Assembly (NCBI RefSeq): GCF_000247605.1
Contig: NC_016894.1
Span: 1,787,732 to 1,851,731 of the forward strand
Reading direction: 5' to 3'
DNA from: Acetobacterium woodii DSM 1030
GTDB lineage: Bacteria > Bacillota > Clostridia > Eubacteriales > Eubacteriaceae
Length of the DNA: 64,000 bases
The notes under the pieces are model-generated. The model was not told where the DNA came from. It ran no database searches and saw only the letters and a program-made list of their open reading frames with translations. The translations under genes and the position numbers were made by a program. Shown here in pieces: positions 1 through 64,000 of this stretch; position 1 is the stretch's first letter, and each line of letters begins with the position of its first letter.

Positions 1-381
1 ACTGATCTTGAGGTCTACGTATTTAAACGGAATACCTTTGACCAATACATTAATGGTAACCCAAACTTGAATATTGCGATGTATAGCGCATATATTAAAC
101 TTGTTTCATTAAATGGCCAGGAACTGGCTAATCAATTATTTTCAACCGGGATGGAAAAAATTTGCAACTTTTTTTATGTATATTTAACCAATACAAGTGA
201 TCATGAAAATAAAATCCCTTTTTCACAATATACCATTGGTGAGTTTGTCGGATTAAACAGGGCAAACGTTGCCAAATATCTCAAAGTATTGCGGGATGAA
301 AAAGTTATTGAAACACATAGAAACCAGATATTTATCTTAAACATGGAAAAAATGCGAACTTATTGTTCAAAAAATATTTAA
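1..381 (+). CDS. Crp/Fnr-family transcriptional regulator, C-terminal part (5' end outside window)
   Basis: The frame is open from base 1 with no stop, so the gene begins upstream of the window; the internal TTG at 67 is not a convincing start. The visible 126 residues hold the end of the dimerisation helix and a winged helix-turn-helix of Crp type (segment IPFSQYTIGEFVGLNRANVA followed by KYLKVLRDEKVIE, then a basic wing). Proteins of this family bind palindromic promoter sites in response to a ligand or redox signal bound by the N-terminal cyclic-nucleotide-like domain, which cannot be seen here. A strong terminator follows. The family is fairly sure; the effector is unknown. Confidence 0.8.
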   Translation, partial: TDLEVYVFKRNTFDQYINGNPNLNIAMYSAYIKLVSLNGQELANQLFSTGMEKICNFFYVYLTNTSDHENKIPFSQYTIGEFVGLNRANVAKYLKVLRDEKVIETHRNQIFILNMEKMRTYCSKNI

Positions 382-410
382 TAATTCTTAAAATGATTAA
401 CATTTACAAA

Positions 411-455
411 AAAAAGCATCCTTCTGTCTTGTGCGAGACAGAAGGATGCTTTTTT
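411..455 (+). terminator. Intrinsic terminator after the Crp/Fnr gene
   Basis: Perfect 15-bp stem AGCATCCTTCTGTCT / AGACAGAAGGATGCT with a 6-nt loop, then T5. The A-tract before the stem means it could also work on the other strand. Confidence 0.93.
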
Positions 456-486
456 ATCTGTTATCATGACTTCATCGATGTAAACG

Positions 487-498
487 TTGAACGTTCAA
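487..498. promoter_or_regulatory. Perfect 12-bp palindrome, candidate operator
   Basis: TTGAACGTTCAA is a perfect palindrome about 60 bp upstream of the UroD-family gene start and just after the terminator, where a promoter is expected. Its form resembles TetR-family operators. The TetR gene at 7884-8534 closes the locus, so it is a candidate ligand; this is inference only. Confidence 0.4.
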
Positions 499-559
499 TC
501 TAATCAGTAGATCTAATTAAAAAAATTCTCACCCAGAATAATGATCATGGAGGAAAAAA

Positions 560-1945
560 ATGAGTGATATTTTAACTTTGCAGCAGGAACGTGGAAAACT
601 GTACAGTGATTTTTATGGGAATATAATTCCTGAGAGAATGCCCGTTGGTATTACCATACCGCAGCATTTGCTGGCTGAATATGATGGGCAGAATCTCTTC
701 GATTTTCAATTTGACTATTCAAAATTGGCAAATCCGACAAAAGCGCTTTGTGCAAAAATCTATTCAGATTCGTGTCCGGTTACGCCAACCAATTTTTTGT
801 TATCCCGAACGCCATCAATGTATCAATTATACGGGTCACAATCATTTGTAATGGGTAAAGGTGGATTTGTTCAGCATCCCGAAGTTGTCGGAATGAAAGA
901 GGATGAATATCCGCAATTGATCGAAAAAAAATTCGATTTTCTGGTAGAAACGGTCATTCCCCGACAACATAAAAATCTTGATCCTAAAAATCCCATTAAA
1001 ATGGCAACGGCTATCCAAATGGGAAAGATGGCACTGCAAAATGATGAAATGGCATCTTTACCAATCTTTTTTGAAATGATTCAGACGCATGGTTATTACA
1101 TGGGCAGTCCACTGGGATCATTTAATTTTACCGAAGCACCGATTGACTTTATCGCTGATCAACTGCGAAGTTTTTCCGGTATCAGCATGGATATTCGGCG
1201 TCATAAAACGCAACTAAAAGAAGCGGCGGAGGCAGTAATGCCGTTGTTGTATCATTGGGGATTGCCGGCAAATATTCATCCTGAAGGATCGATATTTATT
1301 CCTTTACATATGCCAACATTTATGCGGGAAAAAGATTTTGTGGATATTTATTTGCCGTCATATAAGACAATGCTTCAGCAATACGCTGCAGTAGGCGCCA
1401 GACCGAGTATGTTTTGTGAAGATGATTGGAGTCGTTACCTGGATATTTTATTGTCAGAAATACCTGCCGGTTGTCAAATGCAATTTGAATATGGCGATCC
1501 TCAAACGATTAAAGACAAGCTGAGTAAAAAATTCTTGATTTCTGGTTTATTTCCTAGTAGTTCGCTTAAAACCGATACGCCGGCAGAAATTAAAGATCGA
1601 GCCAAAAAATTCTTGGATATTATGTTACCGGGTGGCGGTTATATTTTTGGATTTGATAAAAATCCCCTAACATTAAAAGAAGTGAATTTGGAAACATTGG
1701 CGGCATTAACTGAGTTTGTCCGTGATTATGCCAAATACGAAAATCACGGCGAAACCTTTGGGCAGCCGCTTAATAGTGAAGGGTTTGTTTTCGATGAAAA
1801 GATTGTTCCAAAACCACAATCACAATATTTGTTTAATTGGGAAGAATTTAAGTTGAATTACCCACTAACACCAGATTTTGCCAGAGCAAATTTCGAACGA
1901 TTCAGTAAAGAAACATTTGATTTTTATATGAATCTGTTAATTTAA
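560..1945 (+). CDS. Uroporphyrinogen-decarboxylase-fold protein, MtaA/CmuA-like methyltransferase candidate (461 aa)
   Basis: The protein has the look of the UroD superfamily in acetogens, where members move methyl groups to or from corrinoid proteins instead of making haem. It is about 100 residues longer than true HemE. The C-terminal half carries family-like segments (HPEGSIFIPLH, PSMFCEDDW, LPGGGYIFGFD), but I do not see a clear His-x-Cys...Cys zinc signature, so catalysis is unproven. The start has GGAGG six bases upstream. It is followed by its own terminator and sits about 1.1 kb before a transporter/corrinoid/UroD cluster, which supports a role in methylated-compound use. It could also be a non-catalytic relative. 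Confidence 0.7.
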   Translation: MSDILTLQQERGKLYSDFYGNIIPERMPVGITIPQHLLAEYDGQNLFDFQFDYSKLANPTKALCAKIYSDSCPVTPTNFLLSRTPSMYQLYGSQSFVMGKGGFVQHPEVVGMKEDEYPQLIEKKFDFLVETVIPRQHKNLDPKNPIKMATAIQMGKMALQNDEMASLPIFFEMIQTHGYYMGSPLGSFNFTEAPIDFIADQLRSFSGISMDIRRHKTQLKEAAEAVMPLLYHWGLPANIHPEGSIFIPLHMPTFMREKDFVDIYLPSYKTMLQQYAAVGARPSMFCEDDWSRYLDILLSEIPAGCQMQFEYGDPQTIKDKLSKKFLISGLFPSSSLKTDTPAEIKDRAKKFLDIMLPGGGYIFGFDKNPLTLKEVNLETLAALTEFVRDYAKYENHGETFGQPLNSEGFVFDEKIVPKPQSQYLFNWEEFKLNYPLTPDFARANFERFSKETFDFYMNLLI

Positions 1946-1962
1946 GAATAAATAATTAAACT

Positions 1963-2005
1963 ATAATCGCCAGGTTGCCGTCTGCTAACCTGGCGATTAT
2001 TTTAT
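1963..2005. terminator. Bidirectional terminator between convergent genes
   Basis: Perfect 14-bp stem ATAATCGCCAGGTT / AACCTGGCGATTAT with a 10-nt loop and a following T-rich stretch. It lies between the UroD-family gene (+) and the zinc-ribbon gene (-). Confidence 0.9.
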
Positions 2006-2041
2006 GCGAAATAATTGTAATTGAAAATAACACTGCGAAAA

Positions 2042-2308
2042 TTATACGCTTTTCCATCGTTTCAGGGTTGGGAAAAATTTTTCCATTTCTTTTTTGGCTT
2101 CTTCTTCACTCATTTTCGGTTTTTCTTTCATTAGATAGGGGATGCTTATCTCGATCATGCGTTCTTTAGTAATTTTACTTGTAAATTCACCATTTTTATA
2201 GCAATCGTCACAATAGTCGCTACTTTTGCTGCCGTTTTTTTCGGTTCCGTATAAGTCGTTACTAATCCCCATTGGTTTTCCACAGCTCTGACATAACTTT
2301 TCATCCAT
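2042..2308 (-). CDS. Small zinc-ribbon protein (88 aa)
   Basis: The first half has a four-cysteine ribbon (CQSCGKPM near residue 7 and CDDCYKNGEF near residue 35), matching the small putative zinc-ribbon family found across Clostridia; the rest is a charged helical tail. I chose the ATG at 2308, although the frame runs open to 2479, because GGAG sits seven bases before it on the minus strand and the family begins shortly before the first CxxC. The upstream extension does not look like protein. Partner and function are unknown; zinc binding is inferred from the cysteines. Confidence 0.75.
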   Translation of the reverse strand: MDEKLCQSCGKPMGISNDLYGTEKNGSKSSDYCDDCYKNGEFTSKITKERMIEISIPYLMKEKPKMSEEEAKKEMEKFFPTLKRWKSV

Positions 2309-2719
2309 TTCTGATCTCCAATCATTATAAGAATTATTATCTAGCAAGATAAATGAATCGTAAGCGAAGCAATTTGATGTTTGAATAGTGGCGATTCTGG
2401 TGATAAAAAAATACTTGCTAAATTGTATATCAAGGATATTCTTATCAACAATTATACCTTTTTTAAAATTTTTAAACAACTAACAAAATCGGTTATAAAT
2501 AATCGTCACTATGGATTCGATAAAAAGCGTCCGAACAGTTGAAAATAAATTGTAAAAACATCGTAATAAACAATATAAGCGCGAAAAAGAAAAATAAATT
2601 AAGTGACAAATGATAAATGAAATAATGATAAATATCGATAATAATTGAAATATACGTATAATATAACGATTACAAAAGCTGCAAATTCTGTAAATTGATA
2701 AAAATATACTAAAATAGTA
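2309..2719. other. AT-rich intergenic stretch, nothing recognised
   Basis: About 410 bases of very AT-rich DNA between the zinc-ribbon start and the promoter of the transporter gene. It presumably holds the minus-strand promoter. No gene, repeat or RNA structure was recognised. Confidence 0.5.
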
Positions 2720-2748
2720 TTGACTTCCATCATGAATACGAGTACAAT
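2720..2748 (+). promoter_or_regulatory. Sigma-A promoter for the first GPH transporter operon
   Basis: TTGACT, 17-bp spacer, TACAAT. It implies a leader of roughly 300 nt before the transporter start at 3056. Confidence 0.7.
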
Positions 2749-2762
2749 CACATTACAAGATT

Positions 2763-2790
2763 AATTGTAAATATAATATTAATTACAATT
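2763..2790. promoter_or_regulatory. Inverted repeat just downstream of the promoter, candidate operator
   Basis: AATTGTAA and TTACAATT are perfect 8-bp inverted arms separated by 12 bp. They lie about +8 to +35 from the predicted transcription start, a position where a bound repressor would block elongation. Another ATTACAA lies at 2752. The protein that binds is unknown. Confidence 0.45.
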
Positions 2791-3055
2791 TAAAAGCCTT
2801 GAATGTAAATTTCAAACAATCAAAATCTTATCTGTACTTTTTGAAGTGAATTGATTAATGCGGAAAGGAGGAATTACAAGGTATAGTTTCACCAGTTGAT
2901 GAGCAGTACGAAGTTACCGGAATAAAGTACGAATAGATTTTTTTAGGATAGTTGCTGTGCGTGGTTTGGAGCTTTTATTCATGATATTGGAAATAGTCAT
3001 TTAAAAGGAATCATTATTGTTATATTAAATTAAAAGTAATAAAGGAGAAAAAAAT

Positions 3056-4420
3056 ATGAACAAACCTTTAAAAAAGTCTGCAATTAATCTTTATGGATTA
3101 CCATCCTTTGGATTTCAGACACTCGTTAACATTGAAGTCTTTTTATTCGCAGCATTTCTAACTGATTTTGCAAAAATACCTTTAGCGTTAGTTAGTACAA
3201 TTTTGCTGGTCACAAGTATTATCGATATCGTTTCGGTTCCAACGGCTGGTGTTATTTTAGAAAAAAGTAATATGAAATGGGGGAAATACCGTTCTTGGTT
3301 GTTGGTCGGACCACCGGTGGCAGCATTCTTTTATGTCTTTCAGTTTTCACAAATTGGGGGATCAGCTGAAGTCACGGCAATCATTATCATTTTAGGGTTT
3401 GCGATCAGCCATTTAGTTTGGAATACGTTTTATGCAGCTCATATTTCCTTGAACAATGCGTTAACGACAATCCGCGAAGAACGGATTATGATGGCCAGTA
3501 ATCGTGGGATGTTTAATGCTCTTGGGGCACTGGTCTTTTCATATTTCGGAGTTAAATCAATTACGGCAATTGGTGCCAGTGTTGGAAATCCGGTATTAGG
3601 TTATACGTATATGGCGGCAATTACGGGTGTTATCATGATAGTCTGTAATATTATCTATTTTATTACGATAAAAGACTATGCTCAAAACGGCAGCACAACA
3701 GCAGCAGGAAAAGCCGATAAGATGCCGATTAGCGAAATGATCAAACAAATTATTGTTAACCCGCCGTTAATTGGTTTAATGTTAGTGGAATTAGGAAGAT
3801 ATTTGGGTCGCTTTATTATATTTGGAATGGCATTCTACTATTTTAAATACGTTATTAATGATTTGCCTGGGTTGGCGATATTTTTGACGGGTTTAACGAT
3901 TGTCAGTTTCTTTGCCGCAATGATCGCTGCACCAGTAGCTAAACGACTTGGTGAAAAATACACATATGCCCTTTCTTTAGGAATTTTAATTATTGGCTTG
4001 CTGATGGTTTGGTTTTTACCTTTGGATGCCAATGCCTTTAAAATTATTATGTTTGTTGCTTATATTGGTTATGGTTTACCGGATTCCCTTGGCGTTGCTA
4101 TGTACTCAGCGACGGTTGATTATGGCGAATGGAAAACAGGTAAAAATGCTCGTGGTTTCATTATGTCGTTAATAAGCATTCCTATAAAAACATCCATACT
4201 CATCCGCTCAGTCATAATTTCAGCCGTACTTGTATCAGTAAATTATGTTGCAGATATGGCAGTTACGCCGGAACTGGTTCAGGGGATTAAAAACGGGTTT
4301 GCTTTATATCCATCCATCATTATGATCATCGGTTTGCTGTTAATGTTAAAAATGTACACATTGACGCCGAAAAAAATGGCGGAAATGAGTGCTGAAGTTG
4401 AAGCAAGAAAACAAAAATAA
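3056..4420 (+). CDS. GPH-type MFS cation symporter, paralogue 1 (454 aa)
   Basis: A twelve-segment membrane protein of the glycoside-pentoside-hexuronide:cation symporter group (MFS_2). Family-like landmarks are the opening YGLPSFGFQ, the loop KWGKYRSWLL after helix 2 and DYGEWKTGKNARG before helix 11. Start: AAAGGAG seven bases upstream. It heads a cluster with a corrinoid protein and a UroD-type methyltransferase and is a close paralogue of the transporter at 6448. The likely job is therefore import of a methylated substrate or export of its demethylated product rather than sugar uptake; the substrate is inferred from context only. Confidence 0.85.
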   Translation: MNKPLKKSAINLYGLPSFGFQTLVNIEVFLFAAFLTDFAKIPLALVSTILLVTSIIDIVSVPTAGVILEKSNMKWGKYRSWLLVGPPVAAFFYVFQFSQIGGSAEVTAIIIILGFAISHLVWNTFYAAHISLNNALTTIREERIMMASNRGMFNALGALVFSYFGVKSITAIGASVGNPVLGYTYMAAITGVIMIVCNIIYFITIKDYAQNGSTTAAGKADKMPISEMIKQIIVNPPLIGLMLVELGRYLGRFIIFGMAFYYFKYVINDLPGLAIFLTGLTIVSFFAAMIAAPVAKRLGEKYTYALSLGILIIGLLMVWFLPLDANAFKIIMFVAYIGYGLPDSLGVAMYSATVDYGEWKTGKNARGFIMSLISIPIKTSILIRSVIISAVLVSVNYVADMAVTPELVQGIKNGFALYPSIIMIIGLLLMLKMYTLTPKKMAEMSAEVEARKQK

Positions 4421-4440
4421 GTTAAATAACAAAATGATTT

Positions 4441-4468
4441 ATAGACGAGGCAATTTTGTCTCGTCTAT
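4441..4468 (+). terminator. Intercistronic hairpin between transporter and corrinoid gene
   Basis: ATAGACGAGGCAA / TTGTCTCGTCTAT, 13-bp arms with G-T wobble and a tiny loop, no T-run after it. More likely a leaky attenuator or mRNA-stability hairpin inside an operon than a full terminator. Confidence 0.6.
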
Positions 4469-4525
4469 GATCAGACTAAAACGATTAACGCTTAATTAAA
4501 TTTATTATTATGAGGAGAATTTAGG

Positions 4526-5155
4526 ATGTCAAAAATTGAAGAAGTTAAAGCAAAAGTTGAAGCCGGAAAATCTAAATTAGTGCCGGGTTTGGTTCAGGAA
4601 GCATTGGCAGAAGGGAATAAACCAGACGAAATTCTCCAGGCCATGGTAGATTCGATGGGGATTGTCGGAGAAAAATTCTCATCAGGAGAAATTTTTGTGC
4701 CGGAAATGTTAATTGCAGCCAAAGCAATGTCAAAAGGGGTGGAGGTATTAAAACCACTTATGGCGGGAGAGGGTTCAACTTCGTTAGGAACCTGTGTCAT
4801 TGGAACCGTTGCCGGAGATTTACATGATATTGGAAAAAACCTTGTGGCGATGATGATCGAAAGTGCCGGATTTGAAATGATTGATCTTGGTGTTGACGTG
4901 CCGGCGGATACTTTTGTGCAGGCGGTTAAAGATAATGCCAACGTTAAAATAGTTGCATGCTCGGGGCTTTTGACCACCACGATGCCAGCGTTAAAAGAAG
5001 CTGTAGCAACCATTAAAACCGCATACCCGGAGATGAAAGTTATTGTTGGCGGGGCGCCGGTTACACCGGAATATGCGACTGAAGTTGGAGCTGATGGATA
5101 CGCAGCGGATGCTGGTAGCGCTGCCGTTAAAGCGAAAGAATTAGTAACGGCTTAA
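4526..5155 (+). CDS. Corrinoid (B12-binding) protein of a methyltransferase system (209 aa)
   Basis: Carries a methyl group on a corrinoid between two methyltransferases in the cytoplasm. The layout is an N-terminal helical cap (about 1-85) and a Rossmann-like B12 domain. The cobalamin signature GDLHDIGKN gives D98, H100 (expected lower axial ligand) and G103; a later GGAPVT loop near residue 175 is also typical. Length is normal for the MtaC/MtvC class. It lies between a GPH transporter and a UroD-type methyltransferase, the expected substrate-side partner. A paralogue is at 60946. No reductive activator is encoded nearby. Confidence 0.93.
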   Translation: MSKIEEVKAKVEAGKSKLVPGLVQEALAEGNKPDEILQAMVDSMGIVGEKFSSGEIFVPEMLIAAKAMSKGVEVLKPLMAGEGSTSLGTCVIGTVAGDLHDIGKNLVAMMIESAGFEMIDLGVDVPADTFVQAVKDNANVKIVACSGLLTTTMPALKEAVATIKTAYPEMKVIVGGAPVTPEYATEVGADGYAADAGSAAVKAKELVTA

Positions 5156-5170
5156 ATTTCTTTTTCATAA

Positions 5171-5269
5171 CCTGTAGGCGAGCAGTTCATTGAATTGTTC
5201 GCTGGACCATGTAGAAATTGTTTTGTGCAAAACTGGGCACAAAGTTCACGGCATTTTCGTAATTGCCTA
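5171..5269. repeat. Truncated copy (A) of the 171-bp inverted-repeat element
   Basis: About 100 bp matching the core and right arm of the full element copies at 20869, 39459 and 57345. It keeps the right terminus TAATTGCCTA but lacks the left arm, and has the same core/arm arrangement as the copy at 57345. It sits in the gap between the corrinoid and methyltransferase genes, so it is transcribed as part of that operon and could form a hairpin in the mRNA. Confidence 0.8.
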
Positions 5270-5298
5270 AAATTGATTGTAACAAAGGAGAAAGTATA

Positions 5299-6279
5299 AT
5301 GTTAACAAAAAGACAGAATTTAGTAGAAGTGATGAAGGGTGGAAAGCCAGATCGATTTGTAAAACAATATGAGGCATTGGCATTAATGATGAAAACTCCA
5401 ATTACCCGTTTAAAACCGCCGGTTGGAGGATCAATTGTTAATGAATGGGGTGTGACGCTTAGTTGGCCGGAAGGACAGCTAGGTTCATTTCCAGTTCATG
5501 ACAAAGAACATATTGTTATAAAAGATATCACAAAATGGCGGGATTATGTTAAAGCACCGGAATTGGAATATCCTGAAGAGGCATGGGCGATGGCGATCGC
5601 CGACGCTCAGGCAGTTGATCGTAACGATCAATATGTTACCGTATTCGTGGCACCGGGCATTTTTGAACATGTTCATTATCTCATGAGTATGGAAGAAGCA
5701 CTCATGGCTTATTATGAAGAACCTGAAGCGATGCATGAACTCATTGATTATCTTGTCGAATTTGAACTCAAGTTGGCAAAAGAATTTATTGACCATCTTC
5801 ACCCAGATGCTGTTTTTCATCACGATGATTGGGGCAGTCAGATTAACTCGTTTATTTCTCCGGCAATGTTTGAAGAGTTTTTTGTCCCTGCTTATAAAAA
5901 AATATACGGTTATTATAAAGACAATGGTGTTGAACTGATCGTCCATCATAGTGATAGCTATGCGGCCAATTTGGTTCCGGCAATGATTGAGATGGGGATT
6001 GACATCTGGCAAGGTGTTATGAACACGAATAAAATTCCTGAATTAATTAAAGAATATGGCGATAAAATTACATTTATGGGAGGGATTCACAGTGGTTTAG
6101 TTGATTTCCCGGGTTGGACACCGGAAATTGTTGCTAAATATGTTGAAGAGACCTGTCGCGAAAACGGAAAACTTTTCTTTATTCCGTGCCAGACATCGGG
6201 TTTGCCAATCGACTCATTCCCTGGGGTATATGAAACCATTAATAAAGAGATTGAAAAAATGACAAAGGAAATGTTTTAG
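5299..6279 (+). CDS. UroD-family corrinoid methyltransferase, MtaA/MtvB-like (326 aa)
   Basis: A TIM-barrel methyltransferase expected to move a methyl group to or from the corrinoid protein encoded just upstream. Segments fit the MtaA/CmuA/MtvB class: HHDDWGSQ, VHHSDSY, FMGGIHSG and IPCQTSG, where the late Cys with the upstream His/Asp could bind zinc. I placed the start at the ATG at 5299, with AGGAG eight bases upstream, rather than an in-frame codon at 5263 that overlaps the repeat element. Length agrees with the family (about 320-340). Whether it demethylates a substrate or services the corrinoid cannot be told from sequence; the substrate is unknown. Confidence 0.85.
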   Translation: MLTKRQNLVEVMKGGKPDRFVKQYEALALMMKTPITRLKPPVGGSIVNEWGVTLSWPEGQLGSFPVHDKEHIVIKDITKWRDYVKAPELEYPEEAWAMAIADAQAVDRNDQYVTVFVAPGIFEHVHYLMSMEEALMAYYEEPEAMHELIDYLVEFELKLAKEFIDHLHPDAVFHHDDWGSQINSFISPAMFEEFFVPAYKKIYGYYKDNGVELIVHHSDSYAANLVPAMIEMGIDIWQGVMNTNKIPELIKEYGDKITFMGGIHSGLVDFPGWTPEIVAKYVEETCRENGKLFFIPCQTSGLPIDSFPGVYETINKEIEKMTKEMF

Positions 6280-6332
6280 GAAGCAACAAAAAATTTCATC
6301 AGCTTTATAAGATGCAGATAAATTTGTCATCA

Positions 6333-6370
6333 TCAACAAGAAGTCTTTTGTAAAAAAGGCTTCTTGTTGA
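6333..6370 (+). terminator. Hairpin after the methyltransferase gene
   Basis: TCAACAAGAAG / CTTCTTGTTGA, perfect 11-bp arms, but no clear T-run behind it. Possible weak terminator or processing site before the second transporter. Confidence 0.5.
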
Positions 6371-6447
6371 TTGAGATTTAATGGTTAGGTGGATTATGGG
6401 TCGAAAGAGGTGTGAGAAATCAATTGCTTTAAAGGAGAGAAATAAAA

Positions 6448-7803
6448 ATGGCTGAAAAATTAAAAAAACGGGTCATTTATTTATATGGATTACCATCATT
6501 TGGGTTTCAAATTTTTATTTACGTTGAATTGATGTTTTTTTCAGCATTCTTGACCGATGCAATCAAGATGCCAGTTGCATTGGCGGGATCGGTCCTCATG
6601 ATTACCAGCATCTTTGATTTGCTTTGGGTACCAGTGGCTGGGATTATCCTTCAAAAAAGTAATCTGAAATGGGGAAAATTTCGTTCATGGTTACTAATCG
6701 GTCCGCCAGTGGCAGCAATGCTTTATATCCTTCAGTTTTTAAAGATTGGCGACTCAATGACAAATGCGATTACGGCTTGTCTTGGTTTTATCATTGGGCA
6801 CTTGGTATTCGATGTTTTTTATTCAGCTCATATTGCGATGAATAGTGCATTATCGGATAACGTTGACGAACGAGTCAAAATGTCTGCAAATCGGGGGATT
6901 TTTAATGCGCTTGGTTCACTTACGTTTTCATATGTCGGAGTTAAAGCGATTCAGGCGGCGGGAAGTATTACTAACGATCCGGCATGGGGTTATACCACCG
7001 TTGTTATTTTAGTAGCTTTGATAATGGTCCTGTGTTATTGGATCTTTTTTTATCTGACTAAAGAATATGCTTTTCGTGGCACGGTGCCTAAATCTCAAAA
7101 AAAAGAGAGTATGTCAATCCCTGAAATATTACAACAACTTTTTCAAAATCCGCCGTTAATTGGTTTGTTATTGATTGATTTAGGACGTTATGTTGGTAAA
7201 TATGTTGTTTTGGGGTTATCATTTTATTATTTTAAATATGTTCTTGATGATCTTCCGGGAATGGCGATTTTTATGACCGGTTTAACAATGGTTATTTTGA
7301 TTTCGGCAACTTTAGCAACAACTGTTTCTAAAAAAATAGGGCCTCATAAAGCTTATATCGGAGCATTGTGTATCTTTATTGCGGGTTTACTGATTACCTG
7401 GTTGGTACCAATGTCACCAACCGCGTTTAAAATAGTGATGTTAGTATCTTTTGTTGGTTATGGTCTGCCAGATTCTCTGGTCGTTGCTATGTATGCTTCT
7501 TGTGTTGATTATGGGGAGTGGCGAACGGGAAAAAACGTTCGCGGTTTTATCATGGCGTTATTGACCACCCCAATTAAAGTGGGAAACTTCATTAAAAGTG
7601 TTATTATCACAACGGTATTGGCTTCAGCAGGATACATTGCAGATATGTCACCAACGCCACAGCTAATTCAAGGGATTAAAAATGGTTTTTGTCTATATCC
7701 CGCATTAGTTATGATATTTGGATTAATTGTTTTTATCGTTCTTTCTAGAAAAATGAAAGACATGGAGAATGATATTGTTGCCAAAAAATTAAAAGAAGTA
7801 TAA
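6448..7803 (+). CDS. GPH-type MFS cation symporter, paralogue 2 (451 aa)
   Basis: Paralogue of the protein at 3056 with the same landmarks (YGLPSFGFQ at the N-terminus, KWGKFRSWLL, DYGEWRTGKNVRG). Twelve predicted membrane helices and a normal length. AAAGGAG lies nine bases before the ATG. Together the two transporters bracket the corrinoid and methyltransferase genes, which points to two related substrates or to a substrate/product pair. A strong terminator closes the locus. Confidence 0.85.
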   Translation: MAEKLKKRVIYLYGLPSFGFQIFIYVELMFFSAFLTDAIKMPVALAGSVLMITSIFDLLWVPVAGIILQKSNLKWGKFRSWLLIGPPVAAMLYILQFLKIGDSMTNAITACLGFIIGHLVFDVFYSAHIAMNSALSDNVDERVKMSANRGIFNALGSLTFSYVGVKAIQAAGSITNDPAWGYTTVVILVALIMVLCYWIFFYLTKEYAFRGTVPKSQKKESMSIPEILQQLFQNPPLIGLLLIDLGRYVGKYVVLGLSFYYFKYVLDDLPGMAIFMTGLTMVILISATLATTVSKKIGPHKAYIGALCIFIAGLLITWLVPMSPTAFKIVMLVSFVGYGLPDSLVVAMYASCVDYGEWRTGKNVRGFIMALLTTPIKVGNFIKSVIITTVLASAGYIADMSPTPQLIQGIKNGFCLYPALVMIFGLIVFIVLSRKMKDMENDIVAKKLKEV

Positions 7804-7817
7804 ATGATTATTTTAAT

Positions 7818-7868
7818 TAAAAAAGGATGTTCAAACCTGCATGAGTTGGTTTGAAACATCCTTTTTTG
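7818..7868. terminator. Bidirectional terminator between transporter 2 and TetR gene
   Basis: AAAAGGATGTTCAAACC pairs with GGTTTGAAACATCCTTTT (one bulged A) across an 11-nt loop, with A-tract before and T-run after, so it serves both convergent genes. Confidence 0.9.
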
Positions 7869-7883
7869 AGGTTTTAAAATAAG

Positions 7884-8534
7884 CTATTCGCAAAGAAAAT
7901 GGATTGAACTGCAATCAATGTTTTTGGCAATCTGAATGCCTTTGTAAAGGAGGGTGGTAATAGCATGTTGATCGATTCCAAGCAAACGGGGAATAATGCC
8001 ATTTAATAGAAAGACAATTTCATCAATAGAATCATTAAGTGGTTTTTCAAAATATTTAAGGAAATATTCGCGTCGTCCGCCAAAATCAAGATAAAGCAAA
8101 TTGTCAAATTCGCGATCACTAATGACAAGTTTATAATCTCGAATATAACCGCGATAGGTAGTGCGAATAAAATCACCGGCAATACGATAGTTTGAAGCTT
8201 TTTTTAAAATTTCGTAGTAAAAGCGGCGATTATTTTTATTGTTAAGGATCAAATCAAAATAAATTTGGCTTAACGTAGCGTGACGAAGGATTGAATTATC
8301 AAACTCAGCAATGGACAATTCATTTAAAAAATCATTGATTTGCTTATAATAATCAGCATAAATTTCGTGAACGATATTATCTTTGGTTTTGAAGTAATAG
8401 GTAAAAAGTCCAATGGGAGTATCAGCGACGGTTACGATATCTTTAATTTTTGTATTTTCATAACCGTGTTCATAAAAAAGTTTTTTTGAAATTTGATAGA
8501 GATGATTACGTGTCTGAATGCCTTTTTCGTACAT
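7884..8534 (-). CDS. TetR/AcrR-family transcriptional regulator (216 aa)
   Basis: The first ~60 residues form the TetR helix-turn-helix (LFYEHGYENTKIKDIVTVAD followed by PIGLFTYYFKTKDNI); the rest is an all-helical ligand domain with no recognised family. It converges on the transporter/corrinoid/methyltransferase locus and is the natural candidate for its control, perhaps through the palindromes at 487 or 2763. The start has ATAGGAG about eight bases upstream. Regulation of the neighbours is inference. Confidence 0.85.
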   Translation of the reverse strand: MYEKGIQTRNHLYQISKKLFYEHGYENTKIKDIVTVADTPIGLFTYYFKTKDNIVHEIYADYYKQINDFLNELSIAEFDNSILRHATLSQIYFDLILNNKNNRRFYYEILKKASNYRIAGDFIRTTYRGYIRDYKLVISDREFDNLLYLDFGGRREYFLKYFEKPLNDSIDEIVFLLNGIIPRLLGIDQHAITTLLYKGIQIAKNIDCSSIHFLCE

Positions 8535-9029
8535 GAGAGTCTCCTATTACCTTAAGATATATTACGTATCCTATCACATTTGGCGAAATAGTTAAACTTA
8601 AAAATTATAAATTTGTGAAAATTTAAGATTTCAATTAAAAAAATAATGTTTAATCGATAGAATAAAAACAATATATAAATTGTGTAAATGCAATAATAAC
8701 AATTTCTTAAGATCGAAAAAAACGAATTAAAATAGGATGATGAATTGAAATATCAGATCGGAATGAAAAACTGCTGATAAAAAAGAAGTGATAAAAAGCA
8801 CCAACATCATCGATTTAGGAGGCGTACAGATTGAGACAATCATAATTAATCAATTAAGTATTTTCTAAAGAGCAGAAAAAGACTTGAGGAAATGAAATAT
8901 GAAAAGGGTGAAGGTCATTTTAATAATAGCTAAAATGTAAGGCTGTTTAATTGATATTGATCGCTAAGGCTGAAAACTTATTGTCCGAATACGACAGTTG
9001 AAAATTAGATAAAACAAGAAAAAATAAAA
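8535..9029. other. Intergenic AT-rich region, nothing recognised
   Basis: About 500 bases between divergent genes. It holds an AGGAGG at 8817-8822 with no credible reading frame behind it. I see no RNA gene or repeat. Confidence 0.5.
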
Positions 9030-9046
9030 TTGATTGTTATAATCAA
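9030..9046 (+). promoter_or_regulatory. Extended -10 promoter overlapped by a 6-bp inverted repeat
   Basis: TGTTATAAT gives an extended -10 (TATAAT at 9038-9043) about 90 bp before the DUF4349 gene. TTGATT and AATCAA form a perfect inverted repeat across it, a possible operator. No good -35 is visible, as expected for extended -10 promoters. Confidence 0.45.
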
Positions 9047-9138
9047 TAAAATGTTGATGATGCATTTTTAACATTAAATTGGGTAAATAAAAATTGTGGT
9101 ATGCGCGGGTTTTGAATAAGCGATAAGGAGTAATATGA

Positions 9139-10179
9139 ATGAAAAGAGATCAAAATAAATATGGTGCTAAATTTAGGCTTGAAAATGGAAAAAACCAAAT
9201 GGAATTTTTGAATCGTAAAAAAAACTTACGATGGGTTGTTTTTAGCATTTTATGTGGCCTGATTCTGTTGACAGTAAGTGGTTGCTTGGGAGGTGCAAAT
9301 ACAGATCGTAATCGGGCGAGTGATTTTAAATCGATGAATACTGAGGAGTCGATCGGTGACACTGTCAGTACGGTAGCGGAATCAGCGGCGACCGTTGATC
9401 CTGCAAATGCCAATTCATCATTTGACGCATCAAAAATTATTTATTCGGGAAACATCAGTCTTAATGTTGGAGAATATCAAAGCAGCTTTGATAAAATCAA
9501 CAATTATGCAGTTGAACTTGGTGGCTTTGTTCAGGATTCAGGTTCGAACTATACTTCGACGGAAGCCGATAGTCAAGCGAACTCCGGTTATATTACCTTA
9601 CGGGTACCGACGGATAAATTTTCGGAAGCGATGGAACAAATTCAAACTTTTGGAAGTCCCATTAACTCAAATGTTAGCAGCACTAATATTTCACAGCAAT
9701 ACCAGGACGTAGAAGCGCAGTTAAATAATCTTAAAATTGAAGAAACAAGGTTGCTTGAGTATTTAAAGCAAGCAACCAATGTTGCAGATATGCTGACGAT
9801 TGAAAGTGAATTAAACCGTGTGCGAACTGAAATAGACAGTCGGACGACAACGATAAAAAACTGGGATATCGAAATGGCTTATTCAACAATTTATGTTTCG
9901 TTGTATGAGAAAAAAATTTCTTCGACAGTAGTGAATTCGCCGTTTTCTGAGTTATTTACCAAAATAGGAGAAGGTTTCATCACATCGATTAATCTGTTGC
10001 TTGTAATTGTAGCTTTTTTGATTGTATTGATTTTCAGGCTGATCCCATTTGCCGTTATTATTGCATTGGGTTTCTTTGCTTTCATAAAAATTAAAAAAAG
10101 CAGAAAAAATAAAAAATTGACAGCAGAAAAATCAGATGACGAAAAAAATGATTTAAATAAAAAACAGGATCAGTCGTAA
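9139..10179 (+). CDS. DUF4349 lipoprotein with C-terminal membrane anchor (346 aa)
   Basis: A surface lipoprotein: hydrophobic stretch 32-48 ends in the lipobox TVSGC with the lipid-modified Cys at 49. The body (about 95-270) matches DUF4349, with a conserved opening (IIYSGNISLNV), LRVPTDKF and a coiled coil near residues 190-240 (AQLNNLKIEETRLLEYLKQA). A long hydrophobic region at 285-320 and a lysine-rich tail follow. The start has AAGGAG eight bases upstream; an alternative Met at residue 21 would give a shorter signal peptide. No known biochemical activity; homologues are stress-linked cell-envelope proteins. It is monocistronic, with its own terminator. Confidence 0.8.
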   Translation: MKRDQNKYGAKFRLENGKNQMEFLNRKKNLRWVVFSILCGLILLTVSGCLGGANTDRNRASDFKSMNTEESIGDTVSTVAESAATVDPANANSSFDASKIIYSGNISLNVGEYQSSFDKINNYAVELGGFVQDSGSNYTSTEADSQANSGYITLRVPTDKFSEAMEQIQTFGSPINSNVSSTNISQQYQDVEAQLNNLKIEETRLLEYLKQATNVADMLTIESELNRVRTEIDSRTTTIKNWDIEMAYSTIYVSLYEKKISSTVVNSPFSELFTKIGEGFITSINLLLVIVAFLIVLIFRLIPFAVIIALGFFAFIKIKKSRKNKKLTAEKSDDEKNDLNKKQDQS

Positions 10180-10196
10180 AATTGGCAATGAATAAT

Positions 10197-10231
10197 AAAA
10201 AGATACCTTTAAAAGTCAAGGTATCTTTTTT
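10197..10231 (+). terminator. Intrinsic terminator after the DUF4349 gene
   Basis: AAAAAGATACCTT / AAGGTATCTTTTT, perfect arms with a short loop and ending in a T-run. Confidence 0.9.
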
Positions 10232-10328
10232 AGTGGACTTGGGTTGAGTAACAAAAATTATATCAGGAAAGATAAACGGGGTTTGGTGACCGTTATAATT
10301 TTAATACATTAAGTTTTAGATAAGCTTT

Positions 10329-10541
10329 TTATAGCGATTCGATTTCGGCATCTGTCAACGCTTCAACAACAGCATAGCGCATCGCTTCTTCAGCGGCACA
10401 ATTTTGTTCATAATACCAGTCCCTTACTGCTTTTTCAATTTCATCATCGGTTCCAACCGGTTTGTGGGGATATACGGCAATCAGTTCTTCGGTTTCGATA
10501 TTCCTTAAACCGACTTTTTTAGCGTCTTTAAGTTCATTCAT
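10329..10541 (-). CDS. Small acidic hypothetical protein (70 aa)
   Basis: A strong ribosome site (GGAGG seven bases before the ATG on the minus strand) supports expression. The protein is acidic and soluble, with a segment RNIETEELIAVYPHKP and a helical second half ending ALTDAEIESL. I do not recognise a family. It lies convergent to the DUF4349 gene and divergent from the B12-related gene at 10722. No function can be proposed. Confidence 0.65.
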   Translation of the reverse strand: MNELKDAKKVGLRNIETEELIAVYPHKPVGTDDEIEKAVRDWYYEQNCAAEEAMRYAVVEALTDAEIESL

Positions 10542-10721
10542 GTATTTGCCTCCAATAAGATTTTAAATTTAGGATAATTATACCCATAAATCATTAAATT
10601 TAAAATAGTTAAATTTAAAAATATTCAGAATCTGATAAATGGGTATATAATATAAAGAGCTGTGGCTTGAATGGCTTAAATTGGTTAGGATTAATAATTA
10701 AAAACAACAGGAGGCAGAGAA

Positions 10722-11309
10722 ATGGATACAAAGATATTTTTGGATTTTCCCTACGATTTGAATATGGAGATTCTTAATGAAAAGCTGAATCTGAACAACC
10801 GAGAAAGCATGTTGGATATTGTCGAACCGCTTTTTGAAATGTTGCAGAAAATTGCTAAACCGAAGGCGATTTATTTTAAAGCTCAAATTACCAAAAAAAG
10901 TGAGAGCAGTGTGTGTGTAGATGAAGCGATCTTTAAGAGTCAGTTATTAAGAGGATATGTAGCAGCAGGTGAGGTGGTATATCCCTACATTGTTACCGTA
11001 GGCACTGAGTTAGATGACTACGCCAAAACGCTTGATGACTCGATGGATCAGTTTATGATCGATGAGATGATGAATTTATTAGTGAACATTGGGAAGGTTT
11101 TTGTATTTAATGAAGTGAAAAAAGAAACTGGGTGGGAAGCAGTTCAAGATTATGTACCTGGAAATGGTGAGGACTGGTCAACCGAGGAACAAACGCGATT
11201 GTTTAAAATGTTTGGGAATGAAACTCAAAAAATTGGCGTAACTCTTGGAGAACACGCTTTTGTATTACCAGGACGCTCAACAATTGGGATTTTATCGCGA
11301 AAAAAATAA
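10722..11309 (+). CDS. Stand-alone MetH-activation-domain-like protein (195 aa)
   Basis: The C-terminal half matches the vitamin-B12-dependent methionine synthase activation domain (Met_synt_B12): a helical lead, then PGNGEDWSTEEQTRLFKMFG and a final region ending LPGRSTIGI, which parallels the P-x-x-S-x-x-G motif that contacts S-adenosylmethionine in MetH. The rest of MetH is absent. In the full enzyme this domain binds SAM for reductive remethylation of cob(II)alamin. Small stand-alone versions occur in acetogens with short MetH. A role in reactivating corrinoid proteins such as those at 4526 and 60946 is a guess. The start has AGGAGG upstream. Confidence 0.65.
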   Translation: MDTKIFLDFPYDLNMEILNEKLNLNNRESMLDIVEPLFEMLQKIAKPKAIYFKAQITKKSESSVCVDEAIFKSQLLRGYVAAGEVVYPYIVTVGTELDDYAKTLDDSMDQFMIDEMMNLLVNIGKVFVFNEVKKETGWEAVQDYVPGNGEDWSTEEQTRLFKMFGNETQKIGVTLGEHAFVLPGRSTIGILSRKK

Positions 11310-11370
11310 AAGCAAAAAATCGATCGATGTCAACTGGTTGGGGTGAAAATATCAAAGGAAAAAATCGAAA

Positions 11371-14028
11371 ATGACAGATTATAGCGAATTAATTGCCAGC
11401 TTTACACGAAATGACTTTATCTTGGATTTTGAATCGGTGGCAAAAAAAGACTTTACTGAAGAAAAGAAAAAGTTTGAGCAGGAATGGCAAGCGCGATTTA
11501 GAACAAATAAGGATCAAGCTCTTTTTTATTTTGGATTTTTAGAAAATTTAGATTTTCTTTCCCCAACGATGGCATTTCTTCATCAATTGTCAACTGGATT
11601 CATCCAAAAAATAGCTAAACAACCGGATATGGAATTATCTCGAGAAAATGCTGACTTAAGTTTAACTCCCGATGAACTGGAGGAAGTCAGAAAAATAATT
11701 CCCTTTGGAAACGGGATGGCGCATGTAAATGATGCTTGGATTTTGGGAATCTGGAAGCGGTTGACTAATGTATATCAGGAGACTATTCGCGTTTATCCGG
11801 GGTCGATAGCGACGTTTTTAACTGAACGTCATGCCGGAATTAATTTAGCCGGACGAATTTTTTTTCATCTTGTTGAAAATGAAGAGGATATTAAGTATCC
11901 TTTTGCTTTTTTGGCCACTTATTCCACGCTGCCTGAAGACGGTAAAAAAGCATTGCATACACCTTTAAAAAATGCCTTGCAGGAATATAAAAATCAGCCG
12001 GATCGCTTACTCCAATTATTGTCAACGGTCAATCGTGCGGCCCGGCGAAGTACGTTTATTGCCAAATTAATGGAAAGTGACGATTTGTTTTCACCATTAA
12101 AATTAACAGCCCAGGAAGCAATGGTTTTTTTGACTGAGATCCCACTTTATGAAGAAGTTGGGATTACGTGTCGCATTCCAAATTGGTGGCGTAAGAAAAC
12201 AAATCGTCTTCGCTTAAGTTTGACCGTGGGCGAAAAGGAACCGGCTAAGGTTGGAATGGATGCTATTTTGTCGTTTAAACCAAATCTCCGATTTGGTGAT
12301 GTGATCATATCAAAAGAAGAAATTCTGAAATTGTTGGAAGAAACGCAAGGATTGGCACGTATAAAAGGAAAATGGGTGGAACTCAATCATGACCAATTAA
12401 ATGCGGCCTTGGCAGCTTTATCAAAAGCCGAAGTATTAGCTCAAAATGAAGAACTTACGTTGGCACAAGCGATGCGTCTGGAACTACAGCCGGGCGAGCT
12501 CATGGGACTCAAAAATAGGGAAATAGCGGTTGATGTGGCGACTGGCGATTGGCTCAAGAAATTAAAAGAAACGATGGCTAATCCACAAGCTTTAGAAGGT
12601 CAAAAACCAGAAGGTAGTTTTCGGGGCGAGTTAAGACCCTATCAGCAAATTGGCTTTAATTGGTTGAAATACATGGTTAATCTGCGATTAGGAGCTTGCC
12701 TGGCAGATGATATGGGGTTAGGTAAAACCGTTCAGGTGATCGCTTTATTGGAACATTTGCGAAATCACAAAAAAACGCGGGCATTGCTGATTCTTCCGGC
12801 ATCATTGATTGGTAACTGGAAGAACGAAATCATGAAATTTGCGCCGGAGATGTCCTATCATGTTTTACACGGACTGGATGCAACCCATAATGCCGACGAA
12901 TACTTGGATGATCCGGAGTTTTTAACCATTACCACCTATGGGATGGCAGTTCGGGTATCGGCACTGAAAAAAATTTGCTGGGATCTTATTATCCTGGACG
13001 AAGCTCAAGCCATCAAAAATCCCGGAACCAAACGAACGAAAACAATCAAGGGATTGAAAGCGAATGCGCGAATCGCAATGACCGGAACGCCGATTGAAAA
13101 TCGTTTGTCGGATTTATGGTCGCTTTTTGATTTTTTAAATGGCGGATTGTTGGGAAATGGTAAGGCGTTTACAGGATTTACAAAAGGCCTAAAAAAAGAC
13201 CCGACCGGGTATGAAAAATTGAGAAACTTGGTGAACCCTTTTATACTTAGGCGACTAAAAACCGAGGCGGCGATTATTTCTGATTTACCAGAGAAGATCG
13301 AGATTAAGGAATACCCAATTCTCCAAAAAAAACAAATGGTTCTTTATCAGAATCTGGTTAAGGAATTGAAAAAAAATCTGGAAGTAGCAGGCGGTATTCA
13401 AAGAAAAGGCCTGGTGTTGGCAAGCATCGTAAAACTTAAACAGATTTGTAATCATCCTGATCAGTATTTAGGTCAGGATGCATATAAACCAAATTACAGC
13501 GGAAAGTTTGAAATGCTTGAAAATATTTGTGAAACGATTTATGAAAAACGAGAACGGGTGATCATATTTACTCAGTTTAGAGAAATGACGGGGCCATTAG
13601 CCCGGTTTCTGGAAGAAATTTTTCATCGGCCCGGACTGGTGATTCATGGCGGAACAAGTGTCTCCAAACGGACAGAATTTGTAGAGATTTTCAATGGCGA
13701 AGCCTATATTCCCTTTATGGTATTGTCGCTAAAAGCCGGCGGAGTAGGACTTAATTTGACCGGGGCCAACAATGTTATCCACTTTGATCGGTGGTGGAAC
13801 CCGGCAGTCGAAAATCAGGCAACCGATAGAGCTTTCCGAATTGGTCAAACCAAGGATGTGATGGTTCATAAATTGATTACGGCTGGGACCATTGAAGAAA
13901 AAATTGACAAGCTGATTGAAGATAAAAATCAATTGGCCGGCGATATTATCCAGTCCTCTGGAGAGGGCTGGATTACCGAATTGAGTAATGAGCAACTGCT
14001 GAAATTATTGAGTTTAGGAGGAATTTGA
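11371..14028 (+). CDS. SNF2/HepA-family DNA-dependent ATPase (885 aa)
   Basis: A Swi2/Snf2-type translocase. A long N-terminal region includes the DUF3670-type SNF2-associated segment at about 245-370 (AQEAMVFLTEIPLYEE, IPNWW). The ATPase core follows: Walker A DDMGLGKTVQ with K452, Walker B DEAQ at 543-546, MTGTPIENRL near 570, and the C-terminal helicase half with GGVGLNLTGANNVIHFDRWW and QATDRAFRIGQT. No SWIM zinc finger is seen. Such proteins move along duplex DNA and remodel protein-DNA complexes. It lies 61 bp after the MetH-like gene. No defence partners (nuclease, methylase) are next to it, so I call it housekeeping rather than defence. Confidence 0.9.
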   Translation: MTDYSELIASFTRNDFILDFESVAKKDFTEEKKKFEQEWQARFRTNKDQALFYFGFLENLDFLSPTMAFLHQLSTGFIQKIAKQPDMELSRENADLSLTPDELEEVRKIIPFGNGMAHVNDAWILGIWKRLTNVYQETIRVYPGSIATFLTERHAGINLAGRIFFHLVENEEDIKYPFAFLATYSTLPEDGKKALHTPLKNALQEYKNQPDRLLQLLSTVNRAARRSTFIAKLMESDDLFSPLKLTAQEAMVFLTEIPLYEEVGITCRIPNWWRKKTNRLRLSLTVGEKEPAKVGMDAILSFKPNLRFGDVIISKEEILKLLEETQGLARIKGKWVELNHDQLNAALAALSKAEVLAQNEELTLAQAMRLELQPGELMGLKNREIAVDVATGDWLKKLKETMANPQALEGQKPEGSFRGELRPYQQIGFNWLKYMVNLRLGACLADDMGLGKTVQVIALLEHLRNHKKTRALLILPASLIGNWKNEIMKFAPEMSYHVLHGLDATHNADEYLDDPEFLTITTYGMAVRVSALKKICWDLIILDEAQAIKNPGTKRTKTIKGLKANARIAMTGTPIENRLSDLWSLFDFLNGGLLGNGKAFTGFTKGLKKDPTGYEKLRNLVNPFILRRLKTEAAIISDLPEKIEIKEYPILQKKQMVLYQNLVKELKKNLEVAGGIQRKGLVLASIVKLKQICNHPDQYLGQDAYKPNYSGKFEMLENICETIYEKRERVIIFTQFREMTGPLARFLEEIFHRPGLVIHGGTSVSKRTEFVEIFNGEAYIPFMVLSLKAGGVGLNLTGANNVIHFDRWWNPAVENQATDRAFRIGQTKDVMVHKLITAGTIEEKIDKLIEDKNQLAGDIIQSSGEGWITELSNEQLLKLLSLGGI

Positions 14029-14059
14029 AAAATAATTTACCAACTTAGCATGTTAACAG

Positions 14060-14887
14060 TTAAGGACTAATTTCAATTGATACAATCTCGGGGACATTCA
14101 GAAAGCGGAAAGGTAGTTTGGTCATTCCGGTGCCTTTGGTAACAAACAGGCTGGTTTGCTTGTTTGTGCCGATTTTAAAAAGACCTTTTACATATTTTCG
14201 GCCGTTAAGCGGTAGTATTTTTTCAGTTAAAAAAGGAATCGAAATTTGGCCCCCGTGGGTATGACCGGCTAAAACCAGTTGAATATTAGCAAGGTCCATT
14301 TTATCGACAATGTCAGGTTCATGGGTAAGTAAAATATTGTAGGCATCCGTGCGCGCGTCATCACTTAAATTTAGATCTGGCGATCCTCGATAAGCATCAT
14401 CCAGTCCGAGTAACCGCAGGTTAAGCTCGGGAATATCAAGCCAGTCATTGGTTAAAACTTGAAAACCACCGGCGTTCATCAGCGCCTGATAGTCAAATTC
14501 ATCAAGTAAGGCATATTCATGATTCCCCATGACGCCAAATTTTCCATAGGTGGCTTGAATTTTTGATAATTTCCAGGAAATCATCTCAGGATTGACCGAA
14601 TTACCAGCTTCGGAATCAATGAGGTCGCCAGTAAAAATAACAAGATCAGGATTTTCAGAATTTATTTTTTGAACAATTTGATCCAGTTGTTCAATATGAT
14701 TAAATTTTCCCATATGAGCATCGCCAAAAAAAACAATTTTAAGCGGAGCTTCAACTTTGGCGTTTTTAAGAGCAACACGATTGACCATCAAAAGATTGGG
14801 TTCAATATATCGGGCATAGATATAAAGACCAAGAAAAACGGTGGTGATTGTTAACGTTGCGAGTAATAATAATTTTGCTGTTTTCAT
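14060..14887 (-). CDS. Membrane-anchored metallophosphoesterase, YkoQ/YaeI type (275 aa)
   Basis: An N-terminal membrane anchor (about 5-26) precedes a calcineurin-like phosphoesterase domain with every metal motif: GDAHMG, GDLID, GNHEY, THEPD and GHTHGGQ. The family hydrolyses phosphoester bonds; related membrane forms cleave UDP-diacylglucosamine-like lipids or other envelope substrates, but the substrate here is unknown. The active site should face outwards given the anchor. It converges with the SNF2 gene with only 31 bp between stops and no clear terminator. Confidence 0.9.
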   Translation of the reverse strand: MKTAKLLLLATLTITTVFLGLYIYARYIEPNLLMVNRVALKNAKVEAPLKIVFFGDAHMGKFNHIEQLDQIVQKINSENPDLVIFTGDLIDSEAGNSVNPEMISWKLSKIQATYGKFGVMGNHEYALLDEFDYQALMNAGGFQVLTNDWLDIPELNLRLLGLDDAYRGSPDLNLSDDARTDAYNILLTHEPDIVDKMDLANIQLVLAGHTHGGQISIPFLTEKILPLNGRKYVKGLFKIGTNKQTSLFVTKGTGMTKLPFRFLNVPEIVSIEISP

Positions 14888-15162
14888 GTAAACTCCTTTT
14901 ATTAGATTAAATGATCGCTGAATTCACGAGCAATCATGAACTGAAAATAGGTTGACGAGGGGTTTAAGGGTAATACTTAATGATGTTGTAACGAGCAGCT
15001 AAACCATGTGAAAGCAGTTTACGGGAAACAACAGCAAGTAGTGTTTATGATAATTTAAAAAGGTTGAACTATATTATAACTTTAAATCATTAAGGGTTCT
15101 TTAAAAAATATTAATGTTAAAGTTTAAATTCTCAAATGGTAAAAATTGTTAAATAACAAAAA

Positions 15163-15197
15163 ATCAAGTTGACGATAAAAACAGTTGACAACTTGAT
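15163..15197. promoter_or_regulatory. 9-bp inverted repeat, likely MarR operator
   Basis: ATCAAGTTG and CAACTTGAT are perfect arms 17 bp apart. The right arm overlaps the -35 of the promoter for the MarR-family gene, as expected for autoregulation. The regulator assignment is inference. Confidence 0.55.
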
Positions 15198-15213
15198 ACT
15201 TCGAGAGTAGAAT
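15185..15213 (+). promoter_or_regulatory. Sigma-A promoter of the MarR gene
   Basis: TTGACA, 17-bp spacer, TAGAAT: near-consensus, 50 bp before the start codon. The rest of the 14888-15262 gap is AT-rich, with nothing else recognised. Confidence 0.8.
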
Positions 15214-15263
15214 TAAAATAGTTCTTAAGAAGAAGTATTTTACAAAAGGAAAATAGGAGAAAA

Positions 15264-15761
15264 ATGGATAATACATTTAATGGGAATCTTGAAGGGATAA
15301 TTTTCGACTATATCGATAAAGTGAAATATTTGCTATCATCTGAGTTCTGGGGAAATGAGATTTTTAATTGCTCAAAAAATGAAGTGTTTGTTTTAATCCT
15401 GCTATTTCGCCGAAGCGATGTTAACATGACGCAGATTGCAGAATATCTGACGGTGCCATTAAACACAGCTACAGGTATTGTTGCACGGATGGAAAAACGG
15501 AATTTTGTAGTCCGGGAAAGAAGTTCGGAAGATAAACGGGTGGTTACGATTAAGTTGACTGAAACAGGGAGAATGACGATTAGGAATATCATCAACGAGA
15601 TGGTTCGTTATGGTCAACTGATCATTGAAAGTTTTAGCTCCGACGAAATAACGTTGATGTTCAGGATGGTTGACAAGGTATTGGAGAAACTAGGTGATAA
15701 CGCTGATAGAGTTGACGAAAAGCAAAAACAACCTAAAATCAGAAAAATTATGATTGAATAA
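15264..15761 (+). CDS. MarR-family transcriptional regulator (165 aa)
   Basis: Winged helix with the MarR hallmark: recognition helix NMTQIAEYLTVPLNTATGIVARM (about 50-72) followed by the wing ENK/RSSEDKRVVTIKLTETG (D-x-R motif at SSEDKRV). MarR proteins are dimeric repressors released by small phenolic or oxidising ligands. It lies upstream of, and co-oriented with, two ArsA-like ATPase genes, with a hairpin in between. AATAGGAG sits six bases before the ATG. Confidence 0.88.
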   Translation: MDNTFNGNLEGIIFDYIDKVKYLLSSEFWGNEIFNCSKNEVFVLILLFRRSDVNMTQIAEYLTVPLNTATGIVARMEKRNFVVRERSSEDKRVVTIKLTETGRMTIRNIINEMVRYGQLIIESFSSDEITLMFRMVDKVLEKLGDNADRVDEKQKQPKIRKIMIE

Positions 15762-15827
15762 AATAGTGATTTAATGTTTGATAACGGTTAGTGTTTCAGA
15801 AAACAGTGATAGTGTGAATAATAAAAA

Positions 15828-15850
15828 GCTGCCAGGTGGCAGCATCTTTT
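15828..15850 (+). terminator. Short terminator-like hairpin after the MarR gene
   Basis: GCTGCC / GGCAGC with a 4-nt loop, flanked by A5 and followed by ATCTTTT. Probably a weak terminator, leaving the ArsA genes to a separate or read-through promoter. Confidence 0.65.
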
Positions 15851-15959
15851 AGATCATATATTTCGACGTCCGAACTATTCGACAAAAGAATTATAATCGA
15901 CAGTAGAAATTTCAGATAGTGATTGATTAGCTAATAAGCACAAACAAGGAGGAATTTAG

Positions 15960-17126
15960 ATGAAACGGATACTAATTTTTACAGGAAAAGGCGGGGTTGG
16001 TAAAACCAGTGTGGCCGCGGCACATGCCCTTAAATCGTCGCAGGAAGGTCAGAAAACGTTAATTGTCAGTACCGATATGGCACATAATCTGGGAGATTTG
16101 TTTAATACCCCTGTTGGTAAAGAAGAAATAAAGGTGGCTGATCAGCTTTATGCGCTGGAAATTGACCCCAATTATGTAATGGAGAACGATTTTAAAAATC
16201 TGATGCGGGCATTTAATAACATGATTGCTTCGGTTAATTCGGATGCGATAGAATTGGATGAATTTACTATGATGCCAGGAATGGAGGATCTTTTTGCCTT
16301 ACTGAAAATCCAGGAGTTATATTGCCATAGCGATTACGAACGGATTATTGTAGATTGTGCGCCAACCGGTGAAACGCTATCGTTACTTAAGTTTCCGGAA
16401 CTGATGTGTTGGTATATGGATAAGTTTTTTCCAATTGGAAAAGTGGCCGTTCGGATTCTTTCACCGGTTTCAAAATCGCTATTTAAAATACAGATTCCCG
16501 ACCGCCATGCAATGAATGATATCGAAACGCTTTATGTGAAACTGATTGAATTGCAAGAATTATTAAAAAACAAAGCAGTATCTTCAGTGCGATTAGTGAC
16601 TATTCCTGAAAAAATGGTGGTGGAAGAGACAAAAAGAAATTATATGTATATGAAACTTTATAATTATAATGTCGATGGCATTTTTATCAACCGAATTTTA
16701 CCTAAAGATATGAACAATCCTTTCTTTAATGAATGGATTACGATCCAAAAAAAATATATTGAAGAAATTGAGACTTGCTTTCAACAGGTTCCCAAATATT
16801 ATATCCCTTGGTATGATACCGATTTGCTTGGGATGGATTCGATTAACCGGATCTGTGAAGATGTTTTTAGTGAAAGGGCCGATTTATTCGCGATTAAAAC
16901 CGATATTGAAGGCGAACAATATGAACAAACAGAAAAAGGTTATCATTTAAAATTATTTTTACCGAATGTCGAAAAGGATGAGGTGTCAGTAAACTTGGCG
17001 GGAATGGATGTGGTCGTCAAAATAGGCAACTATAAACGCAACATTCCACTGCCGAATACACTACGGGGAATGGATGTTGCAGGAGCAAAGTTTGAGCAGA
17101 GCATCCTAACGATTTCGTTTCAATAA
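15960..17126 (+). CDS. ArsA/Get3-family ATPase, copy 1 (388 aa)
   Basis: A SIMIBI-class ATPase of the ArsA/Get3 family: deviant P-loop GKGGVGKT at 9-16, STDMAHNLGD switch I region near 40, VDCAPTGETLSLL switch II near 132 and a C-terminal Hsp20-like beta domain (about 310-388). It has a single ATPase half, like Get3, whereas arsenite-pump ArsA has two. No arsB, arsC or arsR-type gene is near, so arsenite extrusion is not supported. Such bacterial proteins may target or chaperone membrane proteins, or carry another client. It forms an operon with a 78-aa protein and a second copy. GGAGG lies five to six bases before the ATG. Confidence 0.85.
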   Translation: MKRILIFTGKGGVGKTSVAAAHALKSSQEGQKTLIVSTDMAHNLGDLFNTPVGKEEIKVADQLYALEIDPNYVMENDFKNLMRAFNNMIASVNSDAIELDEFTMMPGMEDLFALLKIQELYCHSDYERIIVDCAPTGETLSLLKFPELMCWYMDKFFPIGKVAVRILSPVSKSLFKIQIPDRHAMNDIETLYVKLIELQELLKNKAVSSVRLVTIPEKMVVEETKRNYMYMKLYNYNVDGIFINRILPKDMNNPFFNEWITIQKKYIEEIETCFQQVPKYYIPWYDTDLLGMDSINRICEDVFSERADLFAIKTDIEGEQYEQTEKGYHLKLFLPNVEKDEVSVNLAGMDVVVKIGNYKRNIPLPNTLRGMDVAGAKFEQSILTISFQ

Positions 17127-17229
17127 GAAACAGTCTGCATGCAGGTTACTTATTTTGCTCAGGCAACGTTTGTGGTATTGTCTGGCAAAATGAGATTGAA
17201 GTTGGAAAATTTTAAGAGGAGGTTATCAA

Positions 17230-17466
17230 ATGAATCGAGAATTTATGAAAAACATGATCCTGGCAAAAAAATATGAACGTGAGGCACTGCGATCACTGCT
17301 TTCTCCAGCGATATCAGAACATCTTCAAATCATTGAAAAAGAAGTGAAAGGGATGATTATTGACGTGGCAAAAGAATGGGCACTGGATATAAACGGTGTT
17401 GTGAGTGATGTAAAAGAAGAACAAGCTGATGATGAAAAAAAAGCAAAAAAAATCGTCATTGATTGA
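17230..17466 (+). CDS. 78-aa protein between the two ArsA-like ATPases
   Basis: A good ribosome site (AGAGGAGG) and tight packing (28 bp to the next gene) support it as real. The protein is an all-helical, charged polypeptide: amphipathic helices at about 5-60 and a tail VKEEQADDEKKAKKIVID. I recognise no family. Its place between two ArsA/Get3-like genes suggests a partner or adaptor of those ATPases; nothing in the sequence proves that. Confidence 0.65.
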   Translation: MNREFMKNMILAKKYEREALRSLLSPAISEHLQIIEKEVKGMIIDVAKEWALDINGVVSDVKEEQADDEKKAKKIVID

Positions 17467-17493
17467 ATTCGACAATAATAGAAGGAGAAAAAA

Positions 17494-18654
17494 ATGAGAA
17501 TCATTTTATACACCGGAAAAGGTGGTGTCGGAAAAACCAGTGTAGCAGCAGCGACCGCGGTAAAACTGGCGAAAGACGGGAAAAAAGTCATGATCATGAG
17601 TACGGATCAAGCGCATAGTCTGTCAGATTCGTTTGCGGTAAAATTAAAAAATAGCCCTGTTGAAATATCAGAACGACTCTGGGGCATGGAAATTGATGCG
17701 ATTCTTGAAGGTGAACGGGCATGGGGAAATATGAAAAAATATATGAAAGAATTGCTCACCGCTAAGGCCGATGGTGGAATTGAAACCGAGGAATTACTGG
17801 TATTTCCAGGACTGGAAGAATTATTTTCATTATTTAAAATTACCGATATTTATAATCAAAACCAATACGACGTTTTGATTGTCGACTGTGCGCCGACGGG
17901 GGAAACTCTTTCACTGCTTAAATTTCCGGAAATGTTCGGGAATCTCATTAAAAATGTATTACCGATGAAAAAGAAAGCAGTTAAGGTAGCTGGACCGATG
18001 GTTGAGAAAGTTATGAAAATGCCAATGCCAGATGATCATGTTTTTGATGATGTGGAACAGCTCAATGAAAAACTTTTTGCGCTTCAGTCCCTGATGACAA
18101 ATAAGGAAGTGCTCAGTATTCGTATTGTGACAACGCCGGAGCGAATTGTGATAAAAGAAGCGAAAAGAAATTTTTCTTATCTTCATTTGTATGATTATAA
18201 TATTGATGCGGTGATTGTCAATAAAGTTTATCCGCGCAAAGCTTTGGATGGATATTTTTCAAAGTGGATTATGTTACAAGAAGAAGGGATGAAAGAAATA
18301 AGAGAAAGTTTTTCAGCGATTCCGGTTTTTACGTTATTATTGCTAAAAAAAGAATTGGTTGGTGTCGAAATACTACTTGAAGCAGCAAATCAGATTTTTG
18401 GCGAAACTGACCCTGCTGAAATATTATTCAAGGATACTATCTTTGAAGTGAAAAAGGAAATAGACGGGTATTCATATGTTTTAAATATCCCTTTTGCAGA
18501 TAAAAAGGACATGGATATGAGTCAAAAAGGGAATGAATTGATGATTCAAATAAAAAATGAAAAGCGGTGTTTTACGTTACCGGATCTGTTAAAAAATAAA
18601 ACCATCCAAGGAGCAAAATATTTAGAGGGGCAGCTTTATATAAAATTTTCCTGA
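17494..18654 (+). CDS. ArsA/Get3-family ATPase, copy 2 (386 aa)
   Basis: Paralogue of the gene at 15960 with the same layout: P-loop GKGGVGKT at 8-15, STDQAHSLSD near 39, VDCAPTGETLSLLKFPE near 131, and a C-terminal Hsp20-like segment (about 315-386). Divergence is greatest in the middle helical region (KKAVKVAGPMVEKVMKM), where Get3 proteins bind clients. Two single-domain copies in one operon could form a heterodimer equivalent to the two halves of ArsA; this is inference. GAAGGAG sits seven bases before the start. Confidence 0.85.
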   Translation: MRIILYTGKGGVGKTSVAAATAVKLAKDGKKVMIMSTDQAHSLSDSFAVKLKNSPVEISERLWGMEIDAILEGERAWGNMKKYMKELLTAKADGGIETEELLVFPGLEELFSLFKITDIYNQNQYDVLIVDCAPTGETLSLLKFPEMFGNLIKNVLPMKKKAVKVAGPMVEKVMKMPMPDDHVFDDVEQLNEKLFALQSLMTNKEVLSIRIVTTPERIVIKEAKRNFSYLHLYDYNIDAVIVNKVYPRKALDGYFSKWIMLQEEGMKEIRESFSAIPVFTLLLLKKELVGVEILLEAANQIFGETDPAEILFKDTIFEVKKEIDGYSYVLNIPFADKKDMDMSQKGNELMIQIKNEKRCFTLPDLLKNKTIQGAKYLEGQLYIKFS

Positions 18655-18903
18655 AAATTCGCTTGGTTGTGCTGGTTAGAATAAGCTGTTAAACGAAAAA
18701 ATGTTGGGGTAAAAAGTATTATAATTAAATGAAACGATTTGATAGATCTGGTATAATAAAGGTCAATCAATATTAAAAATAGGGTTGCGATAAAGATGTA
18801 TTGATTATAAGTAGATTTGGTCAATTGTGATTGTGAAATTTAGTGGATAGCTCGCGGCACTTTTGTAATTACTGATTAAGGATGAATGAAAAAGGAGAAT
18901 TAA

Positions 18904-20826
18904 GTGATGAAAAGAGGATTTAAAAAAGTTGCTTTTTTATTGGGAGTTTCGCTTATATATTTAAGTGTAATGTCAAGTGGAATATGGGCAGATGAATTAC
19001 AGAATACAATAAAGCCAAGAACTGCCCCTCTTAATCCGGCATATGTTGAGTATATGACTGATTTAAATAATGGCACTATAGATGCTTTAACGGCGAACGA
19101 CGATTTCACCGGATATATCCCAGCGCCGCTGAAACGCTTTGAGAGCACTGAAAGTATCCAAAGTTTTACAATTGATCAATCATCAAGTTTTCCAGCCGTG
19201 TACGATTTGCGGGAGACCGGACGGATCACATCCGTCAAAAATCAGCAACCATATTGGTGTGGTTGGGCTTTTTCCAGTTTGGCATCACTGGAATCTTATC
19301 TTAAAAAAGATGTTACCACAGATTTTTCGGAAAATAATATGATCTGGAATAACGGGTTTGACGGAGAGCCGAATGATGGCGGTAATGTCGACATGGCCAT
19401 TGCCTATCTTACGCGTTGGAGTGGACCGGTAAGTGAAAGCGATGATCCTTTCGGTTCGGCAAAGAAAACCGGACTGTTACCAGGATATCATATCCAGGAA
19501 GTTAATTATATCAATTCACCAACCGCGATTAAACAAGCTTTGATGGACGGTGGTGCTTTGTCAATGGCAATGCATTCGGAGGGATTTAGTAATGATCGCT
19601 ATTATTATAATCCTAATGCGGCATTTTATTATGATGGGAATGCGGCAACAGATCATGACGTCGCTATTGTTGGTTGGGATGACAACTTTGACCGAAATAA
19701 ATTTGTTATTACACCGCCGGGCGACGGTGCTTGGATTCTCAAGAATAGTATGGGAACGGGTGGCGGTGATGGTGGTTATTTCTACATGTCCTATTATGAT
19801 ACCTATGCCGGTAATGAAGTAACAGCATTCCATAATGCTGAAGCTACCGATAACTATAGTCAGATTTATCAATACGATCCATTAGGTGCAACCACAGCAA
19901 TGGGTTATGATGACAATACGAATAGCGTTTATGGAGCAAATATTTTTACGGCAACAGCAGGGGAGAATCTTACGGCCATAAGTACCTATGCCCTAAGTCC
20001 GAAAACAACCTGTGAGATCAGCATTTATACGGATGTTAATGCTGGTCAACCAACGAGTGGGATGTTAAAGGCGACTAAGACGGTCACGATCCCGCAGGCT
20101 GGTTATTATACCATTAAATTGGACAATCCAATTCTTTTGACGGAAGGGCAACGTTTTGCAGTCGTTATTAAATATACAACTCCCGGTAATACCGAACCCG
20201 TTCCGGTTGAAAAATCGTTTCCATCTTATAGCAGTGCGGCAAGTGCTAATGCCGGCGAAAGTTTTTTGAGTGTCGATGATACGAATGATTGGTACGATGT
20301 TTCGGCTGAAGATGACGTCAATGTTTGTATAAAAGCATTTACAAATCGCCAGGAGCCGGTTGTTTTACCAAATATTCTTTATCGTACTCATGTTCAGAAT
20401 TTGGGCTGGCAGAGTTGGAAAAGCAATGGTGGGATGAGTGGGACAACGGGTCAATCCTTGCGGTTGGAAGGAATTGAGATTAAAATCGATTCCCCGGATT
20501 ATGATTTGGGGGTTGCATATAAAACCCATGTCCAGAACTTTGGTTGGCAGGAGTGGAAGAACGATGGAGTCACGAGTGGAACGAGCGGTCAATCGCTGCG
20601 GTTAGAAGCGATTATGATTCATCTATCAGGTGCTGATGCAAACAAATTTGATGTGTATTATCGTGTTCACGCTCAAAACGTCGGCTGGATGGGCTGGGCT
20701 AAAAATGGTGACAAAGCGGGAACCGCCGGATTTGGGTATCGGCTGGAAGGAATTGAAATTCAAGTAGTTCCACAAGGAGAAGCTGCACCCGGACCAGTCG
20801 CAGGGGCGTTTATGGAAAAGCGCTGA
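18904..20826 (+). CDS. Secreted papain-fold (C1) protein with lectin-like domain and three ChW repeats; catalytic Cys displaced (640 aa)
   Basis: A signal peptide (about 1-29) precedes a C1A papain fold with the conserved His in TDHDVAIVGW (H251) and Asn in WILKNSMG (N281). The active-site segment reads KNQQPYWCGWAF: aligned on Gln and on WAF, the position of the nucleophilic Cys is Gly120 and the only Cys is one residue earlier (C119). The Trp after Asn281 is Met. A lectin-like beta domain (about 310-480) and three clostridial hydrophobic W repeats (about 490-630, each with QN-GW-W) follow; ChW repeats mediate cell-surface attachment. Start GTG at 18904 or ATG at 18907, both suited to the GGAG at 18894. 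It may bind rather than cut. Confidence 0.85.
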   Translation: MMKRGFKKVAFLLGVSLIYLSVMSSGIWADELQNTIKPRTAPLNPAYVEYMTDLNNGTIDALTANDDFTGYIPAPLKRFESTESIQSFTIDQSSSFPAVYDLRETGRITSVKNQQPYWCGWAFSSLASLESYLKKDVTTDFSENNMIWNNGFDGEPNDGGNVDMAIAYLTRWSGPVSESDDPFGSAKKTGLLPGYHIQEVNYINSPTAIKQALMDGGALSMAMHSEGFSNDRYYYNPNAAFYYDGNAATDHDVAIVGWDDNFDRNKFVITPPGDGAWILKNSMGTGGGDGGYFYMSYYDTYAGNEVTAFHNAEATDNYSQIYQYDPLGATTAMGYDDNTNSVYGANIFTATAGENLTAISTYALSPKTTCEISIYTDVNAGQPTSGMLKATKTVTIPQAGYYTIKLDNPILLTEGQRFAVVIKYTTPGNTEPVPVEKSFPSYSSAASANAGESFLSVDDTNDWYDVSAEDDVNVCIKAFTNRQEPVVLPNILYRTHVQNLGWQSWKSNGGMSGTTGQSLRLEGIEIKIDSPDYDLGVAYKTHVQNFGWQEWKNDGVTSGTSGQSLRLEAIMIHLSGADANKFDVYYRVHAQNVGWMGWAKNGDKAGTAGFGYRLEGIEIQVVPQGEAAPGPVAGAFMEKR

Positions 20827-20868
20827 CCTCAATAAAAAAGATTCTCAAAAACAATCAATGATAGGTTG

Positions 20869-21039
20869 TAGGTAATTGCGAAATTAAAAAACATCGAACA
20901 ACGGTTGCTTTGGGCCCAGTTTCGCACGAAACAATTTCTACACTGTACGGCGGACAGTTCGATGAACTGTTCGCCGACACGTTACAAAATTGTTTGTGGA
21001 AACTGCACCCAAAGCCCACGGCATTTTCGCAATGGCCTA
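20869..21039. repeat. 171-bp inverted-repeat element, copy B (core flipped)
   Basis: Ends TAGGTAATTGCGAAA and (inverted) TAGGCCATTGCGAAA are imperfect terminal inverted repeats; the whole can fold into a long hairpin. It has no reading frame. Arms match the copies at 39459 and 57345, but the ~88-bp core between CAGTTTC and GAAACTG lies in the opposite orientation relative to the arms. I see no exact flanking duplication. It lies between the ChW protein and butyrate kinase genes. Confidence 0.85.
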
Positions 21040-21067
21040 AATGATCGATTTAAGAAGGAGACTGTAG

Positions 21068-22153
21068 ATGGGTGAATACTTTATTTTAGCCATTAATCCC
21101 GGTTCGACGTCAACTAAGATAGGAATTTATGAAAATGAAAAAGAGCTATTTACACAATCAGTTGAACATGACGATGGATATCTAGAATCCTTTCAAACAA
21201 TTAACGACCAATTTCAATTTAGAAAAAATGTTGTGCTGGAAGGTATCGAAGCACAGCAATTTGATTTGAAAAAGCTTTCGGCTGTTGTAGGACGAGGCGG
21301 CTTATTGCCGCCTATCGATGCCGGTGGATATGGTGTAAATGAAGTCATGAAGCAACTGATATGGGAAGGTTGTCTTTCGCCACACGCGTCAAATTTAGGG
21401 GCTTTGCTGGCCGATGCGATAGCAGTACCGTTGAGGATTCCAGCATTTATTTATGATGCTGTTTCAGCTGACGAAATGGACGAAATTGCGCGTATTACCG
21501 GATTCCCGGAAATTCGGCGAAAAAGCCTTTGTCACGTTTTAAATAGCAAAGCGATGGGCCGGAAATATGCAACTGAATGCGGCCGAAACTATCACGATAT
21601 GAATCTCGTTATTGCTCATCTGGGGAGTGGTATTTCTATTAGTGCCCATAAAAAAGGGCGAATTATTGATGTTATTTCTGATGATAACGGCCCGTTTTCA
21701 CCGGAACGTTCTGGAAGTTTGCCTGCGTTTGCTTTGGTCGATCTAATTTACAGTCACCAATACGAAAAAAAACAGATCTATAAAAAAATACGGGGACGTG
21801 GTGGACTAAAAGGACACCTGGGCACCAGCGATATTCGAGAAATTGAAAAACGGATTTGTGCCGGTGATGCAACGGCAAAACAAGTTTATGAAGCCCAAGC
21901 TTATCAGATTGCCAAGGGGATTGGCGAAATCGCGGTTGTTTTTAAAGATAAAATAGATGGAATTATTTTAACGGGGGGAATGGCTTATTCAGAAAAACTG
22001 ACTGGGCTGGTAAAAGCCTATATTGCGTTTTTGGCACCGGTCAGATGTCTGCCAGGTGAAAATGAATTGGAAGCGTTGGCGCTGGGAGGATTAAGATTAT
22101 TAAGAGGGGAAGAAAAAGCGCATATTTTTTGCGGTGATAAAGATAATAAATAG
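21068..22153 (+). CDS. buk: Butyrate kinase (361 aa)
   Basis: Converts butyryl phosphate plus ADP to butyrate plus ATP (or the reverse). Acetokinase/ASKHA features are clear: NPGSTSTKIGIYE at the N-terminus, AVVGRGGLLPPI near 70, HLGSGISISAHKKGRI near 182 and GIILTGGMAYSE near 300. Length is normal for Buk. The usual partner, phosphotransbutyrylase, is not in the window, so acyl-phosphate supply must come from elsewhere, or the enzyme acts on another short acyl phosphate. AGAAGGAG lies eight bases before the ATG, only about 12 bp after repeat copy B, so the element may lie in its leader. Confidence 0.93.
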   Translation: MGEYFILAINPGSTSTKIGIYENEKELFTQSVEHDDGYLESFQTINDQFQFRKNVVLEGIEAQQFDLKKLSAVVGRGGLLPPIDAGGYGVNEVMKQLIWEGCLSPHASNLGALLADAIAVPLRIPAFIYDAVSADEMDEIARITGFPEIRRKSLCHVLNSKAMGRKYATECGRNYHDMNLVIAHLGSGISISAHKKGRIIDVISDDNGPFSPERSGSLPAFALVDLIYSHQYEKKQIYKKIRGRGGLKGHLGTSDIREIEKRICAGDATAKQVYEAQAYQIAKGIGEIAVVFKDKIDGIILTGGMAYSEKLTGLVKAYIAFLAPVRCLPGENELEALALGGLRLLRGEEKAHIFCGDKDNK

Positions 22154-22237
22154 GATTGATTGCTAAAAAGTCAAAGATTATTTTTGGGGCAGTAAAACCC
22201 GGTTTGGGTTTATGCGTTTAATAAGCAAACGATAGGA

Positions 22238-22263
22238 AAAACGGAGAAACTCTGTTTTTTTTT
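22238..22263 (+). terminator. Intrinsic terminator after butyrate kinase
   Basis: AAAACGGAG / CTCTGTTTT (one G-T pair) with a 3-nt loop and a long T-run. Further on, CGCAACTGT (22279) and ACAGTTGCG (22334) form a distant perfect inverted repeat of unknown meaning. Confidence 0.8.
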
Positions 22264-22383
22264 GATTTAATCTGACGGCGCAACTGTTGAAACCATTTGG
22301 TAAGAATATCAACAAATAGATCCTGTTTAGTTTACAGTTGCGATCATATCACAAATATTTCTCATATCATTATTTAATGAACG

Positions 22384-22392
22384 TGATATAAT
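22384..22392 (+). promoter_or_regulatory. Extended -10 promoter for the aminopeptidase gene
   Basis: TGATATAAT (TG-n-TATAAT) about 150 bp before the M29 gene start; no good -35 is visible. The remaining part of the 22154-22539 gap shows nothing else. Confidence 0.5.
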
Positions 22393-22539
22393 TTTAAATA
22401 GAATAATAAAAAACTAAAAATAAAAGGTAATTTTTAAATAACATGGATTAAGGAAAAAAACGAAGCAATAATAACCAGTATTGTTTGGAATTTGACTGAG
22501 TCCCAAAATGACAGAATCAAAAAAGGAAATGAGGATAAA

Positions 22540-23769
22540 ATGGAACATCAGGAAAAATTAAGTCAATATGCACGACTCATTGTAAAAACAGGAGCGAACG
22601 TACAAAACGATCAATTGGTGTTAATCAATTGTGCCGTAGAAAATTTTGAATTTGGCCGAATGGTTGTTGCTGAAGCTTATCAAGCAGGAGCAAAAGATGT
22701 AATCGTATTCTGGAATGATGTAAAAACAAGTCGTTTACGTTACGATAACGTTAGTCTGGAGGTTCTGGGGGAGATTCCAAACTGGTTGGCTGAGTCACGA
22801 AACTATTATGCTGCCCAAAAAGCGGCGGTCATTTCAATTGTCGGTAATGATCCGGAAGCTTATAAAGGCGTTGACAGTGAAAAGTTGAAGGCCAACAGTA
22901 AAGCTTCAGCAAAGGCCTTTGAACCCTATTATAAAAGGATGATGAATAGTGAATTCCAGTGGTGCGTGGTGGCAGTGCCTGAACGAAAATGGGCACAAAA
23001 GGTATTTCCCGAACTGGGAGAACAGGAGGCCATTGAAAAACTCTGGGATGCTATCTTTGAGGCTGTACGCATCGGTCAGGATGATGCGGTAAAAGCCTGG
23101 AATGATCATAAAACATTTCTTGCTCAAAAATGCAAAATTCTTAATACGGCCCATTTTGATGCCCTTCATTATCAGAATAGTTTAGGAACTGATTTTACAG
23201 TGGGTCTTCAAAAGGATCATATTTGGGAAGGCGGTGGTGAGTTTACACCGGAGCAAATTTATTTTTTTGCTAATATGCCAACTGAAGAAATCTTTACTGC
23301 TCCGGATCGGAATCGCGCTGAAGGAAAATTAGTTTCGTCTTTACCACTTTCTTATCAAGGCAATATCATTGAGCATTTTAGTTTGACTTTTCATGACGGA
23401 AAAGTGATAGCTTTTGAAGCGGAAAAAGGCGCAGAATTTCTTAAAAACCTGATTGAAACCGATGAGGGATCACATCGCTTGGGCGAAGTTGCGTTGGTCC
23501 CTTATGATTCGCCAATATCCAACACCGGGATTCTGTTTTACGACACCTTGTTTGATGAAAATGCTTCTTGTCATTTTGCTTTGGGGGAATGTTATCCAAC
23601 TAATATTAAAGACGGTGGAAAAATGACAAAAGCAGAATTAATTGCGGCCGGTGGTAACCAGTCGGATACGCATGTGGACTTTATGATTGGGACAAAAGAT
23701 CTTAGTATTACCGGAATCACGAAAGAAGGGCAAAAAGTCTGTATCTTTAAAAATGGCAACTGGGCATAA
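22540..23769 (+). CDS. M29-family leucyl aminopeptidase, AmpS/PepS type (409 aa)
   Basis: A cytoplasmic metallo-aminopeptidase with two domains: an N-terminal alpha/beta part (about 1-190) and a C-terminal metal-binding part. Family-like metal region: LGEVALVPYDSPI, the CHFALGECYP segment and THVDFMIG near the end, which supply Glu, His and His-x-Asp ligands. The frame extends 16 codons upstream to 22492, but the ATG at 22540 has GAGG five bases upstream and gives the usual ~410-residue length. It releases N-terminal residues from peptides. The chemoreceptor-like gene follows after 35 bp and may be co-transcribed. Confidence 0.92.
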   Translation: MEHQEKLSQYARLIVKTGANVQNDQLVLINCAVENFEFGRMVVAEAYQAGAKDVIVFWNDVKTSRLRYDNVSLEVLGEIPNWLAESRNYYAAQKAAVISIVGNDPEAYKGVDSEKLKANSKASAKAFEPYYKRMMNSEFQWCVVAVPERKWAQKVFPELGEQEAIEKLWDAIFEAVRIGQDDAVKAWNDHKTFLAQKCKILNTAHFDALHYQNSLGTDFTVGLQKDHIWEGGGEFTPEQIYFFANMPTEEIFTAPDRNRAEGKLVSSLPLSYQGNIIEHFSLTFHDGKVIAFEAEKGAEFLKNLIETDEGSHRLGEVALVPYDSPISNTGILFYDTLFDENASCHFALGECYPTNIKDGGKMTKAELIAAGGNQSDTHVDFMIGTKDLSITGITKEGQKVCIFKNGNWA

Positions 23770-23804
23770 AGTGGGGGCCTAAAATTCAAGAACGGAGAGA
23801 GATA

Positions 23805-25703
23805 ATGGAAGATACCAACAATGGAATCAAATTGGAGAATATTAATAAAGAGGTCAAGGCCATTGCCGAAACTTCAGATGACATAAAAACCAATATCATG
23901 ACTCTTGAAGAAAGTTCAACAACGTCAATGGAAATATTAAACGAGAACAAAATGGCAATCAATAAGATGCTAAATCTATTGACTACTATGGCGGATAAAA
24001 ATGCGAGCATGGCAGCTGAAGAAAAGGAAATGATCAACAGTGAACTTTTTTCGCTGTTGGAAACGATGGATTTTGATATCAAGAAATTAAGCTGGTTTTC
24101 GGAAGAAAATGTAAAAGTTTTTAATACAATTGTGGCCCAAGCCGAAGAGATTTCAAAACTCAGTGAAGAAAATGCTACCAGCACTGACGAGATTAACTCG
24201 GAAATCAATCAGTTTACCGGTGTTTCTGATAAGTTGCAGGGAAATATCATCAGAATTGAAGAAAATTCCAGTCATTCGGTTGAGATGCTGAATGAAAATA
24301 GAAGTACCATCAGCAGCATTTCGGCACTGCTTTTGGAACTCGCTGATGGTGTTAAGCAGGCCTCCGAAATTAATTGCGAATTAGATCGTTCGTCGAAACA
24401 AATCAGTAAATTTGCTGATTATATTAAAGATATTTCCCGCCAGACCAATCTGCTGGCTCTTAATGCCAGCATTGAAGCAGCCAGAGCCGGTACTGCAGGG
24501 AAGGGTTTTTCAGTTGTAGCTGAAGAAATAAAGCGATTATCTGGCAGTACGGCAAACTTTGCAACGGAAATTGAACAGATTGTCAATCGTGTCATTGTTG
24601 AAGTAGAACGTTCGAACACAGCCATTAAACACTGTACAACCCGGACAACGGATATTGAAGGGGCAGCTCAGAAATCAGGGGCAGTCATCGAGGAAATTCA
24701 AAAAGTTTTGGTCAATCTCAATGACTCTATGAATGAAATTAAAGAAATTTCAAGCGTTCAGGTTGATACTTCACATGGAATTCAGTCGGCGGTGGCAAAG
24801 GTTGCTGATGCTGTGGATAGTACGTATCAGCTGACAACCGATACCATTAATACGATTGCAACCCAGAAGTCTAAAAACATAGAATTGTTAAGCTATTGTA
24901 CCAAGCTTTCCGAAATGGGTAGCAATGTCCAGAAATTAACCGCCAAAAATAAAAATAATAATGAAATTATTTTTGGGATCAATCCCTTTACTTCACCGGA
25001 AAACATTAAAACAATGTATGTACCAATTTTAAATGGGGTCTTTAAAAAAATTGGATATAAGGTAAGAACGATGATTGTAAAAGATTATGACGCCTTGAGT
25101 GAAGGGATGAAAGAGGGGATTATTGATGTTGCCTGGTTTTCACCGTTTGCTTATGTTAATGCCCATGAAAAAATAGGAATTGAACCGTTAGTATCGCCTC
25201 GAGTTAATGGGAAGGTCTCTTATATTGGATATATCATTACGCGAAATGATAGTGGAATCACAAACTTGCTTGATCTTAAAGGGCGAAGTTTTGCTTACGT
25301 TGATGAAGGCAGTGCATCGGGATATCTTTATGCCCAGCATATTATTAAGTCGGCAGGGATGAATCCGAATAGTATTTTCAGCAAAACCGCTTATTTAGGA
25401 GGACATGATCGTGTTATTAATGCAGTTTTATCCCGTGAGTATGATGCTGGGGCAACCTATGATGAAGCATTGGCAAGCGCGGCGAAAAATGGAATAAACG
25501 CGGATGAATTTAGAATTATTGCTAAAACATCAGAAATCCCCAAAGATGCCATTGCCATTAATCCCAGGTTACCAAAAGAATTTAGTGGACTTCTAAAAGA
25601 AGCTTTTGTCGAATACGTTAAAGCCCCTAATATCAAGTCACCGGTTGAAGGGTTTGTGGAAAGTAATGATGCCAAGTATGATGTTATTCGCGAAGTGATG
25701 TAG
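23805..25703 (+). CDS. Soluble methyl-accepting chemotaxis-type protein fused to a C-terminal PhnD-like binding domain (632 aa)
   Basis: No membrane segment or signal peptide. Residues 1-385 are a long helical signalling region with a chemoreceptor tip ([21 protein letters not shown] then [14 protein letters not shown], about 208-240), where CheA/CheW bind. Residues ~393-632 match phosphate/phosphonate-type periplasmic binding proteins (PhnD fold): [51 protein letters not shown] and [10 protein letters not shown]. In PhnD relatives this domain is secreted; here it must be cytoplasmic, so it should sense an internal ligand. Ligand unknown. The start has GGAGAG upstream, 35 bp after the aminopeptidase gene. 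Confidence 0.85.
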
Positions 25704-25849
25704 TAGTGTTAAAGTGGCTTTGAGAAAATAACATAATTAATGATAGAAACAAAGAAATTTTTATCATATTTCTTTTGTTTCGCATTTGACGAATTTTGAG
25801 AAAATTCAATGTCTTTTAAGTCCGATAAAAAATATCGTGTAGCATTATA

Positions 25850-25878
25850 TTGACAAATATAATGCTACACGGTAAAAT
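25850..25878 (+). promoter_or_regulatory. Sigma-A promoter of the riboswitch-ATPase transcript
   Basis: TTGACA, 17-bp spacer, TAAAAT. The transcript is expected to start at about 25885, right at the 5' edge of the aptamer. Confidence 0.85.
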
Positions 25879-25884
25879 ATAGAT

Positions 25885-26031
25885 GTTGTGAGGGAGTAAT
25901 TTGCGCGATTCGCGTGATAAGTCAACATGCATGGTAATAAAATACCTGGCTTATCTTAATGAGTGAGACTCATGTACAGTTTTCTGTACTTGGGTTATTT
26001 TTTTCCAAGTGTAGAGACACTTGGTTTTTTT
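25885..26031 (+). promoter_or_regulatory. yybP-ykoY (manganese) riboswitch with intrinsic-terminator expression platform
   Basis: The aptamer (about 25885-25973) carries the class landmarks in order: AGGGAGTAA, the arm GATAAGTC closed by GGCTTATC, the internal GTCAACATGC, and GAGTGAGACTC closing the base helix. This class binds Mn2+ and typically turns on exporters. The platform: GTACAGttttCTGTAC at 25974-25989, then the terminator CCAAGTGT/ACACTTGG plus T7 at 26005-26031. TACTTGG at 25987-25993 can pair with the terminator's 5' arm CCAAGTG, giving an antiterminator. The ATPase start follows 51 nt later. Confidence 0.87.
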
Positions 26032-26082
26032 ATGCCAAAAATTGGAATTGACAAATGGTTGGAAAAATTGAAGGAGGATTGG

Positions 26083-28740
26083 ATGAAGACGTATTTGCAA
26101 ACAGCAGAAGAAGTTTTAAACGAGCTGAACTCGGACAGCAATGGACTCTCCCAGAAGGAAGCGAATGAAAGGCTTGAAAAAAACGGGAAAAACAAATTAA
26201 AGCGAGCAAGAAAGGATTCGTTGGCAAAACGTCTCTATAATCAATTAAGAGATCCAATGATCGTAATTTTAATTGTCGCCGCAATCATTTCCGGAATTAC
26301 GGCTGCTTATTCACGAGAATCATTTGCTGATGTTGTCATCATCATGGTTGTCGTCATGATTAATTCGGTTCTGGGTGTGTATCAGGAAAGTAAGGCTGAA
26401 AAAGCGATTGAGGCTTTGCAAGCAATAGCAGCCAATACATCCCGGGTGTTGCGAGATGGCAGTATTGAGGAAATCAAAACCGAAGATTTGGTAGTCGGCG
26501 ATGTGATTCTACTGGAAGCGGGAGATTCGGTGCCGGCGGATGCCAGACTACTGGAAAGTGCCAGTCTTAAAATTGAGGAGGCTGCCCTCACCGGCGAAAG
26601 CGTACCGGTTAGCAAGGTAATCACCGCTTTAAATCTTGGCGATCAAAAAAGTATTTCATTGGGAGATCGCAAGAACATGGTATATATGGGAAGTACGGCA
26701 GTATATGGTCGAGGCAGTGCCATCGTTGTGGCAACCGGGATGGACACAGAAATGGGTAAGATTGCTGATGCGATTACGCAAGCCAAAGAAAATCAGACGC
26801 CGCTACAAATAAAGCTGAATCAGTTGAGTCAGGTCTTAAGTTGGCTGGTACTGGGAATTTGTGTTTTTATCTTTGCTTTGAGTTTAGTTCGTATATATTT
26901 AGGTGAAGGTATTACTGGGATTGGGGTCTTAAATATTTTTATGGTTGCCGTTTCATTGGCGGTAGCGGCTATACCAGAAGGTCTAGCTGCGGTGGTCACC
27001 ATCGTTTTGTCGATTGGGGTTACCAATATGGCCAAAGAAAAAGCAGTGATCCGAAAACTAACGGCTGTTGAAACATTGGGATGTACCCAGGTTATCTGTT
27101 CCGATAAAACTGGGACATTAACTCAAAATAAAATGACGGTCGTGGATTATTTTGGTTTTGATGAACAATTACTTGGCCAAGCCATGACATTATGCAATGA
27201 CGCATATTTAAATGATGATAATAAGGCCGAAGGAGAACCCACCGAGGCAGCCTTGGTTGATTACGGTTTTTCTCTTGGTCTTGAAAAACAGGTTCTGGAA
27301 AATAAAATGCCAAGAGTAATGGAGGCACCATTTGACTCTGGCCGAAAATTAATGAGTACCGGACACAAAATGGCAACGGGAGCATTTATTCAATATACCA
27401 AAGGAGCACCGGATGTTTTGATTTCGCGGTGTACGACTTATTGGGATGGGAAAACCCAACAACAGCTTACCGACACCATTCGTCAAGAAATTAGACATGC
27501 TAATCAAGGCTTGGCAGCTAAAGCTTTGCGGGTATTGGCGGCGGCCAGTCGAAACTGGGACGCATTACCGGAAGAGGTGGCCCCCAATAACTTAGAACAA
27601 GAACTCTGCTTCATTGGTTTAACGGGAATGATTGATCCGATCCGTCCGGAAGTAAAGGATGCGATTGTTGAGTGTAAGTCAGCGGGAATACGGCCGATTA
27701 TGATCACCGGGGACCATCCCGACACCGCCATGGCTATTGCCGCCCAACTGGACATTATTCGTGACAAATCGGAGGCCATCACAGGAGCGCGGCTGGATGA
27801 AATATCCGAAGAGCAATTAAAACAAGATATCGTAAAATATTCTGTTTATGCGCGGGTCCAACCCGAACATAAGGTGCGAATTGTTAAAGCCTGGCAAAAT
27901 CAGGGTATGATTGTGGCTATGACCGGCGATGGGGTGAATGATGCCCCATCAATTAAGACCGCAGATATTGGTATTGGAATGGGGATAACCGGTACGGATG
28001 TAACAAAAAATGTCGCCGATATGGTGCTTGCTGACGATAATTTTGCAACAATTGTCAATGCCGTAGAGGAAGGCCGTCGAATCTACGATAATATCCGAAA
28101 AGCCATTCAGTTTCTTTTATCTTCAAATCTTTCTGAAGTATTGGCAATTTTTATCGCTACATTATTCGGATTTACCATATTAAAGCCAGTGCATTTACTT
28201 TGGATTAACCTGATTACGGATTCGTTTCCCGCGATTGCCTTGGGTATGGAGGCCGAAGAAGCCGATACGATGAAAAATCCGCCGCGGGAGTCTCATGAAG
28301 GTATTTTCTCAAGAGGACTTGGTGTGGACGTCATCTGGCAAGGTGCGATGGTAGCGATTGTCACGATCATTGCTTATTTTGTCGGACACTTTATCGAAGC
28401 AGGAATATGGGAAATTGCTGAGAGTCCCGATGGTATGACGATGGCATTTTTAACATTATCTATGGCTGAAATGTTTCATTCGCTGAATATGCGTAGTAGA
28501 CGGCAATCGATATTCAAAATGTCACACCAGAATAAATTCCTATTTTTGGCTATGGTTGCTTCGTTGGTATTGACGACGGCAGTTATTTTTATTCCACCGA
28601 TTGCGGCCGCTTTTGAGTTTGAAGCAATCAGCTTCATCGAATATTTTACAGCAATGGGGCTAGCGGTTGTGGTTATACCAATTGTTGAAATTGTGAAGTT
28701 TTTTCAAAGAAAATCGGCGAGAAAACAATTAATCGCTTAA
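26083..28740 (+). CDS. SERCA-type P2A cation ATPase, Ca2+/Mn2+ exporter (885 aa)
   Basis: A P-type ATPase with the TGES actuator motif, phosphorylation site SDKTGTLTQNK (D341), and hinge TGDGVNDAPS. Cation ligands of both SERCA sites are present: Glu in AAIPEGL (M4), Asn and Glu in SSNLSEV (M5), and Asn, Thr, Asp in INLITDS (M6). It should pump Ca2+ and probably Mn2+ out of the cell. The frame stays open to 25963, but that codon lies inside the riboswitch; the ATG at 26083 has AAGGAGG five bases before it and gives the normal N-terminus. The manganese riboswitch upstream makes Mn2+ export the most likely role in this cell. Confidence 0.93.
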   Translation: MKTYLQTAEEVLNELNSDSNGLSQKEANERLEKNGKNKLKRARKDSLAKRLYNQLRDPMIVILIVAAIISGITAAYSRESFADVVIIMVVVMINSVLGVYQESKAEKAIEALQAIAANTSRVLRDGSIEEIKTEDLVVGDVILLEAGDSVPADARLLESASLKIEEAALTGESVPVSKVITALNLGDQKSISLGDRKNMVYMGSTAVYGRGSAIVVATGMDTEMGKIADAITQAKENQTPLQIKLNQLSQVLSWLVLGICVFIFALSLVRIYLGEGITGIGVLNIFMVAVSLAVAAIPEGLAAVVTIVLSIGVTNMAKEKAVIRKLTAVETLGCTQVICSDKTGTLTQNKMTVVDYFGFDEQLLGQAMTLCNDAYLNDDNKAEGEPTEAALVDYGFSLGLEKQVLENKMPRVMEAPFDSGRKLMSTGHKMATGAFIQYTKGAPDVLISRCTTYWDGKTQQQLTDTIRQEIRHANQGLAAKALRVLAAASRNWDALPEEVAPNNLEQELCFIGLTGMIDPIRPEVKDAIVECKSAGIRPIMITGDHPDTAMAIAAQLDIIRDKSEAITGARLDEISEEQLKQDIVKYSVYARVQPEHKVRIVKAWQNQGMIVAMTGDGVNDAPSIKTADIGIGMGITGTDVTKNVADMVLADDNFATIVNAVEEGRRIYDNIRKAIQFLLSSNLSEVLAIFIATLFGFTILKPVHLLWINLITDSFPAIALGMEAEEADTMKNPPRESHEGIFSRGLGVDVIWQGAMVAIVTIIAYFVGHFIEAGIWEIAESPDGMTMAFLTLSMAEMFHSLNMRSRRQSIFKMSHQNKFLFLAMVASLVLTTAVIFIPPIAAAFEFEAISFIEYFTAMGLAVVVIPIVEIVKFFQRKSARKQLIA

Positions 28741-28748
28741 ATTAATTT

Positions 28749-28778
28749 GCAGCTGTTCAATAGTGACAGCTGCTTTTT
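28749..28778 (+). terminator. Intrinsic terminator after the ATPase gene
   Basis: GCAGCTGT / ACAGCTGC with a 9-nt loop, then T5. Confidence 0.9.
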
Positions 28779-28889
28779 CTTAATCACTTATAAATAATTT
28801 ACCAGTACAATTTAAATCGATTGCGACGGGGTATAAATAGGTTTAAAATCAGAAGTATTAAAATTTGATCAAAAAAGAAGGAGTCATAA

Positions 28890-29258
28890 ATGCTTATTTA
28901 TGCAATTGTTTTTATTAGTACCGCTTGTTTGTTGTATACCATTGGGGTGTGGTCTGAAAAGATTCAGAAAAAACTGAAGGTTTGGCATGTCTGCGTATTC
29001 TGGGGTGGTTTTTTATTTGATACACTTGGCACCAGTATTATGGGGACGCTGGCCGGTGGGATGTTTCAGTTTAATTTTCATGGGATTACCGGGATAGCTG
29101 CCATTATTCTGATGCTCTTTCACGCTATTTGGGCGACTATCGTAGTCGTTAGAGATGATGAAAAAATGAAACGGGAATTCAGCAAATTTAGCATTTTTGT
29201 TTGGTTTATTTGGCTTATTCCAATGGTATCCGGTATGATTTATGGGGTTGGAATGTAG
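28890..29258 (+). CDS. HsmA/TIGR03987-family four-helix membrane protein (122 aa)
   Basis: Small integral membrane protein with four hydrophobic helices (about 1-18, 35-55, 64-88, 98-118). The sequence FHGITGIAAIILMLFHAIWA, with two His and a Trp, is typical of the TIGR03987/HsmA family, whose biochemical role is unknown to me. AAGGAG lies eight bases before the ATG. It is separated from the ATPase by a terminator, so it is not part of that operon. Confidence 0.75.
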   Translation: MLIYAIVFISTACLLYTIGVWSEKIQKKLKVWHVCVFWGGFLFDTLGTSIMGTLAGGMFQFNFHGITGIAAIILMLFHAIWATIVVVRDDEKMKREFSKFSIFVWFIWLIPMVSGMIYGVGM

Positions 29259-29393
29259 ATTGCAAAATAATGGTTTGAATTTTATCTAAATGATATAATT
29301 TCACCGATCATTTTAATAAAGAAACTTAAAATGAGAAGTGAATTTTAATAATAAAGCTTTTTCAAATCAGAATTTTTTAAAAAAGAGATATTG

Positions 29394-29812
29394 ATGAAAC
29401 CTAAAAAATATCGTTTCCACTCAGTCGCCAGGAGTGTTAATCCTGGGACTGATTCTTTTTGTGGCACTGCTATTTTGGTTGACAGTCATTCTTTCTCCAA
29501 AATCAAAGAAAAATATCACGGCAAACCATTCCCAGTAAACAACAGATGATGAAACGATGGTGGCTTTGACAACAGCGGAACAGGTTTATCTGGAAATGCC
29601 TGGTGCTGTTAAAATCTGTATCGATCCGGATTGGAAACTGTATGAAAAAATTAACGAAAAAGGTGAAGTCGAAGGGATTGCCGGAGATCTGGTGAGCTTA
29701 ATTGCCCTAACGTATCGGAGTGATCGATGATGAACCAATGTTTCGGGATGTTTTAAACAAAGAAATTGCAACCCTTACACTTCAGGAATATTTAAGATTC
29801 AGAAGTAAGTAG
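29394..29812 (+). pseudogene. Remnant of a sensor protein with an SBP_bac_3-type binding domain
   Basis: Fragments in different frames add up to a decayed gene. MKPKKYRFHSVA starts at 29394, continues in another frame as a hydrophobic anchor (GVLILGLILFVALLFWLTVI), then stops. Next comes EQVYLEMPGAVKICIDPDW and GIAGDLVSLIA, the characteristic opening of amino-acid-type periplasmic domains in BvgS-like kinases and cyclases, and a last piece DDEPMFRDVLNKEIATLTLQ, the characteristic end of that domain. The middle ~150 residues and every downstream output domain are missing. It was probably a sensor kinase or diguanylate cyclase. It explains most of the 29259-29958 gap. Confidence 0.75.
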
Positions 29813-29958
29813 TCAAAACAATGAAAAACCGCTCAAAAATGGTATTATATGCTTATGAAATTAGAGATGTTTAAAAAATATAATTATTTTTTGTTTTTAA
29901 GGAAGAAAATTTAGGGCTGATCCGTTATATAGATGTGCAGAAAAAACGGAGGTGGAGT

Positions 29959-30522
29959 TTGTTGAAAGAAGATCAAGAAGATGAAGTTGATGATAAGTTG
30001 ATAAAAAAATATCTGGCAACTGGCAATTCTGAATATTTTGAACCTATTGTTGAACGGTATGAGCGTTATGGATACATTTATGCCTACTCTCTTCTTAAAA
30101 ACGAATTTGATGCACAGGATGTAGTGGCCGAAAGTTTTTTAAAGGCATTTGCGAAAATCAGGCAATATCGATTGGGCAGCAGCTTTAAAAACTGGTTTTT
30201 GAAAATTGTTCATAATACCAGCTTTGATTTATTAAGAAAAAATAAAACGTTGGTTTATTTGGATGATTTGGAAAATGGCGAAAGTTATTCTGCTGATGAG
30301 ACACTCAGTTATGATAATATCCAGTCATTAGATTTTGGGGAAATGCAAAAAGCGCTGGATCGTTTGCCCCATGACCTGAAAGGGGTAGTAATTTTGCGAT
30401 ATTATTATGATTGGGATTATAAAAAGATCTGTGAATTCTTAAATATTCCCATCGGAACGTTATCTTCGCGTTTGAATCGAGCCTGCAAAAAACTAAAAAA
30501 TTTATATGAGGGAGGAATATGA
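29959..30522 (+). CDS. ECF-type RNA polymerase sigma factor (about 188 aa)
   Basis: Sigma-70 region 2 (YLATGNSEYFEPIVERYERY ... DAQDVVAESFLKAFAKI, with the -10 binding helix near FKNWFLKIVHNTSFD) and region 4 (ALDRLPHDLKGVVILRYYYD ... IPIGTLSSRLNRACKKLKN) are clear. I put the start at TTG 29959 (another TTG at 29962) because GGAGG at 29948-29952 fits; the frame stays open to 29935. The next gene overlaps its stop, then a bactofilin-like gene follows: a three-gene operon typical of an envelope-stress ECF system. Confidence 0.87.
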   Translation: MLKEDQEDEVDDKLIKKYLATGNSEYFEPIVERYERYGYIYAYSLLKNEFDAQDVVAESFLKAFAKIRQYRLGSSFKNWFLKIVHNTSFDLLRKNKTLVYLDDLENGESYSADETLSYDNIQSLDFGEMQKALDRLPHDLKGVVILRYYYDWDYKKICEFLNIPIGTLSSRLNRACKKLKNLYEGGI

Positions 30523-30911
30523 CCATGAACGAATGTGATAAAATGATGTCCAGTTTAGGTTTTAGCAAAACTGCAATAAAAAGTTACGGTGATGCGATTC
30601 CCTTTACCAGCAGAAAACTCGATATCATGAAGCAAATCAATTTGCTGCGGGTGGAAAAAGCCAGCAACTCAGATTTGTTTGCCTTATTTTATATTCTCTC
30701 GATCGCTTTTTTAGTGATGTTAGTGCGGTTTATTACTTTTACGCAAACTGGTGATTCAACCATGGTAACTATTTTTACCAGTCTGATGATTCATTATTTG
30801 CAGCTACTGCAAAATAGCTTTAATGCTATTTCTTTCTTAATTTCCGTTACTGTTTGTATTGGAACCGGATTATTGATTGCCCATTTAAAAAATGAGAATC
30901 AATATGGTTAA
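30519..30911 (+). CDS. Small membrane protein, possible anti-sigma factor (130 aa)
   Basis: The start ATG overlaps the sigma gene stop (ATGA at 30519), with GGGAGG just before; the second ATG at 30525 is an alternative. A soluble N-terminal ~55 residues (MNECDKMMSSLGFSKTAIK...) precedes two hydrophobic helices (about 58-78 and 98-120). Position and topology, a short cytoplasmic segment tethered to the membrane and translationally coupled to an ECF sigma gene, fit an anti-sigma factor. No zinc-binding ZAS motif (HxxxCxxC) is present, so this is inference. Confidence 0.65.
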   Translation: MTMNECDKMMSSLGFSKTAIKSYGDAIPFTSRKLDIMKQINLLRVEKASNSDLFALFYILSIAFLVMLVRFITFTQTGDSTMVTIFTSLMIHYLQLLQNSFNAISFLISVTVCIGTGLLIAHLKNENQYG

Positions 30912-30937
30912 AAATAAAAATTTAAAGGAGAAGAAAA

Positions 30938-32206
30938 ATGTTAAAAAAAATGAGCGTGTCAGTTTTAATGGTAATGATGATATTGCTGCTCACTGTTTCT
31001 ACAGCTTTTGGGGCAAATTCAGGCAATCGCAGTATTTATGAGGATTCCAGTGGAAATGTGAATATCGAGAATTCGTCAGTACCCGATACGGAATTTGCCT
31101 TTGCCGGATCCAATATTACTGTTAATTCGGTGTTTGATACGACCACCTTTTTTGCCGGAAATATCATCACCCTTGATGGAGAATATAATGGTGACGTGTT
31201 TGCCATTGGTAATAATGTAACGGTTAATGGAAAAATAAATGGAAACCTTTATACAGCGGCAAATCAGATAGTTATCAATGGGGAAGTAACCCAAGATGTA
31301 TTTGCTGCTGGTTCTGATTTGGCGATCAGTAAATTAGCGACTATTAATCGTGACGCGTTTTTTGCCGCTGCGCGGATAAATATTGATGGAACAGTTGGAC
31401 GAAATCTTCGTGTTGGCGCGGGAAATCTTTTAATAAACGGAGCGATTAAGGGTTTTGTTGATGTCGATGTGGATCAATTAACGATCAACGATAGTGGTGT
31501 TATTACCGGCACAATTAATAATCGCAGCACTAACGAGGCAATTGTATCGCCCTCGGCGACTGCGCCCACGATTAATTGGGAAAAGGTCGTAAAAAATCAG
31601 AATATGGAAAAAACAAAAGGTCCGAGTGTTGGTTCGGTTATCTTATCCATTATCACTAAACTTGCATTTATGTTGGTGATTTGGTTGTTAATAACCTTCA
31701 TGACGAAGGAATTTAATGCCAATACCACAATTATTGCTAAAAAGCATTTATTAGCGTCACTTGGAATCGGGGCCGGATTCTTTTTCCTATCGCCGTTGTT
31801 ACTGATTATTTCCTTTATTATTTATGTGCCATTTGGGTTGGCTATGACTTTTGGGATTATTTCGTTGGCGATTTTAGGAACGGCTATTGCAGCGGTTGTA
31901 CTTTCCAAACTGTTGATGCGGTTTTTTGATGACAAAATGAAACCGTTGCTAAACTCTTTTGTATCAATATTAATAATTGGAGCCGCAGTGATTATTTTAG
32001 GGTATATCCCAATCATAAATTTCATTGTATTTTTATTCTTGGATGTCGTAGGCGTTGGTTTTATTTGCTATAATGTTATCTTTACTAACAGAGGATTAAA
32101 AGCAGAACGTGAAGCCGATAAAAATGCCTCGTTGATGATTGTTGAAACTAATGAAACAGATGACCCTGACATTAATCAGAAGGAAGAGGATCACCAAGAA
32201 GAATAA
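30938..32206 (+). CDS. Bactofilin-like beta-helix protein with signal peptide and C-terminal membrane domain (422 aa)
   Basis: A signal peptide (1-25, ending TAFGA) precedes a repetitive beta-helical region (about 45-195) with the polymer-forming/bactofilin-type period: VNGKINGNLYTAANQIVING, GNNVTVNGK, GNLLINGAIKG. Then come a linker and four hydrophobic helices (about 233-380) and an acidic tail. This design is common in genes controlled by ECF sigma factors in Firmicutes; the beta-helix would lie outside the membrane. AAAGGAG lies eight bases before the ATG. Function is unknown; a structural or stress role in the envelope is likely. Confidence 0.75.
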   Translation: MLKKMSVSVLMVMMILLLTVSTAFGANSGNRSIYEDSSGNVNIENSSVPDTEFAFAGSNITVNSVFDTTTFFAGNIITLDGEYNGDVFAIGNNVTVNGKINGNLYTAANQIVINGEVTQDVFAAGSDLAISKLATINRDAFFAAARINIDGTVGRNLRVGAGNLLINGAIKGFVDVDVDQLTINDSGVITGTINNRSTNEAIVSPSATAPTINWEKVVKNQNMEKTKGPSVGSVILSIITKLAFMLVIWLLITFMTKEFNANTTIIAKKHLLASLGIGAGFFFLSPLLLIISFIIYVPFGLAMTFGIISLAILGTAIAAVVLSKLLMRFFDDKMKPLLNSFVSILIIGAAVIILGYIPIINFIVFLFLDVVGVGFICYNVIFTNRGLKAEREADKNASLMIVETNETDDPDINQKEEDHQEE

Positions 32207-32252
32207 GAAAATTGAAATTAAGAATTAGTTGTATATTTGCGTTTTAAACAAG

Positions 32253-32287
32253 AAAGGCTGGTCTGTCATTGATAGACCAGCCTTTTT
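32253..32287 (+). terminator. Intrinsic terminator of the ECF operon
   Basis: AAGGCTGGTCT / AGACCAGCCTT, perfect 11-bp arms with a 9-nt loop, then a T-run. Confidence 0.93.
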
Positions 32288-32477
32288 AGGTAGCAATGCA
32301 TAAGAACTTAATATAATGAAAGAAAACTGAAAAAAATCATTGAAAAATTGTGACTTGAACTTTAAAATATAAACTATATCGGAGAATAAACGGAATCGTT
32401 TATCAATTTATAAGTGTCCGTTTAGAAAGGAGTTCGTCAAAAAGGCTATAAAAAAGCGATTTTTGATGCTAAAGTAG

Positions 32478-32930
32478 ATGAATTTGGATTCAATTGATTT
32501 GAAATTAATTAATTATTTGCAGGAAAATGGGAGGTATTCCCTTAAACATTTGGCTGAGAGTGTATTTTTATCGACACCAGCAGTGTCGGCTCGGATTGCG
32601 AAACTCGAAGAAGCAGGCGTGATCACCGGATATTCAGCATTAGTTAATCCAATTAAATTAGGTTATAACATTAAAGCTTTTATTAATCTGGAAATGACAC
32701 CACAGCAAAAACCTGAATTTTATCGGTTTATTGAGGCATGTCCTAATGTTATTGAATGCAATTGCGTTACTGGCAAATACTGTATGCTCATTAGTGTCGC
32801 TTTTTCGACAACGATGGAACTGGACACCTTTATTGGGGTACTCCAAAAATTTGGAAATACAGAAACGCAAATTGTTTTTTCGACAGCGGTTCAGCACCGC
32901 GGGATTAGTGTCGTAACCCCGGAGAAATAA
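32478..32930 (+). CDS. Lrp/AsnC-family transcriptional regulator (150 aa)
   Basis: N-terminal helix-turn-helix with the family opening (LDSIDLKLINYLQENGRYSL, then AESVFLSTPAVSARIAKLEEAGVI) and a C-terminal RAM ligand-binding domain (about 70-145). Length is normal. Lrp-type proteins respond to amino acids and bind as octamers. No target gene is obvious: a terminator shared with the minus-strand chemoreceptor follows directly. The start has weak Shine-Dalgarno support. Confidence 0.88.
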   Translation: MNLDSIDLKLINYLQENGRYSLKHLAESVFLSTPAVSARIAKLEEAGVITGYSALVNPIKLGYNIKAFINLEMTPQQKPEFYRFIEACPNVIECNCVTGKYCMLISVAFSTTMELDTFIGVLQKFGNTETQIVFSTAVQHRGISVVTPEK

Positions 32931-32966
32931 CGCTAGTTGCTAATCTCGCGTACATTGACGACAGTC

Positions 32967-33003
32967 AGAACCGAAAGCAAATAAGTGCTTTCGGTTCTTT
33001 AGG
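32967..33003. terminator. Bidirectional terminator between Lrp and chemoreceptor genes
   Basis: AGAACCGAAAGCA / TGCTTTCGGTTCT, perfect 13-bp arms with a 6-nt loop, followed by T's on the plus strand. Confidence 0.9.
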
Positions 33004-33015
33004 ATAATAATTAAG

Positions 33016-35754
33016 TTAGTATTTGTCGAATTCCATATCATCCAGTACAATTTGTGGCGGTGATGGTGGCGTATCTGCCGAGTTTACTGATTTTTGAATG
33101 TCTGGTTCGAAGCTGGAGTTCGGAGTTGTCCTATTTTTTTTAAGTCTAAAAGTACTAACCATTTGTTTGAGCATTTCAGCTTGACCGGAAAGTTCTTCAC
33201 TGGCTGCCGCACTTTCTTCGGCGGTAGCGGAATTAGTTTGAACGACAGTCGAAACTTGTTCAATACCTTGAGTAATTTGAGCGATTTCAGTGGCTTGATC
33301 ATTTGATGCCTGGGCAATGTTACCAACCAAACCAGTAACTTTTTCGATTTCTCGTAAAATTTCCTTCAGGCTTTCGGCAGTGTCATCTGCGATTTTTGTG
33401 CCAGTGTCAACACTTTCAATCGAACCTTCAATCAGACTGGTTGTTTCCTTGGCCGCTTCGGCACTTCGAGCCGCCAGAGAGCGGACTTCTTCGGCAACAA
33501 CAGCAAATCCTTTGCCATGCTGGCCGGCACGGGCGGCTTCCACTGCCGCATTAAGAGCCAAAATATTGGTCTGGAAGGCAATATCATCAATTACTTTGAT
33601 TATTTTTGAAATGTTATGGGATGATTCATTGATTTCTGACATCGCCGAGATCATTTTATTCATTTGGGTATTACCGATTTCGGCATTATTACGTACTTCC
33701 AAAGCGCGTTCATTGGCTTCATTGGCGTTAGTGGCATTTTTTTTCGTTTCACCAGCGACTTCTTCAATGGAGGCGTTAAGTTGTTCAATGGCGCTGGCTT
33801 GCTCGGTGGTTCCTTGCGACAAGGCCTGACCGCCGTCAGAAATTTGCCGAGCACCGGCATCAACCTGGTTAGCCGCTTCAGTGATTTCCGACATAGTATC
33901 ACTAAGGGTGGCGGTAATACTGTTAAGAGCAATTTTAATTGCCTGAAAATCGCCCAGATAATCGGAGTCGATGGTTAGATTGAGATTACCTTTACCCATT
34001 TCTTCAAGCGTATAAGTAATTTCATCAACATAATTTTTAAGAAATGCCATGGTGCTGTTAAGCGCTTTTTTTATTTGAGCGTGATCACCTTGATAATTTC
34101 CGATCATTAAAGCACTGAGGTTTCCCGTTGAAAGCTCAGTGAGAGTAGCAGAAGCTTCGTCAATTGGTTGGATGATAGCGTCTAACGTTTGATTAAAACC
34201 TTCAATTACCTTGGCGAATTCACCCTTGAATTTGCTGACATCACCGCGGTTACTGAGATTTCCCTCAATAGCAAGACTGGACATCGCTTCAGTTTCTTTG
34301 ACAAGACTATTGATATTTTCGATCATTCCAATTAAGCTTGGATTTAAGGTGTCGTTTTCGCTGCGTTTGCCAATTTTATTAAGCGCATCCAAGTCACTCA
34401 TATCACCTTCAGCAATATGACTCGAAACACCAACCACACGGGTTAAGCGGTTTTGAACAGCATTGATAGACGTTGCAATTTCACCATAAATACCTGGATA
34501 AGTCGCATTTATAGCTTCGGAATAATCGTTGAGACTGAGTTTGCCAAGAATTCGGTTTCCTTCAGTTAGAGCAGCTAATCCATCGATACAAGAATTTAAA
34601 CTGACCTTAATGGCATTAAAGTCACCATTATATGTTTCGGTAATAGGGACAGGAATTTGACCGTTACCGATTTTTTTAACATAGTCAGCAGCAACATTTA
34701 GTGGTCCAACGACGGCATCCAAGGTGTTATTCACACCAGCTACGACTTCTTTAAAACCACCGTTAAAGGCATCGATATTACCTCTGGTATCCAAACGACC
34801 TGCGACGGCTGCCTGTGAAAGCATCGTAGCTTCAGAAATAAGGGCGCGGATCGTTTCAATGGTACGTTTAAGGGCAGGGGTGATTTCGTCTTCGGAATCG
34901 TTAATATCAATATTAGCAGAAACATCGCCTTCGGAAATCTGATTCATGGTCTGGATGACGACGTTTTGTAGATTATCAGCAAAGGTATCCATCGCGACAG
35001 ACATTTCACCAAGTTCGTCTTTAGTGTCCAGATTCAACCGCTCGCCCAGATGACCATGGCTCATTTCATTGAGCACATACGATGCTTTTTTGAGAGGTTT
35101 GGAGATGATTGTGCCAAGAATCAAACCCAAAGCGAGGGCTATGCTTACACCAATAACAATAATGATAATCATGGTGATAACGATGCTATTTGCGTTAGCG
35201 GAGTTGGTATCAGAAACATCTTTGCTGTGCGTTATTTCTAGATTGACAAGTTTTTCCAGTGAATCCTGTACTGCCCGAGAGGCCATTCCAGCGGAACCAG
35301 TCTCGGATAAACGGCTAAGCGCAGCGCTGTTTTGATTTTGCACAGCCAGTTGTTTGACTGCTTCAAATTCTGAATCGGCCTTTTTTCGGGCGTCGATAAA
35401 TTCCTGAAAAACGGTAATGATTTTTTCAGAATTATTGTGATTATTAAATGATTGAACCAACTCATCAATTTCCTGATTGCGGTCATCAAATGAAGTGACA
35501 TTTTTTTGATTGGCAACCGGATCGTTTTCAAAAATCATATCCCGCATATTAACGCGCATCCGTTGAAAGGCAACAGAAATTTCACTAATTTCTGAAAGAG
35601 GCACGGTATTTTGTTCATAAAGATCCTGACCTGAAATATCAAGTTTCGTGATGTTGCTAATCCCTAAATAACCGACGAGACCAATAATAAGCGCAACTAG
35701 AACAAAGCCAACAACAAGTTTTGTTTTAATTTTCATATCATAAAACCATTTCAT
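33016..35754 (-). CDS. Methyl-accepting chemotaxis protein, four-helix-bundle sensor (912 aa), intact tail
   Basis: Membrane receptor: TM1 about 11-33, helical-bundle sensor to ~195, TM2 about 196-215, HAMP, then a run of repeated HAMP-like modules (motifs such as EGNLSNRGDVSKFKGEF and LSTGNLSALMIGNYQGD) to about 640, and the signalling hairpin with its tip at 718-760 ([20 protein letters not shown]). It ends with a linker and the tail QIVLDDMEFDKY. That tail recurs in the neighbours and resembles in position the CheR/CheB-tethering pentapeptides of other receptors; tethering is inference. It has no PAS domain. AGGAGG precedes the start. Ligand unknown. Confidence 0.93.
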   Translation of the reverse strand: MKWFYDMKIKTKLVVGFVLVALIIGLVGYLGISNITKLDISGQDLYEQNTVPLSEISEISVAFQRMRVNMRDMIFENDPVANQKNVTSFDDRNQEIDELVQSFNNHNNSEKIITVFQEFIDARKKADSEFEAVKQLAVQNQNSAALSRLSETGSAGMASRAVQDSLEKLVNLEITHSKDVSDTNSANANSIVITMIIIIVIGVSIALALGLILGTIISKPLKKASYVLNEMSHGHLGERLNLDTKDELGEMSVAMDTFADNLQNVVIQTMNQISEGDVSANIDINDSEDEITPALKRTIETIRALISEATMLSQAAVAGRLDTRGNIDAFNGGFKEVVAGVNNTLDAVVGPLNVAADYVKKIGNGQIPVPITETYNGDFNAIKVSLNSCIDGLAALTEGNRILGKLSLNDYSEAINATYPGIYGEIATSINAVQNRLTRVVGVSSHIAEGDMSDLDALNKIGKRSENDTLNPSLIGMIENINSLVKETEAMSSLAIEGNLSNRGDVSKFKGEFAKVIEGFNQTLDAIIQPIDEASATLTELSTGNLSALMIGNYQGDHAQIKKALNSTMAFLKNYVDEITYTLEEMGKGNLNLTIDSDYLGDFQAIKIALNSITATLSDTMSEITEAANQVDAGARQISDGGQALSQGTTEQASAIEQLNASIEEVAGETKKNATNANEANERALEVRNNAEIGNTQMNKMISAMSEINESSHNISKIIKVIDDIAFQTNILALNAAVEAARAGQHGKGFAVVAEEVRSLAARSAEAAKETTSLIEGSIESVDTGTKIADDTAESLKEILREIEKVTGLVGNIAQASNDQATEIAQITQGIEQVSTVVQTNSATAEESAAASEELSGQAEMLKQMVSTFRLKKNRTTPNSSFEPDIQKSVNSADTPPSPPQIVLDDMEFDKY

Positions 35755-35899
35755 ATTCTTCCTCCAATAGCAATAAATTTATTTAGGGCAGATTGACTTC
35801 TTTTAATCGGGTATATGAACAACTCCTTTCAGAGATGAAACAGTGTTTATTAGTAAAAAATTTACTGAACTAAACAAAAGATCACCTGAATTTAAAAGC

Positions 35900-35945
35900 T
35901 TAATATTTGTCGCTAAAAAGATCATCAAATAGCTGGATTTTGAAT
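35900..35945 (-). other. Out-of-frame remnant of the conserved receptor tail
   Basis: Just past the stop of the 1020-aa receptor, another frame on the minus strand reads KIQLFDDLFSDKY and then stops (35900-35902). It matches the tails of the receptors at 33016 and 45050. The receptor therefore appears to have lost its tail to a small frameshift, unless the assembly has an indel here. Confidence 0.8.
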
Positions 35946-35946
35946 A

Positions 35947-38900
35947 TTATTTCGGCTTCAAGCTAAAAGCACTGACCATTTGTTTAAGCATTTCAGCTTG
36001 ACCGGAGAGTTCCTGGCTGGCGGCAGCACTTTCTTCGGCGGTTGCAGCATTACTTTGAACGACGGTCGAAACCTGTTCAATACCTTCAGTGATTTGCGCA
36101 ATTTCGGAAGCTTGATCATTAGAAGCTTCAGCAATGCTGCCAATTAAACGGGTGACTTTTTCAATTTCATTTAGAATTTCTTTTAAACTTTCAGCAGTGT
36201 CATCAGCAATTTTTGTACCTGTGTCAACACTCTCAATAGAACCTTCAATCAGGCTGGTCGTTTCCTTGGCCGCATCAGCACTTCGAGCCGCCAAAGAACG
36301 AACTTCTTCAGCAACAACGGCAAATCCTTTACCATGTTGGCCGGCGCGGGCTGCTTCGACCGCGGCATTAAGAGCCAGAATGTTAGTCTGAAAGGCAATA
36401 TCATCAATTACCTTAATTATTTTTGAAATGTTATGAGATGATTCATTGATTTCAGACATCGCTGAAAGCATTGTATTCATCTGGTTATTGCCGATTTCGG
36501 CATTGTTGCGGACTTCCAAAGCCCGTTTATTGGCTTCATTGGCACTAACAGCATTATTTTTAGTTTCGCCGGCGACTTCTTCAATAGAGGCGTTAAGCTG
36601 TTCAATGGCACTGGCCTGTTCGGTGGTTCCTTGTGACAAGGCCTGACCACCATCGGAAATCTGCCGGGCACCGGCCTCGACCTGACTGGCAGATTCAGTG
36701 ATTTCAAACATCGTTTCACTGAGGGAGAAGGTAATATTGTTAAGGGCAATCTTAATTGCCTGGAAATCGCCCCGATAATCACTGTCAATGGTTAGATTTA
36801 AATTACCATTCCCCATTTCTTCCAGGGTGTTGGTTATTTCGCTTATATAACGTTTAAGGAAAGTGATGGTTTGATTCATTGCATCTTTAATCATCGCATA
36901 AGCACCATTGTAATCACCCGCCATATTGATGTCTAAGTTTCCAATTGCTAATTCTTTTAAAGTCTCAGAGGCTTCTTGGATCGGGATGGTAACGGCATCT
37001 AAGGTCGCATTGATACCCGCGATGATTTCCCGGAAATCGCCATAGTGTCGGCTGACATCGGCCCGGGTTTCTAATTGCCCGTCAATACCAGCCTGAGTAA
37101 GCATCCTGGTATCAGCAATTAAATTACTGAAAGAATTTTTAACAACGGTGAGTATCTCTGTTATTTTGCAAAACTGATTACTGACATCGATGGTGTATTC
37201 ATCCGGCGTAGCAACAGTCATATCAAAATTGAGATCGCCGCGCGATAAACGGCTGAGATTATCTTCCAGTCGGGTTACCTCGTTATCGGTATAGGTGCTG
37301 ACCCTAATCATCGGGGTTAAATCAGTAATAATTTCGACGAAACCAATGTTTTGACCCATTTTATTTTTGAGATAAGAGGTATCTTGTTTATTATTTCGAC
37401 CATTCCATTCAAAGAAACTGTTATTTAAACCTTGGTCAACCAGACGTTTAATGCCACAATCATCAGTTTGGCAGATACTTTCATTGGTGTTATAACAATT
37501 CATTCCCCAGGCCGAATCACGATCCATAATTACATGATTAGAAATCATTAAAGTTTCAAAAGGTTTATTCATAAACGTCCATTTCATATCATTGTCAGTG
37601 ACGTGAAGCGGGAGTGGGATCGCATCAATGATGGCTTCATACCAAACCATTTTGTCGACAACAATATCTAAAGTTGAATTAACTCCTTCAACGACTTCCC
37701 GGAAACCGCCATCAAAAGCAGTAACATCACCGCGAATTTCCCATTGACCATTGATAGCGGCATCGGAGAGCATGGTGGCTTCGTTAATTAAACTGCGGAT
37801 TGTTTCAATGGTGCGTTTCAGTGCGGGTGAAATTTCATCTTGAGGATCATTGATTTCGATGTTGGTCGAAACATCACCATTTGAGATTTGGTTCATCGTG
37901 TTGATGACGATATTCTGGAGATCATCCGCCAATTGGTTCATGGAGGTGGTCATTTGGCCAACTTCATCTTTTGATTTAACCGCTTGGCGCAGCGTCAAAT
38001 GGCCCAGACTCATTTCTCGAATCATGTGGTTTAAAGAAAGAATCGGATTCGTAATTTTTTTAGAAAGTAGATAAGTAGAAAAAGCGCCAAATAATAGGAT
38101 GATTAAGGAGGCGATCAAAATGACATTTCGCAAATCATTGATGGGGGCGAGAATATCACTTTTGAATTTAATAACAATGAGGGTCCAATCGGTTCCCGGA
38201 ACAGGCGCAGTATAACCTATTTTTTGATAGCCTTTATAAATGTAGGAAATACTGCTGCTTTGATCTGGATCAATTTTTTGCAGAGCCATAGCAAAGTCTT
38301 TGAGATCACCATTATTCTGAATTTCGTCATATACATTAACGCGATCAAGAATGAGTTGTATGTCAGGATGAGACATAACCCCGCCATTAGCATTAACAAC
38401 CATGCCATATTTTCGAACCCCGTCACCCATGCTATTAGAAATATCCATCATAAAAGTCGGATCACGACGACCGATTAAGAGACCGACTACTTGATTATTG
38501 GTTTTGATTGGCGATACTTCATAAACAACAGGTTCATTGGTGACTTCACTGATAACAACGTCTGAAATTCCCGATATACCGGAAAAACCATTGGTATACC
38601 AAGCTTCATTTTGCGATTTAAACGTTTGCCCTCCAAGGATGAATTTTCCATTACCAGTCATATCCATTACTGCAATATCCTGATATCCCAAACGATCAAC
38701 ATCGACAGAAATTGATGAAACCTGGGTGTTCCAATCCATGGTTGCCGTTCGGGCGCGAAGGGCAATTTCATCCAGTGTTTTGAGATTACCGGAAATAATT
38801 GCTCCGATATAACCGGCCCCTTTGCTGGCATAAGCTTTTTCTTGAATTTGAGATTCATTAGTTAGGGCAGTAGCTCCCAAGTTGATAGCAATTAAACCCA

Positions 38901-39009
38901 AAGTGAGAACAGCGGCAGCCAGAATCAGGGTAGTAAAGATCATCAATTTTGTGGACAAACGGATTTTAACAGAACTTTGATCAAGGTTATTTTGCAGTGT
39001 AGTTTTCAT
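35947..39009 (-). CDS. Methyl-accepting chemotaxis protein with Cache sensor and Cys-triad PAS domain (1020 aa); tail lost
   Basis: TM1 about 22-45, a large double-Cache-type extracellular sensor (about 46-290, with WYTNGFSG and [15 protein letters not shown]), TM2 about 293-315, HAMP, HAMP-like modules, a PAS domain at about 460-580, more HAMP-like modules, and the signalling hairpin (tip from 864). The PAS has three cysteines, C505, C513 and C518 (C-x7-C-x4-C), shared with the receptor at 45050. The protein ends VSAFSLKPK, without the DKY tail that lies downstream out of frame. The signalling domain is otherwise nearly identical to that of the 912-aa receptor. Ligand unknown. Confidence 0.92.
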
Positions 39010-39458
39010 GGTAGTGCTCCTTATTTATTATTTTGAACAAAATAGTAACAAAAATTTATTTGTTATACTTTGTTGAGATGACGGCATAAATTAGGGTAAG
39101 CAACGCTAGCAAGAATAAAATTACAACAATTACGTGATATTATTACCCCGACGAATTTATTTTAAACAGTGAAAAGGATGCAATATTAACGAATAAAATA
39201 ATAATTATTTGAAATAAAACTGATAAAAGCATCGTGACAATAATTAAGATGTGCTAATTGAAATTTTCAAGTAAGAATTTATTGATAATACGGATAAAGA
39301 AATAATTAAAAATCTCCGGGCTCGAACTAATGAGACAAATAAACATGATTAAAAAGTGATATGATTACAACAGCAGAAAAATAGGTTTGTGAACATTAAA
39401 TGTGGGTATAATTTGTAACAGACCTTTTTATTTTGCTTAGCTGCAATCATTTATTCTT
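39010..39458. other. Intergenic region, nothing recognised
   Basis: AT-rich stretch that must hold the minus-strand receptor promoter. No gene or RNA structure found. It ends at repeat copy C. Confidence 0.5.
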
Positions 39459-39629
39459 TAGGTAATTGCGAAAATGCCGTGAGCTTTTGGCTCAGTTTCG
39501 CACGAAACAATTTCTACATGGGATGGCGGACAGTTCGATGAACGGTTTGCCGACACGTTACAAAATTGTTTGTGAAAACGGCACCCAAAGCAACCGTTGT
39601 TCGATGTTTTTTAATTTCGCAATTACCTA
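39459..39629. repeat. 171-bp inverted-repeat element, copy C, with flanking 9-bp direct repeat
   Basis: Termini TAGGTAATTGCGAAA and TTTCGCAATTACCTA are perfect inverted repeats. The flanks carry TTTATTCTT at 39450-39458 and again at 39631-39639 (9 exact bases, plus one mismatched base next to the right end), consistent with target duplication. The arms are in the opposite orientation to copy B while the core is in the same orientation. It lies 28 bp before the solute-binding lipoprotein gene. Confidence 0.9.
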
Positions 39630-39657
39630 GTTTATTCTTTAACTGGAGGTGCATAGT

Positions 39658-40779
39658 ATGGATGTGAAAAAGATCATTTTTTTTGCTATTTTAGTTGTCT
39701 CAGCCATTATTGTTATAACTGCCTGTTTTCCTAAAAAAACGGTCACTATTGGATTTTCGGCCGGTCTTACCGGCAGTACCTCTGACATGGGGGTTAACGG
39801 ACGAAACGGTTTGATGATGGCTGTCAACGAAGTAAATGCGGCAGGTGGTGTTAATAACCGACAAGTGGAGGTAATAATAAAAGATGATCAGAATAATCCG
39901 GAAACGGCACTGGCGGTGGATCAAGAGCTTTATGAAGAGGGGGTATCCTTTATTATTGGCCATATGACCAGTAATATGGCTGAATTAAGTTTACCTTTTG
40001 TTAATGACAACGATCTTTTAATGATTAGTCCAACCATGAGTTCATATGAGTTGGTCAATCAGGATGATCATTTTATCTCGGTGGTATCTTCCAATGATGT
40101 TGAAGCGGCGTTTATAGCAAAAATTATTCTTGAAAAGGGCGGGAAAAATGTTGCGGTTATTTATGAATCACAAAATGGGTCATATACGAATACGATCAAA
40201 TCGTTTATTGGTTCAGATCTCGCTGAAAAGGGCGGACAAATTATTTATCAAGAGGCGTTTCAGGGCGGTAATAATCCACCGTATCTGGAAATAGCAAATC
40301 GGGTTTCGAGTATGCAGCCAGACAGCATTGTCATTCTTGCTTCAAGTTTTGATGCGGCGATGTTTTGTCAGCAGTTTTATAAATCGGGCAGTCAGGTGCC
40401 ACTTTATCTGTCACTTTGGGCGATGAACAATGATCTGATTTTACAGGGAGGAGATGCGGTCGAAGGGGTTCAAATACCCAGTTTAATTGATACACAGTCA
40501 CAAAAACCGGAGTACGTAAATTTTAAGGAATCTTATCTTAAACAGTATGGTTCAGCTCCAACCTTTGCGGCGATCTATGCTTATGAAGCTGCCAAAATTC
40601 TATTTGAAACCATGGAAACGAAAAACAGTTTTGATCCTGAAATTATTAAGGAAGCGATTATTAAAAAAAGCACCTATCGGGGTTTACAGGATGAAATCAC
40701 GATTGATGAAAATGGTGATGCCAAAAGAAGTTTATATCATTATTTAATTAAGGATGGCCAATTTGAGAAGGTGGATTAG
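39658..40779 (+). CDS. Amino-acid/amide-type solute-binding lipoprotein (373 aa)
   Basis: Signal peptide with lipobox VITAC (lipid Cys about residue 23), then a Peripla_BP_6 (branched-chain amino acid/amide) fold: IGFSAGLTGSTSDMGVNGRN, AVNEVNAAGGVNN, FIIGHMTSNM, and a C-terminal FAAIYAYEAAKIL. No permease or ATPase gene follows; instead a membrane EAL receptor starts 3 nt after its stop. The binding protein therefore probably presents its ligand to that receptor instead of (or besides) a transporter. The GTG at 39649 lies in the ribosome site, so I take ATG 39658 (GGAGG, 8-base spacing). Confidence 0.88.
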   Translation: MDVKKIIFFAILVVSAIIVITACFPKKTVTIGFSAGLTGSTSDMGVNGRNGLMMAVNEVNAAGGVNNRQVEVIIKDDQNNPETALAVDQELYEEGVSFIIGHMTSNMAELSLPFVNDNDLLMISPTMSSYELVNQDDHFISVVSSNDVEAAFIAKIILEKGGKNVAVIYESQNGSYTNTIKSFIGSDLAEKGGQIIYQEAFQGGNNPPYLEIANRVSSMQPDSIVILASSFDAAMFCQQFYKSGSQVPLYLSLWAMNNDLILQGGDAVEGVQIPSLIDTQSQKPEYVNFKESYLKQYGSAPTFAAIYAYEAAKILFETMETKNSFDPEIIKEAIIKKSTYRGLQDEITIDENGDAKRSLYHYLIKDGQFEKVD

Positions 40780-40782
40780 ACA

Positions 40783-43143
40783 ATGAAGAAGACAAGAACT
40801 TTGAAAAACTTTATTCTGATAAATAGCATGCTTTCGATTGTCATTCCCTTGATTCTTGTGGCATTGTTTGTTATTCCATTGTTATTTAATTATCTGATGA
40901 AAGATATTAATCAAAAAAACACAATGCTTGCAACCACCATCGCACAGCGGATGACTGATTTTATTGATGAGTCGTTTTTGGTATTAGTTCAATTAAATAA
41001 CTTGCTTGACAACAATACACTTAAAGATGATGCTGACCTAAAGGCATATTTGAACACCATACTGCAAAGCAGCAACGCTATTGAAGGGTTTGAAATTTTA
41101 GATGCGAATGGAATTGTAAAGATAATTGCACCTGAAAATGTAAATATTCTTGGTGCCAATCGATCCAGTCAAGGCTTTTTTAGCATTACCAAAGATACTC
41201 AGAAACCCTATGTGTCATCAATGTTTATTTCTCAACTGACGGGGCAACCTACTATTACTATTGCAATCCCAAATAGTGCGGGCGTGTTGGTAGCTTATCT
41301 TAATTTGGAAGAAATTAGTTTGCTTTCACTTAATTTAAGTAAGGCTTTTGGAGATCAGGTAACAGTAGCAATTACTGATAATAACGGGGTTTTTATTTCC
41401 AATAAAGATACAAAAAAAATATATCAGCGAGAAATTGAGGAAAATTTTGAAATCACTTACCAAGATAAAAAAATGAATGAGCACGTTAACATTGCTGATT
41501 ATAATGGAAAAAAGATGATTGTTAGCCATGCTGACGTCAATCAGGCCGATTGGCATATCTTTGTTTATCAAGCATATGATTCGATTTTTAGTGCGTTTAA
41601 ATCTGTTTTATGGATTATTTTGTTGTTTATTTTTTTACTGGTGATATTTTCGCGATTTATGGTTCAATTAGTTTTTAAAGACATCCATTATTCGATCAGT
41701 GAACTTAACCAACAAACCAGAGAAATTACCGAAGGTGATTATCATCCGATCCTTGCGGTTAATCGCTTTGAAGAGTATAATATCTTGACCGAAAATTTTA
41801 ATAAAATGATTGAATCAATCCGCGGGCGAGATGCCGTTTTAAAAAATCTTGCATATTATGATCCTCAAACAAAGTTACCTAACGCGGCTTATTTTTCCGA
41901 ATATTTAAACCAGTTTATCTTGGAAAGTTCCAAAAAAACGAGTGTTATTTGTTTTGATATTCATAATTTCAAACGGATTATTGATACATACGGTCCTTCT
42001 TTTGGAAACGAGATTTTAAAGATCATGGGGGCAAGAATTTTGGCCATGAAGTTAACGAATGGTTTTGTTGCTCGCGTTGATGGCTCAAATTTTATCCGCG
42101 TCCTGACAGATATTGAAGACCGTAACGAAATCATTACGGAGATTAATGAATTGCGGTTAGCTTTTAACCAGGCGATGGTAATCAATGAAAATAAAATATA
42201 TTTGCGATTTTATGTGGGGATCGCAATTTACCCGGATGATACATACGAGGTGGAAAAGCTGTTGCAGTTTGCCCATACCGCCGCAGATATGGCTAAACAA
42301 GGCGGGGGATCGGTGCATGCTTTTTTTGAAAATTCTATGAGGCAAACCATGCTGCGAAATATGACGCTGGAAAACTCACTTGGGTCAGCATTGAAAAATC
42401 ATGAATTTTATCTGCATTATCAGCCTCAAATTGAAGTGGAAACTCTGAAAATAAGAGGTTTTGAAGCACTGATTCGTTGGGAGCATCCCCAATTAGGTAA
42501 GATATCACCGCTGGACTTTATTCATATTGCCGAATCAACGGGCCTGATCATTCCAATTGGCGCTTGGGTATTGGAATCGGCTTGCCGTCAAATGGTTCAG
42601 ATCAATAAAAAAATGGGGACAATGATTATGATATCTGTAAATGTCTCACCAGTTCAGTTGAGTCATGAAAGATTTCCCGAAATGGTTGAAGAAACGCTAA
42701 AGCAAAGTGGATTAGCACCGAATTTATTGGAGCTTGAAATCACCGAAAGTCTTTTTATTCATTCCTTTGAAGATGCGATTAATATATTAGAGCGACTTAA
42801 AAAAATTGGGATCAGAATATCATTAGATGATTTCGGCACTGGTTATTCATCATTGGCTTATTTAAAAAATCTACCGATCGATACCCTAAAAATCGATCAG
42901 GCTTTTACTCGGGATCTTTTGTTAAAAAAGTCAAATGAATATTTGATGGAGTCGATTATTGTGATGGCCCACCTTCTTAATATGGATGTAATTGTTGAAG
43001 GAGTTGAAGAAACGGAGCAATTTAATTGTTTATTAACCTACGCGTGTGATTACGTTCAAGGATATTATTTTAGCCGACCAATAGATGAAGATCAGTTAGA
43101 AGAATACCTATTGGCTAAGAGTGATGAGGGGGATAAAAGATGA
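40783..43143 (+). CDS. Membrane c-di-GMP phosphodiesterase receptor: Cache, HAMP, degenerate GGDEF, EAL (786 aa)
   Basis: TM1 about 12-37, an extracellular Cache-type sensor to ~270, TM2 about 275-297, HAMP, then a GGDEF domain (about 365-520) whose active-site loop reads VDGSNF instead of GGDEF, so synthesis of c-di-GMP is not expected. The EAL domain (about 535-780) keeps EALIRWEHP, NVSPVQL, ELEITES and LDDFGTGYSS, so hydrolysis of c-di-GMP is likely. Three bases separate it from the binding-protein gene and its last four bases overlap pdxA, which indicates a translationally coupled operon. Confidence 0.9.
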   Translation: MKKTRTLKNFILINSMLSIVIPLILVALFVIPLLFNYLMKDINQKNTMLATTIAQRMTDFIDESFLVLVQLNNLLDNNTLKDDADLKAYLNTILQSSNAIEGFEILDANGIVKIIAPENVNILGANRSSQGFFSITKDTQKPYVSSMFISQLTGQPTITIAIPNSAGVLVAYLNLEEISLLSLNLSKAFGDQVTVAITDNNGVFISNKDTKKIYQREIEENFEITYQDKKMNEHVNIADYNGKKMIVSHADVNQADWHIFVYQAYDSIFSAFKSVLWIILLFIFLLVIFSRFMVQLVFKDIHYSISELNQQTREITEGDYHPILAVNRFEEYNILTENFNKMIESIRGRDAVLKNLAYYDPQTKLPNAAYFSEYLNQFILESSKKTSVICFDIHNFKRIIDTYGPSFGNEILKIMGARILAMKLTNGFVARVDGSNFIRVLTDIEDRNEIITEINELRLAFNQAMVINENKIYLRFYVGIAIYPDDTYEVEKLLQFAHTAADMAKQGGGSVHAFFENSMRQTMLRNMTLENSLGSALKNHEFYLHYQPQIEVETLKIRGFEALIRWEHPQLGKISPLDFIHIAESTGLIIPIGAWVLESACRQMVQINKKMGTMIMISVNVSPVQLSHERFPEMVEETLKQSGLAPNLLELEITESLFIHSFEDAINILERLKKIGIRISLDDFGTGYSSLAYLKNLPIDTLKIDQAFTRDLLLKKSNEYLMESIIVMAHLLNMDVIVEGVEETEQFNCLLTYACDYVQGYYFSRPIDEDQLEEYLLAKSDEGDKR

Positions 43144-44141
43144 TCAAACCAATAATTGCAATACCAATGGGGGATGCCGCTGGCATCGGCCCTGAAATAA
43201 CGGTTAAAGCGGTGGCTGATAATGAAACCCAGGCAAGGGCGCGACTGATTGTTGTGGGGGATCGCAAAGTATTGCAACAAGCGATTGCGTTTTCAAAAGT
43301 GGATTTGCAGATCAATTGTGTGCAAGATCCTCGGGAAGGTCTTTTCGAATCGGGAATTCTTAATCTGATTGATTTGGATAATATTGATTTGAAGAATCTG
43401 AAGATGGGAGCAATTCAAGCAATGACTGGAAAAGCTGCTTATGAAAGCATTGTGGTGGCGACTCATCTTTGTCTGGAAAAAAAAGCTGCGCTACTGACAA
43501 CGACGGCTATCAATAAAGAGTCACTAAAAGCCGCCGAAGTTCCATATATTGGGCATACTGAAATTTTGGGGGCATTGACTAAGACAAAAAATCCTTTGAC
43601 GATGTTTCAAGTTGAAAATCTTCGGGTTTTCTTTCTAAGTCGTCATGTTTCACTTCGTGAAGCGTGTGATCTGGTAACAAAAGATAATGTCGGCACTTTG
43701 ATTGATCAAAGTACCGCCGCATTAAAAATGCTGGGCATTGAAAACCCTTATTTAGCCGTTGCCGGTCTTAATCCGCATAGTGGCGAACATGGCCTTTTCG
43801 GTCAAGAAGAACTTAATGGGGTGATTCCAGCGGTTAAAGAAGCTCAGGCCAGAGGCCTTAATATTGACGGACCAATTGGTGCCGACAGTGTTTTTTATTT
43901 GGCACTAAAGGGTGCTTATGATGCGGTCTTGTCACTTTACCACGATCAGGGGCACATTGCGACAAAAATGGTAAATTTTGAAAAAACGATTTCGCTTACG
44001 CTTGGAATGCCAATTTTGCGGACTTCAGTTGATCATGGAACCGCTTTAGATATTGCCGGTAAAGGGATTGCCAGTGCGGTTAGTCTTATCGAAGCGATCC
44101 GTCTGGGAACAGAATATGCCCCTTTTTTTAATAAGCTATAG
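43140..44141 (+). CDS. pdxA: PdxA-family 4-hydroxythreonine-4-phosphate dehydrogenase-like protein (333 aa)
   Basis: The decarboxylating dehydrogenase fold is clear: MGDAAGIGPEI at the N-terminus, the metal-site histidines in YIGHTEIL, GLNPHSGEHGLFG and YHDQGH, and RTSVDHGTALDIAGKG at the end. True PdxA acts in vitamin B6 synthesis; PdxA2-type relatives act on other phosphorylated hydroxy acids such as D-threonate or D-erythronate phosphates. No other B6 or sugar-acid gene is near. The start overlaps the EAL gene by ATGA, so it is translated from the same message. That linkage suggests the receptor's ligand relates to the substrate (inference). Confidence 0.85.
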   Translation: MIKPIIAIPMGDAAGIGPEITVKAVADNETQARARLIVVGDRKVLQQAIAFSKVDLQINCVQDPREGLFESGILNLIDLDNIDLKNLKMGAIQAMTGKAAYESIVVATHLCLEKKAALLTTTAINKESLKAAEVPYIGHTEILGALTKTKNPLTMFQVENLRVFFLSRHVSLREACDLVTKDNVGTLIDQSTAALKMLGIENPYLAVAGLNPHSGEHGLFGQEELNGVIPAVKEAQARGLNIDGPIGADSVFYLALKGAYDAVLSLYHDQGHIATKMVNFEKTISLTLGMPILRTSVDHGTALDIAGKGIASAVSLIEAIRLGTEYAPFFNKL

Positions 44142-44328
44142 TTAATGATAAAAACGCATTAAGTTAGTGAAGATGACCATTACGATGGTAAATAGTATTT
44201 GACCGAAGAATAGTTTAAGAGTATAATTATATTCTTGAATTAACGGCGGATAAGACAAACAGTTGATTTATTATTAGGTATGATATGTTTTAAACTACAA
44301 ATTTGACAGATCCAGGAGATCAATATCG

Positions 44329-44664
44329 ATGTTTACCAGTGATGAAAAAAAACGTTTATTAAAAACCATTGCCGATTTGCTCAAAGAATATCGAGGGGCA
44401 GGACCAAAAAGCCATTATATAAAATATTGTGAACAGGAAATACATATTGTTGTGAGCGGAACCTTGTCTCCGGTAGAAAAATATTTAGTCCAGACTTTTG
44501 GCCAGGAGTATATCGACGCTGTTTATAAATTCTATTATTTAACCGTCGAACAAGCAATCCAAAAGATGGATCAGGTTTTTGATGGAAAACATCAAATGAA
44601 ACTATTAGAATGGGAACCCGATTTTTTAAATGATCGTGTTGTTTATCGAATTAAACACAAATAG
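44329..44664 (+). CDS. DUF2294/MpsC-like protein (111 aa)
   Basis: The short protein has the family-type core: LKEYRGAGPKSHYIKYCEQE, IVVSGTLSPVEKYLVQTFGQ, and a C-terminal beta strand segment RVVYRIKHK. Members have been linked to membrane-potential generation (MpsC) in staphylococci, but are often stand-alone in Clostridia; no mpsAB-like gene is visible. AGGAG lies about eight bases before the ATG. Monocistronic as far as can be seen. Confidence 0.6.
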   Translation: MFTSDEKKRLLKTIADLLKEYRGAGPKSHYIKYCEQEIHIVVSGTLSPVEKYLVQTFGQEYIDAVYKFYYLTVEQAIQKMDQVFDGKHQMKLLEWEPDFLNDRVVYRIKHK

Positions 44665-44862
44665 ATAGGACTGTTTTTATAAAGAAATCACAGTTTATTA
44701 AAATTATATTAAAATTAATAACACGTTAGAAAGGTTGAAAAGTTTTTACTGGTTAGCCGATAGAACGGAAATATTGCCTTAAATCAGGCTTTATTGCTGT
44801 TCTTTTTTTTGGTTGTGGGAATGCCTAAATAATAATTATTAAGTCGAAATAAAGGAGGGAAG

Positions 44863-44928
44863 ATGACTTTTAAGAGGATCAAGTTGGCGATGAAATTCAG
44901 GGATATTATTGAAACGAACCGAAAATAA
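44863..44928 (+). other. Possible 21-codon leader ORF before a receptor gene
   Basis: An excellent ribosome site (AAAGGAGG) precedes an ATG and 21 codons beginning MTFKRIKLAMKFRDI, then TAA. The start resembles receptor N-termini (compare MKWMYDMKIGMKLL at 45050), so it may be a leader peptide or the stump of a former receptor gene. The remaining 44665-45049 sequence shows nothing else. Confidence 0.3.
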
Positions 44929-45049
44929 CCGTAGATACAGAGAAAACGGTAAGTGGATATTCAATGATCGAGAAGCGTTTGTCGTTTATGACAGCTGTTA
45001 ATAAAAAAGAACTGTATTGAAAGTGATACTTTCAGGAAAAGGAGAAAAA

Positions 45050-47917
45050 ATGAAATGGATGTATGATATGAAAATTGGGATGAAACTATTGGTTAGTTTC
45101 ATCATTATCGCCTTAATTACTGGAGTGGTAGGAATTATTGGAATTATAAATATACAAAATATTCAAAATTCAAATGTCATCCTTTACGAAAAAATGACGT
45201 TGCCAATTGCCGAAGTTGGTCAAATTTCTACTTCATATCAACGGATGCGGGTCATTGTCCGGGATATGATCATTGAAAATAATGCTGATTTAATTCAGTC
45301 TAATGCCGATAAGGTTGATATCCGTAATCAGGAAATCGATGAGTCAGCAGCTGCATTTCAAGAGACTTTAATTGATCCGGAGATGCAGGCAACTTTTGAA
45401 AAATTTATGGCCTCAAGAAAAGTTTTGGCCGATGAATTTAAAAAGGTTAAGGCCTTGGCTCTGGAAAATCGGGATGCTGAAGCTTTTGCATTGCTGGCGG
45501 ATACTGGTTCATACGAGATAGCAGCGACGGCGGAAATGGATGCGATTAATAAGTTGGTTCCAATGAAATTGACGGAAGCTGAAAATACCGAAAAAGTTAA
45601 TGCGGCGGCAGCTGCGAGCGCGATGAATATGATGATCATTGTAACCTTGATTTCATTTGTAGTGGCACTTGTTTTTGGACTCGTGTTACGCGCAATGATC
45701 AGTAAACCCTTGCAGCAAGCTAATCAGATGATCAAAGAAATGGGCAGGGGACATTTTAGTATGCGCTTAGCTATGAAACGTAAGGACGAAATTGGTGAAA
45801 TGGCAACGTTGATGGACACTTTTTCTGATGAATTGCAGAACATTGTCATTGGGACGATGAATCAGATGTCTAATGGAGATATGAGTGCTAACGTCGAGCC
45901 CAAAGATGATCAAGATGAACTGTCACCGGCTCTCAAACTGACCATTGAAACAATTCGCGGTTTGATCGATGAATCTTCAAGGTTGGCACAATCTGCGATA
46001 CAGGGACAATGGGAAACCCGTGGTGATGCGGATCGATTTAACGGCGGGTTTAAGAAAATTGTTGAAGGCGTTAATGCAACTCTGGACACGGTGGTCGATA
46101 AAATGGTTTGGTATGAAGCAATCATTGATGCCGTGCCATTTCCGCTTCATGTTACCGATAACGATATGAAATGGACGTTTATGAATAAGTCTTTTGAAGC
46201 GATGATGGTTAATAATCATGTGATAAAGGATCGGGCTGCCGGTTTGGGGATGGATTGCTATCATGCCGATGCCAATATTTGTCAGACTGAAGGCTGCGGG
46301 ATTCGACGACTGGTCGATCATGGGTTAAGCGATAGCTATTTTGACTGGTTTGGACGTAATTATAGACAAGACACCGCTTATCTTAAAGATTCAAAAGGAG
46401 AAAATGTAGGATTTGTGGAAGTTGTTACTGATTTAACCCCATTGATTCGGGTTAGTGATTTTACTAAAAATGAAGTTAATCGATTAGCTAACAACCTGTT
46501 GCATTTAGCGGCAGGCGACTTACATTTTGATCTTGAAATTAGCGAAGCGGATGAGTATACATCAGAAGTAAGGGCCCAATTTAATGAAATCAGAAACAGC
46601 CTGGAAGAAGTTAAGAGCTCCGTCGAAAACCTTGTTACAGATACCAGTATGTTGGTTCAAGCTGGTGTAGATGGACAATTGGAAATACGTGCGGAGGTTG
46701 CAAAACACCAAGGTGACTTTGCTAAAATTGTTGATGGTGTTAATGCGACGTTGGATGCAGTGGTAGCACCTGTTCAGGAAGCCTCGTCAGTGCTAAAAGA
46801 ATTGTCTCTGGGAAATTTAACGACCGGTATGATTGGCAATTACAATGGCGACTATGCGATCATCAAAGAGTCAATGAACCAGACCGTTACCTTCTTGAAA
46901 CGTTATGTCGATGAGATTACCCTTACTCTGGAAGCAGTTGGTCAGGGTAATTTGAATCAGCAAATTTCAACCGAATATTTAGGCGATTTTCTGGCCATTA
47001 AAATGGCACTCAATGATATTACATCGACACTTAGCACGACGATGGCGGAAATTAATGAAGCCGCCGGTCAGGTGGAAGCAGGTGCCGTCCAGATTTCGGA
47101 TGGCGGGCAGGCGTTATCGCAAGGAACGACCGAACAGGCCAGTGCGATAGAGGAGCTTAATGCCACCATTGAAGAAGTGGCTGGAGAAACTAAAAAAAAT
47201 GCTGTGCGAGCAAATGAAGCGAATCAGCGCGCTCAGGAAGTTCGGGATAATGCTGAGGTTGGAAATCAGCAAATGACTGAGATGGTTACGGCCATGGTTG
47301 ATATCAATGAGTCATCTAAAAATATTTCCAGAATCATCAAGGTTATTGATGATATTGCTTTCCAAACTAATATTCTAGCCTTGAATGCGGCCGTAGAAGC
47401 AGCCCGAGCTGGTCAACATGGGAAAGGATTTGCAGTGGTTGCCGAGGAAGTCCGTAGCCTGGCAGCGCGTAGTGCTGAAGCGGCAAAGGAAACAACGGGA
47501 CTGATTGAAGGATCGATTGATAAAGTAGAAACAGGAACGAAAATTGCCGATCAAACAGCCGAAAGTTTGAAAGATATCTTGCGTGAAATTGAAAAAGTTA
47601 CTGGATTAGTGGGCGATATTGCGCAGGCTTCCAGTGAACAGGCCTCTGAAATTGCTCAGATTACGGAGGGAATCGAACAGATTTCTCAGGTGGTTCAGAC
47701 AAATTCGGCAACGGCGGAAGAAAGTGCTGCTGCCAGCGAAGAACTGTCTGGTCAAGCTGAAATGCTAAAACAGATGGTTGGTGCTTTCCAATTAAAATCA
47801 AGTGGTTATGTGGAAAAAAATTTGAATCAGCCGAGGGCCGAAATGTTGGTTAGTTCAAATGATCGTGTGCCGCAACCAACAATCATGTTGGATGATATGG
47901 AAATGGATAAATACTAA
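45050..47917 (+). CDS. Methyl-accepting chemotaxis protein with four-helix-bundle sensor and Cys-triad PAS (955 aa), intact tail
   Basis: TM1 about 11-33, helical-bundle sensor, TM2 about 200-222, HAMP and HAMP-like modules, a PAS domain (about 355-470) with C403, C411 and C416, further modules, and the signalling hairpin ([20 protein letters not shown]). It ends TIMLDDMEMDKY. I chose the ATG at 45050 (GGAG five to six bases upstream) because MKWMYDMKIGMK matches the start of the 912-aa receptor; the frame opens at 45017. The sensor resembles that receptor, the PAS the 1020-aa one, so it looks like a shuffled paralogue. Ligand unknown. Confidence 0.92.
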   Translation: MKWMYDMKIGMKLLVSFIIIALITGVVGIIGIINIQNIQNSNVILYEKMTLPIAEVGQISTSYQRMRVIVRDMIIENNADLIQSNADKVDIRNQEIDESAAAFQETLIDPEMQATFEKFMASRKVLADEFKKVKALALENRDAEAFALLADTGSYEIAATAEMDAINKLVPMKLTEAENTEKVNAAAAASAMNMMIIVTLISFVVALVFGLVLRAMISKPLQQANQMIKEMGRGHFSMRLAMKRKDEIGEMATLMDTFSDELQNIVIGTMNQMSNGDMSANVEPKDDQDELSPALKLTIETIRGLIDESSRLAQSAIQGQWETRGDADRFNGGFKKIVEGVNATLDTVVDKMVWYEAIIDAVPFPLHVTDNDMKWTFMNKSFEAMMVNNHVIKDRAAGLGMDCYHADANICQTEGCGIRRLVDHGLSDSYFDWFGRNYRQDTAYLKDSKGENVGFVEVVTDLTPLIRVSDFTKNEVNRLANNLLHLAAGDLHFDLEISEADEYTSEVRAQFNEIRNSLEEVKSSVENLVTDTSMLVQAGVDGQLEIRAEVAKHQGDFAKIVDGVNATLDAVVAPVQEASSVLKELSLGNLTTGMIGNYNGDYAIIKESMNQTVTFLKRYVDEITLTLEAVGQGNLNQQISTEYLGDFLAIKMALNDITSTLSTTMAEINEAAGQVEAGAVQISDGGQALSQGTTEQASAIEELNATIEEVAGETKKNAVRANEANQRAQEVRDNAEVGNQQMTEMVTAMVDINESSKNISRIIKVIDDIAFQTNILALNAAVEAARAGQHGKGFAVVAEEVRSLAARSAEAAKETTGLIEGSIDKVETGTKIADQTAESLKDILREIEKVTGLVGDIAQASSEQASEIAQITEGIEQISQVVQTNSATAEESAAASEELSGQAEMLKQMVGAFQLKSSGYVEKNLNQPRAEMLVSSNDRVPQPTIMLDDMEMDKY

Positions 47918-47973
47918 TAATTGAGGGCGTTGGGGGAACTTAGCCAGTAGTACGTTCAAGGCTGTTTAAAATA

Positions 47974-48027
47974 AAAGAAACCAGAATTTGACGAGACTTA
48001 GGTCAGCAAATTGTGGTTTCTTTTTTT
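47974..48027 (+). terminator. Intrinsic terminator after the 955-aa receptor gene
   Basis: AAAGAAACCAGAATTTG pairs with CAAATTGTGGTTTCTTT (one mismatch), 16-nt loop, T-run after. Confidence 0.9.
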
Positions 48028-48030
48028 GCA

Positions 48031-48081
48031 AAAACGAAGGGAAACAAGTAAATAAAATGTTATTTTGCGATCCCTTCGTTT
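48031..48081 (-). terminator. Minus-strand terminator after the antiporter gene
   Basis: AAACGAAGGGA / TCCCTTCGTTT, perfect 11-bp arms; read on the minus strand it is followed by T's. Confidence 0.75.
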
Positions 48082-48106
48082 GAGAAGAATTGAATAAAGA
48101 TCAAAT

Positions 48107-49312
48107 TTAAAGCTTTTGGTTTTTTACGGCCATATCAGGAAGGACAATTTCACCTGATTTAACTAATGCAATTTTGGCGGCAATTGGCCCAACAATAGAA
48201 TAAATAAAGGTTGAACACAAAATAATAACTTGAATCTGGTCGGCATAGTTAGGTACTATTTTAGAAGCAACCACTACCAGACCTAAGGCAACACCGGCTT
48301 GCGGCATCAGCGTTGGTCCCAGATATTTACAGATACTATCAGATTGATGGGTCAGTTTGCCACCAAGCCAGGCACCGCTCATTTTACCAATTACACGCAT
48401 CACGACATACAAGATTCCAATGAGACCAATAGCCGGTAGTGCGGAAATTTGGAAACCAGCCCCCGAAATGACGAAAAAAACCATAAAAATTGGCGGTGAA
48501 AAGGCATCTGTCGTTTTAAGAACACTTTCAATACGGTCCCGATAAATATTAACCAATACACCACCAAGAGCCATGCAGGCGAGTAATGGAGAACCGTGTA
48601 CCATATCAGCGCCCCAGTAAGTCATTAAAATAAAAGCAATAACGATACAAATCTGGTTGGATGGTTTTTTAAACCAACGAAAGAGAATTTTCATCAGAAT
48701 AGCAGCAATTCCGCCTAAAATAAACGAAATAAGGACCTCATAAAAAGGGCTTAATATGGATATGAAAATATTGGTTTGAACAGCAGAATTCATAACATTC
48801 ACTAAGGTTGAAGCAAAACCAAAGGCAATCAGAGCAATGGCATCATCAATGGCCACAACACTCATTAACATCGATGTTAATGGTCCTTTGGCACGGTACT
48901 GATTAATCACCATGATGGTTTGGGCCGGGGCAGTGGCGGCGGCTATAGCCCCTAGCATAATTGCCAGCTTCGTATCAAAACCGAAGAGAATCATAACCAC
49001 AGTGACTAAAATAACAGCACCTAAGGCTTCAGCTGTAGCAATCACTATGGGTGCGATTCCGACTTTTTTGAAGTAGTTTAAATCAAATTGGCTGCCGACC
49101 GAAAAAGCGATAAAGCCAAGGGCAATATCCGAAATAATGCCAAAACCGTCAACCATCTCAGTCGGAATGATATTAATAAACGAAGGTCCGAGCAGGAGCC
49201 CGGCGATGAGATAACCGGTGACATTGGGCATTTTGAAAAATTTTGCCAGACGGCCGAAAAGGATGCCCGAAAAAAGCATCAGAGAGACTTCGAGAATGAT
49301 ATTAGCTTCCAA
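48107..49312 (-). CDS. CPA2-type cation:proton antiporter, KefB/NapA-like (401 aa)
   Basis: Eleven to thirteen hydrophobic helices in the Na+/H+ exchanger fold, with NVTGYLIAGLLLGP early, the crossed-helix region AIAAATAPAQT, and VVAIDDAIALIAFG holding the paired Asp residues of CPA2 proteins. There is no TrkA-N domain at the C-terminus. The frame is open to 49435, but the TTG at 49312 fits better: AAAGGA lies ten bases before it and the protein then starts at the first helix. It overlaps the PII-like gene by 11 bp, so the two are translationally coupled; the PII-like protein probably gates the antiporter. Confidence 0.85.
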   Translation of the reverse strand: MEANIILEVSLMLFSGILFGRLAKFFKMPNVTGYLIAGLLLGPSFINIIPTEMVDGFGIISDIALGFIAFSVGSQFDLNYFKKVGIAPIVIATAEALGAVILVTVVMILFGFDTKLAIMLGAIAAATAPAQTIMVINQYRAKGPLTSMLMSVVAIDDAIALIAFGFASTLVNVMNSAVQTNIFISILSPFYEVLISFILGGIAAILMKILFRWFKKPSNQICIVIAFILMTYWGADMVHGSPLLACMALGGVLVNIYRDRIESVLKTTDAFSPPIFMVFFVISGAGFQISALPAIGLIGILYVVMRVIGKMSGAWLGGKLTHQSDSICKYLGPTLMPQAGVALGLVVVASKIVPNYADQIQVIILCSTFIYSIVGPIAAKIALVKSGEIVLPDMAVKNQKL

Positions 49313-49655
49313 TAGTACAAATTCCTTTCGTGAAATCAACCGGAATCGTGAACACGATACCGGAATCTTTTTCATCCAGACTGCATACATTGGATTCAAT
49401 AGCATTAATTGCTTTGGGGATATTTTCTTCTTCAATTAACATGAAAATAACATTACCATTTGCAACATTTGGATTTAAGAAAGTTCGCAGCGAACCTAAA
49501 ATTGGAATCTCATCCTCATCGTGTTTATTGCTGAGATATCTGGCCATCCCAGTGCTTTCCAAAATAGTAGCGCCACAGATGTTTTCCGCTGCAAATGCGG
49601 CTAATAAGTCATCTAGTTTTTCAGTTTGACTTAATACAAAAACTAATAGTTTCAT
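49302..49655 (-). CDS. PII-like signalling protein paired with the antiporter (117 aa)
   Basis: The sequence has the ferredoxin-like beta-alpha-beta pattern of the PII/CutA superfamily: MKLLVFVLSQTEKLDDLLAA, a T-loop-like stretch (about 44-65, DEDEIPILGSLRTFL) and VIFMLIEEENIPKAINAIES. It lacks the GlnB uridylylation tyrosine motif, so it is not a nitrogen PII. PII-like proteins next to transporters bind nucleotides and control transport. It overlaps the antiporter gene by 11 bp. AGGAGG precedes the start. Confidence 0.7.
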   Translation of the reverse strand: MKLLVFVLSQTEKLDDLLAAFAAENICGATILESTGMARYLSNKHDEDEIPILGSLRTFLNPNVANGNVIFMLIEEENIPKAINAIESNVCSLDEKDSGIVFTIPVDFTKGICTIGS

Positions 49656-50027
49656 TATTTCCTCCTTTACTAAATTTTGTCTTTAGATATTTTGGGAGCA
49701 TTATCAGACAATTTTTGCTACCAATTATTTATCTATAAACTTATTGTAACAGAAATTTGGTTTATTGTCCGATGTAAACGAAATACAATCTAGAAATTGT
49801 CAATGTTTTTTTCATTTTCAATTTGTTGATCTCAAAATAGGTATTATTTTATGGAATTGAGGGTATATTGTTAAAGAAAGTAATTTTGGTAAACAATATT
49901 TAGAATAAAACATTTGTTGGATCGTATTTAGCTAAATTCAGCAAAAATATGATAGTAAAATAATAATATATTCATGCCATGATTTGATGATTTTATGAAA
50001 AGAAATTGATGAAAAGGATAAAATTAG
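49656..50027. other. Divergent intergenic region, nothing recognised
   Basis: About 370 AT-rich bases between the PII-like gene and the GGDEF-EAL gene; presumably holds both promoters. No RNA or repeat recognised. Confidence 0.5.
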
Positions 50028-52340
50028 ATGACGATAAAGAAGATTAAAAAATTTTTTAATACGGTAATCTATAAAAACCTTGATAAAAATGAAGAAGCAA
50101 TGGATATTGGATTTTGGAAAAATAGAATTTTTTCATTACTGTCGTTTTTTCTTGTTTTTTTAGGGGGGCCGGTATTGCTGTATGGCTCATATTTGTTCTA
50201 TTGGGATGGTGATATCGCATTGGCTTTGGTAGAGGCCGCTTTTGTGGGAATATTTCTTATTGCCACCTATAAAAAGAATTTAAAAATAGAATATCGAAAA
50301 TTTATGATTGTCTTGAGTATCTATGCAATCAGTATTATCCTGCTTATTTATACAGGTCCATATGGAGCCGGAATGACCAGTGTTGTTTTTTCTTTTATTT
50401 TGGGTGTATCGCTGCTGAACAAAAAACACAACGAAATATTTTTCGCCATAAATATTGTTATCTTTATTGTTTTGACCGGACTGTTTAGTTTTGGTTTTTT
50501 TAGCGGCTTGAATATTGAAATATTTAAAAATAGTTGGATGATCAATGTAATTACAACGCAGTTGTATGTGCTGACTTTAATTTATTTATTTAATATTATC
50601 TATGATGGTTTGGGCAAACAAACCCAAAAAATTATTGAATCAAAGTTGTTGCTAGCTGCCAGTGAGGAAAAATATCGTCTCCTTGCGGATACCATGGCAG
50701 ATGTTATTTGGGTATTTAATGTAAATACCCAAAAATTTATTTATATCAGCCCTTCAATCGAAAATCTGCGGGGATTCACAGTAGAAGAAGCAATGGCTGA
50801 AAAACTTGACGAAACAATGACAATGAAGTCGGCACAAATGTTTCATCAAGAAATTTCACGTACTGCTAAAGAATTTATTACTGAGCCGGAATCTCCCAAA
50901 CGTTATATTAATGAGATTCAGCAAATTTGTAAAAATGGTGAGCTGGTCTGGGTGGAAGTTTCGTCCCGATATCGTTACAATGAATTGGGTGAAATTGAGA
51001 TTGTCAGTTCCAGCCGTAATATCAACGAACGAAAAATGAAAGAAAAAGAAATTACATATATCGATTTTCATGATCCGCTCACTGGTTTGTTAAATCGAAA
51101 AGCGTTTACGAAAAACATGTATGAAGCGATCATAAAGGGACAAAAAAGGTCTGTTATTATTATTAATATTGATAATTTCAGAATTATTAATGATGCTCTT
51201 GGTCATCGGGAGGGCGATGAAGTGCTTTCAGGAATGGCGGCAAAAATCGTGGAGATTGTTGGTCAAAATGGCTTTGTTTATCGATATGGCGGTGATGAGT
51301 TTGTGATTATTGTCGACTCACTTAAGTGTCAGCAAGTGAAAAAGCTGGCTCGGCAAGTACTTAAGACAATTTCTACGCAGTTTATGGTAGAAAATAGACT
51401 TTTTTATTTAACTGCCAGTCTTGGAATCGGCTTAGGTTCAGAGCAGGTCGATCTTGAACAAACGGTAAAAAATGCGGATACAGCATTATATATCGCTAAA
51501 AAACAAAAAAATAATATCACGATCTATGGTCATGAAATGGATCAAACCAGAACACGGGAGGCGATACTGGAAGAAGATCTGAAAACCGCTCTTGAAAAAG
51601 GTGAATTTGAACTTTTTTATCAACCGATTTATGATCAGAAAAATAGTGAGATTAATCAGGCAGAAGCGCTGTTGCGGTGGAACCACTCAAACCTTGGGAT
51701 GATCTCACCAAGCGATTTTATTCCCATCGCCGAAAAAACAAAACTGATTATTCCAATCACTGATTGGGTAATTTATGAAGTTTGTCAAAAAATAAAGCAA
51801 TGGAATGAGCTTGGTATTGATAAAATGACAGTTAGTATTAATATCTCGCTTTTATCATTAGAAAATCGTGGGGCGGAATTAACTGAATCCGTAAAAAATG
51901 GGATCCAGAAAGCAGGGATCAAAGCGGAAAAGGTCAAACTTGAGATAACAGAAAGTATTTTGATTCGCGATACCGATGAAATTGTAAATGTTTTTGATGC
52001 GTTGAAAAAAATTGGTGTAAAATTAGCACTCGATGATTTTGGCACGGGTTATTCATCTTTTGGCTGTATGAAAGATTTGCCGCTCGATATTATAAAATTG
52101 GATCGGTCTTTAATTAGTAATATTGTTACTGATGAGCGAGAACAAATGATTGCGCAATCAATGATTGCCATCATTCATGCACTTAATATCCAGGTGGTTG
52201 CCGAAGGCGTTGAGACAAGCGAACAACTGGAATACTTAAAACAATATGGCTGTGATTTTATTCAAGGGTTCTTTTTTAGTCGACCACTACCAGCCAGTGA
52301 ATTTATAAAGTATTATTTTAGCATGAAAAAGATGAGTTAA
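50028..52340 (+). CDS. Membrane PAS-GGDEF-EAL protein (770 aa)
   Basis: The N-terminal ~200 residues hold five to six hydrophobic helices (a MASE-like sensor). Then follow a PAS domain (about 220-340; ADTMADVIWVFNVNTQKFIY), a GGDEF domain with intact active loop YRYGGDEFVIIV (about 425), and an EAL domain (about 515-765) with AEALLRWNHS, EITESIL and LDDFGTGYSS. Both synthesis and hydrolysis of c-di-GMP are possible; which dominates cannot be told. AAAAGGA lies upstream of the ATG. The fluoride riboswitch follows, about 85 bp after its stop. Confidence 0.92.
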   Translation: MTIKKIKKFFNTVIYKNLDKNEEAMDIGFWKNRIFSLLSFFLVFLGGPVLLYGSYLFYWDGDIALALVEAAFVGIFLIATYKKNLKIEYRKFMIVLSIYAISIILLIYTGPYGAGMTSVVFSFILGVSLLNKKHNEIFFAINIVIFIVLTGLFSFGFFSGLNIEIFKNSWMINVITTQLYVLTLIYLFNIIYDGLGKQTQKIIESKLLLAASEEKYRLLADTMADVIWVFNVNTQKFIYISPSIENLRGFTVEEAMAEKLDETMTMKSAQMFHQEISRTAKEFITEPESPKRYINEIQQICKNGELVWVEVSSRYRYNELGEIEIVSSSRNINERKMKEKEITYIDFHDPLTGLLNRKAFTKNMYEAIIKGQKRSVIIINIDNFRIINDALGHREGDEVLSGMAAKIVEIVGQNGFVYRYGGDEFVIIVDSLKCQQVKKLARQVLKTISTQFMVENRLFYLTASLGIGLGSEQVDLEQTVKNADTALYIAKKQKNNITIYGHEMDQTRTREAILEEDLKTALEKGEFELFYQPIYDQKNSEINQAEALLRWNHSNLGMISPSDFIPIAEKTKLIIPITDWVIYEVCQKIKQWNELGIDKMTVSINISLLSLENRGAELTESVKNGIQKAGIKAEKVKLEITESILIRDTDEIVNVFDALKKIGVKLALDDFGTGYSSFGCMKDLPLDIIKLDRSLISNIVTDEREQMIAQSMIAIIHALNIQVVAEGVETSEQLEYLKQYGCDFIQGFFFSRPLPASEFIKYYFSMKKMS

Positions 52341-52425
52341 GATGAGTGACAGATAATGATTTAGCAGTTGATGTATTGTTTATAAAATCGATTGTTGAAA
52401 TTTATTCCCATTTCGAGTACACTCC

Positions 52426-52433
52426 TATATAAA
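52426..52433 (+). promoter_or_regulatory. -10 element directly upstream of the fluoride riboswitch
   Basis: TATATAAA just before GGGGATG would start transcription at the aptamer. No good -35 at 17 bp is seen; TTGAAA at 52395 is too far. Confidence 0.4.
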
Positions 52434-52525
52434 GGGGATGAAGTTCGCCTTGGCCAATGCCAAAATGCTGATAAGCTGATGACTTCTGCAAATAGTAAAC
52501 ATTGCAGGAGTTTTTACTTTTTTTG
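52434..52525 (+). promoter_or_regulatory. Fluoride (crcB-type) riboswitch with overlapping intrinsic terminator
   Basis: The aptamer (52434-52489) contains the class signature GGGGATGAAGTTCGCC, an internal helix with TGCTGATAAGC, and GCTGATGACTTCTGC; it lines up with the well-studied Bacillus cereus crcB aptamer as I remember it. The platform is classic: ACTTCTGCAA (52482-52491), the aptamer's own 3' strand, pairs over ten bases with TTGCAGGAGT (52502-52511) and is followed by TTTTTACTTTTTTT. Without fluoride the terminator should form; with fluoride the aptamer holds the strand and transcription proceeds into the dynamin-like gene 30 nt later. Confidence 0.92.
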
Positions 52526-52555
52526 TTATAAATCTAAAAGAAACAGAGGGATAAT

Positions 52556-54235
52556 ATGCAGGATACAAAAATATTGTCGATTTTAAAAGAAGTCGAGATA
52601 CTGTTGAGTAGAACCGGTATCAGTGATGATGAGATTAAAAAAGTTGTTGAGATTCGGAATAAAATAGAAAATAATGAGTTGGTTATTTCTGTTATCGGCC
52701 AGTTTAAACGCGGTAAAACATCATTAATCAATGCCCTTTTAGGTGCTGACGTGCTGCCTATAGGGGTGATACCGGTTACTTCGGTAGCAACTAAAATTCA
52801 ATATGGAGAAGAGGGCGTAATGGTTCATTTTAAAAATGGTGAAAAAGAGCGCATCTGCCTGAATGACTTGATCCGTTTTGTCGCGGAACAAGAAAACCCC
52901 AATAACCAGAAGGGGGTGTCATTTGTTAATCTTTATTTACCCTTTGATTTTTTAAGAAATGGACTTGTGTTGGTGGATACTCCGGGGGTTGGTTCTGTTC
53001 ATCAGAATAACACTGATGAGGCTTACGCTTTTATGAAAAAGAGTGATGCCATTATTTTTATGCTGTCGGTAGATAGCCCAATCAATGAAATTGAATATGA
53101 ATTTCTAGTTTCATCAAAGAAATATGCTTCCAAATTTTATTTTACGGTAAATAAAATCGATACGATTAGTTGTGATGATTTAAATGCTTATCTGAACTAT
53201 TGCCGGAATATTCTGCGGGAGATTATGTCAGCAGAAACCATTGCTCTGTTTCCTATTAGTGCAAAAACAAAATCGGGAATGAATGAGCTATTGGGGCACA
53301 TTGAAGAAGATATTCAAGATTCAACCGCATCTATAATCATCGATTCTGTTAAAATCAAACTGCGGGATATTTTAAAATTAGCGCTTGACCATCTCGAATT
53401 TTATCGCAATGCCAGCAATATGCCGCTGAAAGATCTGGAACAAAAACGTGAAGAACTAATTAGTCGATTGGAAAGTTTGGATCAACTTGCAAAAGAATCG
53501 ACGTACTATCTTCAGCAGCAGATCGATGAATTGCTTGAAGAGATTCGAATCGTAATTCATCGCGAATCTGAAGGGATTGAAGAACAGTTGATAGCGATAC
53601 TTAACAATGGGTACGAACAATATCAAAATAGAAAAACTAAAATTCTTGATGAAAAGTTTAGATTTCTGATCGAAACCGATTTAAGTAACTATCTCATTAA
53701 CCTTAATGATCAGGGGTTAGAAACGCTTGTAAACGGGTATGATAAGTTAACAGAGTTATTTAACAATAAGATTGATGCGGTTAAAGATTATCTGGAAAAT
53801 ATCATCTTTGAACTGTTCGGCACAGTATATCATTATAAAAAATCAATATATAAACTATCACAACGGGATGATTTTTACGTGCGTATTAAGCAGCAGCCAG
53901 TAGCTTTTCTGGTCGATATAAATGATTTCATTTATCTGATGCCACGGGGATGGGCCAATAAAAAAATTTACAGCCGCTATCAAAAGAAAATACAAAGTGA
54001 TGTTGAACATAATGTTAACAACATGATTTACAATTATCAATATAAATTAAAAGAAAGTGTTCGAGAACTAAAATATTATTTTCAAAATGAATCCGAGTCC
54101 TTAAAAAGAGAAATTGAGGATCTGATAAATCAGGTGATCGATGATAAAAAAATCATCGCAACAAAACTGAGTGCAAAACTAGAAGAGTTGGACAGCATCT
54201 ATAAGCAATTGGAGGAGTTACTGTTAAAAATTTGA
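52556..54235 (+). CDS. Bacterial dynamin-like GTPase under fluoride riboswitch control (559 aa)
   Basis: The GTPase domain lies at the N-terminus: G1 GQFKRGKTS (P-loop 48-56), G2 PVTS (73-76), G3 DTPG (141-144), G4 NKID (199-202). About 290 residues of long helices follow (EQKREELISRLESLDQLAKE and onward), as in bacterial dynamin-like proteins, with a moderately hydrophobic region near 445-465 that could be the membrane paddle. Such proteins bind and remodel or repair membranes. The ATG has AGGGA about eight bases upstream. It is alone downstream of the riboswitch; the next gene, a receptor, lies 91 bp on with no clear terminator. No fluoride channel gene is nearby. Confidence 0.88.
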   Translation: MQDTKILSILKEVEILLSRTGISDDEIKKVVEIRNKIENNELVISVIGQFKRGKTSLINALLGADVLPIGVIPVTSVATKIQYGEEGVMVHFKNGEKERICLNDLIRFVAEQENPNNQKGVSFVNLYLPFDFLRNGLVLVDTPGVGSVHQNNTDEAYAFMKKSDAIIFMLSVDSPINEIEYEFLVSSKKYASKFYFTVNKIDTISCDDLNAYLNYCRNILREIMSAETIALFPISAKTKSGMNELLGHIEEDIQDSTASIIIDSVKIKLRDILKLALDHLEFYRNASNMPLKDLEQKREELISRLESLDQLAKESTYYLQQQIDELLEEIRIVIHRESEGIEEQLIAILNNGYEQYQNRKTKILDEKFRFLIETDLSNYLINLNDQGLETLVNGYDKLTELFNNKIDAVKDYLENIIFELFGTVYHYKKSIYKLSQRDDFYVRIKQQPVAFLVDINDFIYLMPRGWANKKIYSRYQKKIQSDVEHNVNNMIYNYQYKLKESVRELKYYFQNESESLKREIEDLINQVIDDKKIIATKLSAKLEELDSIYKQLEELLLKI

Positions 54236-54326
54236 AATAATTAAGTTTAGAAAAGGGGGGCACAATAGAAAAAAGCGGATCAATGAATTTTGGTGTTTTT
54301 AAATTAAAAAAAGGAGAATCCCCCCA

Positions 54327-57300
54327 ATGAAAATTAACGAAAACAAGAGGCGGTCAGAGTCGATTAAGGGTAAGCTACTTTTGGGTGTATTAGGTGTAAC
54401 AATACTTGTTTTTGCAATTTGTATTGGCGTATTCACTTATAATGCTTATAGCTCTTCACTGAATCAGGCGAAGAGCTATACTCAATCTCAGGCGGACAGT
54501 TATGCAAATGATATTAATAATGAGATCACCAAAGTAGAGATTGTTCCTAAAACGTTAGCGCTGTCCTTTGAAGGCATGAAAAATGGGCATCAGACAAACC
54601 GTGATCAGGCCATTGACATCTTGAAAAAGGTGTTGGAGGATAATCCCAATATTTTTGATATCTGGATGATTTGGGAACCTGATGCTTTTGATGGCAATGA
54701 TGAAGCTTATAAAAACAAACCGGGTTATGATGAAACTGGTCGACTCGTACCTTATGTTTATAAAAACGGGAACAGCATCGTTACTGAGGCCATTCCTAAT
54801 TATACGGTTGAAGCAGAAAATGCCTATTATCAACTGCCCTTTAAATCTGGGAAAGAAGTTGTAATGGAGCCATATGTAAGTATCATTGATAATGAACCAA
54901 TTTCAATGACAACAATCTCCTTTCCGATTAAATCGGGGAATACTGTTTTGGGTGTTGTCGGGGTTGATATTGAACTAAGCGCGCTAAAATCACTGGTTTC
55001 AGAGATTACCTTATATCAGACCGGTTATGCAGAATTGATTTCCAACCAGGGGGCGATACTTGCTCATCCGACGACTGATTTAGTTGGCAGTGATGCTTAT
55101 GCAAGCTATGATCATGCGGTTATTGGTGATGCAGTCACAAAAGGCGAACCCCTTATCTTTGAAGGATCGTCTGATGCTACGGGCAAAAATAGTGTGATCG
55201 CAATGGCCCCGATTTCTTTTGGAGAAACAGAAACGCCATGGTCGCTGATGGTCGTAGTTCCACAAAATGAAATTACTTCAAATGCTCGAAATAATATTAT
55301 GGTAGCACTGTTGTGCACCTTTATAGCGATCGTACTGCTGGCAATTGCAATTAATAAGATTGCCAAATCGATAACGAATCCGATTGGACAAGTTAATAAG
55401 ATGATTCAGGAAATGACGAAAGGCCATTTGAGTATGCGTCTTCATATGGAGGCCAATGATGAAATTGGAGAAATGGCTGCGGCAATGGATAAAATGGCTG
55501 ATACGCTTCAATTTACGGTGATTAACACTGTGAAGAACATTGCAGCAGGGGACGTTTCCTATAACATCGAAATAACAGATTCCCAGGATGAAATCACACC
55601 CGCTTTGAAACAAACCGTTGAAAGGATTCGCGAGCTGGTTGCCGAGACCAATCGGTTATCGGCGGCAGCCGTTGAAGGAAAACTTGATATCCGTGGGGAT
55701 GCCAATGCTTTTAGTGGTGGATTTAAAGACATTGTGGTTGGCATAAACAATACGCTTGATGCTGTTATTGAGCCAATCAACATGGCTTCGAATTATATGG
55801 AAAAAATCGGACAGGGGATTATTCCTGAACGAATTACAAAAACATATTACGGAGATTTCGATGGTCTCAAAAACAGTATTAATGCTTGTATCGATGGGTT
55901 AGGTGGATTGGTAGAAGCAAATATGATTTTAGGAAAATTAGGTCGAAATGATTTTAGTGATAAAATTGAAAATGATTATCAGGGGATTTATGGAGAAATG
56001 TGCGCAGCCATCAATAATATTCGCAGAAAACTTGATCATATTGAAGACATCAATAACAATATTGCTAACGGTGACTTACGTGATTTGGCTGACTTGAAAA
56101 GTAGAGGAAGGCATTCCGAAAAGGACAATCTGATCCCCAGTTTTATTAGGATGTTGGATAACATTAAGACATTGGTTGACGAAACAGAAGAAATGTCGAA
56201 ATGTGCAGTTCAGGGCAATTTTGAGTATCGGGGTGATGCCAGTCGGCTGCCAGGGAAATATGCTGAGGTGATTTTAGGGTTCAATCAGACTTTAGATGCC
56301 ATCATTGAGCCGTTGATTGAAGCTTCTCAGGTTTTGCAGGAGTTGGCAAATGGTAACTTGCAGGTAAAAGTGATAGGCGATTATAAAGGGGACCATGCGA
56401 AAATTAAAAACGATCTAAACACAACCATTGTGGCTCTGGATGGTTATGTCAATGAGATTGCCAATACTTTAGCTTCTATCGGAAAAGGCAATATGGATCA
56501 TCATATTACGGCAGATTATCTGGGTGATTTTTCGACTATTAAAAATGCACTAAACGAAATTACAACCCGTCTAAGCACGACGTTGTCAGATATTAATGAT
56601 GTAGCAACTCAGGTAGAAGTTGGTTCTAGATTAATTTCAGATGGGGGACAGACGCTTGCTCAGGGTACCACCGAACAAGCCAGTTCAACTCAGGAACTTT
56701 CTGCGTCGATTGATGAGGTGGCGGCGGAAACGAAACAAAATGCTCTTCGTGCCAGCGAAGCGAATGAGCGGTCAGTGCAAGTTCGAAAGAATGCTGAATT
56801 GGGAAATAGTCAGATGAGCAAAATGGTTTCAGCGATGCAAGAAATAAATGTTTCATCCAATGATATTTCAAAAATCATCAAAGTGATTGATGATATTGCT
56901 TTTCAGACCAATATTCTAGCATTAAATGCAGCTGTGGAAGCTGCTCGCGCGGGAGCGCATGGCAAGGGATTTGCTGTGGTTGCTCAGGAAGTTAGAAACC
57001 TGGCCGCACGAAGTGCCGATGCCGCCAAAGAAACAACGACCTTAATTGAAGGCTCGATTGAAAAAGTAGGCGTTGGTGGAAAAATCGCCGATGAGACAGC
57101 TGAAAGTCTAAAACAAATTCTTAAAGAAATTGATCAGGTTGCTGCTTTGGTGGGTACGATTGCCCAGGCATCGAATGAACAGGCATCAGAGATCGCCCAG
57201 ATTACCCAGGGCATTGAACAGGTTGCTCAGGTGGTTCAAACCAATTCGGCCACCGCCGAAAAAAGCGCGGCTGCCAGTGAAGAACTAACCGGTCAGGCTG

Positions 57301-57347
57301 AAATGCTTAAACAGATGGTTGATGCCTTTCAGTTAAAACAACAATAG
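54327..57347 (+). CDS. Methyl-accepting chemotaxis protein with Cache sensor, 3' end interrupted by repeat element (1006 aa)
   Basis: TM1 about 14-36, a double-Cache sensor (about 37-325; [33 protein letters not shown]), TM2 about 328-345, HAMP, several HAMP-like modules without PAS, and the signalling hairpin ([33 protein letters not shown]). It ends AFQLKQQ at a TAG that is supplied by the first bases of the inserted element. Without the insert the frame would run on for 32 residues to IILDDLDKY. The protein is therefore probably functional in signalling but lacks the C-terminal tail. AAAAGGAG precedes the start. Confidence 0.92.
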
Positions 57348-57515
57348 GCGTTTGCGAAATTAAAAAACATCGAACAACGGTTGCTTTGGGCGCAGTTTCC
57401 ACAAACGATTTCGTAACGTGTAGGCGAACAGTTCATCGAACTGTCCGCCGTACAGTGTAGAAATTGTTTCGTGTGAAACTGCGCCCAAAGCTCATGGCAG
57501 TTTCGCAATTACCTA
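57345..57515. mobile_element. 171-bp MITE-like element, copy D, inserted in a receptor gene
   Basis: Ends TAGGCGTTTGCGAAA / TTTCGCAATTACCTA. It is flanked by perfect 10-bp direct repeats AAAACAACAA (57335-57344 and 57516-57525), as left by transposition. It has no coding capacity and forms a long imperfect hairpin. Its first three bases TAG are the stop codon of the receptor. Arms are oriented as in copy B with the core inverted. A transposase acting in trans must be elsewhere; none is in the window. Confidence 0.92.
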
Positions 57516-57525
57516 AAAACAACAA

Positions 57526-57624
57526 GTCACCACGGTAAATAAACCGGATTCGGAAATGAAAAAATCGGCAATTTTAAGTGAAATAGAACCGCGAATTATT
57601 CTGGACGATTTGGACAAGTATTAA
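57526..57624 (+). pseudogene. Severed 3' end of the receptor gene (32 codons and stop)
   Basis: Directly after the right direct repeat, the frame continues VTTVNKPDSE... and ends EPRIILDDLDKY, TAA. Removing the element and one direct repeat fuses it in frame to LKQQ, giving a 1038-residue receptor whose end matches the other tails (VLDDMEFDKY, MLDDMEMDKY). Confidence 0.9.
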
Positions 57625-57636
57625 AACATCCTAACG

Positions 57637-57676
57637 GTTACCTGAGTAATTACAGTAGATGATTGCTCAGGTAACT
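57637..57676. terminator. Hairpin between receptor and LysR genes
   Basis: GTTACCTGAGTAAT and (after a ~10-nt loop) ATTGCTCAGGTAAC pair with one G-T. T-runs are poor on both sides, so it may be a weak shared terminator. Confidence 0.6.
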
Positions 57677-57709
57677 AAATCCACAATGATTGTAAGCTGC
57701 AAGATGTGT

Positions 57710-58630
57710 CTAAACAATGATGCCAACTGGTGTTTCGGTTAAAATATCGGTACTACCATAGTCTCTGGCGATTTTCATAAAATCCAACATACCTTTACTG
57801 ATGTGTTTGTTTTTATGATAAACAAGGTTAAATGTCCGATTCCAATGATTCGATATATTTTTAATCACAAAAATGTCGCCGTTTTTAATTTCTTCTTCAA
57901 CTAATCGGATTGAAATAGCGGCCAGGCAATTGTTTTTCATGACAATTGTTTTGATAATTTCGGGAGAGGTTACTTCCCAGCCAATATTTAAATCAAAGCC
58001 CTTTTTTTGGGTGAATTCCATAAATAATTTTCGGGTGCCACTTCCTTGTTCCCGCATAATGAAAATTTCTTTTTCCAATTCACTTATCTTTATTTGTTTT
58101 TGTCCGGCAAAACGATGGTGTTTTCCGCATATAATGACAAGATAGTCATTAATAACAGGCTCGACGATTAAGTCCGCATTTTTTGTTTCGCCTTCAACGA
58201 GTCCGATATCCAACTCGGCATTGAGCAGACGGGCTTCAATCATTTTAGTGTTATTGACATAACTGAAGGTATCAATATCTGCGTTTCTTTTTTTAAAATC
58301 ATTGATCAATGATGAAAGCAAACAGGCACCAATGGTGACAGTTGAACCTATTTTTACCAATTCTTTGCGTCCGACAACACTTGACATGCTTTTTTCCAGT
58401 TCATCAAATTGACGGATCACGATACGGGCGTGTTGGCTTAAAAATTTTCCGGCTTCAGTAATAAATAGGCGTTTTCCCAGACGCTCAAAAAGTTGAACAT
58501 CATAATGGTTTTCGAGTTCTTTAATAACCTGGCTCACTGATGGTTGAGTAATAAAAAACTGTTTTGCGGCAAGTGACATTGATCCGGTTTGTTCAACAGC
58601 AACAAATATTTTCAGATGGCGAATATCCAT
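57710..58630 (-). CDS. LysR-family transcriptional regulator (306 aa)
   Basis: Standard LysR layout: N-terminal winged helix (MDIRHLKIFVAVEQTGSMSL, FITQPSVSQVIKELE) and a two-lobed effector domain (about 90-300). I use the ATG at 58630 (GGAG eight bases before it), although the frame opens at 58699, because the family begins there. It is divergent from the siroheme-type reductase gene across 162 bp, the usual arrangement for control of that gene; related CysB/CbbR-like regulators sense metabolites. The effector is unknown. Confidence 0.9.
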   Translation of the reverse strand: MDIRHLKIFVAVEQTGSMSLAAKQFFITQPSVSQVIKELENHYDVQLFERLGKRLFITEAGKFLSQHARIVIRQFDELEKSMSSVVGRKELVKIGSTVTIGACLLSSLINDFKKRNADIDTFSYVNNTKMIEARLLNAELDIGLVEGETKNADLIVEPVINDYLVIICGKHHRFAGQKQIKISELEKEIFIMREQGSGTRKLFMEFTQKKGFDLNIGWEVTSPEIIKTIVMKNNCLAAISIRLVEEEIKNGDIFVIKNISNHWNRTFNLVYHKNKHISKGMLDFMKIARDYGSTDILTETPVGIIV

Positions 58631-58719
58631 TTTTTCTGCTCCAATCGATACCAATAGTTGATATAGGTAATTCTTATTGATAATATAAAATAATACCATT
58701 TTATTTATATGAAAACAAG

Positions 58720-58728
58720 TGCTATACT
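58720..58728 (+). promoter_or_regulatory. Extended -10 promoter of the reductase gene
   Basis: TGCTATACT (TG-n-TATACT), 67 bp before the start, inside the divergent region where a LysR protein would bind. Confidence 0.5.
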
Positions 58729-58792
58729 TTGTCTAACATGTACATGAGTTGTTAAAAAATAAAATATAGTTACTACTTTAGAGGAGATAAAC

Positions 58793-59677
58793 GTGATGAC
58801 ATTAGCAATTAGTAAAGAAGAAGAAAAAAAGGTTAAAGGATTGGGCTTTTTAAGAAATCGGGGAACGGATAATTTTTCAGGTCGGGTGATTACCGAAAAT
58901 GGTTTAATAACGACTGAGCAGGCGAAATGTATTATCGAAGCTGCCGAAAAATATGGAAATGGTAAGTTGGCATTAACAACGCGATTAACCATTGAATGTC
59001 AGGGAATTCCATTTGAAAAAATCAATGAATTTAAAGCATGTTTAGCCCAAGGGGGGTTAGAAACGGGGGGAACTGGCGCTAAAGTACGTCCGGTTTTATC
59101 GTGTAAAGGAACTACCTGTCAATACGGGTTAATCGATACATTTGCCTTGGCAAAAGAAATTCATGATCGCTTTTATAGCGGTATGCGGGAAATAACCCTG
59201 CCCCATAAATTTAAAATCGCGGTGGGCGGTTGTCCGAATAATTGTGTTAAGCCAGATTTAAATGACCTGGGTATTATTGGACAATACCAGCCTGAATTAC
59301 AGCAAGAATCCTGCCGGAATTGCAAAAATTGTAATGTAATAAAAGCCTGTCCGATTGGCGCTATCAAAATGAAAGACGGACTGATAAAAATCGATGAAAA
59401 TGCTTGTTTGAATTGTGGCCGTTGTATTGATCAATGTCCGTTTGATGTCATTAAAAATGGGATAAAAGGCTACAAACTTGTCGTTGGTGGGCGCTGGGGG
59501 AAACAGGGAAATAAGGGAAAAGCATTGGATTCGCTTTTTAGAAATAAAGAAGACGTGCTAGATATGGTTGAAAAGATTATCTATTTTTACAAGGAACAGG
59601 GACAACCGGGAGAACGATTTGCGACCACCATTGAACGTTTGGGTTTTGAAATTGTACAAGAAAAATTACTGTGTTAA
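58793..59677 (+). CDS. Siroheme/4Fe-4S nitrite-sulfite reductase-like protein with ferredoxin domain (about 294 aa)
   Basis: N-terminal NiR/SiR half-domain, then the siroheme-[4Fe-4S] ligands CKGTTCQYG and GGCPNNC, then two 4Fe-4S motifs CRNCKNCNVIKACP and CLNCGRCIDQCP (about 180-222), and a C-terminal helical piece. The small single-chain form resembles anaerobic sulfite reductase AsrC and other small siroheme reductases, so six-electron reduction of sulfite or nitrite is likely, with unknown electron donor. Start: GTG 58793 or ATG 58796 behind GAGGAG. Divergent LysR regulator. Confidence 0.87.
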   Translation: MMTLAISKEEEKKVKGLGFLRNRGTDNFSGRVITENGLITTEQAKCIIEAAEKYGNGKLALTTRLTIECQGIPFEKINEFKACLAQGGLETGGTGAKVRPVLSCKGTTCQYGLIDTFALAKEIHDRFYSGMREITLPHKFKIAVGGCPNNCVKPDLNDLGIIGQYQPELQQESCRNCKNCNVIKACPIGAIKMKDGLIKIDENACLNCGRCIDQCPFDVIKNGIKGYKLVVGGRWGKQGNKGKALDSLFRNKEDVLDMVEKIIYFYKEQGQPGERFATTIERLGFEIVQEKLLC

Positions 59678-59731
59678 AATGGAGTGAATAAAAAAATTAC
59701 AATTATTTAAATAAAAAATGGAGCGTGTAAA

Positions 59732-60646
59732 ATGGAGATAGAAAAAGTATCGATCATCGGTTTGGGAGCGCTGGGAATCCTCTTTGGGGATTTGATCTTT
59801 CAAAAAATTAGTTCAGATCTGACGATTATTGCTGATCAAAAACGCATCGAAAAGTACAAAACTGAGGGTGTTTTCTGTAATCAGAAACGGTGTGATTTTA
59901 ATTATTTATCGCCAGAAGATGAAACCGTGATAGCGGATCTGATAATATTCTGCGTTAAAATTAATGGTCTGAAAGAAGCGATTCAAGCGGTTGAAAAACA
60001 CGTTGGCCCGAACACTATCTTCATTTCCTTATTAAACGGCATCACCAGTGAAACCATCATTGGCGAACATTTTGGTGAAAAAAATTTGGTTTGGTCAGTG
60101 GCCCAGGGGATGGATACGGTTAAAGTGGAGAACCAACTTCATTATACCAATCCGGGGATAATTTGTTTTGGCAATCGCAATTCAGATGAACCCTCAAGTA
60201 CGGTTAAACGAGTTAAAAACTTTTTTGACAAAGTAGGAATTGCCTACCAGATTGACAATCAGATGGAACGGAAAATATGGTCTAAATTTATGTTGAATGT
60301 TGGAATAAATCAAGTTGTTTCGGTTTTTGGAGAAAACTTCGGAAGTGTCCAAAAAATGGGGGAACTGCGAGATTTGATGATCGCTGCCATGGCTGAAGTA
60401 ATTCCACTTGCACAAAAAGAGGGGATCGATTTGAATCAAGCCGATATTAACTATTGGCTTGGAGTGGTCGATGCCCTTGATGCGAAAGGGAAACCATCGA
60501 TGCGTCAGGATGTTGAAGCAAGACGCCCCAGTGAAGTTGAACTTTTTTCAGGAACCGTTATACAACTGGGAAAAAAATATGGAATTGTTACCCCAGTGAA
60601 TGAGATGCTTTATAATAAAATAAAAAAAGTAGAAAGTTCATATTGA
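59732..60646 (+). CDS. Ketopantoate reductase (PanE/ApbA)-like NADP oxidoreductase (304 aa)
   Basis: N-terminal Rossmann fold with GLGALGILFG (about 10-19), then FCVKINGLKEAI and LLNGI near 95-110, and the C-terminal helical domain with the catalytic-type Lys in MERKIWSKFMLNVGINQ and the late PSMRQDVEARRPSEVE, which is the usual PanE/ApbA signature. It reduces a 2-keto acid with NADPH; ketopantoate is likely, but this family has many relatives of unknown substrate and no pantothenate genes are adjacent. It follows the reductase gene by 54 bp, probably in one transcript. Confidence 0.85.
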   Translation: MEIEKVSIIGLGALGILFGDLIFQKISSDLTIIADQKRIEKYKTEGVFCNQKRCDFNYLSPEDETVIADLIIFCVKINGLKEAIQAVEKHVGPNTIFISLLNGITSETIIGEHFGEKNLVWSVAQGMDTVKVENQLHYTNPGIICFGNRNSDEPSSTVKRVKNFFDKVGIAYQIDNQMERKIWSKFMLNVGINQVVSVFGENFGSVQKMGELRDLMIAAMAEVIPLAQKEGIDLNQADINYWLGVVDALDAKGKPSMRQDVEARRPSEVELFSGTVIQLGKKYGIVTPVNEMLYNKIKKVESSY

Positions 60647-60854
60647 ACAAAGAACAAAATTCCATCTGATCGGAAAAATAATCATTATCAGAATCAATTG
60701 ACACTATCAGTTATGAGGTGGTGGTTAAGGGATGTTTGATGATGATTTTTTTATTAAATTGATAAATTTTTAAGAGTAAATTTAAATCAAAGAAAACAAT
60801 TAAAACAGTAAATTAAACCCAAATTTTTAATACTAAAAATATGGAAGCGTTTAC

Positions 60855-60883
60855 TTGACAAGGATGATTTTAAGATGTATTAT
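60855..60883 (+). promoter_or_regulatory. Sigma-A promoter of the corrinoid/methyltransferase operon
   Basis: TTGACA, 17-bp spacer, TATTAT, 62 bp before the corrinoid gene start. The palindrome TGTGCACA at 60897-60904, just past the start point, may be an operator. Confidence 0.8.
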
Positions 60884-60945
60884 GTGAAAACAGACATGTG
60901 CACACAAGTTATACAAGTAATAGAAACTAAAGGAGAAAGTGAATA

Positions 60946-61575
60946 ATGTTGGATTTAAAAGTATTAACACAAACGTTAGGTGATCTTGAAGAAGATGAAG
61001 TAATGGAACTGTTAAAAGATTTTATGGAAACCAATCCTTCGGAAGTTGAAGCATTAGAAGCTGTGGCTGCCTGTCAAAGTGGAATGGCAATCGTTGGAGA
61101 TCTTTTTGAAAAAGGCGAATATTTTGTTGGTGATCTGATTTTTGCCGGGGAATTATTAACCGAAGCAATCAATGTCTTAAAACCAGCCCTTGGGGGTGGT
61201 GATTCGACTGTGATTGGTACTATTTTATTAGGAACTGTTCATGGTGATTTACATGATATTGGCAAAAATATTTTCCGTAGTATGTCAGAAGCGGCGGGAT
61301 TTGAAGTAGTTGATTTGGGGATCGATGTTTCATCTGATGTTTTTGTTGAAAAAGCAAAAGAATTCAAACCGCAGATTATCGGGATGAGTGGTGTTTTGAC
61401 TTTAGCCATTGATTCGATGAAAGAAACTGTGGATGCCGTTAAAGCAGCGGGCATTGATGCTAAAATTATTATTGGTGGGAATCCAGTAACTAAAGAAGCC
61501 TGTGAATATGTGGGAGCAGATATTTTTACTACAAATGCGGCTGAAGGCGTGAAATTATGTCAAGAGTGGATGTAA
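60946..61575 (+). CDS. Corrinoid protein of a methyltransferase system, second copy (209 aa)
   Basis: Same architecture as the protein at 4526: helical cap, then a B12 domain with GDLHDIGKN (D101, H103 as axial ligand, G106) and the GGNPVT loop. The sequences are clearly diverged, so they serve different methyltransferases. A methyl-THF methyltransferase gene follows 88 bp later, and together they would pass methyl groups to tetrahydrofolate for the Wood-Ljungdahl pathway. AAAGGAG lies upstream. Confidence 0.93.
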   Translation: MLDLKVLTQTLGDLEEDEVMELLKDFMETNPSEVEALEAVAACQSGMAIVGDLFEKGEYFVGDLIFAGELLTEAINVLKPALGGGDSTVIGTILLGTVHGDLHDIGKNIFRSMSEAAGFEVVDLGIDVSSDVFVEKAKEFKPQIIGMSGVLTLAIDSMKETVDAVKAAGIDAKIIIGGNPVTKEACEYVGADIFTTNAAEGVKLCQEWM

Positions 61576-61663
61576 TTAGATTGACTAAAATCATGAGTGA
61601 ATTATCATAAATTAAGTTGAACCAAATAAATAATATGGACAGAATATTTTTAAAGGAGCGAAT

Positions 61664-62470
61664 ATGATTATTATTGGAGAGAAGATTAACGGGACGATAC
61701 CAATAGTAAAAGAAGCTATTGAAAAACGTGATGCCGCATTTATTGCAGATCGTGCAGTTAAACAGACAGATGCAGGAGCAGATTTTATCGATGTCTGTGC
61801 CAGTACAGCCCCTGAATACGAAATTGAAACACTGAAATGGCTGATGGCGGTCGTTCAAGATGCGACCGACACACCCTTATGTATTGATAGCCCTAACCCA
61901 CGAGTGATTGAAGCGGTGTTTAAATATGCAAATAAGCCGGGGATGTTAAATTCCATTTCGGAAGAAGGGGATAAATGTGAGGTGCTATTACCGCTGTTGG
62001 AAGGTAATACATGGGAAGTGGTAGGCCTTACCTGTGACAATAACGGTATTCCCAATGATGTGCAAACAAAATTGGATATTACCAAAAGCATGGTAGAAAA
62101 AGCCGCTCAATATCAGATTACGCCAGATCGGATTCATATTGATCCATGTGTAATGGCACTTTCTACGGAAAATAATTCGATGTTGAATTTTCAACAGGAA
62201 ATTAAAGCGATTAAGGAGCTCTATCCAACAATTCATGTAACCGGTGCCATAAGCAATATGTCGTTCGGATTGCCAGTACGTGCTCTTTTAAATAAAACGT
62301 GTATGGCTTTTGCCATTCAGGCAGGGATGGATTCGGCGGTGATAGATCCAATGAATCGCGATATGATGGGTACTATTTTTGCAACATATGCACTTATGGG
62401 TAAAGATAAACATTGCCGAAAATATAGTAAAGCGTATCGGTCTGGCCAGATCGGTCCGCTCGATAGATAA
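61664..62470 (+). CDS. Corrinoid:tetrahydrofolate methyltransferase, MtvA/AcsE type (268 aa)
   Basis: Pterin-binding TIM barrel: IIIGEKINGTIP at the start, DAGADFIDVCAS, CIDSPNP, GLTCDNNGIP, HIDPCVMALST and AIQAGMDSAVIDPMN are the conserved strands and folate-site segments of methyl-THF:corrinoid methyltransferases. It moves the methyl group from the corrinoid protein to tetrahydrofolate (methyltransferase II of O-demethylation-type systems) or the reverse. Its partner is the corrinoid protein upstream. AAAGGAG seven bases before the start; terminator after it. No methyltransferase I lies in this operon. Confidence 0.93.
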   Translation: MIIIGEKINGTIPIVKEAIEKRDAAFIADRAVKQTDAGADFIDVCASTAPEYEIETLKWLMAVVQDATDTPLCIDSPNPRVIEAVFKYANKPGMLNSISEEGDKCEVLLPLLEGNTWEVVGLTCDNNGIPNDVQTKLDITKSMVEKAAQYQITPDRIHIDPCVMALSTENNSMLNFQQEIKAIKELYPTIHVTGAISNMSFGLPVRALLNKTCMAFAIQAGMDSAVIDPMNRDMMGTIFATYALMGKDKHCRKYSKAYRSGQIGPLDR

Positions 62471-62485
62471 GAAACAATTAAAATT

Positions 62486-62532
62486 AAACATATTGCCATT
62501 GAATGTTGTATTTAATGGTAATATGTTTTTTT
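62486..62532 (+). terminator. Intrinsic terminator after the methyltransferase gene
   Basis: AAACATATTGCCATT / AATGGTAATATGTTT (one G-T pair) with ~12-nt loop, then T's. Confidence 0.9.
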
Positions 62533-62598
62533 TATAGGAATTAATGAATAGATTTATTTGGTAAAAAATTTATTTTCTTAAGATTAAAGGTAAAGCAA

Positions 62599-62627
62599 TT
62601 GACAATAAATGAATGATCGTTTACTAT
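62599..62627 (+). promoter_or_regulatory. TetR-gene promoter with internal operator-like palindrome
   Basis: TTGACA, 17-bp spacer, TACTAT. The near-palindrome TGAATGATCGTTTA (62610-62623) fills the spacer, typical of TetR autoregulation. A related half, GAACGATCACTT, lies at 63294, upstream of ftsH. Confidence 0.65.
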
Positions 62628-62644
62628 AAAAATGAGGTGATCAG

Positions 62645-63208
62645 ATGAGAAAAAAAGATGATGAAAAAGAAAAAAACATAAAAGCAGCTGTCATTAAACT
62701 GATCCTTCATGAAGGGTTTCACGGAACATCGATTTCTAAAATTGCTAAAGAGGCCGGCGTATCACCGGCGACACTTTATATTTATTTTGATAGCAAAGAA
62801 ATGATGTTAAGGGATATTTATCAAGACTATGCGGAAGAGATTTATCATTATATGATAAATAGTATTCATCATGGAATGAATGGCAAGCAATTGATTGAAA
62901 TTCTGATGCGAAGTTATTATGAATATATTCAGGAAAATGAAGAAATTTTTAATTTTGTCGAACAATTTTCTCACTGCCCGTCATTATCATGTGGTTGTGC
63001 TGGAATCCAAGGTATTTTTGATATCAACCATTTAGTTTCTGAACTTAAAGCGAATGAAGTGATCAGAGATTATTATAATGAAAATATCTTATCGATTATA
63101 TTTTATCCGGTTAAATCAATTGTAGTTGATCATGATAAATCAAGAAGTGAACAGGATGAATTACTTGAAGAAATGATAAGAATTATTCAAAACACATTGT
63201 TGAGATAA
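62645..63208 (+). CDS. TetR-family transcriptional regulator (187 aa)
   Basis: The helix-turn-helix is textbook (LILHEGFHGTSISKIAKEAG, VSPATLYIYFDSKEMMLRDI); the ligand domain is helical with two close cysteines in CPSLSCGCAGIQ (about 115-126), which might make it redox- or metal-sensitive, though that is speculation. It follows the corrinoid/methyltransferase operon and precedes ftsH, and has its own promoter with a likely autoregulatory operator. GAGGTGA precedes the ATG. Confidence 0.87.
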   Translation: MRKKDDEKEKNIKAAVIKLILHEGFHGTSISKIAKEAGVSPATLYIYFDSKEMMLRDIYQDYAEEIYHYMINSIHHGMNGKQLIEILMRSYYEYIQENEEIFNFVEQFSHCPSLSCGCAGIQGIFDINHLVSELKANEVIRDYYNENILSIIFYPVKSIVVDHDKSRSEQDELLEEMIRIIQNTLLR

Positions 63209-63411
63209 ATGTCCGGATAAAAATGACGTGATTATTTTGGGAATTAGATTTTCGTGAAGTAATCACGTTAATTCTTAAAGAATAATTAAACGAACGATCA
63301 CTTTTAAAACAGTCGGGGTGATTGAGATAAACATTTTGTCAAAATTACATGTAAATAACAGTTTGGCAATTAAAATAAATTATATCTGATATACAAGAAG
63401 GAGGCATTACA

Positions 63412-64000
63412 TTGAAATATTTAAAAGGTTTTGGTGCGTACTTGCTTATTTTTATGATTTTGATTGGTGTTATTGGCTTTAATGCACTAAATGAAAAGCC
63501 GCAAAGTATGGATTACTCGCAGTTATTAACCGAAATTGAGGCGGGAAATGTTAAGAGTATCGCGCTTGAAAGTAATACCGCTACCATTGAATTGAACCAA
63601 GCTTTTGATGCAAATAGTGGAAATACAAAATATTCGGTAACGATTCCGCCAGACATTACCTCGGCTTCGGAACGTTTTACGCAGGCATTAGATAATAACT
63701 TGATTACAACCTATAGCATTACGCAGCCGTGGCAGGCACCGTGGTGGTTAATGTTAGTACCAACGGCTATTTTTATCATCATGATAGCAGTTTGGCTTGG
63801 TGCCAGCCAGAAACAGCAAAATGGCGGAATGGGCGGAAATCGAGCAATGGCATTTGGCAAAAGTAAGGCAAAAATGTCAGTTGATGGGCAGAATAAAGTA
63901 AATTTTGCTAATGTTGCCGGAGCCGATGAAGAAAAAGAAGAACTGGCAGAAATTGTCGAATTTTTGAAGGCTCCCAAAAAATTTGTTGATCTGGGTGCTA
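63412..64000 (+). CDS. ftsH: ATP-dependent zinc metalloprotease FtsH, N-terminal part (3' end outside window)
   Basis: Start TTG at 63412 behind AAGGAGG (7-base spacing). TM1 about 6-25, the FtsH extracellular domain ([20 protein letters not shown] ... [11 protein letters not shown]), TM2 about 105-125, a glycine-rich linker, then [20 protein letters not shown] and [13 protein letters not shown], the typical entry to the AAA+ domain. The window ends before the Walker motifs and HExxH protease site. FtsH degrades membrane and regulatory proteins. A frame on the opposite strand here is a shadow. Confidence 0.95.

Follow-up and report, generated by a model that had tools for sequence, protein, structure and literature searches.

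Here we show by sequence analysis that a fluoride riboswitch with an overlapping intrinsic terminator precedes a gene for a dynamin-like GTPase in Acetobacterium woodii DSM 1030, that this association extends across a whole family of related dynamins and that the family carries a tip signature in its C-terminal half. As judged from sequence, the riboswitch very probably regulates the dynamin gene, and the predicted model makes a role of the protein at the membrane rather likely. The best explanation of the data as a whole, namely that a fluoride-switched, membrane-acting dynamin aids survival in fluoride, is in our view somewhat probable. The control of the dynamin gene by fluoride had been proposed in an initial annotation of this DNA, and it receives strong support from the sequence and from recurrence of the pairing in genus, class and phylum samples; that the dynamin is a member of a wider fluoride-operon family had been missed. 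The window, i.e. the whole stretch of 64 kb that was analysed, covers positions 1787732-1851731 of a genome that forms one contig, with 4,044,777 bases. The features of the locus are collected in Table 1; the downstream neighbour of the dynamin gene encodes a chemotaxis-type receptor.

Table 1. Features of the dynamin locus, in window coordinates, with the evidence for each.
Feature	Position	Strand	Evidence
GGDEF/EAL protein, upstream neighbour	50028..52340	+	Pfam domains
Promoter-like hexamers TTGAAA-17-TACACT	52395..52423	+	9/12 consensus; alignment of 9 genus leaders
Fluoride riboswitch aptamer, long form, 71 nt, with additional small hairpin	52425..52495	+	RF01734 40.7 bits; R1 52.6 bits
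Intrinsic terminator hairpin, captures the aptamer 3' strand	52477..52516	+	folding; consensus structure of 9 leaders
Terminator U run	52518..52524	+	sequence
Shine-Dalgarno-like AGAGGG	52545..52550	+	sequence
Dynamin-like GTPase, 559 aa	52556..54235	+	Dynamin_N, motifs, predicted model
P-loop GQFKRGKTS, residues 48-56	52697..52723	+	residues 48-54 invariant (10-row alignment)
Tip region, residues 434-478, AFLVDINDFIYLMPRGWANKK, turn between the two longest stalk helices	53855..53989	+	AlphaFold, A6

The covariance model RF01734 identified the aptamer well above its gathering cut-off (40.7 against 34 bits, E 8e-8), and no other Rfam family reached gathering level in the 64-kb window. The fluoride aptamer recognised in the initial annotation was thereby confirmed in kind and place, its modelled start being 52425, so that the position given there (52434) was 9 nt late. 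Model R1, trained on 17 fluoride aptamers none of which lies beside a dynamin, returned the same site with E 3.9e-13, the runner-up in the window scoring 14 bits. The pseudoknot, in which the P1 loop pairs with the 3' strand, is present in the window aptamer as GAAG/CTTC, and at one of its pairs G-C is replaced by A-U in 8 of the 17 training aptamers. In those 17 aptamers, all located away from dynamins, 90.5% of the cells of the three helices (pseudoknot included) are paired. Their aptamer-form pairing was better than all slid controls and exceeded all 500 shuffles on four measures out of five; on the remaining one (further pair types) 191 of the 500 did as well. P1 of the window aptamer contains one G.G mismatch, where eight orthologues have U.G or U-A (columns 54/65).

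The terminator is a hairpin of 11 + 3 bp with a loop of 10 nt, followed by CTTTTTTT (z -3.4), and none of 200 shuffled sequences was equally stable. It re-uses the aptamer 3' strand CUUCUGC, as had been noticed before, and constitutes an overlapping expression platform in the 5' leader. A simple terminator scan missed it because the loop limit of the scan was 8. Such competition between aptamer and terminator is the ON arrangement inferred for the fluoride class in 2010 (PMC2864571). In all 13 leaders folded, the 3' strand of the aptamer is drawn into a hairpin (z -3.3 to -5.9), as it is in five of six more distant leaders, L184 being the exception; the hairpins of L181, L182 and L185 are weak (z -0.9 to -1.5), and L181 and L182 are near-copies. 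Alignment A2, which contains the leader of each of the nine intact orthologues in the genus, shows a conserved T run and aptamer core (GATGAAGTTC ... GCTGATGACTTCTG), and of the promoter-like elements the -35-like TTGA as well as the -10-like block; loops and spacers drift. From this alignment RNAalifold gave the terminator form with double changes in 2 of 23 pairs, and covariation of that form is therefore modest. Both promoter-like blocks align in nine of nine leaders. Taken alone, the promoter-like match does not clearly exceed chance (15 sites in the scan against 8.8 expected, sd 3.0), and the case for a putative promoter is the conservation across leaders rather than the single match. Since the element ends 1 nt 5' of the first modelled aptamer position, part of the unpaired 5' flank may not be transcribed. 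The dynamin ATG lies 31 nt 3' of the U run and 5 nt after AGAGGG; A/G-rich stretches also precede the dynamin starts of relatives.

Among 19 same-genus genomes, that of the window included, nine encode an intact orthologue, the other eight being 52-58% identical to the window dynamin. Directly upstream of all nine, RF01734 matched over its cut-off (35.4-48.4 bits), each time in the long form of 70-71 nt. The orthologue was not found in eight of the 19 genomes, three of which are 83-87% complete, and these eight contain at most one aptamer each. In G002 (L042 4616-5090) the dynamin lies in fragments behind a riboswitch of 32.5 bits, under the cut-off, and the two seem to be decaying together; in G018 a riboswitch lies at a contig end and no dynamin was found.

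Seven of the nine intact loci have a second fluoride riboswitch on the opposite strand, 114-200 nt away, and such divergent twins were seen in L041, L043, L044, L045, L046, L047 and L032. The second riboswitch leads to a crcB pair in five loci and to a MutS-like pair in G011; in G013 (L046) the crcB-side riboswitch is kept and no crcB gene was found behind it. The crcB pair of the window genome is located elsewhere, with its own riboswitch at 3185660. In six same-genus loci a relative of the GGDEF/EAL protein (66-69% identity) lies near the crcB pair, a LysR relative follows the dynamin in L043, and a nitrite/sulfite-reductase-like relative does so in L043 and L045. To judge by these neighbours, the window locus appears to be the ancestral arrangement without the crcB pair. 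Near the crcB pair we also observed a NiCo riboswitch in front of a P-type cation ATPase gene (L042 6516, L045 6506; Pfam for L045). As the crcB pair is missing at the window locus and adjoins the dynamin in five same-genus relatives, the riboswitch could be a relic or neighbour effect of that pair, with the dynamin merely lying behind it. We give this reading very little credence and reject it, because the riboswitch at the crcB pair of the window genome is of the short form (59 nt) as against nine long-form aptamers on the dynamin side, the long form retains a promoter-like block and terminator of its own, and the link to dynamin recurs in other families with no crcB between.

Furthermore, the survey of genomes for dynamins behind fluoride riboswitches that the initial annotation had proposed found the pairing again in class and phylum samples. 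The class sample of 391 genomes contained 59 Dynamin_N genes (E <= 1e-12) in 35 genomes and RF01734 matches (E <= 0.001) in 86. Seven of the 59 genes have a same-strand RF01734 match within 5 kb upstream, with about 0.02 expected from gene and site numbers over the rows of the 13 genomes having both, related genomes not being independent. The seven pairs include G082, at 26.8 bits below the cut-off, and G424 on a suspect contig. At the latter locus (L142) a riboswitch and enolase precede a dynamin G domain whose frame, from its translation, runs into an acetyltransferase-like end; it is not part of the tip-bearing counts given below. When RF01734 was searched genome-wide over 40 genomes, the filters were stricter, at the cost of weak matches.

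Profile A6, which describes the C-terminal half of the dynamin including the tip, separates the riboswitch-linked proteins from the others. Among the named relatives (best 80 of 103), A6 matched 48 loci in some form; it ran through the tip in 13, at 225 bits or more, and the other 35 matches score at most 25.3 bits and do not reach profile positions 79-105. R1 found the riboswitch upstream in 12 of these best 80 of 103, which are 12 of the 13 tip-bearing loci: seven from Acetobacterium, one each from Thermobrachium celere and Caloramator sp., and three Clostridiales/Bacillota MAGs. The thirteenth (L064) begins at a contig end. At the 67 loci of the same 80 with no tip match the riboswitch was found in none at E <= 1, L132 among them ending before the tip and L079, L103, L116 and L125 having less than 1 kb before the match. 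As an observation on the same best 80 of 103, L071-L137 (Anaerovoracaceae, gut MAGs and relatives) encode mostly shorter dynamins of about 400-590 aa with neither tip match nor riboswitch. In the class sample the tip occurs in seven genomes and the riboswitch in six of these, five over the Rfam cut-off and none in G318. The phylum sample of 279 genomes contains the tip in 18 genomes besides G000; in 15 of the 18, from 11 families, R1 found a same-strand upstream riboswitch (E < 0.001), 13 of them over the Rfam cut-off. As for the remaining three, L178 matches weakly (E 0.0087), L169 is cut short by a contig end and L172 has about 0.8 kb of upstream sequence. The 15 include L170 and L180, whose dynamin frames are broken, because A6 found the tip; L186, where about 7 kb with a run of genes on the same strand separate the riboswitch from the dynamin; and L185, whose longest frame begins upstream of the aptamer and whose true start was taken as downstream. 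The samples overlap: judged by length, the seven Acetobacterium contigs among the 12 named positives also belong to the genus sample, so genus, named and class counts overlap, the phylum sample likewise overlaps the genus sample, and L064 and L169 look identical (4994 bases, same frames). On these profile matches, the C-terminal tip is the mark of the riboswitch-linked dynamin family.

The 559-aa protein has the GTPase features named in the initial annotation, with the motifs GQFKRGKTS, DTPG and NKID (G1, G3 and G4) and a Dynamin_N match of 109.6 bits (cut-off 27). The long helical stalk also noted there is reproduced in the AlphaFold model (mean pLDDT 84.9), in which a G domain is followed by a predicted helical neck and trunk. 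The two longest predicted helices, 361-421 and 464-533, are joined by residues 422-463 (with AFLVDINDFIYLMP), and basic RGWANKK opens the second of them; the tip contains the most hydrophobic stretch beyond residue 250. The model of a distant member, L173, is built alike: helices 382-442 and 485-552 flank a tip, residues 443-476, that is unordered. A search with the predicted fold placed BDLP, IniA, mitofusin and Fzo1 on top; TM-scores were low (0.32-0.41 of the query for the ten chains leading by E), in our reading because neck and trunk angles differ. By sequence, the window dynamin matched PDB entries 5owv (Campylobacter dynamin pair, E 3.7e-18), BDLP 2j68 (E 1.2e-13) and IniA 6j72 (E 2.1e-10). 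A6 searched against PDB sequences gave nothing better than E 0.16 and neither IniA nor another dynamin at E <= 1, and the C-terminal halves of three members matched no Pfam model over its cut-off.

Several known dynamins resemble the protein in part. IniA of mycobacteria (6j72/6j73) shares the GTPase, neck and trunk, and probably induction by stress and a loop at the far trunk end, with 15-16% identity over 478-495 aligned residues at an rmsd near 10. We know of no riboswitch for IniA. IniA is induced by drugs, and it binds lipid through the loop at its trunk end, mainly by basic residues (PMC6715688). The tip described here, with conserved basic residues, falls in the trunk-end region of that loop, and its basic end is a plausible match to it. 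Cyanobacterial BDLP (2j68) differs in having a helix-hairpin paddle (same source), where our models predict mainly an extended tip. Among NCBIfam models the best is that of Bacillus subtilis DynA (NF052648), a stress-linked membrane dynamin (PMC8844932); membership in that family was rejected at 72.8 bits against a cut-off of 1600, with 559 aa against a model length of 1187. The best PADLOC match is the LeoA model (E 1e-23), and the dynamin might on this basis be an anti-phage or toxin-exporting protein of LeoA type whose regulation by fluoride is incidental. This is scarcely credible: the LeoA/HP0731 model of NCBIfam (NF041922) gave 21.3 bits against a cut-off of 325, which excludes membership; the genome contains no second Dynamin_N gene (E <= 1e-12) as a LeoBC partner; and fluoride genes keep the dynamin company in many loci.

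The gene layouts vary considerably. The dynamin stands directly behind the riboswitch, with no listed partner between, in the window and in L065, L139, L141, L171, L179, L181, L182, L184 and L185. Elsewhere it lies 3' of a MutS-like pair (L033, L063, L067, L068), of CrcB-CrcB-DUF190 (L140), of an antiporter with or without UspA and DUF6062 (L173, L174, L175, L177, L183, L186), of DUF6062 (L176), or of IscU-like and GGGtGRT genes and a MutS-like remnant (L069). It precedes enolase in L139, L184 and L177, the enolase of L177 having its own riboswitch, a HEAT-repeat gene in L182, and a gene of an MFS transporter in L065, L181 and L185, and follows the latter in L186. Pfam searches with representatives, 30 neighbour proteins in one set, confirmed CrcB, enolase, MutS_V, Na_H_Exchanger, Usp, DUF6062, DUF190, GGGtGRT, MFS_1 and HEAT; the remaining names derive from tblastn or translated starts. 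From these varied layouts it follows that the dynamin is a fluoride-operon module in its own right.

Several of these companions deserve mention for themselves. An IscU-like/GGGtGRT pair behind a fluoride riboswitch was seen in L067 (1719), L068 (1697), L069 (4243) and L170 (6563; GGGtGRT PF14057 with 610 bits), a possible Fe-S link to fluoride stress. Short MutS-like ATPase pairs stand behind fluoride riboswitches in L032 (5128), L033 (5001), L063 (3606), L067 (3854), L068 (3828) and L177 (4967), with MutS_V by Pfam in L032, L033, L063, L067 and L177; they are often 5' of the dynamin, and the 'DNA repair' label given to MutS-like genes in 2010 may be misleading. DUF6062 occurs in fluoride operons by Pfam in L173 (5467) and L176 (3988) and by similarity of translated starts in L175 (5256), L180 (3994), L174 (5506), L186 (1114 and 5130) and L178 (1568). 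The MFS transporters beside the dynamin, MFS_1 by Pfam, look similar (L065 8722, L181 10784, L185 935, L186 8652). In L177, tandem fluoride aptamers at 8213 and 8337 precede the Na+/H+ antiporter (42.7 and 24.5 bits, the second weak).

Two alternatives draw on this company. The dynamin could be a cytosolic or membrane-protein chaperone belonging to the fluoride regulon, which would aid the assembly or disassembly of complexes stalled by fluoride (CrcB, antiporters or the targets of the MutS-like proteins), rather than a protein that bends membranes. Its place behind the MutS-like pair in the four loci named above and in the same region in L177 fits this, as do the CrcB or antiporter genes adjoining it in L140, L173 and L183 and the match of the MutS-like proteins to the reactivase ATPase KamC (NCBIfam), at 33.9-80.5 bits far below the cut-off of 300. 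We regard it as unlikely: no partner is constant, the dynamin of the window and of L065, L141, L171 and L179 comes straight after its riboswitch with none of these genes in front, and the predicted fold is nearest to membrane-acting dynamin-like proteins. Alternatively, fluoride-metal complexes would trap dynamin-type GTPases, and the riboswitch would only replenish a housekeeping enzyme that is being poisoned. The same has been proposed for enolase, which is sensitive to fluoride (PMC11139923). Enolase does adjoin the dynamin in L139, L177 and L184, and in L142 on its suspect contig. This idea, also raised in the initial annotation, is disfavoured, and we rate it as quite improbable because the window genome has one Dynamin_N match (E <= 1e-12), with one close homologue, and no orthologue was found in 8 of the 19 same-genus genomes. 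In addition, the copy in G002 is decayed, and for 52 of the 59 class-sample Dynamin_N genes the 5 kb upstream contain no RF01734 match on the same strand.

We computed two trees, both midpoint-rooted, so gain and loss of the riboswitch link cannot be distinguished in them. The first held 113 rows, leaving out ORFs below 380 aa, L142, L125, L132, L119 and one L092 frame; it set L139-L141 apart, and its riboswitch labels required 4 changes against 17.0 when shuffled, a figure helped by near relatives. The second held 50 rows, restricted to the first 340 residues and leaving out L064 and L065. There the tip-less rows form one branch among riboswitch-linked rows, and the label statistic (2 changes) is uninformative, all 500 shuffles being equally low. 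We considered independent recruitment by two dynamin lineages and rejected it. On a search of plasmids, an origin from mobile elements was likewise dismissed: two plasmid matches at E <= 1e-20 cover 38-41% of the protein and none covers 80%.

In the mechanism that we favour, fluoride-switched action of the dynamin at the membrane, the promoter directly upstream would initiate the leader RNA. In fluoride-free cells the aptamer 3' strand would pair into the terminator and end transcription; with fluoride, as a Mg-fluoride complex, aptamer and pseudoknot would form, the terminator would be blocked and the dynamin gene transcribed. Fluoride enters as HF and accumulates inside the cell (PMC11139923), and damaged membrane probably recruits DynA (PMC8844932). 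The induced dynamin may bind GTP and touch the inner membrane, its helical trunk making contact by the conserved tip. Alongside the exporters it may use GTP to seal, remodel or shore up the fluoride-disturbed membrane, while CrcB, antiporters and replacement enzymes would handle the ion and its targets. We think of sealing by analogy with DynA, and membrane protection, a suggestion made in the initial annotation, fits the predicted fold and the conserved tip; fluoride induction, membrane binding and a protective role are our inferences. A bolder version, in our estimate very unlikely, has the dynamin gated twice, first by riboswitch induction and then by metal-fluoride, which with bound GDP would mimic the transition state of hydrolysis and lock the assembled, membrane-bound form, so that the poison itself would activate the membrane coat. 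In that case the family would represent an ancient effector of fluoride defence in its phylum.

Bacterial dynamins are already known. So are the fluoride aptamer and its links to mutS, antiporter, enolase and exporter genes (PMC11139923 and PMC2864571). The locus shares the aptamer, the overlapping terminator, the activation logic and the company of CrcB, Na+/H+ antiporter, enolase and mutS-like genes with the known fluoride (crcB) regulon (RF01734), and differs in its target: Weinberg 2010, by its main text, lists no dynamin-like target, and neither do the two reviews searched for the word, PMC11139923 and PMC7266159. The literature searched contained no dynamin target of the fluoride riboswitch, though the supplement of Baker 2012 could still list one. 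Thus, relative to the texts searched, the dynamin as a target of the fluoride riboswitch and the tip-defined dynamin family tied to fluoride are new.

To our knowledge, bacterial dynamin-like proteins are widespread and few have a known inducing stress; here the sequence names a defined chemical signal for a whole recognisable dynamin family. The finding suggests the membrane as a target of fluoride poisoning beside the known enzymes. As an added effector, the dynamin could matter for organofluorine-degrading bacteria such as Acetobacterium, in which fluoride export is linked to defluorination (PMC11139923). The pairing of riboswitch and dynamin in many bacteria thus points to an unrecognised part of fluoride defence.
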